NCBI GenBank assembly: GCA_026421185.1
Contig: JAPKCH010000018.1
Location: 1 to 33,180, forward strand
Origin: Dehalococcoidia bacterium
Lineage (GTDB): Bacteria > Chloroflexota > Dehalococcoidia > Lucifugimonadales > Lucifugimonadaceae
Direction of reading: 5' to 3'
Length of the DNA stretch: 33,180 nt
The notes under the pieces were generated by a model. The model made no database searches, was not told the origin of the DNA, and was given only the letters and a program-made list of their open reading frames with translations. Both the position numbers and the translations under genes were made by a program. This document shows, piece by piece, positions 1 to 33,180 of this stretch (position 1 is the stretch's first letter; each line of letters opens with the position of its first letter).

Positions 1-547
1 TGTTCGGATGGCAGGATTGGGATGTTGCCTGGTTAGATTAGCGCCGTGATGGTAGACCCTGATTGCAAAGCGATTCCCATTACCTGTGACGGTGGTTTCC
101 AAATAGAAGTACTAGAAATGGAAACAGCGCACGGACTGAATTCGGACATTGTCGTAATGGTTTGGGAAGACCACCGCTATTGATTGATTGGAATCAAGAA
201 ATTACTTATGACTGCCAGACTGATTTGTCGTTCGGAAATCCAAAGTAGGACATGCTCACTGAATTGTTCGACTATAACTTCGTTTATGTCGACCAATCCA
301 CCGAACTTCGATCGAAATAAAAATGCACTAACCACGTCTTAACAATCACTTATCGTCGTTCCAATCGATTATTAAGAGAACGCCATTCTCACTCGTCGAT
401 TAGGGAAATCACGATGGGACTCTACTACTTCACGTAGACGATCAGATAACCCCATAATTAACTCCCGTCGCCTTGAAACTTCCGATACGCTGTCGCCCAT
501 TGAGGTGAATACATAGCTGTAAAAGCTACGGAAAAGGAACGAACCGA
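1..547. other. Gene-less leading stretch
   Basis: I find no reading frame here that I can defend. The longest candidates are a 44-codon frame from an ATG at 49 to a stop at 181-183 on the + strand, and a minus-strand frame ending at 372 whose best internal ATG (498-500) has no ribosome binding site. The stretch is A+T-rich towards its right end, and the leader of the sulfatase gene lies at about 500-547, with an AAAAGGA-type ribosome binding site just before 548. It may be the far end of an upstream intergenic region or an eroded gene. Confidence 0.5.
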
Positions 548-1915
548 ATGGCTGACTCGCGACCAAACGTGATCGTATATTTGACCGACGACCAGGGCTA
601 TGGCGATCTATCGTGCATGGGTGCGACAGATTTCAAAACGCCGACCCTCGACCGCATGGCGAACGATGGTGTGAGATTCACGAACTGGTATTCGAATAGC
701 CCTGTCTGTTCTCCTTCTCGTGCAGCTTTGCTATCTGGACGCTATCCCGGCAATGCGGGAGTACGTTCGATCCTTAGAGGCCACCGAACCGCGACAGGCC
801 TTCCTGCTAGCACCCCAACTCTTGCGACGATGCTCCAAAAAGAGGGCTACCAGACCGCTATTACTGGTAAGTGGCATCTGGGTCTTGCAGAAAAATCTCG
901 ACCTGGAGCCCATGGGTTCGAAAAGACATTCGGATTCATGGCGGGATGTATCGATTTCTATTCGCATATTTACTACTGGGGTGCCAACCGCCCTGGACCG
1001 AGCATGAATCCTACGCACGATCTATGGGAGAACAACGAAGAGATTTGGCGTAACGGTGAGTACTTCACGGAGCTAATCGCTAAGAAAGCGATCGAATACA
1101 TTCGTGAAATGAACAAGTCCGACAAACCGTTCTTTCTCTACATTCCATTCAATGCGCCGCACTATCCGATGCACGCTCCACAGGAGTACATGGATCGGTT
1201 TGCTGACTTGCCATGGGACCGGCAGGTGATGGCTGCAATGATTAGTGCTGTCGATGACGCCATCGCTAAAATTAAAGACGAAATTGAACGGCTTGGTTTG
1301 ACCGATAACACTCTCTCGGTATTTACATCCGACAACGGACCTTCGCGTGAGTCACGCAACTGGCTCGATGGTTCTCAAGACCCTTACTACGGTGGTACAT
1401 CCGGCGGTCTTAAGGGTCACAAATTCAGCCTGTTCGACGGTGGAGTCAAAGAACCTGCAATCATGCACTGGCCAGCACGAATTCCTGCGGGGCAGGTGAT
1501 GAATCAGTCGTGCGCGTCAATGGATATCGTGCCGACCGTACTTGAAGCCGTTGGAGTCGATTCTTCGCAATACGAAATCGATGGCTCTAGTTTGATCTCA
1601 CACGTAGTCGATGGCGATGATCTGATTGATCGAGCTATCTTCTGGGAGATGGATGGTCAGACAGCCGTTCGTAAAGGCAAGTGGAAGTTGGTATTAGACG
1701 GGCAGCTGGTGGAGGATGATGAGCCGATTGCAGCAGTTCATCTTTCTGATGTCGAAAGTGATCCAGGTGAAACGATAAACCTCGTTGATTCAGAACCGGA
1801 AATTACTGCCGAATTGAAAGCTCTCGCTGAAAATTGGCGCGCTGGGATTGAAAAGCGTTGGGAAGACGAATATTCAACTGAAGATTACGAATATGTCGCG
1901 CACGGCATGGTTTAA
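548..1915 (+). CDS. Sulfatase (arylsulfatase family, Cys-type, cytoplasmic)
   Basis: Predicted type I sulfatase that removes sulfate esters from a sugar or aryl substrate. The 455-residue protein begins with the metal-binding segment containing D14-D15 (YLTDDQGYGD) and carries the formylglycine signature CSPSR at 54-58, so Cys54 should be matured by a formylglycine-generating enzyme encoded elsewhere. Further family landmarks are GKWH (107-110), APHYP (204-208), SDNG (261-264) and the Lys-rich LKGHKFS segment near 288-294. The length is typical. There is no signal peptide, so the enzyme probably works inside the cell on imported substrate, unlike many polysaccharide sulfatases. The ATG is preceded by AAAAGGA at a suitable distance. 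The UxuA-like gene follows 56 bases later in the same direction, suggesting a shared transcript for a sulfated or acidic sugar. The substrate cannot be read from the sequence. Confidence 0.93.
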   Translation: MADSRPNVIVYLTDDQGYGDLSCMGATDFKTPTLDRMANDGVRFTNWYSNSPVCSPSRAALLSGRYPGNAGVRSILRGHRTATGLPASTPTLATMLQKEGYQTAITGKWHLGLAEKSRPGAHGFEKTFGFMAGCIDFYSHIYYWGANRPGPSMNPTHDLWENNEEIWRNGEYFTELIAKKAIEYIREMNKSDKPFFLYIPFNAPHYPMHAPQEYMDRFADLPWDRQVMAAMISAVDDAIAKIKDEIERLGLTDNTLSVFTSDNGPSRESRNWLDGSQDPYYGGTSGGLKGHKFSLFDGGVKEPAIMHWPARIPAGQVMNQSCASMDIVPTVLEAVGVDSSQYEIDGSSLISHVVDGDDLIDRAIFWEMDGQTAVRKGKWKLVLDGQLVEDDEPIAAVHLSDVESDPGETINLVDSEPEITAELKALAENWRAGIEKRWEDEYSTEDYEYVAHGMV

Positions 1916-1971
1916 AACTCCCTTATTTTAAATCTTGAACAATATCACCAACTTATCCAAAGGAAATAAAA

Positions 1972-3033
1972 ATGGTGTACGACAAAGCCGGGATTAGCGA
2001 TTCGATCAAAGGTCATGGGCACTGGCCTGAGACCGACGAAACCCCGACCCTGACGCTGTTCCTGAACGATCTCGAAGATAGGTCACTGAGGAGAGTCAAG
2101 CAGCTCGGCGTAACTGGAGTCAGCACCGCAAGTCTCGATACCGGTGGGCTCGAAACGTGGACTGATGCGGATTTAAAACGAAACATCGATCGTGTTGCCG
2201 AGGCTGACCTCGAACTCCGAAACATCATGTTCGATCCGTCTGAGCGGGTTAAATTCGGCGAACCCGGTCGCGACGAAGATATCGGAACCATAATCAAGGC
2301 GATTCAAGTAGCAGGTCGGCAAGGACTGCCTGTTATGGAGTACAACTTCTACGCCCACCGTATTGTCGAGGGCTACAAAGTCGTCCCCGGTCGAGGTGGC
2401 TCAGGGTTGATGGATTTCAACAATGACCGAATTAAAGATTTGCCACCACTGAATGGGCAGACAGCCCATTCCATAGAGGATATGTGGGACAACGTCACGT
2501 ACTTCCTAAAAGCTGTTGTACCTGCTGCTGAAGAAGCAAACGTTCGTCTGGCACTGCACCCCAACGATCCACCGGCGCCTATTAGTCGAGGTAGTGGGCA
2601 GATCATGGGATCTGTCGAAGGTTGGAAGCGACTCACCGATATCGTGCCAAGCCCTTATAACGGCATAACTTTCGATTCTGGAGTGACTCGAGAACTTGGT
2701 CACGATCCGGTCGAAACATGTCGGTACTTCGGAGAGCGTGACCAGATTAACCATGTGCACTTCCGCAACGTGGTCACCCGTACTCCTCAGCTCGATTACA
2801 CCGAGGTTTGGATCGATGAAGGACAAGTAGATATGTTCGCTGTAATGAGCGAACTCGTTCGTCAGAAGTATCCACGATTGATATATCCGGAGCACCCGCC
2901 CACGAACGACTCAGATACTGAGTTCCCATTCAACGGTATTTCAGCAACCACTTACACAGGATTTGCTTATACCGTCGGCTACGCTCGAGCGATGATGCAG
3001 GCTGCGCTCGCTACTCAAGCAACAGGAAAGTAG
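1972..3033 (+). CDS. UxuA-like (mannonate dehydratase family) TIM-barrel protein
   Basis: A 353-residue protein that resembles D-mannonate dehydratase, the enzyme converting mannonate to 2-keto-3-deoxygluconate in glucuronate catabolism. Family landmarks are ALHPNDPP (194-201), HVHFRNV (261-267) and YPEHP (305-309). At the strand where classical UxuA has a Cys metal ligand (T-F-C-T-G), this protein reads TFDSG (233-237), so the Cys is replaced by Asp. That suggests a divergent subgroup, possibly with another acid-sugar substrate, so I do not assign the gene symbol. An AAAGGAAATAAAA leader precedes the ATG. It sits between a sulfatase and an SMP-30 lactonase, which supports a role in uronate or aldonate breakdown. 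Sugar phosphate isomerase/epimerase-type activity is the main alternative. Confidence 0.75.
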   Translation: MVYDKAGISDSIKGHGHWPETDETPTLTLFLNDLEDRSLRRVKQLGVTGVSTASLDTGGLETWTDADLKRNIDRVAEADLELRNIMFDPSERVKFGEPGRDEDIGTIIKAIQVAGRQGLPVMEYNFYAHRIVEGYKVVPGRGGSGLMDFNNDRIKDLPPLNGQTAHSIEDMWDNVTYFLKAVVPAAEEANVRLALHPNDPPAPISRGSGQIMGSVEGWKRLTDIVPSPYNGITFDSGVTRELGHDPVETCRYFGERDQINHVHFRNVVTRTPQLDYTEVWIDEGQVDMFAVMSELVRQKYPRLIYPEHPPTNDSDTEFPFNGISATTYTGFAYTVGYARAMMQAALATQATGK

Positions 3034-3223
3034 GAATCGACAAAGGTTTCAGCGGGGCCAATAAATCTTCGAATTTCGCGAGACGTCGACATCATGGGAC
3101 GATACGACGAAGAAGAACGCTGGGCGGAAGTGCTCCTTCTCCTTCTCAGATAGACTATCGATTACTCGCGGAGTTCAGTTTTTTACTGGATTGAGCGGTA
3201 AGTTACAAATTTAGGAGAGATTA

Positions 3224-4123
3224 ATGCGATACCAGGTAGAAAAACTCGCAGCCGAGAACGCTGTAGTCGGTGAAGGCCCAGTGTGGGACATTGATTCTCA
3301 AACTCTGTATTGGATCGACATTCAGGGCGGTAAGTTTTGGAATTACGATCCCGCTACCGGTGATAACAAACTTCTCCACGAGGGCTATAACATCGCTGGA
3401 GTAACTCGTAACAAGCATGGCGGATTCGCCGTTGGTACGTGGGAAGGTGTTCAACTCTGGAATTCCGATGATGATTTCACTTGGTTACACCGTGGTGATG
3501 TGGATGGCCGGCCTATCAAATTGAATGACATCACAGTTGGTCCAGATGGCAGCCTGTATGGCGGTAGTGGTCACCTAGACTCTTGCACTCTGTTCAGATT
3601 CAAGCCCGACGGAACAGCCGAAATAATCGACGATGGACTCGACCTTTGCAATGGCATGGGCTTTTCTCCTGATCTCAAGACCTTCTATTCGACCGATTCT
3701 CCGAAGCACGAGATTTACAAGTGGGATCATAATCCAACCAGCGGGGCGATCACGAACAAACGAGTGTTCACTACGATCCCTGATGACTGGGGAATCCCAG
3801 ACGGTATGACCGTTGATAGTGAAGGTTATGTCTGGTCGGCGATTTGGTACGGAGGTGCAATTGTTCGATTCGACCCGGACGGCAAAGAAGAACGCCGAGT
3901 TGAACTTCCAGCAGCTCAGACTTCTTCGGCCATGTTCGGCGGAAGAGATCTGAATGAGTTGTATGTCACGACAGCTGCATTTGGTACTGGTGACCCGACT
4001 CTTACCGGTTGGGAACCAGTGGGATTTAAAATGGATACTTATCGAGGTGGCGATCTTTACCGAGTGAAGCTTGATATTCAAGGTAAAGCTGAGTTTCTCA
4101 CCGACTTCGTAGTGCCGAGCTAG
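3224..4123 (+). CDS. SMP-30/gluconolactonase family protein
   Basis: A six-bladed beta-propeller lactonase of the SMP-30/LRE group, expected to hydrolyse an aldono-lactone to the free acid. The 299 residues match the family length. The divalent-metal ligands line up with those of human SMP-30: E18 in GEGPVW, N143 in NGMGFSPD and D193 in PDGMTVD, with N101 in LNDITV as the substrate-side Asn. No signal peptide, hence cytoplasmic. The ATG follows TTTAGGAGAGATTA, a strong ribosome binding site. It lies 190 bases downstream of the UxuA-like gene; that gap contains no convincing gene. It is distantly related to the two tandem lactonases at 29842-31750, which resemble each other more than this one. 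Confidence 0.9.
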   Translation: MRYQVEKLAAENAVVGEGPVWDIDSQTLYWIDIQGGKFWNYDPATGDNKLLHEGYNIAGVTRNKHGGFAVGTWEGVQLWNSDDDFTWLHRGDVDGRPIKLNDITVGPDGSLYGGSGHLDSCTLFRFKPDGTAEIIDDGLDLCNGMGFSPDLKTFYSTDSPKHEIYKWDHNPTSGAITNKRVFTTIPDDWGIPDGMTVDSEGYVWSAIWYGGAIVRFDPDGKEERRVELPAAQTSSAMFGGRDLNELYVTTAAFGTGDPTLTGWEPVGFKMDTYRGGDLYRVKLDIQGKAEFLTDFVVPS

Positions 4124-4159
4124 TTACTGAATGTCGATTGCTATTGATGCTGCCGACTT

Positions 4160-4180
4160 CCGTCGTGGCGACGGTTATTT
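4160..4180 (+). terminator. Putative intrinsic terminator after the lactonase gene
   Basis: CCGTCG (4160-4165), a three-base loop TGG, then CGACGG (4169-4174) form a perfect six-pair G+C-rich stem followed directly by TTATTT. It sits 36 bases after the lactonase stop codon and would close the sulfatase/UxuA-like/lactonase unit. The T tract is short and interrupted, so strength is uncertain. Confidence 0.5.
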
Positions 4181-4285
4181 AAACATGGAAATCTGTTACT
4201 GAACTAATACTTTAGTGAAACTAATTTGCATCGCATAATTTTTAGGTAAATATGAATTGGCTATGCATCTAAAGACTTGGTACTG

Positions 4286-4313
4286 TTGACCGTTAGAAAT
4301 ATTATTGTTTAAT
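4286..4313 (+). promoter_or_regulatory. Candidate sigma70-type promoter for the ABC importer operon
   Basis: TTGACC (4286-4291) and TTTAAT (4308-4313) are separated by 16 bases within an A+T-rich 250-base gap between the terminator-like hairpin and the first permease. Each hexamer differs from the consensus at one position. Position and composition support it; there is no direct evidence of transcription. Confidence 0.45.
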
Positions 4314-4373
4314 TTTTAATCGAACATTAAGATTCCTCCCAAACTTTTAAAGAAGTGAATTGAGTTTTAGCCC

Positions 4374-5453
4374 GTGACAGAAAACACACAGGCAGTAGAA
4401 AAGCAGTCAGCGATAACCCTAGCGTCGATAGCCAGAATTTTTTTGGGTATCTTTGGTCACTTTATCGTGAAGCGTTTCCTGTTCTTTATATTTGTTGTCT
4501 GGTTGGCGAGTACGGTGATTTTTATCATCCCTCGACTCTCAGGCCAAGATCCAGTTAAAGAAAAATTGCTGCTAGAAGCCCAACGTGGTGGAGCAATGCA
4601 AACTGGTCTCGACGCGATGGCGAAGACCTACCAAAAGAAGTTTGGACTCGATCAACCGATGTCGACCCAGTACTTCAACTTCATGAAGGACTTGGCGAGG
4701 TTGGATTTAGGCGTTTCGATCGCATTCTACCCTCGCACAGTCAATGACATCGTATTCGAATCATTAGCGTGGACATTGGGACTGATGGGGACGGTGACGA
4801 TCCTCGCCTTCATATTAGGGACGCTCGCGGGCGCTGTATTGGGTTGGCCTAGACGACCGGGGTGGGTTCAGTACGTATTCATGCCGTTGCTAACGCTGGC
4901 AGCGATTCCACAATACCTGCTGGCAATGATCCTGATTTTCGTATTCGCTTTCCAATTGGGCTGGCTACCTCTATTTGGTGGCTACTCCGTAGCAACGGTG
5001 CCTGTATTCACATTCGAATTTATTGTTGATGTGTTGCAGCACGCTATTTTGCCTGCATTTGCAATTCTGTTCTCGGTAGTCGGATTCTGGGCGATTGGCA
5101 TGCGTGGCATGATGATCAACACTCAGGGTGAGGACTACATGATTCAGGCTGATGCCAAAGGATTGAAGGGTTCTCGTATTTTCATGCGTTACGCACTTCG
5201 TAACGCCCTGCTTCCACAGGTAACAGGACTAGCTCTTGTACTCGGGACCATCGTTACCGGGCAAGTACTTGTCGAGCGGGTGTTCTCATACCCGGGAATC
5301 GGCGACATCCTGTTCCAGGCAATCAGATTGTCCGACTTCTTTGTTATTCGAGGAATCGTAATCGTGATAATTTTTGGAATAGCGGGTGCAACATTCCTGC
5401 TCGATATCCTCTACCCACTGCTTGACCCACGTATCAAGGTAAGGAGTTCCTAG
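4374..5453 (+). CDS. ABC importer permease, Opp/Dpp B type
   Basis: Inner-membrane permease subunit of a peptide/nickel/oligosaccharide-type (Opp/Dpp) importer. The 359 residues show an N-terminal membrane segment near 35-53 followed by a long external loop (about 55-130), then segments near 134-158, 166-193, 222-243, 283-300 and 323-347. The ATPase-coupling EAA loop is visible as QADAKGLKGSRIFMRYALRN (258-277), and the C-terminus ends in LLDPRIKV as in this family. The start is GTG at 4374; no clear Shine-Dalgarno precedes it, and no better start fits the N-terminus. The second permease begins directly after its stop codon, so the two are translationally coupled. The substrate cannot be read from permeases; neighbouring sugar-acid genes favour a carbohydrate. 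Confidence 0.92.
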   Translation: MTENTQAVEKQSAITLASIARIFLGIFGHFIVKRFLFFIFVVWLASTVIFIIPRLSGQDPVKEKLLLEAQRGGAMQTGLDAMAKTYQKKFGLDQPMSTQYFNFMKDLARLDLGVSIAFYPRTVNDIVFESLAWTLGLMGTVTILAFILGTLAGAVLGWPRRPGWVQYVFMPLLTLAAIPQYLLAMILIFVFAFQLGWLPLFGGYSVATVPVFTFEFIVDVLQHAILPAFAILFSVVGFWAIGMRGMMINTQGEDYMIQADAKGLKGSRIFMRYALRNALLPQVTGLALVLGTIVTGQVLVERVFSYPGIGDILFQAIRLSDFFVIRGIVIVIIFGIAGATFLLDILYPLLDPRIKVRSS

Positions 5454-6425
5454 ATGGCAGAATTAGTAACTTCACCGGAGCCTATGGATACAGAAATTAA
5501 CGGTGGATTTAGACAGTTCAATACGGAACGTATCCAGCCTATTAAGAGATATGCATACAGAAACCCATCCCTTATCTGGGGATTTGGTCTGATGATATTC
5601 TTGCTACTGTTTGTTGGAATCGGTCACCTTGTTTGGGACACCGAACAGTTCCACCCTCTATCAACACCAACTCGTCTAGCACCAACTCTTAGTCACGACA
5701 TGGTTAAGGGTGGCGAACTCACAGGTGAAGTTCGGGCGTTCCCGTTCGGTACCGACACAGCGGGGCGTGATCTGCTTGCAGTCGCAATCCTAGGTACGCC
5801 TCTCACACTACGAATCGGCATAATCGCCGGTTTTGTATCAATTGCATTAGGTACTATCGCAGCGTTTATGGCTGCCTATTATCGAGGATGGGTTGACGGC
5901 GCTATTCGATCAGTTGTTGACGTAGGTCTGGCAATGCCAGGCTTGCTGATCCTGATATTGATACGAATCAACATTGGACGCGAACTCAGTACTGATGAAA
6001 TGGGATTTGCGCTTGGATTAGTCGGTTGGGTTTTCCCCGCACGAACAATCCGTGCACAAGTACTAGTCATGCGAGAGCAGGCTTATGTTGAGCTTTCACG
6101 ACTATCGGGAACCAGTGGAATGGGAATCATCTTCAAAGAGATGCTCCCTAACCTCATTCCTTACATTACTGCCAGCCTAGTAGGTTCGGTTGCTGGAGCA
6201 ATTCTTGCGTCGATCGGCCTTGAAGCCATCGGACTGGGAAACTTCAGTGCACCAACACTCGGCATGACCATTTTCTTCAACATCCAGTTCTCATCAATCA
6301 CGCTAGGTATGTGGTGGTGGTGGTTGCCGCCGCTGGTTGCTATCGTGATTGTGTTCCTCGGATTGTTCCTGATTTCATCAGGATTGGATGAATGGTCTAA
6401 CCCACGATTGAGGAAACGCGTTTGA
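5454..6425 (+). CDS. ABC importer permease, Opp/Dpp C type
   Basis: Second membrane subunit of the importer, 323 residues. A cytoplasmic N-terminal tail of about 38 residues leads to a first membrane segment (LIWGFGLMIFLLLFVGIGHL). A periplasmic stretch follows that contains FGTDTAGRDLLA, a hallmark of DppC/OppC proteins, and then five further hydrophobic segments. The coupling loop reads VELSRLSGTSGMGIIFKEML, and the protein ends with a basic tail (NPRLRKRV). The ATG abuts the stop codon of the upstream permease, and the last four bases overlap the TTG start of the first ATPase gene, so the operon is tightly coupled. Confidence 0.92.
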   Translation: MAELVTSPEPMDTEINGGFRQFNTERIQPIKRYAYRNPSLIWGFGLMIFLLLFVGIGHLVWDTEQFHPLSTPTRLAPTLSHDMVKGGELTGEVRAFPFGTDTAGRDLLAVAILGTPLTLRIGIIAGFVSIALGTIAAFMAAYYRGWVDGAIRSVVDVGLAMPGLLILILIRINIGRELSTDEMGFALGLVGWVFPARTIRAQVLVMREQAYVELSRLSGTSGMGIIFKEMLPNLIPYITASLVGSVAGAILASIGLEAIGLGNFSAPTLGMTIFFNIQFSSITLGMWWWWLPPLVAIVIVFLGLFLISSGLDEWSNPRLRKRV

Positions 6426-7456
6426 GCACCGAACAATCAATACAGACATATAGAGACGGTGCACGGATTACCGATGTCGACGCTCTCGTTGTAGACGGTC
6501 TTTCGGTTTACTACGAAACCGAAGGTGGGACGGTGAAAGCCTGTGATGGCGTAACGTTTACCCTCAAGCAGGGTGAACGGTTTGCTCTCGTTGGTGAATC
6601 CGGGTCGGGTAAGACAACTCTTGCCATGGCTCTGATGCGCCTCACGAGGCCCCCTGGACACATCGCTAAGGGCAGCGTCACACTTCACGGGCGAGACATT
6701 ACTAGTCTCGACGACAAAGAAATGCGACAAGCACGTCTTGCTGAGATCGCATTGGTCCCGCAGGGTGCGATGAACTCGCTCAACCCGATCATGAGGATTG
6801 GTAAGCAGATCATCGACGGAGTCATCGATCACCTTAAGGACGATGAGCCAACCCCTACTAAGGATGAGTTAGATGAAATGGTGCATGATCTACTAACACG
6901 AGTAGGTCTACGACCCGGTGTCGCACGCTTGTGGCCACATGAGCTATCAGGCGGTATGAAGCAACGCGTAGCGATGGCCATTGGCATATCGCTACGACCT
7001 AAGCTGATCATCGCCGACGAACCAACTTCAGCACTCGACGTTGTCGTTCAGCGACAGATCATGCAAACGCTTGGTCGACTGCAAGAAGGACTTGATGCTT
7101 CAATCATGCTTGTAGGTCACGACATGGGCCTTGTTGCTCAGTTCGCCGACACTATTGGTGTGATGTACGCAGGTAAACTTGTTGAAGTCGGCCCGGTAGA
7201 AGAAGTATTTAGTAATCCCAAGCACCCGTATACAAAACTGTTGATCGGGAGTCTCCCGTCACTGCAAGAAAAACGGGAATTCTTGGGGATTCCAGGGCTT
7301 CCTCCTCTGCTTGTGGATTTGCCACTCGGCTGTGCGTTCGCAGACCGTTGCCCATCACGCTTCGACAAGTGCGAAACTGCTATCCCTGAAAAACTTAACA
7401 TTGGGGGCCGTCGAGACGTGGCTTGCCATCTATATGAAGATGAGGTTCAGTCGTGA
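6422..7456 (+). CDS. ABC importer ATPase, Opp/Dpp D type
   Basis: ATP-hydrolysing subunit that powers the importer, 344 residues. Walker A is GESGSGKT (58-65). It is followed by a Q-loop in VPQGAMNSLNP, the ABC signature LSGGMKQR, Walker B IIADEPTSALD and the switch His in VGHD. After the nucleotide-binding domain comes the oligopeptide-type C-terminal extension with the Cys-containing GCAFADRCPSRFDKCE segment, which in this family can hold an iron-sulfur cluster. The start is TTG at 6422, overlapping the permease stop by four bases (TTGA). The downstream ATPase overlaps its stop in the same way. Confidence 0.94.
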   Translation: MSTEQSIQTYRDGARITDVDALVVDGLSVYYETEGGTVKACDGVTFTLKQGERFALVGESGSGKTTLAMALMRLTRPPGHIAKGSVTLHGRDITSLDDKEMRQARLAEIALVPQGAMNSLNPIMRIGKQIIDGVIDHLKDDEPTPTKDELDEMVHDLLTRVGLRPGVARLWPHELSGGMKQRVAMAIGISLRPKLIIADEPTSALDVVVQRQIMQTLGRLQEGLDASIMLVGHDMGLVAQFADTIGVMYAGKLVEVGPVEEVFSNPKHPYTKLLIGSLPSLQEKREFLGIPGLPPLLVDLPLGCAFADRCPSRFDKCETAIPEKLNIGGRRDVACHLYEDEVQS

Positions 7457-8514
7457 GCACCTTTCTTGAACTAGATCACGTAACTAAAAAATTCGGTAGC
7501 GAGGGAATGTTCGGAAATGGCATGGTTACCATCGCCGTTGACGACGTTTCTTTAACTATCGATGAAGATGAACCTTCGATCACCACAGTTGCTGGCGAGA
7601 GTGGAAGTGGAAAGACAACTCTTTCCCGGCTACTTCTCGGAAGCCATGTACCAACTGAAGGTCGTATGCTTTACCGAGGTAAGGATTTTACGCAACTCAC
7701 TCGCCGTGAGCGTCGTAACTTCCGACGTGAGATTCAGCCGATCTTCCAAGATCCGTTTGAATCCTACAACCCGTTCTACAAGGTTGATCACGTTCTCTCT
7801 GAACCGATCAAAAACTTCAAACTTGCCTCCTCTGGTCGCGAGAAGAACAGGATGATCGAAGATGCGCTCGAGATGGTTGGCCTAGTACCGGGCGAAACTT
7901 TGGGTCGCTTCCCTCACCAGTTGAGTGGTGGACAACGCCAGCGAATTATGGTTGCACGTGCGCTTCTTTTGAAGCCACGAGTGATCCTCGCCGACGAGCC
8001 AGTATCGATGGTAGATGCATCGCTTCGAGCGACAATTCTCGACTCGATTCGCCGCCTAAACCGAGACCTTGGTATTTCGGTTGTGTACGTTACTCACGAC
8101 TTGACGACCGCATACCAGATCAGCGACAACATTCTGATTATGTACCGTGGGACGATTGTTGAAGCAGGTACTGTAGATCAAGTTATTCCGAACCCACAGC
8201 ACCCATACACGCAACTGCTGATCGAATCGATTCCTCAGCCTGATCCTAAGAACCGTTGGGGTTCAGAGCCGCCTCAGCAAAACTGGGATACTTCTGACAC
8301 CGACATTGCTGGTTGCCGATTTGCGGATCGTTGTCCAGCAGTAATGGATCAGTGCCGTACCTCTGCACCGAAGCAGTACCTCATCAACGAAAAACAGTTG
8401 ACGCGATGCTTTTTGCACGAAGAAAAGGGCGAGATGCAGAACCCGGATATCACAAGTACGTTCCAGACTGAGTCTGAGACGATCAAAGCGATTCCGGCTG
8501 ACATGTCTGCGTAG
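7453..8514 (+). CDS. ABC importer ATPase, Opp/Dpp F type
   Basis: Second ATPase of the importer, 353 residues, pairing with the one encoded just upstream. Walker A is AGESGSGKT, the Q-loop lies in IFQDPFESYNP, the signature is LSGGQRQR, and Walker B reads ILADEPVSMVDASLRA. The PVSMVD wording in place of PTSALD is common in a branch of Opp-type ATPases that includes sugar importers, a weak hint at substrate. The switch His is in VTHD. The C-terminal extension again has the paired Cys pattern (GCRFADRCPAVMDQC). The start is GTG at 7453, overlapping the preceding stop by four bases. The gene ends in a short hairpin and converges with the thioredoxin-like lipoprotein gene seven bases away. Confidence 0.94.
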   Translation: MSTFLELDHVTKKFGSEGMFGNGMVTIAVDDVSLTIDEDEPSITTVAGESGSGKTTLSRLLLGSHVPTEGRMLYRGKDFTQLTRRERRNFRREIQPIFQDPFESYNPFYKVDHVLSEPIKNFKLASSGREKNRMIEDALEMVGLVPGETLGRFPHQLSGGQRQRIMVARALLLKPRVILADEPVSMVDASLRATILDSIRRLNRDLGISVVYVTHDLTTAYQISDNILIMYRGTIVEAGTVDQVIPNPQHPYTQLLIESIPQPDPKNRWGSEPPQQNWDTSDTDIAGCRFADRCPAVMDQCRTSAPKQYLINEKQLTRCFLHEEKGEMQNPDITSTFQTESETIKAIPADMSA

Positions 8515-8529
8515 GCAGACCTTAAGGTC
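8505..8529. other. Overlapping inverted repeats at a convergent gene junction
   Basis: GTCTGC (8505-8510) and GCAGAC (8515-8520) form a perfect six-pair stem with the ATPase stop codon in the four-base loop. The palindrome GACCTTAAGGTC (8518-8529) overlaps the second arm and contains the stop codon of the convergent gene. There is no T tract. The structures are mutually exclusive and could slow polymerase or protect both 3' ends; chance is possible. Confidence 0.4.
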
Positions 8530-9757
8530 CGAACTTATTGACTCCGAAGGTCACGGTGTAAACAGCCAGGCCTTCGGAGTTTGTTTTTAACACGAGTTCG
8601 TGTTTGCCAAAATCAGACAGTTCAAGGATTTGATAGAGCCGAGCGTCGCTGACGATTACAACGCTTTCGCCTTCAGCGTTCCATTGGACATCTGCTCCAA
8701 ATTGTTGATAGGAAACTGGTTTACCGTCGATTTCAACTATCACTTCAGTAAACCCTGAAGCCGAACTCATAACGCTGTTAACGGAAGTGGCAAAAAACTC
8801 AAATGCGAACTCTGGAGAGGAACCATTGACGTTACTACCACTTACGACAGCCGTTTCTTCGTTTACCCACTGGCCATTTAAGAAGAACTGGCCATGCCGT
8901 CGTGTGCCATCGTCAGTGTAATCAACGGTTGAGTGTGGAGCTTCGTAGTAGGAATCTTGACCGGCGTAGAGGCCATCAGGCAAGTAATTTTTTGAATACC
9001 CCCCGTACAACTCTCTTGTTATCGTGTGAGCGGTTTCTGAACGTTCAGGTAACGCTATGTTTATAGGCTGGACTGATTCAATGTCATACCCTGCCTTATC
9101 GAGCTCTGCCCGAATAGTTGATTCAAACTCACGATAGCCGCCCTCGCCGAAATGGCGTAAAACAACCTCACCGTCAGCGCTAATTAGGTACTTTGATGGC
9201 CAAAAGTGATTTCCGTATTTATCCCAAGTTTGTTTGTTGTCGTCGAGTGCAAGAGGATATTCGATGTCATATCGCTCGGCTGCAACTTTCACGTTTCCGG
9301 CTACTTTTTCAAAATCAAACTCGGGTGAATGAACGCCGATGATCACCAGCCCCATATCGACGTATGCCTCGTGCCAAGCATTGAGATAAGGAAACGTTCG
9401 AATGCAATTTACACAGGTATATGTCCAAAAATCCAGCAATACGACTTTTCTGGAATCCGCTAAATCTCTTAGATTGATCGGGTCCGAATTAATCCAACCA
9501 TTGAGCCCGACCAATGAAAGATCTTCCAATAGAAATCGTTCAGGCTGACCGACTATCTCGAATTCATTACTCGGCGGGGTAGCGGTAGCTGTCGGTGGGA
9601 GAATCCCTGCTTTGCTGACCGTTTTTTCAGAAACAACAGATATAGAAGTCGGTTTATTTGAGGTGTCGCCGCCACCGCACGCTGCGACAAACGCTAACGA
9701 TGTCACTGCAACGATCGATACGAATCCAAATAAATTCAGCGTAAATCGGTTTGTCAA
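8522..9757 (-). CDS. Lipoprotein with TlpA/DipZ-like thioredoxin domain
   Basis: Predicted membrane-anchored, extracytoplasmic thiol-disulfide protein of 411 residues. A signal peptide ends in the lipobox FVAAC with Cys27. A Ser/Thr/Pro-rich linker follows to about residue 65, then a redoxin fold with the active-site motif CVNC (115-118) inside LLDFWTYTCVNCIRTFPYL. The stretch DDNKQTWDKYGNHFWPSKYL is typical of DipZ-type redoxins. The C-terminal third (about 265-411) looks like the beta-rich domain found after the redoxin in DipZ proteins, here without the CcdA-like membrane domain. It is encoded opposite to its neighbours, between the importer and its probable binding protein, so it belongs to neither operon. 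It may reduce or repair disulfides in exported proteins such as the Cys-rich lipoproteins encoded nearby; that link is inference. Confidence 0.85.
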   Translation of the reverse strand: MTNRFTLNLFGFVSIVAVTSLAFVAACGGGDTSNKPTSISVVSEKTVSKAGILPPTATATPPSNEFEIVGQPERFLLEDLSLVGLNGWINSDPINLRDLADSRKVVLLDFWTYTCVNCIRTFPYLNAWHEAYVDMGLVIIGVHSPEFDFEKVAGNVKVAAERYDIEYPLALDDNKQTWDKYGNHFWPSKYLISADGEVVLRHFGEGGYREFESTIRAELDKAGYDIESVQPINIALPERSETAHTITRELYGGYSKNYLPDGLYAGQDSYYEAPHSTVDYTDDGTRRHGQFFLNGQWVNEETAVVSGSNVNGSSPEFAFEFFATSVNSVMSSASGFTEVIVEIDGKPVSYQQFGADVQWNAEGESVVIVSDARLYQILELSDFGKHELVLKTNSEGLAVYTVTFGVNKFGP

Positions 9758-10067
9758 ACGAATTCCCTGTCAGAGTAAACCGCTGAGGAATATAAGACTC
9801 AGCGTAGAACAGAATACTATGCGCTCAATGATTTTCTAGCACGCATTAATTGCTACTACAGAAGCTAGTAATCTACTGAATAAACAGTTGTATTACCCAA
9901 TTTTAAGTCATTTCTACAAACAAAAACGACCTAAAAACGAACACCGATTGACCAATTGTCAATGTTGACTAGGAAGTTGTAATCAGATATAAATTTCGCT
10001 AATAGATTAATGCTGTTGTTTTACGGTACATCTAGTTTCGCGTCTGACATTTATTCGGAGGTCAGGA
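9758..10067. other. Divergent intergenic region with promoter elements
   Basis: A 310-base A+T-rich gap between the divergently read redoxin lipoprotein and solute-binding protein genes. It holds no credible gene. The promoter and inverted repeat at 9948-9993 are listed separately. A strong Shine-Dalgarno (CGGAGGT) lies eight bases before the ATG at 10068. Confidence 0.6.
9948..9993 (+). promoter_or_regulatory. Strong promoter with abutting inverted repeat
   Basis: TTGACT (9965-9970) and TATAAA (9988-9993) are separated by exactly 17 bases, close to the sigma70 consensus, with the gene start 74 bases downstream. Two bases before the -35 box lies the inverted repeat TTGAC-CAATT-GTCAA (9948-9962). 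Its left arm repeats the -35 core 17 bases upstream. It is a plausible operator or activator site for the binding-protein gene. Confidence 0.6.
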
Positions 10068-11960
10068 ATGACATTTACTAAGAGGTGGAGAATTCTCTTC
10101 CTCGCCATGCTGTCAATTGCGCTTATTGCGGCAATTGCTTGTGGCGGAGATGAAGACTCTGCTAGCGATGGTGGAGGCTCAGAGCCTGCACCTGCTAAAG
10201 AAAAAGCAGCTGAAGCTGCTCCTGCTAAGGAAGCTGCTCCTGCTAAGGAAGCTGCTCCTGCTAAAGAAGCTGCTGCAGTTGGAATTGCAGACGTAGCTCG
10301 GGATGACACGTTCATCGGTTACCTTGGTGGTGCTGAAGGTCGTTTTGTTGACCATGAGCTATGGAACCCCTACGCCATTGGTGCAAACCACCAATCTGGT
10401 CCAAACATCATCTTTGAGCCGCTTGCATTCTTTAGTGCATTCGACGATAAGACGATCCCTTGGCTCGCTGAGAGCTGGGACTGGAACGGCGACTTTACTG
10501 AGTTGACTATCAACCTACGATCCGGTGTGAACTGGTCCGATGGTGAAGAGTTCAACGCAGACGACGTTGTTTACACGTTGAACACTCTTAAGGACCTCAA
10601 AGAAGAAGTCCGATGGGGTAACGACATCGACAACGCTATGAACCGAGCGGAAAAAGTCGACAGCCACACCGTAAGGGTAGTGCTTGACCGACCAGACCCA
10701 CGATTCATGTTCCTCCTGACGTACAAGTTCGACATTGGTGTTTACATGGTGCCAGAGCACCACTACAGCAGCCAAGACTGGACTACGTTCAAGGACTACG
10801 ACCCAGCCCAGGGCTTCCCGCTAACTACGGGTCCATGGAAGGTTGTTTCTGGAACACCAGAGCAGAAAATCATCGACCGCCGCGACTCGTGGTGGGGCGA
10901 AGGCGTATCTGACCTCGGTCAGTTCGGCAAGCTGCCTGGACCAGCACGTGTAATTTACCTGCCAACTCCTGACCAAACGGTTCGGTCGCAGGCTCTGATT
11001 TCGGACACCGTTGACTACTCTGCAATGACCACACCTGCGGTTATCGTTGAGACAATGGGCAAGAACTCAGACTTGGTTACACACACCGGTACAGACACTC
11101 CTTTCGGATATGTTGACTGGTGGCCGGTATCGATTGGTTTCAACGACTCCGGTAAGTTCGGTCCTTACGACAACAAAGATGTTCGATGGGCATTCAGCTA
11201 CTTGCTAGACCGGCAGGAACTGGCTGACGTGGCCTACGACGGCGCAGCGGCTTTCAACCCGCTTACGATGCCGCAGTACCCACCGCTCCAGAAGTACTTT
11301 GACTCCGTAGCGGACCTCCTTGCTGTACACGACACCACAGAGCACAACCCAGCCAAGGCTGCAGAGTTGCTCGAAGGTGCTGGATACACAAAGACTGGTG
11401 CTGACGACACTTGGGTTGACGCCCAAGGTAATGGCATCAACTGTGAAATCATCGGCTTCAGCCCGTGGGTGGACCTTGGTCCTGTCACAGCTGAGCAGCT
11501 TCGACGTGAGGGCATCAACGCTTCTTACTCCCAGCCGCCAGATGCTTCTTCACGAATGGCTGAAGGTAACTTCGAATGTCTGATGTTCGGACACGGCGGA
11601 TCGGTCCGTGACCCTTACTTCACAATGAAGCTTTACCAGTCAGCGTCAGTAAACATTCCAGGTGGTCACCAGGTCAACTTCTACCACTGGGAAAACGAAC
11701 GTTTCGACGAACTTACTGACGAAGTCGCTAAGACTCACCCAGATGACATCGACAAGATGCAAGTACTGTGGCATGAAGCCATGGATATCTGGTTGACAGA
11801 ACTTCCGGACGTTCCAGTTCTTGAGTTCTACCACCGCATAATCATGAGTGAAAAGCGATGGACTAACTGGCCTCTCGGCGGTGAAACCTCTGGTTACGTG
11901 AACGAGGCCTCTTGGCACCTCACGTGGTCACTGGTACTACACGGCCTTACAGCTAAGTAG
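10068..11960 (+). CDS. ABC importer solute-binding lipoprotein (family 5, Opp/Dpp A type)
   Basis: Extracytoplasmic binding protein of 630 residues that captures substrate for an Opp/Dpp-type importer. A basic N-terminus and hydrophobic stretch lead to the lipobox AAIAC with Cys25. Residues 26-72 form an acidic, then Ala/Pro/Lys/Glu-rich linker. The family 5 fold follows, recognisable from [39 protein letters not shown] and a long bilobed body. The size is at the upper end, as in the sugar-binding members of the family. The ATG is chosen for its CGGAGGT ribosome binding site. It has its own strong promoter and terminator, so it can be made in excess of the permease/ATPase operon 1.5 kb upstream, with which it probably works. 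Confidence 0.92.
10212..10265 (+). repeat. Three tandem 18-base repeats in the linker
   Basis: The unit GAAGCTGCTCCTGCTAAG occurs at 10212-10229 and 10230-10247, with a third copy differing only in its last base at 10248-10265. Each encodes EAAPAK, and the whole makes the flexible spacer between the lipid anchor and the binding domain. The near identity at DNA level suggests recent slippage, so copy number may vary between strains. Confidence 0.85.
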
Positions 11961-11986
11961 TAAGACTCTAGTAGTTCTTACTACTT
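11955..11986 (+). other. Perfect 11-pair hairpin at the 3' end of the binding-protein gene
   Basis: AAGTAGTAAGA (11955-11965) pairs perfectly with TCTTACTACTT (11976-11986) across a ten-base loop. The gene's stop codon is inside the left arm. There is no T tract, and a classical terminator follows 20 bases later. It may protect the abundant mRNA from 3' exonucleases. Confidence 0.55.
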
Positions 11987-12005
11987 GAGATAACAGACGC
12001 AAACG

Positions 12006-12041
12006 AAGTGCCCCTGCCAATTTGGTAGGGGCACTTTTTTT
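12006..12041 (+). terminator. Intrinsic terminator of the binding-protein gene
   Basis: AGTGCCCCTGCC (12007-12018) pairs with GGTAGGGGCACT (12024-12035) with one G-T wobble and a short loop, followed by a run of seven T. This is a textbook Rho-independent terminator. Confidence 0.9.
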
Positions 12042-12114
12042 AACTAGACATTCGATCTTTCCGATCGTTACTATGTCTGTCATATTGACCCACTTCACTA
12101 CAAAGGCAGTTCAC

Positions 12115-12612
12115 ATGAGTTTTCAGGGGAACGTTGTTTCGTTGAGCTTTGTAAAGTCTGTTTTATTGGTTCTGGCAGTAGTTGTTATGTTCGCTGTGCT
12201 AAGTTGTGGAGATTCTGGCGAGCCAATCGCATCAGAGAACGTTTCTGTAGACGAAAAGGGAGTCAGGTTGGTGACTCGGCCTGAGGCGTCCTACACAATC
12301 GATGATCTAACTGCCGTAGGATTCAAGAAGAATCGACAGTTCGGTTTGGAAACTGTGCCGGGGTCGATTGATATTTGGTACGGCTTCTTTAATCAACGTG
12401 ATATCGAAGTACGGTTCTACAGTTCACACGCCGACGCTATTTCTGTAGGTACTGAGCCGGCTGAGGTGATCATTGCACGCACAGCAGGGCAGAGAGACCC
12501 ATTGATACCGGTTGTGAACTTGTACCCGGCTTATGCTATCGTCGGGAACATGATAATGCTCTGTGAACGTCAAATATCGACATGTGAGGATCTCATCGCC
12601 GTGTTGCCATGA
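12115..12612 (+). CDS. Small lipoprotein of an unnamed five-member local family (member 1)
   Basis: I do not recognise a known family. From the ATG at 12115 the protein has 165 residues: a hydrophobic signal ending in the lipobox AVLSC (Cys31), then a domain of about 130 residues. It shares with the four minus-strand lipoproteins downstream the segments YTIDDL, WYGF, EVRFYSSHADAI and AIVGNMIMLC. It is the most divergent: the acidic EDA/DRR segment in the middle is missing, and the C-terminal Cys pair is C-X6-C, not C-X11-C. An earlier in-frame start at 12022 exists but would lie inside the terminator of the previous gene and give no signal peptide at the N-terminus, so I reject it. It is probably exported and anchored to the membrane; its role is unknown. 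Confidence 0.75.
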   Translation: MSFQGNVVSLSFVKSVLLVLAVVVMFAVLSCGDSGEPIASENVSVDEKGVRLVTRPEASYTIDDLTAVGFKKNRQFGLETVPGSIDIWYGFFNQRDIEVRFYSSHADAISVGTEPAEVIIARTAGQRDPLIPVVNLYPAYAIVGNMIMLCERQISTCEDLIAVLP

Positions 12613-12648
12613 GACGAATCTAACCCTTCGCTAACGGGTTAAATAAAT

Positions 12649-12680
12649 AGACCGACATGAAAAATGTCGGTCTGTTTTGG
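12649..12680. terminator. Bidirectional terminator between convergent lipoprotein genes
   Basis: AGACCGACAT (12649-12658) and ATGTCGGTCT (12664-12673) form a perfect ten-pair stem with the loop GAAAA. GTTTTGG follows on the + strand, and the complement of AAATAAAT follows on the minus strand, so it could stop both transcripts. A weaker stem TAACCC/GGGTTA lies just left of it. Confidence 0.82.
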
Positions 12681-12693
12681 TTTGTCTATCTGT

Positions 12694-13257
12694 CTAAGCA
12701 GGTTCTGCTATCAAGCCCAGCATGTTTTCACAGTTTGTGAATGCGTCTGGTGATTCGTCACCCTCACAGAAGAGAATCATGTTTCCACGAATAACGTATT
12801 CAAGGTATCTTGCTGAATAGGAACAGCTAGAGTGGGGAGTTTGTGCGGCTCGACTGCACTTGCGACGGTCTTTCCTGCCTTCTTCCCAAAGCACATCGCC
12901 AGTTACTACAGCATCTTCACCGGTTACTGAATCTGCGTACAGAGTTCCTTCTGCTACAGCTGCTGCATGTGTTGGGTAAAAACGAACTTCGTAATCGAGC
13001 TGATTGTAGATGGCATTCCATGCTTCTAGAGCACCTGGAAGTTCATCGATGTCGTAGTCCTTTACAACCTTGACACCCAATACTCCACGAAAATCTTCAA
13101 CCGTGTAGATCCGATCGCTCGCAACGACCCGAGGTACTTCTGATTCTCCCCCACTTGCACCTGAATCAGATCCGCAAGCAGTACCGATCAGCGCAACGAA
13201 AATTGCGAACATGAAAACGACAGTATATTTTTTGTTTAATGAACTGGAAGTGGACAT
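12694..13257 (-). CDS. Small lipoprotein of the local family (member 2)
   Basis: A 187-residue exported lipoprotein with signal peptide and lipobox IGTAC (Cys28), followed by an acidic Gly/Ser linker. The domain shows the family landmarks YTVEDF, DYDIDELPGALEAW, YEVRFYPTHAAAVAEGT, the acidic EDAVVTGD segment, RKDRRKC, YVIRGNMILFCEG and a final Cys (C-X11-C). Between DRR and the Tyr-rich strand it has an extra Cys pair, C-X10-C, shared only with member 3. It begins three bases after the stop of member 3, as the last gene of the minus-strand cluster. Function unknown. The conserved Cys residues suggest extracytoplasmic disulfides. Confidence 0.8.
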   Translation of the reverse strand: MSTSSSLNKKYTVVFMFAIFVALIGTACGSDSGASGGESEVPRVVASDRIYTVEDFRGVLGVKVVKDYDIDELPGALEAWNAIYNQLDYEVRFYPTHAAAVAEGTLYADSVTGEDAVVTGDVLWEEGRKDRRKCSRAAQTPHSSCSYSARYLEYVIRGNMILFCEGDESPDAFTNCENMLGLIAEPA

Positions 13258-13260
13258 GAT

Positions 13261-13839
13261 TTACTGCACCACAGCCATCAGATCAGCACATGCCTGGAGT
13301 GAAGTAGGGGTGTCCTTGCCTTGGCACATCAGCACCATGTTTCCAACGACTACGTAATCGAAGTACTTTGGGTTGTCGCATTTGCCTGAGTGATGTCCAC
13401 CGTTACCAGCACACTGACGGCGGTCCGAGATTCCCTCGTCCCATCGCTGTATGTCCTTGAGTAGAGTTGCGTCAGCACCTGTAGCTTCATCGGCGAAATC
13501 AACACCCTCGACCATTGCAGAAGCGTGACTAGCGTAGAAGCGAGCTTCGTATTCGAGTCGTGCGTAAGGATCGGAACCGTAGAAGCCGTAGATGGCTGTT
13601 ATAGCGCCATCGAGTCCTTCTACATCGTAATCATCGTCGTGCTTGAAAAATGGAACACCCGTAATGTCGGCGTCGGTGTAGATGCGTTCCGTAGCGTTGA
13701 TCTTCACTATCGGACCTTCATCAACAGCAGTCACACTATTGTCGCTATCACTTCCACAAGCTACTGCAGATATCGAAAGCGCTGTAATCGCAACAATCAG
13801 TATCAGAAGCCGTGCCTTGCCACTGTTTATCTGATTCAT
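13261..13839 (-). CDS. Small lipoprotein of the local family (member 3)
   Basis: A 192-residue lipoprotein with lipobox AVAC (Cys28). It shows the family pattern YTDADITGV, DYDVEGLDGAI, YGFYG, YEARFYASHASAM, GADATLLKD, SDRRQC, YVVVGNMVLMCQG and a C-X11-C ending. Like member 2 it carries the additional C-X10-C pair, with a Gly/His-rich loop between the Cys residues. The ATG at 13837-13839 follows AGGGAGCTTGAT, a good ribosome binding site. A 159-base gap separates it from member 4, so members 3 and 2 may have their own promoter; I see no clear one. Function unknown. Confidence 0.8.
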   Translation of the reverse strand: MNQINSGKARLLILIVAITALSISAVACGSDSDNSVTAVDEGPIVKINATERIYTDADITGVPFFKHDDDYDVEGLDGAITAIYGFYGSDPYARLEYEARFYASHASAMVEGVDFADEATGADATLLKDIQRWDEGISDRRQCAGNGGHHSGKCDNPKYFDYVVVGNMVLMCQGKDTPTSLQACADLMAVVQ

Positions 13840-13998
13840 ATCAAGCTCCCTGTAATTGTTCCGTACTTACTAATTGTCTGAAAACAAATTAAATTGTGTA
13901 GTGAGTTTGCCAAATATACCTGTTTACAACTCAACAGTCATTCGCCAAATTAGCCATCTATATGAATGACTCTGTCCAACGATATCATTATGGCGTAA

Positions 13999-14562
13999 TT
14001 ATGCGCCCTCACCTCTTATTAAAGCGACGAATGGTGCGCATTGATCGAGGGAATGCTCCGGAGTCCGTCCTTCACACAGAATCGCTATATTTCCGAGTAT
14101 CACGAAATCGCCGTATCGAGGGTTTTGACTTCCTCTCGCTCCGCCTCCAACAATTATTCTGCGATCACGAACGCCTTCACCCCACAACGCATCATCTGCG
14201 TTCAGCGATGCGTCTTCACCTGAAGAGTCTTCGGCGAACCGAGTTCCTTGTTCGACGGCTACCTGATGGCTTGGGTAGATCCTGATTTCGTAATTGAGAG
14301 AACCAAGTCCTGGTGGAGTCCAGAATCCCATGTAGGCCTGTTCCGCACCATCTAGTCCTCCAACATCGTAGGTTTTGCCTACCTTCCAACCCGTCGCTTT
14401 GATGTCATCGATGGTCAAAGTTCGCTCGAAATCGGAGATTTTCACTATATTTGCGGCTGAGGGAGCATCGGGTGATCCTGAGCCACATGCGGCGAATACG
14501 ATCATCACCAGAATGGGAAGCATTGCAAAACCGAGAAATCTAGACTGAGATTGCTTATTCAA
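13999..14562 (-). CDS. Small lipoprotein of the local family (member 4)
   Basis: A lipoprotein of 187 residues if started at the TTG at 14560-14562, which gives a basic N-terminus (MNKQSQSRF), a hydrophobic stretch and the lipobox FAAC with Cys26. That start overlaps the stop of member 5 by eight bases. A longer frame from a TTG at 14601 is also open but gives an atypical signal, so I prefer the shorter one. Landmarks are LTIDDI, YDVGGLDGA, YEIRIYPSHQVAVEQGT, GEDASLNADDALWGEGVRDR, FVILGNIAILCEG and the C-X11-C ending. It lacks the C-X10-C pair of members 2 and 3 and instead has a Gly-rich VGGGARG loop shared with member 5. Function unknown. Confidence 0.75.
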   Translation of the reverse strand: MNKQSQSRFLGFAMLPILVMIVFAACGSGSPDAPSAANIVKISDFERTLTIDDIKATGWKVGKTYDVGGLDGAEQAYMGFWTPPGLGSLNYEIRIYPSHQVAVEQGTRFAEDSSGEDASLNADDALWGEGVRDRRIIVGGGARGSQNPRYGDFVILGNIAILCEGRTPEHSLDQCAPFVALIRGEGA

Positions 14563-15133
14563 TTGGAACCAACGTATTTGCCATAAGAGCACATCGTTCA
14601 AGCGATGTTTCTGGATCAGCTCCCTGACAAAGTAGAATTATGTTCCCGAAAATAGCGTAAGTTCCGAATTTTGGGCCAATGCCACTGCGAGCACCGCCAC
14701 CGACGCCTCCGCCGATGATCGTCCTGCGATTCTTCACCCCTGATTTGTAGGTAGCGTCATCCTCACTCAGAACTGCGTCCGCTCCGGTTCCCTCGATCGC
14801 CATCGCTGTTCCTTGATCGATTGCCGCTTGATGGGAGTCGTAAAACCTAACTTCGTAATCGTAGGGATCACCCTCACCAACCCTCAGGAAGCCATAGCTG
14901 ACGTTATTGGCCCCTGACAAGCCCTCGGTTGAGTAATTACTCAACTCTTTGTACGGAGTGGCAAGAAGATCTTCGATAGTCATTATTTGGCCAGGATCGC
15001 TAATTTGTAGGAAGATAGCTTCTTCGCTTTCGCCAGATCCACAACCGGCCAATAATATTGCTGACATCGATATTGCTAAGACCAGAATAAAATTCAACCA
15101 ATATCTGCGTAGCTCAGAAACCCTGAGTATCAA
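14555..15133 (-). CDS. Small lipoprotein of the local family (member 5)
   Basis: A 192-residue lipoprotein with basic N-terminus, hydrophobic stretch and lipobox LLAGC (Cys31). The TTG start at 15131-15133 is supported by GGAGG nine bases upstream. Landmarks are MTIEDLLATPYK, YSTEGLSGA, YEVRFYDSHQAAIDQGTAMA, GADAVLSEDDA, KNRR, a long Gly-rich loop (IIGGGVGGGARSG), YAIFGNIILLCQG and the C-X11-C ending. It is the first of the four minus-strand genes and overlaps member 4. The reading frame stays open upstream of the start for about 350 bases, through sequence that looks like the remnant of another gene. Function unknown. Confidence 0.78.
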   Translation of the reverse strand: MILRVSELRRYWLNFILVLAISMSAILLAGCGSGESEEAIFLQISDPGQIMTIEDLLATPYKELSNYSTEGLSGANNVSYGFLRVGEGDPYDYEVRFYDSHQAAIDQGTAMAIEGTGADAVLSEDDATYKSGVKNRRTIIGGGVGGGARSGIGPKFGTYAIFGNIILLCQGADPETSLERCALMANTLVPIE

Positions 15134-15668
15134 GACCGTGAACCTCCGTCGAGCATATGGAACGATTGTTGGATCATAGCGGTTTTCCGGGAGAGAGCAA
15201 CATGCAGAATCGTGAAGGATTGAACCGAAGACACCGTTAATCTCTATAAATTCTCCCCGGGATGCGTTTTTTTTTAGTTCATCACGCTGGAAGGCTTGGT
15301 AGTCCCGCCAAAGGCAATCGCTCTTGTGTTCTTTCGCTGCGGCATCTAAATAGATAAACGAGCCGAGGGACTGACCACCCTGTTCCCATACGAGAGCGAT
15401 GCCTTCATCGACGAGCGATCCTTCTATCGAGGGCTCTACCGCCGTGGTAGGTGTATTAATAATTATCGTCGACTCGTATTGAATCGATTAAACCTCCTTC
15501 GATGCGCTTTGCGTTTTCTACGAAGTGTCGTAGGCATTCCTCGGCTAGCTTTGCGCAGTCTAATGGTTGATCGATGACATGTGCACCGTACATCAGTATT
15601 TCTCCCACAGACGTGATTATCGTGTTTGGTTCTTTCACGCCAATAACGTCGACCAGATCGCAATCAGC
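15134..15668 (-). pseudogene. Probable frameshifted remnant of an unidentified gene
   Basis: Two overlapping minus-strand frames look protein-like but have no good start. The first is open from 15668 to a TAA at 15456-15458 and contains the amphipathic LDCAKLAEECLRHFVENAKR. The second is open from 15487 and includes EGIALVWEQGGQSLGSFIYL, then GEFIEINGVFGSI. It has no ATG, GTG or TTG and runs without a stop into lipoprotein member 5. A single frame change in the overlap (15456-15487) would join them. The second frame also has GGAGG (15493-15497) eight bases before an ATT, which is not a normal start. A sequencing indel, a true pseudogene, or an unusual start are all possible. No family recognised. 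Confidence 0.4.
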
Positions 15669-15888
15669 TCAGGTTGAGCGGTTCATTGATAGTCGGTTGT
15701 TTCGGAGGGGCACTTACATATCTTGCTGGAATCATCACTAGCCAAACCAATGCGTCTATGCAGTACCAACTTTTGTTGGAAATTTGGTCGCGACAATTGA
15801 GATCAATCATCTTCATGGAGTTAGTATCTACGAACCTAACCCGTCTGTAGGGTTGGTCTAAAAATATCTTGCTTGTAATGCATCGCAA
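15664..15888 (-). CDS. Doubtful small hypothetical ORF
   Basis: A 74-codon frame from a TTG at 15886-15888, with no clear ribosome binding site and no signal peptide. Its middle (RRVRFVDTNSMKMIDLNC) reads like a beta-strand-rich protein segment, and it ends where the broken gene to its left begins. It could be the upstream part of that same broken gene in a third frame, or non-coding. It overlaps the leader of the epimerase gene at 15905. Confidence 0.25.
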   Translation of the reverse strand: MRCITSKIFLDQPYRRVRFVDTNSMKMIDLNCRDQISNKSWYCIDALVWLVMIPARYVSAPPKQPTINEPLNLS

Positions 15889-15904
15889 TGAGTGGAGTTG
15901 AAAA

Positions 15905-16591
15905 TTGAACCTGCTGATAACGTCGGCAGCGTCTGCAACGGCGCAACTAGTAGCTGGTGCGCTAAGTGGAGCACATACGCTTCGGCTTACCGATCTTCCT
16001 GAAAACGCCAGCGGTAATATCGTTCCGAACGAGTTAAATCATGATGCAGATACAGACGAGCTGGTTGCTGATATTGATGTAATCATCAACATTGGTTACC
16101 AAGGGCAGACTGGCTCTAATACTCATTTGATGGACTACCACACTCGCCGAATGTACAACCTACTACAGGCTGCGTCCGATGCAGGGGTTCCACGCTATGT
16201 AAACGTAAGTACCTTGCGAGTTTTCGAGGATCATGAAGAGAACCTTGTAGTGACTGAAAAATGGAGGTCTGATCCGTCTGCTGAGGACATCGAAATTCTT
16301 ACAGCTCACATGGCTGAGTACGTGTGTAAAGAGTTCGCCCGTGATCGATTAATTAAAGTCGCCAATCTTCGACTAGGTTGGCCGTTCATCGGCGATGGCT
16401 CTGGGAATCCTGAAGATACCGCTGCAGTGTCGCACGGCATGATTGGTGCCTCGATCCAAGAAGCTTTGGTGAGTGAAGAACTTATCCAGTGGCAAGATAT
16501 TCACATTCAGTCTTATGTAGAACACCAACGATTCATCACCAAGACGGCTGAAAGATTGCTGCCAGGACTAGCCGGGAGGCTTTCATTATGA
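15905..16591 (+). CDS. NAD-dependent epimerase/dehydratase-like protein (divergent)
   Basis: A 228-residue protein of the extended short-chain dehydrogenase type. The N-terminal strand-turn-helix MNLLITSAASATAQLVAGAL lies where the GxxGxxG dinucleotide motif belongs, but the glycines are replaced by Ala and Ser. Later parts fit the fold: ADIDVIINIGY, YNLLQAASDAGVPRYVNVST, and NLRLGWPF. The usual YxxxK catalytic pair is not clear (AEYVCKEF near residue 135-145). The start is TTG at 15905, preceded by GGAG. It overlaps the next epimerase gene by four bases, so the two products probably act together, perhaps as a heteromer with this one non-catalytic. The substrate is unknown; a sugar or sugar lactone is likely from context. 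Confidence 0.7.
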   Translation: MNLLITSAASATAQLVAGALSGAHTLRLTDLPENASGNIVPNELNHDADTDELVADIDVIINIGYQGQTGSNTHLMDYHTRRMYNLLQAASDAGVPRYVNVSTLRVFEDHEENLVVTEKWRSDPSAEDIEILTAHMAEYVCKEFARDRLIKVANLRLGWPFIGDGSGNPEDTAAVSHGMIGASIQEALVSEELIQWQDIHIQSYVEHQRFITKTAERLLPGLAGRLSL

Positions 16592-17373
16592 AGATCCTAA
16601 TTCTTGGCGGGAACGGAATGTTAGGACCGTGGGCTGTGAAAGCGATGAAGGATCGGCACGATATTCTTCTGACCGATATCAACGATCCATACCCAGACTA
16701 CGAAGGTAGGTTTCAGAAGCTTTCGGCAGATGATGTGGATGGAGTTGTGAAGGCCGCTGAAGGCATGGATATGATCGTGAATCTCTCGGTTATACGACCT
16801 CACCGACAGCTCGCATTCGATGTGAATACGATGGGCAATTACGCCATGATGGTCGCTGCCCGTGAACACCGAATAACGAGAGTGATAACTACTGGTCCGC
16901 ATTTCCAAATGGTTGGTCAGCAATACGAGGAATGGGACTTCGATTTAACTCCCGATATGCCACCAGCACCGGGAACCCGGCTGTATGCGCACACGAAGGC
17001 TTTGGGACAGGAAATATGTCGGGTGTTTAGCGAACGGTACGGGATTCAGGTCATCACGCTGCTGTATTACAACATGAAGCACTCGTGGAACTTAGGCGGA
17101 CCCGAAGCGCCGGTGGTTTATCACGAAGATATGGTTCCATTTTCCACTGCATGGCAGGATTGCGGCACAGCCGTTCAAGCTGCTGTTGAGGTTTCGGAAG
17201 AACGACTTGCATCGAAGAATGAAGCATTCTTCATCTTCCCGGATTTACCCCACCGAAAACACGATAATGAGAAGACTCGCCGAGTGCTTGGTTGGAAGCC
17301 TCGATATCAGGTCGAGGGGCTTTGGAACAAGGAATACCGAAAACCCGGCAGCAACCTGACCGAGGCGTTCTAA
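16588..17373 (+). CDS. NAD-dependent epimerase/dehydratase (extended SDR)
   Basis: A 261-residue extended short-chain dehydrogenase/reductase. The dinucleotide-binding motif GGNGMLG sits at residues 8-14, the acidic end of strand two at LLTDIND suggests NAD preference, and the catalytic YAHTK (YxxxK) is present within TRLYAHTKALGQEICRVFSE. The C-terminal part contains KTRRVLGWKPRY, the usual end of UDP-sugar epimerase-like proteins. The ATG overlaps the stop of the upstream, more degenerate homologue, and an intrinsic terminator follows. It probably oxidises or epimerises a sugar or sugar nucleotide; I cannot name the substrate. Confidence 0.83.
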   Translation: MKILILGGNGMLGPWAVKAMKDRHDILLTDINDPYPDYEGRFQKLSADDVDGVVKAAEGMDMIVNLSVIRPHRQLAFDVNTMGNYAMMVAAREHRITRVITTGPHFQMVGQQYEEWDFDLTPDMPPAPGTRLYAHTKALGQEICRVFSERYGIQVITLLYYNMKHSWNLGGPEAPVVYHEDMVPFSTAWQDCGTAVQAAVEVSEERLASKNEAFFIFPDLPHRKHDNEKTRRVLGWKPRYQVEGLWNKEYRKPGSNLTEAF

Positions 17374-17393
17374 CTAGTTTGATTGTCTAAACG

Positions 17394-17431
17394 AAAAAGG
17401 CCCCAGATGTTTTCAACTGAGGCCTTTTTTT
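17394..17431. terminator. Bidirectional intrinsic terminator
   Basis: AAAAAGGCCCCAG (17394-17406) pairs with CTGAGGCCTTTTT (17417-17429) with one internal mismatch and a ten-base loop. Seven T follow on the + strand and five on the minus strand. It separates the epimerase pair from the convergent transhydrogenase operon. Confidence 0.88.
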
Positions 17432-17448
17432 GTCTTTGCCGAAAAGTG

Positions 17449-18852
17449 CTAAAGGTCTTTCACTTCTTTGGTGATTTTCTCGACGGAGTCTTTGGCATCA
17501 CCGAAGAGCATCTGGGTCTTGTCGAGGAAGAACAATTCGTTCTGGACCCCGGCGAAACCGGCTGACATTCCACGTTTCATCATGATCACCGACTGTGCCT
17601 GGTCAACGTTCAGAATCGGCATGCCGTAGATCGGGCTCGATGTGTCGGTTCGTGCCGACGGATTAGTCACGTCGTTAGCACCGATAACCACTGCAACGTC
17701 AGTTCGTTGGAACTCACCGTTGATTTCATCAAGGTCCTTCAGTTCATCGTAAGGGACGTTAGCCTCTGCGAGCAGTACGTTCATGTGACCCGGCATACGA
17801 CCGGCGACAGGGTGAATAGCGTATCGAACACTGATTCCCTTTTGCTTGAGCAAGTCTGCGAGTTCACGAACCTGGTGCTGAGCTTGAGCAACGGCAAGAC
17901 CGTAGCCCGGCACGAAGATCACCGACTGAGCGTATGCAAGCATTGTCGCAGCGTCCTCAGGTTGAATCGAAGTAACGGGTCGAGTTTCCTCATCACCGCT
18001 AGCCGATGCGCCATCTTCAACACCGAACCCTCCGAGCATTACGTTCATCAAAGATCGGTTCATCGCCTTGGTCATGATTCTCGTGAGAATCAGTCCCGAA
18101 GCACCAACCAGTGAACCAGCGATGATCAACATGTTGTTGCCAAGGACGAATCCTGTAGCAGCGCCAGCTATGCCGGAGTAAGAGTTCAGCAGTGCGATGA
18201 CCACTGGCATATCGGCACCACCAATCGGAATCACAACAAGGATCCCTAGTGCGAGTGCGATTCCACCAGCGATTAAGAATGCAGTGATCGAAGGATCGAT
18301 AACCAACCAAACGGTAGAAGCGATCATTCCGATCAACAGAGCAACGTTGATTACGTTACGGATTGGCATAAGCAGAGGTCGAGTTGGAACCAGGCCCTGA
18401 AGCTTGCCGTAGGCGATGAAGCTACCGGTTAGGGTCACTCCACCGACGATTACAGAAGCCATGATCGTGATCGAAACGTCTTCAGCTATTACTGCACCTT
18501 CGTTGATCAAACGGATTAATTCACCGGCTGCGATCACTGCCGAAGCAGCACCACCGAAACCATTGAAGATCGCCACGAGTTGCGGCATCGAGGTCATCTC
18601 AACCTTACGAGCCGAGTAGACTCCGATGGCGGAACCAACGATGATTCCTCCTAGAATCCATTCCCACGACATGATTTCGTTACCGACTACTGTCGCCAGT
18701 ACGGCGACTAGCATAGCCAGCGAGGACATTCGGTTACCTCTCCGCGCTGTCGCTGGTGAACCGAGTTGTTTTAGTCCAACAATGAACAGAATCGCAGCGA
18801 AGATGTAAGCCGCGTTCGTAATGTTTATGTGGAAGAGTGCGTCGGTACTCAT
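17449..18852 (-). CDS. pntB: NAD(P) transhydrogenase subunit beta
   Basis: Membrane subunit of the proton-translocating transhydrogenase, 467 residues. It combines about eight or nine hydrophobic helices (domain II) with the NADP(H)-binding domain III in the last 180 residues. Domain III is marked by PGYGLAVAQAQHQVRELADL, YAIHPVAGRMPGHMNVLLAE, GANDVTNPSA and the ending KTQMLFGDAKDSVEKI. The complex transfers hydride from NADH to NADP+ using the proton gradient. The ATG overlaps the stop of pntAB by one base, and the gene is last in the operon. Length and motifs are fully typical. Confidence 0.96.
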   Translation of the reverse strand: MSTDALFHINITNAAYIFAAILFIVGLKQLGSPATARRGNRMSSLAMLVAVLATVVGNEIMSWEWILGGIIVGSAIGVYSARKVEMTSMPQLVAIFNGFGGAASAVIAAGELIRLINEGAVIAEDVSITIMASVIVGGVTLTGSFIAYGKLQGLVPTRPLLMPIRNVINVALLIGMIASTVWLVIDPSITAFLIAGGIALALGILVVIPIGGADMPVVIALLNSYSGIAGAATGFVLGNNMLIIAGSLVGASGLILTRIMTKAMNRSLMNVMLGGFGVEDGASASGDEETRPVTSIQPEDAATMLAYAQSVIFVPGYGLAVAQAQHQVRELADLLKQKGISVRYAIHPVAGRMPGHMNVLLAEANVPYDELKDLDEINGEFQRTDVAVVIGANDVTNPSARTDTSSPIYGMPILNVDQAQSVIMMKRGMSAGFAGVQNELFFLDKTQMLFGDAKDSVEKITKEVKDL

Positions 18853-19148
18853 TATTTCTGACCCGACCTTCTGAACATTTTCAACATTCTGTCGGTAACC
18901 ATGAAGCCACCAACCACGTTGATCATCGCGAGTCCGACTGCAATGGCACCTAGGATTTGCCCTACAAGTCCATCAGCCTGACCAGCAACCAGCAGCGCAC
19001 CCACGATTACGATTCCGGAGATCGCATTTGATCCCGACATCAGTGGTGTGTGCAGTGTTGGAGGAACCTTTGTAATTACCTCGTACCCAATGAAAATCGC
19101 GAGTACGAACACTGTTAGAGCAATTATTAGCGCTTCGGCGTCAAACAT
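18852..19148 (-). CDS. pntAB: NAD(P) transhydrogenase subunit alpha part 2 (membrane part)
   Basis: A 98-residue membrane protein with three hydrophobic segments: ALIIALTVFVLAIFIGYEVI, AISGIVIVGALLVAGQA and ILGAIAVGLAMINVVGGFMV. VPPTLHTPLMSGSNAISG and the terminal VTDRMLKMFRR are diagnostic of the C-terminal domain of PntA in organisms where alpha is split in two. It follows pntAA with no gap and overlaps pntB by one base, so all three are made together. Confidence 0.95.
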   Translation of the reverse strand: MFDAEALIIALTVFVLAIFIGYEVITKVPPTLHTPLMSGSNAISGIVIVGALLVAGQADGLVGQILGAIAVGLAMINVVGGFMVTDRMLKMFRRSGQK

Positions 19149-20267
19149 TTATTCACCTAATCCATGTCGAGCTTCGCCTTCGTGTGCAACACACATGGTG
19201 TCGATCACTTCATCTTCAAAATCGAGAATCAGCGTTCCTTCTTTCTTATCAATTATGAGATCGAAGAGCGCCATTACGTTTCGTGAGTAGAGTTGGCTTG
19301 CGTGGAACGGCATCGAGCTTGGGACGTTGATTGGTCCGTTGATCGAAATACCGTTCTTGTCGATAATTTCACCAGCGACTGTGCCAGCAACGTTTCCACC
19401 TGATTCAGCAGCGAGGTCGATAACCACGCTACCCGGCTTCATTACGTCGACCATGTCTTCTGTCATAAGTAACGGGGCAGGGCGTCCTGGAATTGCCGCG
19501 GTTGTAATAACTGCGTCGGATTGAGCAATGTGCTCTTTAAGGAACTCACGCTGCTTTTCCTGTTCATCCTCTGTCTGCTCACGTGCATAACCGCCAGCTC
19601 CTTCAGCATCTTCTGCTGCCGGAGGCTGAATGAATTTCGCACCCAAGCTTTCGACCTGTTCACCAGCTGCGGCTCGTACGTCGAATGCTTCGACAACTGC
19701 GCCGAGTCGACGTGCAGTTGCGATTGCTTGAAGTCCGGCTACACCGGCTCCGAGTACGAGGATTTTGGCTGGTGGAATAGTTCCAGCAGCGGTCATCATC
19801 ATTGGCAGATATTTGCCAAGTGAGTTCGCAGCGAGAAGTGCTGCCTTGTATCCGGCAATAGATGCCTGAGACGATAGTACGTCCATGCGCTGTGCGCGAG
19901 CGATTCGGGGGACTAGCTCCATAGCTAGTGCGGTAGAACCTGACGAAGCGAGAGCGGAAACCAATGAAGAGTTAGAGCGTGCATTCATCGTTGATACAAC
20001 AATGCTGCCCTTTTTTAGTGCTCCGACTTCTTCGATAGTTGGGGGTTGGACATGGACAAATATGTCGACCGAACCCGCTATGTCGTTAGCAGTAGATGTC
20101 TTAGCCCCTGCGTCTGTATAGGCTAAATCTGGGAACCCCGCAGCTGTTCCCGCTCCAGCTTCAATAAATATTTCGTGGCCAGCTTTCACGAGGCGTTCAA
20201 CCGTTTCTGGCACAAGAGCCACCCGGTTCTCGTTGGAATCTGACTCCCTAGGGGCGCCGATCTTCAT
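19149..20267 (-). CDS. pntAA: NAD(P) transhydrogenase subunit alpha part 1 (NAD-binding)
   Basis: Soluble NAD(H)-binding domain I of the transhydrogenase, 372 residues, of the alanine dehydrogenase/PNT fold. It starts MKIGAPRESDSNENRVALVP, the standard N-terminus. The dinucleotide site is VLGAGVAGLQAIATARRLGA, followed by the acidic EAFDVRAAAGEQVESLGAKF, and the mobile loop region follows near TAAIPGRPAPLLMT. It is the first gene of the pntAA-pntAB-pntB operon. In this neighbourhood the complex may balance NADH made by sugar oxidation against NADPH demand. Confidence 0.96.
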   Translation of the reverse strand: MKIGAPRESDSNENRVALVPETVERLVKAGHEIFIEAGAGTAAGFPDLAYTDAGAKTSTANDIAGSVDIFVHVQPPTIEEVGALKKGSIVVSTMNARSNSSLVSALASSGSTALAMELVPRIARAQRMDVLSSQASIAGYKAALLAANSLGKYLPMMMTAAGTIPPAKILVLGAGVAGLQAIATARRLGAVVEAFDVRAAAGEQVESLGAKFIQPPAAEDAEGAGGYAREQTEDEQEKQREFLKEHIAQSDAVITTAAIPGRPAPLLMTEDMVDVMKPGSVVIDLAAESGGNVAGTVAGEIIDKNGISINGPINVPSSMPFHASQLYSRNVMALFDLIIDKKEGTLILDFEDEVIDTMCVAHEGEARHGLGE

Positions 20268-20391
20268 TCGTTGCTCCAGTCGAACAGGCTTCTATCTTGT
20301 TCTGAGTTTGTTTGGCGACAGTCCCGTAATGATATCTCGGATATTCGTAATTCTGGCGTTAAATTATGGTGAAACCGGCGTGAAAGCGTTT

Positions 20392-20404
20392 ACCGACCGT
20401 CGGT
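20392..20404. promoter_or_regulatory. Short palindrome in the pnt / small-protein divergent gap
   Basis: ACCGAC-C-GTCGGT is a perfect six-base-arm palindrome about 125 bases from each of the two divergent genes (pntAA and the gene at 20520). It could be an operator, but it is short enough to arise by chance. The rest of the 252-base gap shows no gene. Confidence 0.3.
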
Positions 20405-20470
20405 TCAGGATGTATTTTGAGCAGGTTCGATCTCGATATGAATTTTCAGTTCATTATTTTTCGTGAAAAT

Positions 20471-20505
20471 ATCCCAAAACTTCGACATTTTCGAGCTTTT
20501 GGGAT
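20471..20505 (+). promoter_or_regulatory. Long hairpin directly before the ribosome binding site
   Basis: ATCCCAAAA (20471-20479) and TTTTGGGAT (20497-20505) are perfect inverted nine-base arms, with an inner TCGA/TCGA pair (20482-20485, 20491-20494). The AAGGAG ribosome binding site begins within four bases of the right arm. Either an operator or an mRNA structure controlling translation of the gene at 20520 is plausible. Confidence 0.5.
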
Positions 20506-20519
20506 CTAAGGAGACACCT

Positions 20520-20843
20520 ATGTATGTGATCAGACGTGTGTATGAAGTGAAGCCAGGAACTGCTCGAAAAGTAGCTACTTTGGTTCAGCAGCAGGGTGAT
20601 GCATATTCGGCCGCTGACCAGCGCTCTGAAGTTCGTGTCTACTTCAATGGTGGAACTGTGCCCGGTGACAACAATCGCGTGTACATGGAATGGACTGATG
20701 AAACGATAGATTCTCCGTACCGTGAAGGTCTGACGCTTGCTCCAGATGCAATGGCAATCGGTGCAAAAGTACGCGAGCACGTTATTAGTCAGTACATCGA
20801 GTTCTTTGAACTGATGACACCTGCAAAAATGCAGACAGACTAG
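20520..20843 (+). CDS. Small protein, possible ferredoxin-fold (ABM/NIPSNAP-like)
   Basis: A 107-residue cytoplasmic protein starting at the ATG at 20520, which has AAGGAG six bases upstream; an earlier in-frame ATG at 20463 would lie before the hairpin and has no ribosome site. The pattern of an N-terminal strand (YVIRRVYEVKPG), a helix (TARKVATLVQQQGDAY), a strand (EVRVYFNGG), a strand (NRVYMEWTDE) and a C-terminal helix resembles dimeric alpha/beta-barrel proteins such as antibiotic biosynthesis monooxygenase-like or NIPSNAP proteins. I see no cofactor or catalytic motif. It leads a set with a sugar-acid dehydratase and an FGGY kinase, so it may assist sugar-acid metabolism. Family placement is tentative. 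Confidence 0.6.
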   Translation: MYVIRRVYEVKPGTARKVATLVQQQGDAYSAADQRSEVRVYFNGGTVPGDNNRVYMEWTDETIDSPYREGLTLAPDAMAIGAKVREHVISQYIEFFELMTPAKMQTD

Positions 20844-20894
20844 AAGTTCCCGTTCAACTAACAAAAAAAACAGTTTGAAAGATGCTCGATAGAT

Positions 20895-22055
20895 TTGAAG
20901 ATCAAAGAAATAACCGCCTTCCCAATTCGCATTGTTCGCGATGAAGAAGGTGAAGGCAAAGAACGCCCCGCTGTAATCGATTTCGGCGATTACTTTGTAG
21001 ACGAAACCGCGTTCACTTCGATCTATTCGAAGCATCACGAAACTACAGTCATCAAGATCGAAACCGATACCGGAATTGTCGGTTGGGGCGAGGCACAGTC
21101 GCCAGTATCGCCGCGCACTACTCAGACGATCGTGGAAGATTTGGTTAGACCACTGATCTTGGGTCGCGACCCGTTTGATATCGAAGCTATCTGGACCCGT
21201 AATTACGGCGCAATGCGTGAACGGGGTCATCCAACTGGCTTCTACGTCGATGCGATTGGTGGCACTGATATTGCTCTGTGGGACATCGTCGGCAAGGCGA
21301 CTGACAAGCCCGTTCATAAGCTTGCTGGTGGTCGTTACCGCGACAAGATTAAGCTTTACGCCGGGCTGGGTGGAACTGATCCAGAAAAAGTTGCTGATTT
21401 AGCTGAAGAACATGTCGGATACGGGTACCAAGCTCTAAAGCTTCACCTACTGCTAGATGCAGAGGGCGTTGCCGAGATTGCTAGCGCTGTACGGAAGCGA
21501 GTTGGACCGAACGTGATGCTGATGTGTGACGTCCACATGCGTCATTCGTTGAGTAGCGCTATTAGACTGGGACGTGCACTCGAAAAGCTAGATTTCACTT
21601 GGTTGGAATCGCCACTGGTACCGGATGACATTCCGGGCGCAGTAGCTCTATCGGAAGCACTTGATATGGCAGTGGCAATCGGTGAGTGGAGTCGTACTAG
21701 ATACGAAATGCGTGAAGCTTTCGAACGGCGTGCTTACGACATCGTTATGCACGATATCGCTCGCACGGGTATCACCGAGGGGCACAGAATCGGCACTATT
21801 GCCGATACTTACAATATTCCGGTTGCACCTCACGTTGGCGGCGGAGGAATTTTGTCGGTTGCATCAACAGTAGAATACTCAGCCTCTTGTTCCAACTTCA
21901 TGATCATGGAACACGGACATCACGCCAACGATTACAAGAATGCGATTACTGCCGAGAACTACGGGCCGAAAGATGGCTTCTTCGAGGTTAGTGACAAGCC
22001 GGGGCTTGGTATAGAAATTGACCAATCATTGGTCGAGAAATTCTTAGTTTCCTAA
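20895..22055 (+). CDS. Mandelate racemase/muconate lactonizing enzyme family sugar-acid dehydratase
   Basis: Enolase-superfamily enzyme of 386 residues. The N-terminal capping domain (about 1-140) includes TDTGIVGWGEAQ. In the barrel, K182-L-H184 lies at the second strand, the metal ligands are D212 (CDVHMRH), E238 (WLESPL) and E264 (IGEWSRT), and H313 (APHVGGGG) is the likely base with its Asp partner. The D-x-H arrangement at 212-214 is seen in galactonate- and mannonate-type dehydratases and points to dehydration of an aldonic acid to a 2-keto-3-deoxy acid. The start is TTG at 20895 with only a weak ribosome site. It is 51 bases after the small protein and 28 before the kinase. The exact substrate cannot be fixed by reading. 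Confidence 0.88.
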   Translation: MKIKEITAFPIRIVRDEEGEGKERPAVIDFGDYFVDETAFTSIYSKHHETTVIKIETDTGIVGWGEAQSPVSPRTTQTIVEDLVRPLILGRDPFDIEAIWTRNYGAMRERGHPTGFYVDAIGGTDIALWDIVGKATDKPVHKLAGGRYRDKIKLYAGLGGTDPEKVADLAEEHVGYGYQALKLHLLLDAEGVAEIASAVRKRVGPNVMLMCDVHMRHSLSSAIRLGRALEKLDFTWLESPLVPDDIPGAVALSEALDMAVAIGEWSRTRYEMREAFERRAYDIVMHDIARTGITEGHRIGTIADTYNIPVAPHVGGGGILSVASTVEYSASCSNFMIMEHGHHANDYKNAITAENYGPKDGFFEVSDKPGLGIEIDQSLVEKFLVS

Positions 22056-22083
22056 GTCTGAAATAGTTGGAGCGTGTATCGAA

Positions 22084-23568
22084 TTGAGTGATTACGAATC
22101 ACCGTTTGTACTAGCGGTTGATATTGGTAGTTCGTCTGTGAAAGCAGGCTTGTTCGACGCACGCGCACGTAGTGTTTCTGGTGTCGAGGCGACTATTTCA
22201 CATACTCAAACCGTGGCATCGGACGGTACTTCGGAAGAAGACGCTGATCAGATGCGTATTGCAACAGAGCAAGCGATTGATTCTGTAATGGAGAAGGCTG
22301 GATGTCGGTCTTCGGAAATTATTGGCGTCGGCTTCGATTGTATGTCGAGCACTGTCGTCGGCGTGGATGCTGACGGCAATGCAATCACACCTGTCTATAC
22401 GTATGCCGATACCCGTTCAGCTGCTGATGTTGATCGACTGCGAGAAGAACTCAACGTTCCGATCATCTACGATCGCACTGGTGTAATGCAGCACACTTCG
22501 TACTTACCGGGTCGTATTCGATGGTTACGCCGCACCCAACCGGAATTGGCTGATCGAATAGATCGGTATGTCGACGTATCAACCTACATTTTTTCGAAAT
22601 GGTTCGGTCGTCATGACGTGAAGGCAAGCTTCTGCGTGTCATCGTGGAGCGGATTGCTCAATCGCCATGAACTCGATTGGGATCATGGATTATTGGGGCG
22701 ACTCGGCATTGGTGAAGAGAATCTTCCTGATCTCGCTGAGTGGAGCGATCCTGAACGTGGGCTTTCAAAAGAATTTGCGCAACGCTGGCCTACTTTATCT
22801 CAACTGCCGTTCTTACTTGCTGTTGGCGATGGCGCTGCGGTTAATGTGGGAACGGGATGTGTGGATGAAACAAAGGTAGCTCTTACGGTCGGTACTACCG
22901 GTGCAATGCGTGTGCTGAGCGAAGGCCCTGCACCAGATGTTCCAACTGGACTCTGGGCGTACCGATTAGGTCGCGATCGAACGCTATTGGGTGGGTCTTT
23001 CTCTGAAGGCGGAAACGTTGTTCAGTGGGCTCTTGAAAATCTAAATCTGCCACCCATTGAGCTACTCAATGCCGAGCTAGAGAAGCTCAAACCAGCGCAG
23101 CACGGAATCAATGTATTACCGTTCATAGCTGGCGAACGGTCCACCGGTTGGTCGACCAGTGCTACCGGTGTTTTAGAAGGCGTACGGATTTCGACAACAC
23201 CGATGGAAATTCTTCAGGCGATGCTTGAATCGGTCGCTTATAGATTCGCCTTGGTGGCGGATCTTTTATTACCTGGCGTGAAATCTGGCTATCAGATGAT
23301 TGCAAGCGGCGGAGCGATACAGAACTCCCCGTGGTGGCTGCAAACTATGTCCGACGTTCTGGGCGTTCCTGTAAGCGTTTCGGCCGAGCAGCAAGACACA
23401 AGTCGAGGAACCGCAATACTTGCTCTGCACGCGCTTGGTGTTTGGGACAGTCTCGACACTCACCCTGCACACATTGCTGAAACGTACGAACCTAACGCTT
23501 CTAAAGCCGATATTTACGCTGAGGCTCGTGGGCGGCAAGCCACCCTCTACAACCGACTGCTCGGTTAG
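22084..23568 (+). CDS. FGGY-family carbohydrate kinase (gluconokinase-like)
   Basis: A 494-residue ATP-dependent sugar kinase of the FGGY family. The N-terminal phosphate-binding loop is AVDIGSSSVKAGLFD. The middle contains the second ATPase-fold segment ALTVGTTGAMRV, and GGSFSEGGNVVQWALE and PFIAGERSTGW are landmarks shared with gluconokinase-type members. The C-terminal domain has MIASGGAIQNSPWWLQTMSDV. The start is TTG at 22084. It overlaps by four bases the end of the convergent pentose phosphate operon. Gluconate is the substrate I favour because the product, 6-phosphogluconate, is used by the gnd gene next door; xylulose or another polyol remains possible. Confidence 0.85.
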   Translation: MSDYESPFVLAVDIGSSSVKAGLFDARARSVSGVEATISHTQTVASDGTSEEDADQMRIATEQAIDSVMEKAGCRSSEIIGVGFDCMSSTVVGVDADGNAITPVYTYADTRSAADVDRLREELNVPIIYDRTGVMQHTSYLPGRIRWLRRTQPELADRIDRYVDVSTYIFSKWFGRHDVKASFCVSSWSGLLNRHELDWDHGLLGRLGIGEENLPDLAEWSDPERGLSKEFAQRWPTLSQLPFLLAVGDGAAVNVGTGCVDETKVALTVGTTGAMRVLSEGPAPDVPTGLWAYRLGRDRTLLGGSFSEGGNVVQWALENLNLPPIELLNAELEKLKPAQHGINVLPFIAGERSTGWSTSATGVLEGVRISTTPMEILQAMLESVAYRFALVADLLLPGVKSGYQMIASGGAIQNSPWWLQTMSDVLGVPVSVSAEQQDTSRGTAILALHALGVWDSLDTHPAHIAETYEPNASKADIYAEARGRQATLYNRLLG

Positions 23569-23810
23569 CCGCTTCGAGAACCTTTTGGTTCGTCGGAATG
23601 TCGGTCAACGCGTTCTTCGATGACGGTCCCCATTTGGTGACGCACGTCCTGAATCAAATCGTCGTCCGGTGCAATTTCTTCCGGCGCCATTTCGGCTTCG
23701 TTCACCCACTCCCATAAATCCTCAAGAGTTTCCCGCAGCTCTTTAGCACTCATCATTTGTGTGTTGAGTAACGGGTAATGAGGAGGTGCTCGAAAGTCAT
23801 CTTGTGTCAA
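23565..23810 (-). CDS. Small acidic hypothetical protein after gnd
   Basis: An 81-residue protein I do not recognise. I start it at the TTG at 23808-23810, four bases after the gnd stop; a longer frame from 23852 overlaps gnd and is less likely. The N-terminus has TQDDFRAPPHYPLLN, followed by a predicted helix (SAKELRETLEDLWEWVNEAE), a short acidic loop and a second helix (DLIQDVRHQMGTVIEERV). No Cys, no signal peptide. It is the last gene of the pentose phosphate operon and its end overlaps the FGGY kinase gene. A helical accessory protein of Gnd is conceivable but not shown. Confidence 0.5.
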   Translation of the reverse strand: MTQDDFRAPPHYPLLNTQMMSAKELRETLEDLWEWVNEAEMAPEEIAPDDDLIQDVRHQMGTVIEERVDRHSDEPKGSRSG

Positions 23811-23814
23811 CTGG

Positions 23815-24723
23815 TTATTCGGCTTTCTTAACTGCGTGACCGCCGAAGCCATTGCGCATCGCTGCCAGCATTTTTCCGCCGAGTGGATTATCCTGTCTCG
23901 ACCTGAAACGCATCTGCAATGCTGCCGTAATAACCGGTGCTGGCACCGCTAGTTCTACCGAAGCATCTACCGTCCATCGACCCTCACCTGAATCGTCGAC
24001 GTAAGAACTGAGTTCGTCGAGTCGAGGGTCCTTGGCGAGTTCGTCCACTGTCAGGTCGAGAAGCCATGAGCGAATAACACTGCCCCGGGTCCAGTTTTCT
24101 GCTATAGATCCTAGATCAAGATTGAAATCTTTTTTAGCTGCGAGAAGCTCGAAACCTTCGGCGTATGCCTGCATAAGACCATACTCAATGCCGTTGTGAA
24201 TCATCTTCACATAGTGGCCTGATCCACTTGGTCCTACGTGGAGATTACCGTCGCTATCATCCGGTGCTAGAGTCTTGAAAATTGGACGGTTACGGTCGTA
24301 TGCGTCACGACTTCCACCGACAGTTAGGCAGTATCCGTTCACTTGCCCCCAAACACCGCCACTGGTGCCGGAATCCAAAAAGTCTATATTGCTTGATGCT
24401 GCGTGTTTACTACGTCGCTGCGACTCTTTGTAGTTAGAGTTTCCACCATCGATAAGGGTATCGCCTTCATCGAGTAGTTCAACAAGATCGTTGACTGTTT
24501 GTTCAGTAATGTCACCAGAGGGAACCATGACCCAAACGGTTCGAGGCGTTTCGAGCTGGCTCACAATATCGCTGAGCGAAGTGGCTGCAGATGCACCCTT
24601 GTCGGATAGTGAAGTAACGACCGAAGAATCTGGGTCGAATACAACTACCTCGTGACCATCGTTGAGGAGTCGCTCTGTCATGTTGCCGCCCATGCGACCG
24701 AGGCCAACCATCCCGAGTTTCAT
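23815..24723 (-). CDS. gnd: 6-phosphogluconate dehydrogenase, decarboxylating (short type)
   Basis: Oxidises and decarboxylates 6-phosphogluconate to ribulose 5-phosphate. At 302 residues it is the short, often NAD-dependent GndA type, not the 470-residue enzyme. The dinucleotide site is GLGRMGGNM (7-15). FDPDSS ends strand two with an acidic residue, consistent with NAD use. Active-site landmarks are IDGGNSNYKESQRR (91-104), LDSGTSGGVWG (116-126) and HYVKMIHNGIEYGLMQAYAE, with K173, N177 and E180. The ATG is preceded by GCGGAGA, a good ribosome site. It lies in an operon with rpiB, tal and pgi and converges with the FGGY kinase. Confidence 0.95.
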   Translation of the reverse strand: MKLGMVGLGRMGGNMTERLLNDGHEVVVFDPDSSVVTSLSDKGASAATSLSDIVSQLETPRTVWVMVPSGDITEQTVNDLVELLDEGDTLIDGGNSNYKESQRRSKHAASSNIDFLDSGTSGGVWGQVNGYCLTVGGSRDAYDRNRPIFKTLAPDDSDGNLHVGPSGSGHYVKMIHNGIEYGLMQAYAEGFELLAAKKDFNLDLGSIAENWTRGSVIRSWLLDLTVDELAKDPRLDELSSYVDDSGEGRWTVDASVELAVPAPVITAALQMRFRSRQDNPLGGKMLAAMRNGFGGHAVKKAE

Positions 24724-24771
24724 TCAATTTCTCCGCAACACTTGGATCGTACCAATAAGTTTGGCGGCCGA

Positions 24772-25527
24772 TCAGTTCTTATCTATCGATTCGATTCTGC
24801 GATTAACAGTTTCATTGAGTTTAGCTGGATCATGTACGACCCACATCGGATCGAGCCATGTAGATGACTCGATTGCTTGTCGAGAGAACGGTGTGCTTAC
24901 ACAAATCCACGATGCTCCCGATGCCATTGCAGCTTTCGTTCCGATCGGTGAATCTTCAACAATAACTACTTCTTCCGGCTCAACTCTAAGACGTTCCATT
25001 GCTAGCAAGTATATTTCAGGGTCAGGCTTTGGATTCGTGACTGAATCCCTGCCGACGATATCGTCTAGTAAGACTCGTACGCCTAATACATCGAGTACCC
25101 GATTGGCTTCGTCACTGAATGAGGATGTGGCGACGGATACAGTTCTGCCGAGTCGTTTTTGGTCTCGCAGAAGGTCGATATTGTGTTGGTAGACGTTTTC
25201 GAGGATACGTTGAGGAGCACCGTCAGTGTTCCGATATTCATCCATACGGATCTGGTGCAAGTGCTTCCAAAGTTCGCCATCGATAGGTTCAAGTAAATCT
25301 GAAAGATTGAACTCGTCGATCATTTTCCGGCTAGCCATCTCATCTGTCGAACCTACGATGCGCTCGTAGAGCTCAATGACTCGATGATCCGGCGTGTTTG
25401 CCCCGTTGAGATCACCGATTATCGTTGCGTAAGACTTGGCTTTAAGCTGTTCTGTTTCAACGAGCGTTCCGTCGAGATCGAAAATGAACGCGCTAATCTG
25501 GCTGGTAGATTCGATCTGATCTGACAT
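24772..25527 (-). CDS. HAD-superfamily phosphatase/phosphomutase (beta-PGM-like)
   Basis: A 251-residue haloacid dehalogenase-type enzyme. Motif I is FDLDGTLVETE with nucleophile D17 and acid D19. A helical cap (about 30-100) follows, then motif II around VSVATSSFSDEANRVLD, and motifs III/IV in NPKPDPEIYLLA and VVIVEDSPIGTKAAMASGA. The layout matches beta-phosphoglucomutase and sugar-phosphate phosphatases. The gene starts eight bases after the DUF2090-type gene and sits between pgi and gnd, where many bacteria have zwf. A hexose- or pentose-phosphate substrate is likely; choosing phosphatase or mutase by reading is unsafe. Confidence 0.87.
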   Translation of the reverse strand: MSDQIESTSQISAFIFDLDGTLVETEQLKAKSYATIIGDLNGANTPDHRVIELYERIVGSTDEMASRKMIDEFNLSDLLEPIDGELWKHLHQIRMDEYRNTDGAPQRILENVYQHNIDLLRDQKRLGRTVSVATSSFSDEANRVLDVLGVRVLLDDIVGRDSVTNPKPDPEIYLLAMERLRVEPEEVVIVEDSPIGTKAAMASGASWICVSTPFSRQAIESSTWLDPMWVVHDPAKLNETVNRRIESIDKN

Positions 25528-25535
25528 TCGGTGTT

Positions 25536-26438
25536 TTAGAGAACCTCGGACGTTTTACGGGACTTTTCGAAAATTGCGCTGATATCGCCGAGATAGGCAG
25601 CTACTGAGGCTACGGCTTCATCACGTTCGATTATGCCTTGGTTCAATCGCTGAAGAAGACCGAAATATACGCCTGTACCGACCAGCACACCCGATATTCC
25701 GAGGGTTCGGGCTGCGAGCCTTATGGTCCTCTTCTCTATCTGAGAAACCGTGTTGCCTATTTTTCCGGTGGATAGTTGGTCAGCGACTACTAGAAGTACT
25801 CTGTTGCCGCGATCATCAATGTTTGCTTGAACAGCAATTGCTTCAGTGATGGAAACATCGTCGGCTGGCTCGAAAGCCCATATCGAAGGATTTACCCCGG
25901 CATCCTGAAGTTGTTGCATTGCCATGAGTAAAACGATTCCTCTAGCAACGCCAAGACCGCCATAGGTTTCAATTTGAGATGCCGTTGGAACAGTATCTAA
26001 CTCGATCATCAGCGGAATCGACTCTTTGCTAGCCGTGTCGGAAACGATCTTCAATCGGTGTAGGAGTTCTTTACGCGCTTCTTTAGGTCCATCGGGATTC
26101 ATGTTTAATTGGACTGCTGTGTAATCGACATTGAGTCGGCTTAATGAGCGGACACCGCTTCCGGGTGATGAGGCTGTCGTCATCGACATAGCTTTGGCGC
26201 GTAATAGTACGGATTCACCTAAATCGCTGTCTGCCCAAAGAGCTAGGCTAGATTTAGCAATGCCGTGCTCTATGGATAACGTAATTCCGTCGAATACGAC
26301 TCGTTTTAGATCTGCCGCTCGTTCTCGCTCCGCAGCAGTTGGTTCGCTTGTGGAACCTAGAACCTCAGAACATATATCGACTCGGTCGTCGAGTGCGACG
26401 AAGTAATTGAGATTTGAAATGTCTGCCGAATTAGCCAT
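25536..26438 (-). CDS. DUF2090/IolC-like aldolase-fold protein
   Basis: A 300-residue protein resembling the DUF2090 domain found at the C-terminus of some IolC proteins, which act on 2-deoxy-5-keto-gluconate 6-phosphate as an aldolase. Points of resemblance are YFVALDDR near the start, ADLKRVVFDGITLSIEHG, VQLNMNPDGPKEARKELLHR, IPLMIELDTVPT, LQDAGVNPSIWAFEPADDVS and the final GVYFGLLQRLNQGIIERDEA. A TIM barrel with a class I (Lys Schiff base) mechanism is the family expectation, but I cannot locate the catalytic Lys with confidence. It lies between pgi and the HAD gene, a place often held by zwf or opcA. It is probably a sugar-phosphate lyase; similarity is moderate. Confidence 0.6.
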   Translation of the reverse strand: MANSADISNLNYFVALDDRVDICSEVLGSTSEPTAAERERAADLKRVVFDGITLSIEHGIAKSSLALWADSDLGESVLLRAKAMSMTTASSPGSGVRSLSRLNVDYTAVQLNMNPDGPKEARKELLHRLKIVSDTASKESIPLMIELDTVPTASQIETYGGLGVARGIVLLMAMQQLQDAGVNPSIWAFEPADDVSITEAIAVQANIDDRGNRVLLVVADQLSTGKIGNTVSQIEKRTIRLAARTLGISGVLVGTGVYFGLLQRLNQGIIERDEAVASVAAYLGDISAIFEKSRKTSEVL

Positions 26439-26459
26439 GTGAAGGTCTCCGTATTACTT

Positions 26460-28070
26460 TTAGGGCCGTTCTGTTCGAATTATTTTGTCTGTGACGGTCA
26501 TTATTTCTTCGACCAAGTCTCCGCTGAGTCTGACCGGTAAAACTGTTTGACCGACTCCCGCCATCACCATAAAATCACCCTCTGCTTGAGCTTCTGTCAG
26601 TTGCCCGAACGTGTAAGACTCACCTGGCACGACAAGATCATCGTATTCCCCTGATATGAATCCCAACACAATTGCGTTCTGTGGGCCGCCTTTGTATAAC
26701 TGCCCGGTTGAATGCAGATAGCGGGGACCATATCCAAACGTTGTCGCCATCCCCGTTTTTTCTGAGATTGCTTTTCTGAGATTTGAAAATGCTGTTGTTA
26801 GTTCGGGAGTTTCTGGGAGAAATGCTGTGATGGCTACGTAATTTGGCGACTCGTTGCCTAGTACCGTCGATAGCGCATCTGAAACGGGAAAATCATTTAT
26901 GTTCGAAGTTGGATTGGACAGTAACTCGCGAGATTTTATTTTCGCCGATTCTACGTCAGGTTGATCGAACGGATAAATATCCATCAGTGACGAAGCGGCT
27001 GCAGTGGCGAACTGCCATCTAAAGAATTCTCCAGCAATATCGTGCTTGTCCGAACTGGAAGTTTCCAGTAGCAGTACAGAATGACCCGCTTTAGATAGTT
27101 CGTTAGCAAAAGAATCTACCGTTGACTCTCCATCAGGATTGAACACGACGAACTGACGGTCATTCCTATACTGATGAATTTTCAGATTTGGCTCGCCTGT
27201 GACCGGGATAAGCCCTTTGCCATTTTTACCAGTTGATTCTGCCAGCAATTGATCTACCCACATACCGAACGTTGAGTAGCTTTGCCCAGTTAGGAGTGTG
27301 ACTTTATTACGCCCGGCTAATGCGTTGCTAGCTAGAAACGCACCAAGTCTCAAACCGGGATTACCGTCCGAATCGTAGCCACACATTGTCGCCATTCGTG
27401 TGGCAGATTCAGCAAGTTGTCGAATATTTATTCCAGTAGCTGCAGCTGGCATCATCCCAAAAGCACTGAGCGCTGAGAATCGCCCGCCGACATCTTCTGG
27501 AGTCGAAACCCAAGTGCCAAATTCTCCGGCTCTAGCTCGATCTGCAAGTGGAGTGCCAGGATCGGTCAACGCTACGAATCTTCGTCGATCCATTTCCGTA
27601 TTCGGGTCATTCGCCATCGCCGAGCGAAAGTGCGCTTCAAGGCTTAGTGACTCGACTGTCGTGCCTGATTTACTGGATACAAAGAAGAGCGTCTTACTTA
27701 GATTGAATTGGCCGGTCAAATTTGCGATAGTCACCGGGTTGACGGTGTCTATTGCGTGAAGACGAATGTTGGATTCGCCAAATAGACTGCTCAATGTGAG
27801 CGGAGTCATACTGCTTCCGCCCATGCCTAGCACTACGACATCGGTGAAACCGTCGGAGACAAGCTGCGAATTGAGATATGTAAACTGTTTGCCAAGCATC
27901 GAGAGGCGCATTGGTAGGTCGAGCCAGCCGAGAGTTTTATCGGCTGGATCACCACCGAAGGAAGGCTCGGGCCAGAGAGATGCGTCTCTTTGCCACAGCC
28001 GCGACGCTAACGAATCTGACACCAGAAGTTGCAGTGCTTCAGCTACCGCGTCGTTCTGGTTGGTTTCCAT
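26460..28070 (-). CDS. pgi: Glucose-6-phosphate isomerase
   Basis: Interconverts glucose 6-phosphate and fructose 6-phosphate. The 536-residue protein is of the kind seen as the second half of transaldolase/isomerase fusions, here a separate gene 24 bases after tal. It contains VVVLGMGGSSMTP (78-90), the phosphate-binding VSSKSGTTVES (131-141), EDVGGRFSALSAFGMMPAAA and KIHQYRNDRQFVVF. Residues after about 400 form a long C-terminal part with GYGPRYLHSTGQLYKGGPQN. Cytoplasmic. It is part of the rpiB-tal-pgi operon and returns fructose 6-phosphate from the pentose phosphate cycle to glucose 6-phosphate or glycolysis. Confidence 0.94.
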   Translation of the reverse strand: METNQNDAVAEALQLLVSDSLASRLWQRDASLWPEPSFGGDPADKTLGWLDLPMRLSMLGKQFTYLNSQLVSDGFTDVVVLGMGGSSMTPLTLSSLFGESNIRLHAIDTVNPVTIANLTGQFNLSKTLFFVSSKSGTTVESLSLEAHFRSAMANDPNTEMDRRRFVALTDPGTPLADRARAGEFGTWVSTPEDVGGRFSALSAFGMMPAAATGINIRQLAESATRMATMCGYDSDGNPGLRLGAFLASNALAGRNKVTLLTGQSYSTFGMWVDQLLAESTGKNGKGLIPVTGEPNLKIHQYRNDRQFVVFNPDGESTVDSFANELSKAGHSVLLLETSSSDKHDIAGEFFRWQFATAAASSLMDIYPFDQPDVESAKIKSRELLSNPTSNINDFPVSDALSTVLGNESPNYVAITAFLPETPELTTAFSNLRKAISEKTGMATTFGYGPRYLHSTGQLYKGGPQNAIVLGFISGEYDDLVVPGESYTFGQLTEAQAEGDFMVMAGVGQTVLPVRLSGDLVEEIMTVTDKIIRTERP

Positions 28071-28094
28071 AGATTCGTTTCTCAGACGTAATGA

Positions 28095-29195
28095 CTAGCT
28101 AAGTTTTTTCAGTTTTTCTTCAATGCGCCCAAGCAAGGATTCGTAAGAATCTGCGAACGCAGCAACACCTTCTGCGAGGAGATCGTCGGTTATCGAATCT
28201 AGAGACACACCGGTATCTGCCAATGCTTTTACCTGTGCCTGAGCTTCTGCCAGTCCGTTAGTCAGGTCGGAACCAGGATTGCCGTGATCCTTGTAAGCGG
28301 CGAGTGTTGCTTCTGGGATAGTGTCGACAGTGTCTGGTCCCATTAGGCCATCGACGTACATTGTGTCTGAGTAATTTGGGTTCTTCACACCAGTCGAAGC
28401 CCATAATGGACGCTGAACTTGCGCTCCGGTTGAGTGAAGCGGGAAGAAGTTGCCTCCGCCGCCAAGTTTGCGATCGAACATTTCGGCAAACGCAGCGTAT
28501 GCAACCTTAGCGTTGGCTATTCCGATCTTGCCCTTCAGTTCGTGGCCGTCCGGCAAAGCGTTATCGACTGATGTATCGACTCGGCTCACAAAGAAAGATG
28601 CCACGGAGGCGATAGTCGCTGTCATTCCACGACCAGTCTTGGCAAAGTCGCTCAAGCCTTCAATGTAGGCGTTGGCTGCTGCTTTGTAAGCATCGAGTGA
28701 AAATAAGAGTGTGACGTTGACATTAATGCCTTCAGAAATAAGAGTTTTGATTGCTGGAACTCCAGCTGGTGTGCCGGGTACTTTGATCATCACGTTCGGA
28801 CGATCGATTGCTTCCCAAAGTCGGCGTGCTTCCGTAACCGTACCTTCAGTATCGTTCGCCAATATTGGGGATACTTCGATGCTGACATAGCCGTCTTTGC
28901 GGCTGGCGTCGTTATATACAGGACGAAGAACGTCCGCTGCATCTCGAATGTCATCAACAGCGAGTCGCTCGAATATGGTCTGGCGATCTGCGCCGTCTTT
29001 TGCATATTCCTTGAGAGCTGCGTCGTATGTGTCGCTTTCTGCGATCGCCTTGTCGAAGATCGACGGGTTCGAAGTCACACCTGTCACACCTGAATCTACG
29101 AACTTTTGTAATTCGCCCGAGCGGAGCATATCTCGACTAATTGAATCCAGCCAAATCGACTGTCCGTTTTCGAGCGCCTTTTGAATGTTGTTCAT
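28095..29195 (-). CDS. tal: Transaldolase
   Basis: Transfers a dihydroxyacetone unit between sedoheptulose 7-phosphate and glyceraldehyde 3-phosphate. The 366 residues match the longer transaldolases of Actinobacteria and Chloroflexota. The first signature is GVTGVTSNPSIFDKA (36-50). The Schiff-base Lys is K138 in NVMIKVPGTPAGVPAIKTLI, and NVTLLFSLDAY follows. The ATG lies 46 bases after rpiB in the same operon. No transketolase gene is in the window. Confidence 0.96.
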   Translation of the reverse strand: MNNIQKALENGQSIWLDSISRDMLRSGELQKFVDSGVTGVTSNPSIFDKAIAESDTYDAALKEYAKDGADRQTIFERLAVDDIRDAADVLRPVYNDASRKDGYVSIEVSPILANDTEGTVTEARRLWEAIDRPNVMIKVPGTPAGVPAIKTLISEGINVNVTLLFSLDAYKAAANAYIEGLSDFAKTGRGMTATIASVASFFVSRVDTSVDNALPDGHELKGKIGIANAKVAYAAFAEMFDRKLGGGGNFFPLHSTGAQVQRPLWASTGVKNPNYSDTMYVDGLMGPDTVDTIPEATLAAYKDHGNPGSDLTNGLAEAQAQVKALADTGVSLDSITDDLLAEGVAAFADSYESLLGRIEEKLKKLS

Positions 29196-29241
29196 AAAAG
29201 TTCTGTTAATACCGAGTATCGTCGAGAGTGTGGAAGGTAAG

Positions 29242-29706
29242 TTAGCTTTTTGAGATCTGATCGTTTTCGATGGCGGAGACTTTGTTGAGTCTGCGCTGGA
29301 AACGAGGTTCGTTTGCTTCTAGATTGGCAGCCATGAATGACTTCACAAGATCTTCAGCTAGAGCAACACCAACGACACGAGCCCCCAAACATAGAACGTT
29401 CATATCGTCGTGTCGGACTCCCTGTCCGGCTGAATATGTGTCGTGGCAAAGTCCAGCGCGAACACCGTGGTACTTATTTGCAGCGATTGCGGCTCCGACA
29501 CCACTTCCACAGATAACAATTCCACGTTCGACATCACGAGATTGAACGGCAGCCGCAACCGGAGCTGCGAAATCAGGGAAGTCATCCTCGGCGTCGTACT
29601 CGTGTGCGCCTTTATCTAGGACTTCATGACCGAGCGACTTGAGTACTTTAGTCAAGTCAGATTTGAGGTCGTAGCCGCCGTGGTCGGCTCCAATTGCCAC
29701 TTTCAT
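29242..29706 (-). CDS. rpiB: Ribose-5-phosphate isomerase B (RpiB/LacAB family)
   Basis: Interconverts ribose 5-phosphate and ribulose 5-phosphate. The 154 residues begin MKVAIGADHGGYDLKSDL, the usual RpiB start. Catalytic C66 is in VICGSGVGAAIAANK and H99 is in GVRHDDMNVLCLGARV. It is the first gene of the minus-strand pentose phosphate operon. Related family members act on allose or galactose phosphates, but the operon context supports the pentose function. Confidence 0.95.
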   Translation of the reverse strand: MKVAIGADHGGYDLKSDLTKVLKSLGHEVLDKGAHEYDAEDDFPDFAAPVAAAVQSRDVERGIVICGSGVGAAIAANKYHGVRAGLCHDTYSAGQGVRHDDMNVLCLGARVVGVALAEDLVKSFMAANLEANEPRFQRRLNKVSAIENDQISKS

Positions 29707-29759
29707 TTCATTCCAGCCTGTTCAGGGATTTCAGATTCACTAATTAACTAATTCAAAAC

Positions 29760-29804
29760 ATTCTCGGTCTAACCCAGCGGGATTACCACTGAACCGCCGA
29801 GAAT
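29760..29804. promoter_or_regulatory. Inverted repeat upstream of the rpiB operon
   Basis: ATTCTCGG (29760-29767) and CCGAGAAT (29797-29804) are perfect eight-base inverted arms 29 bases apart, between the stop of the upstream lactonase gene and the rpiB start. There is no T tract, so a regulator binding site before the pentose phosphate operon is as likely as a terminator. Confidence 0.4.
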
Positions 29805-29841
29805 ATCTGGTTAGTTTGTATGCTCGCGCGTTATAAGGCGA

Positions 29842-30801
29842 TTACCAGTAACGGTGTGCGCCGGCAATTTTTACTCGGACCGAATAGAGCGAAGTGTCGC
29901 CACAGATGTAGATTCGCTTGCCGTCTTTATCACCAAAGACCAAGTTCGCCGTAGCTTGCTCGGGAATCAGAATGGTTCCGAGAAGTATTCCATCTGAGGA
30001 GTAACACTGAACACCATCACGAGCGCTGGTCCAGATATTGCCTTGCTCGTCGACCCGGAAGCCGTCGGATGCACCAGGTCGTACTTCAGCGAATAAACGG
30101 CGGTTCGATAGAGTTTTACCGTCATCTGCCACATCAAAGACAGTGATGTCACGAGGAGCACCTGTGTCGGCGAGGTAGAACAGTTTTTCGTCTGGTGAAA
30201 ACGCTAGGCCATTAGGGCGATCACTGATTTTATCGACCACTGAAAGTTCATTTGATTGGGGATCGAATCGGTAAGTGAAGTTTCCGTCGAGTTCAGAGTC
30301 ACGTTGGTTACCTTCTCGGTCTGAAAGAATTCCGTAAGGAGGATCTGTGAACCAAACCGTGCCGTCTGATTTCACAACTAAGTCGTTCGGAGAATTCAGG
30401 CGCTTGCCTTCGAGATTGTCTACAAGAGTATTTATTGTGCCATTAGCTTCAGTACGAGAGATACGGTTCGTTGCATGCTCGCACGAGACCAGTCGTCCCT
30501 GTTGATCACGGAAGTGACCGTTCGTGTTGTTGCATGGCTCACGGAAAACAGTTGTGTCGCCCGAACCTGCGCTGAATTTTAGTATTCGATTGTTTGGGAT
30601 GTCAGACCACAGCACATAGTCGCCTTCTGGGAAGTAGACCGGACCTTCTGCCCATTCACAGCCGGTGAAGTGCTTCGAGATTTCAGCGTCGACGTCGATA
30701 AGATCAAGGAATCTATCGTCGATGACTTTGATGCCCTGTAAAAGTTCTTCAGAGGGAGTCTCTGAGCGGTGATTGGCGAAAGTTTTGTTTTCAGCGGTCA
30801 T
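29842..30801 (-). CDS. SMP-30/gluconolactonase family protein
   Basis: A 319-residue beta-propeller lactonase. An N-terminal extension of about 45 residues precedes GCEWAEGPVYFPEGDYVLWS with the metal ligand E52. LNSPNDLVVKSDGTVWFTDP is the classic gluconolactonase segment, and RPNGLAFSPDEK and ASDGFRVDEQGN supply the Asn and Asp ligands. It has no signal peptide. It begins 34 bases after the end of a paralogue with the same layout, so the pair is a tandem duplication that has diverged. It precedes the rpiB-tal-pgi operon in the same direction, consistent with feeding aldonate to it. Confidence 0.9.
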   Translation of the reverse strand: MTAENKTFANHRSETPSEELLQGIKVIDDRFLDLIDVDAEISKHFTGCEWAEGPVYFPEGDYVLWSDIPNNRILKFSAGSGDTTVFREPCNNTNGHFRDQQGRLVSCEHATNRISRTEANGTINTLVDNLEGKRLNSPNDLVVKSDGTVWFTDPPYGILSDREGNQRDSELDGNFTYRFDPQSNELSVVDKISDRPNGLAFSPDEKLFYLADTGAPRDITVFDVADDGKTLSNRRLFAEVRPGASDGFRVDEQGNIWTSARDGVQCYSSDGILLGTILIPEQATANLVFGDKDGKRIYICGDTSLYSVRVKIAGAHRYW

Positions 30802-30835
30802 GTGTCAATTAGATCCGTCGGTTGTATAGATATTG

Positions 30836-31750
30836 CTAGTTGGAAGGTCGAGAAGCACCGGCTGTATTCAGCTCGATGCTCCAGATTGAACTTGTAGCTC
30901 CGATGAAGAGCGTTTGATTGTCGGACATGCCGAACGATAGGTTAGCTGCGACTTCGGGAGTGTGGATTTTACCCAGCAAATCGCGCTGTGGGTTGAACAC
31001 TTGAACGCCATCTCCGGTAGCTACCCATATGTTTCCGTTTACGTCCGCACGAAATCCGTCAGGTACATATGGTTCGACATCTGCGAATAATCGAGGCTTT
31101 TCAATTTTGTCGCCACTCACGTCGAACGCCATAAGATTATGCGGACGGAACTCGCCGTGAGTGCGACCGGTATCACCAACGTACAGAACAGATTCATCTG
31201 GCGAGAAGGAAATGCCGTTGGGTTTGTCGAAATCCTCGCTGACCATCGTAATATCGAGAGTATCGCCTTCAACTCGGAACACGCGATTACGGTCTTGCTC
31301 AGGCTTCTCGCCATGACCGATTTCAGGGTGGATAAAACCATAGTCGGGATCAGTGAACCAAATCGATCCATCTGATTTCACTACCACATCGTTCGGTGAA
31401 GTCAGCCTGCCGCCATTGTATGAATCGGCGATGGTCGTAATGCTGCCGTCGAGTTCTTCTCGAACTACCGATCGTCCACGTGTGAGGCAGGAAATAATCC
31501 GACTGTCGCGATCTACTGTGTTGCCATTGGCGCAATCTGATGGCTCCCTGTAGATTCCTAAGCCTTCAGATTCACTCCAGCTAACGATTCGATTATTAGG
31601 TATGTCGCTAACAATCACCTTGTCTAATCGTGGCACCCAGCAAACGCCCTCTGCGAACGCCAGACCATCGGCACGTTGAATTAGCTTCGGATTATTTCCA
31701 AGAATAATTTGAAATTCATCATCGAATATTTCGAACTGAGCACCCGTCAT
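30836..31750 (-). CDS. SMP-30/gluconolactonase family protein (tandem paralogue)
   Basis: A 304-residue lactonase of the same type as its neighbour. E34 lies in FAEGVCWVPR, where the usual Gly-Pro is Gly-Val. TSPNDVVVKSDGSIWFTDPD, KPNGISFSPDES and VPDGFRADVNGN carry the other ligands. It has no signal peptide. The ATG at 31748-31750 has AGGAG ten bases upstream. It is the first gene of the minus-strand lactonase pair; a 171-base divergent region separates it from the ceramidase-like gene. The substrate may differ from that of its partner. Confidence 0.88.
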   Translation of the reverse strand: MTGAQFEIFDDEFQIILGNNPKLIQRADGLAFAEGVCWVPRLDKVIVSDIPNNRIVSWSESEGLGIYREPSDCANGNTVDRDSRIISCLTRGRSVVREELDGSITTIADSYNGGRLTSPNDVVVKSDGSIWFTDPDYGFIHPEIGHGEKPEQDRNRVFRVEGDTLDITMVSEDFDKPNGISFSPDESVLYVGDTGRTHGEFRPHNLMAFDVSGDKIEKPRLFADVEPYVPDGFRADVNGNIWVATGDGVQVFNPQRDLLGKIHTPEVAANLSFGMSDNQTLFIGATSSIWSIELNTAGASRPSN

Positions 31751-31921
31751 GCTTGTGTAGCTCCTTGAGGTCTATTGATATGGGTAGTAATGACGGCGAG
31801 CGTATCACTAGAGTTTGAGATTGACACTCGTATTTCGGCATCTAACCGCTAATATCAATGTCTGATACTTCTCAACGATCTTTTGGTCGCCTATTGAAGA
31901 TAGCTAGAGACGGGGATTTGA

Positions 31922-32992
31922 ATGGTTCTGGAAATGGCTGGTAAAACCGATCCCGGTTTGTTTCGGGCTGGTGCGGGTAGAGTAGTAATTACCCCGCCCA
32001 TTGGCTTTGTGATCGACGGTCCTGAGCATGGTTCGCGTATTTCAACAGGGATTCTCGATGATCTACTCGCTCGTGCAATAGTTCTCGAGTCTAAAGGCAC
32101 GCGAGCAGTTTTGGTAAGTCTCGACGTTTGGGGGCTTTCGTCATCGCTGAGTTCTGGGATTAAAACTGCAGCCGGCGAAGCAGCTGGCGTGGACGCCGAT
32201 TCCGTATGGCTCACAGTAACCGGAAACGCTACAAGCCCTCCTCTATGGCGACGTGACCCTCAATACTCTGCGTATTCTGCCTACCTCCCAGATCAAGTAA
32301 GTGGCGCAGTTCTAGCAGCAGTAGGATCGTTGGAACCTGCATCTATGGGTTCGAAAGGCACACTGTTACCTGATGTATCAACCTTCATGGAAGGGCCGGG
32401 ACGTCCCGGGAATCCTGCATTATTTGTAATGGCTATCGATCGAGCAGATGGGAGTGGAATTGCTCGATTGTTGAACTTTGCTTGTCCTGCCTCGATTCTG
32501 GGTTATTCTACTCAATGGACAGCTGACTATCCCGGCTACGCCTCATGGGCGTTGGAACAAAACGGTGAAGGTCTGACTTTGTTTTCTCAGTCGCCTTCTC
32601 ACGATATTCGACCATATGACTGGTGGCACGAAAACGCCAATCGGTCACATCCCGAACGAGTGCAGCAGGATGTGCATGCGATGGGTTTGTTGCTGGCAAC
32701 GCAGGCTACAAACGCAGCCGTGGACACGACTCAACGTCGAAACGTTGAAGTGGTGATTCGGACAGACGAAGAAGCCGGAATTCAAGTGATGCAGATTGGT
32801 GACGCTTACTTCGTTTCGACCGATAAGCCACAACCCAACAAATTTGCACGCCGACTCCGACGTGACCTTCCTCACTCAAACACTTTCGTGGCAGCAAACT
32901 TATCGGGCGGAATGTTCGATGCGAAAGCAACGTTCGATGCTCGGGCGATTAAGCGTGGCTCCGCAATCTTGAAAGAGCTTGGCGCTAGTTAG
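31922..32992 (+). CDS. Neutral/alkaline ceramidase N-terminal-like protein, metal motifs altered
   Basis: A 356-residue protein resembling the N-terminal domain of neutral/alkaline non-lysosomal ceramidases, a domain also widespread in bacterial proteins of unknown substrate. Family landmarks are FRAGAGRVVITPPIGF (14-29), GILDDLLARAIVLESKGTRA and ADYPGYASWALEQ. Where the family normally has a His-rich metal site it reads TVTGNATSPP (98-107) in place of an HTHS-type motif, NFACPASILG (185-194) without the His after Cys, and SQSPSHDIRP in place of a GDINP-type loop. It may therefore be inactive or use another mechanism. No signal peptide, unlike secreted ceramidases. The ATG at 31922 follows GGGGA; another ATG lies 12 bases later. 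Confidence 0.65.
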   Translation: MVLEMAGKTDPGLFRAGAGRVVITPPIGFVIDGPEHGSRISTGILDDLLARAIVLESKGTRAVLVSLDVWGLSSSLSSGIKTAAGEAAGVDADSVWLTVTGNATSPPLWRRDPQYSAYSAYLPDQVSGAVLAAVGSLEPASMGSKGTLLPDVSTFMEGPGRPGNPALFVMAIDRADGSGIARLLNFACPASILGYSTQWTADYPGYASWALEQNGEGLTLFSQSPSHDIRPYDWWHENANRSHPERVQQDVHAMGLLLATQATNAAVDTTQRRNVEVVIRTDEEAGIQVMQIGDAYFVSTDKPQPNKFARRLRRDLPHSNTFVAANLSGGMFDAKATFDARAIKRGSAILKELGAS

Positions 32993-33086
32993 TCGCTGGC
33001 TCTTTTGTTTATTTAAATCGTGTGCTAGCTTTCCGCATTGGTTCTAGCAACTTTGTTTTCGCAAAAATACAAAGGAACAAAATACC

Positions 33087-33180
33087 GTGGCAAAGATCTC
33101 TCTCATCGGTGCCGGAAGTGTCGTTTTCGCACGTCGCCTGCTACAAGACATCGTGTGTGTGCCTGAACTTTCCGATTCGA
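33087..33180 (+). CDS. GH4-type NAD-dependent glycosidase (5' part only)
   Basis: The window ends 31 codons into this gene. From the GTG at 33087, preceded by AAAGGA, the product starts MAKISLIGAGSVVFARRLLQ and continues DIVCVPELSDS. The GAGS dinucleotide site followed by a helix and the PELSDS turn is characteristic of glycoside hydrolase family 4 (alpha-galactosidase, alpha-glucuronidase and 6-phospho-glycosidase types), which use NAD and a metal. Substrate cannot be judged from this fragment. Confidence 0.75.
   Translation, partial: MAKISLIGAGSVVFARRLLQDIVCVPELSDS

Follow-up and report, generated by a model that had tools for sequence, protein, structure and literature searches.

Several capture proteins can serve one Opp-type importer: in Borrelia, five binding proteins act on a single Opp system (PMC5736914). 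Small extracytoplasmic α/β domains with conserved cysteines are found in the sensor domain of PknH and in the lipoproteins LpqQ, LprH, LppH, and LpqA (PF14032; PMC4118811). SAR202 group I bacteria, represented in culture by Ca. Lucifugimonas marina JH1073, carry large families of paralogous enzymes (COG4948 and others) for sugar and sugar-acid catabolism; lipoproteins go unmentioned in the main text of that paper (PMC10444878). The locus described here belongs to the same lineage and likewise keeps many divergent paralogs, although these are lipoproteins rather than catabolic enzymes. As in Borrelia, several putative capture proteins would serve one Opp-type importer; however, the Borrelia paralogs are family-5 binding proteins (PMC5736914), while here an unrelated small domain accompanies one normal binding protein.

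The DNA that we analyzed, referred to as the window, is 33,180 nucleotides long and is contig 81 of a 2.1-Mb assembly from a SAR202 group I bacterium in the same genus as the cultivated Ca. Lucifugimonas marina, whose JH1073 genome (CP046147.1, our G013) was included in the comparisons. As claimed in the original prediction, positions 12115 to 15133 hold an array of five paralogous lipoprotein genes with one copy on the opposite strand: one gene lies on the plus strand and four on the minus strand, in open reading frames (ORFs) of 165 to 200 amino acids. These are D1 (12115..12612, +; a short divergent type of 165 amino acids), D2 (12694..13257, −; 187 amino acids), D3 (13261..13839, −; 192 amino acids), D4 (13999..14601, −), and D5 (14555..15133, −; 192 amino acids). 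The start of D4 is uncertain between 14577 and 14601, being at about 14577 in relatives versus 14601 in the window ORF. By eye, each of the five window copies has an N-terminal hydrophobic signal that runs up to a lipobox Cys, and all share one domain. Aligned along its length, D1 is 28 to 31% identical to the other array copies, and common to D1 through D5 are a K, the patterns T..D, E.R.Y..H, and GN....C, and a second C-terminal Cys. These three patterns had been pointed out before and hold; DRR, named with them, does not, since D1 has GQRDP in its place and D5 (14555-15133) has NRR. In the alignment of the five, a second Cys pair beyond C138/C150 is confined to the D2- and D3-type copies.

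The neighbors reported earlier, an adjacent ABC solute-binding lipoprotein and, beyond it, a redoxin lipoprotein, are indeed present. The former is a family-5 ABC substrate-binding lipoprotein (10068..11960, +; PF00496, E = 7.5e-58) in which an Ala/Lys/Pro-rich repeat follows the lipobox. Its gene has a dS of ~0.4 versus at least 1.0 for most neighbors, as expected of a highly expressed gene. OppB-, OppC-, OppD-, and OppF-like permeases and ATPases are encoded on the plus strand at 4374-5453, 5454-6425, 6422-7456, and 7453-8514 (block 4374..8514; two BPD_transp_1 matches and two ABC_tran plus oligo_HPY matches). The OppBCDF-redoxin block (4374-9757) is inverted relative to those relatives where the block was seen, in which OppB and the binding protein are divergently oriented; the segment was either truly inverted in the genome or misjoined during assembly, and no clear inverted repeats were found at the ends of the block. 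Upstream of the importer, positions 548 to 4123 hold sulfatase, UxuA-like mannonate dehydratase, and gluconolactonase genes. An intrinsic-terminator-like stem (12005..12037, +; 15 pairs with a T run) occupies the gap between the binding-protein gene and D1, and a second terminator-like stem (12645..12677; 14 pairs on the plus strand and 10 on the minus strand) lies between the convergent D1 and D2. An ORF at 20454-21317 that appeared to be fast evolving is probably spurious, the opposite strand carrying an overlapping conserved gene.

The array domain had been described as belonging to no recognized family. Profile searches overturn this statement: all five proteins match Pfam DUF6810 (PF20650), a named family with no function assigned, at 68 to 172 bits (E = 7.8e-19, 3.8e-33, 3.1e-42, 1e-50, and 1.5e-49 for D1 to D5). 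All exceed the curated cutoff of 25 bits, and the shared domain is therefore far beyond chance; we noted no difference setting the five apart from the family. The SBP_bac_5 profile (PF00496) matched the neighbor at 10068-11960 and none of D1 to D5, and NCBIfam and PDB sequence searches with D1 to D5 found nothing. A sequence link between DUF6810 and another Pfam, NCBIfam, or PDB family was accordingly dropped, none having been found in these searches. Our literature search found no publication that names DUF6810. Among 100 DUF6810 sequences, the first position of the mature domain is Cys in 95; K35, E67, R69, Y71, H74, G81, N133, C138, and C150 are kept in 96 to 100%; and the Cys pair C138/C150 is present in 99%.

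DUF6810 is narrowly distributed. It occurs in 4 of 294 genomes of a class sample and in 2 of 400 genomes of a phylum sample, all of them in the GTDB family of the window, and in 36 of the 61 genomes within that family. Outside the phylum it was sought only by a scan of a named genome collection, and the loci kept from that collection were all Chloroflexota. Viral and plasmid searches gave zero matches, and a viral or plasmid origin was set aside. The window genome carries ~20 DUF6810 genes, two of them interrupted by a stop codon or a frame break, and copy number varies among genomes. Some 15 further copies are scattered in the genome beside mixed neighbors (catabolic enzymes, VKOR, MFS, UvrA, and others) with no fixed partner. 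The apparently decaying copies are at L058:1431-1985 and L059:1753-2309 (contigs C70 and C19 of G000). A deep subgroup of ~210 to 260 amino acids is marked by a long insertion ahead of the GN motif (L065:80-1595, L066:6800-7444, L072:11966-12727, and L075:6333-7031).

The array is an old paralog expansion rather than a recent one, judging from gene order and phylogeny, and on this point the original prediction stands. All 15 genus genomes inspected, the window included, share the order D5-D4-D3-D2, convergent D1, family-5 binding protein; the binding protein itself is seen in 14, and the contig of the remaining genome (G016) stops inside the array. D1 orthologs in congeners also lie opposite to the rest of the array, and two congeners carry one extra DUF6810 copy between D5 and D4. 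In the tree, each window copy forms a clade with the orthologs found at its own position (supports of 99/95, 100/98, 100/96, 100/99, and 100/100 for D1 to D5), and G020, a genome of another genus, contributes copies to the lineages of D1, D2, and D3. The positional-ortholog clades, together with these G020 copies, indicate that the array predates the genus.

Local expansion of exported proteins had been said often to reflect variable surface binding, sensing, or defense. Surface binding remains a fair guess, and variability and defense fare poorly. A reading as diversifying surface proteins, such as phage receptors, decoys, or defense factors expanded for variability, has some points in its favor: the proteins are exported, ortholog identity is 57 to 82% for the array genes versus 77 to 96% for the compared neighbors, two copies in the genome are decaying, and copy number differs among genomes. 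Yet the array genes, which do evolve faster than their surroundings, nonetheless keep their orthology, with strict synteny and a near one-to-one correspondence of copies. Moreover, comparisons with three congeners put pN far under pS for each of the five genes, indicating that D1 to D5 are functional genes under purifying selection, and PADLOC defense models gave no match to the array proteins at E values up to 1. With no defense, viral, or plasmid link, a diversifying role is very improbable.

Structure prediction, one of the routes to a function named in the original prediction, gave a confident fold and no significant match. The D4 domain model is compact (mean pLDDT 92, pTM 0.86), the D1 model has a pLDDT of 86, and both have a predicted core of a helix, three strands, a helix, two strands, and a helix. 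Foldseek searches of the two models against the PDB and viral models returned nothing with an E value below 0.001. Partial matches of both models to kinase N lobes were set aside as a common sheet-plus-helix arrangement. In structural alignment, the list for D4 is headed by the extracellular sensor domain of PknH (4ESQ; 116 residues aligned, Z = 5.8, rmsd 4.7), and TiME, an envelope protein of mycobacteria, scores a Z of 4.6; Z values below 8 are background, and both matches fall within it.

The PknH match raises the prospect that, in the manner of LpqQ/LppH-type lipoproteins and the extracellular domain of PknH, the array proteins are sensors or adaptors that bind a small molecule and report it to a partner in the membrane. 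DUF6810 and PknH_C are both small extracytoplasmic α/β domains with conserved Cys, and by eye the strand-helix and strand-N-strand-helix pattern of DUF6810 is collinear with the 4ESQ sequence. DUF6810 has one invariant Cys pair, joined by a second pair in D2- and D3-type copies, versus two disulfides in PknH_C, and PknH is outside the top 50 structural matches of the D1 model. None of 100 DUF6810 members matches PknH_C (PF14032) in Pfam, and hhalign of DUF6810 against 12 PknH_C sequences, taken from mycobacterial plasmids, gave a probability of 0.2% (E = 0.28), so this profile-profile comparison does not support homology. No signaling domain adjoins the array, and we regard a sensor role as improbable.

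A survey of relatives' neighborhoods, the other route named at the outset, revealed a conserved pairing with one Opp-type importer that is invisible from a single genome. In six other genera, all 11 genomes inspected have 3 to 9 arrayed DUF6810 genes immediately next to the binding-protein ortholog and permeases. Eight of these genomes were picked because the two features were already known to lie close together on a single contig, and G020 was picked for its DUF6810 copies; G703 and G684 (genus g5) were picked before adjacency had been seen, and both show it. Across seven genera, all 25 inspected genomes whose contig reaches that far have the array beside the family-5 binding protein and Opp-type importer, and linkage to this one importer is thus constant among the inspected genomes that extend to the importer flank, a set partly selected for the pair. 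In the family as a whole (61 genomes), a binding-protein ortholog at 64% identity or more occurs in 24 genomes, of which 23 have DUF6810; of the 25 genomes that have no DUF6810, 24 have no such ortholog either (Fisher p = 1e-6, a value inflated by genome kinship). The pairing is specific, since no DUF6810 gene adjoins the other family-5 binding proteins of these genomes and the scattered DUF6810 copies have mixed neighbors. Linkage to family-5 binding proteins is therefore not a trait of the whole DUF6810 family and concerns one binding-protein ortholog group only.

Because the array is kept beside the same importer in every genome checked, its proteins probably aid nutrient capture, and we tentatively favor the view that they are accessory capture lipoproteins of the neighboring family-5 (Opp-type) ABC importer. 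Several observations count against an importer-accessory role: the terminator-like stem that parts D1 from the binding-protein gene; the 13 DUF6810 genomes, though many are incomplete, that lack a close binding-protein ortholog; the scattered copies without a fixed partner; and the other family-5 binding proteins that have no adjacent DUF6810. The principal rival is an envelope function with passive linkage, in which structural or envelope-maintenance lipoproteins dock on membrane complexes or the wall and the importer pairing is an inherited neighborhood rather than shared work. The placement of DUF6810 copies beside unrelated genes fits such a function, as does the weak structural likeness to TiME and the sensor domain of PknH, both envelope proteins of mycobacteria. 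An inherited neighborhood, however, predicts equal decay of both flanks: G020 has lost the epimerase/PntB flank and kept the one with the binding protein and permease, and in other genera too it is the importer side that persists.

DUF6810 is also built into a membrane protein, a second tie to ABC transporters that speaks for the importer-accessory view. Four of 19 genus genomes encode an FtsX-type ABC permease of 1,478 to 1,519 amino acids whose unusual architecture combines ankyrin repeats with one or two DUF6810 domains (L056:10061-14494 on contig C70 of G000, with orthologs in G001, G008, and G011). Alignment with the adjacent paralogous permease shows that the Ank-DUF6810 segment is an insertion at residues 733 to 1205, between two FtsX modules, a region that is extracytoplasmic in this permease class. 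The inserted DUF6810 domain joins the D3 lineage in the tree (97/94). FtsX-type permeases often serve envelope processes, and the fusion thus lends the envelope explanation a further argument; weighed with the persistence of the importer flank, we consider that explanation rather unlikely. Separately, lipoproteins of ~400 amino acids (L068:6283-7476 and orthologs) carry an N-terminal Cys-containing domain without a Pfam family, fused to a DUF6810 domain that likewise joins the D3 lineage (97/94).

If the array does serve the importer, D1 to D5 would be membrane-anchored extracytoplasmic proteins that attend it. Their small α/β domain, with its conserved K, E, R, Y, and H and one Cys pair, may bind a ligand or dock on the binding protein or permease. 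By analogy with the five binding proteins of one Borrelia Opp, each paralog could widen the capture range of a single importer. Least certain is whether the DUF6810 domain would bind substrate itself or merely assist the binding protein. Among solved structures, the partner binding protein, as opposed to D1 to D5, is closest to the family-5 oligosaccharide-binding proteins 4pft, 4pfu, and 1zty; its best PDB matches include proteins that bind mannosides and chitin oligosaccharides, and these rank above binders of dipeptides and nickel. In three other genera (g386, g4, and g5), the cluster has a linked gluconolactonase gene. These oligosaccharide-binding relatives and the recurring gluconolactonase make sugars a better guess than peptides; on such comparisons, the importer more likely takes up an oligosaccharide or sugar acid than a peptide.

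It is possible, if somewhat doubtful, that these genes form a previously undescribed, lineage-specific extracytoplasmic module of ABC transporters, namely, a panel of non-SBP DUF6810 receptors, several per importer, that has also been grafted onto an FtsX-type permease. For the family, DUF6810 gains a concrete functional hypothesis, as one stable array out of ~20 copies per genome is tied to one defined importer, and the hypothesis is testable because the cultured Ca. Lucifugimonas marina carries the same array. SAR202 bacteria are abundant deep-ocean consumers of dissolved organic matter, and an accessory capture role for the array would bear on how they take up dilute deep-ocean substrates.
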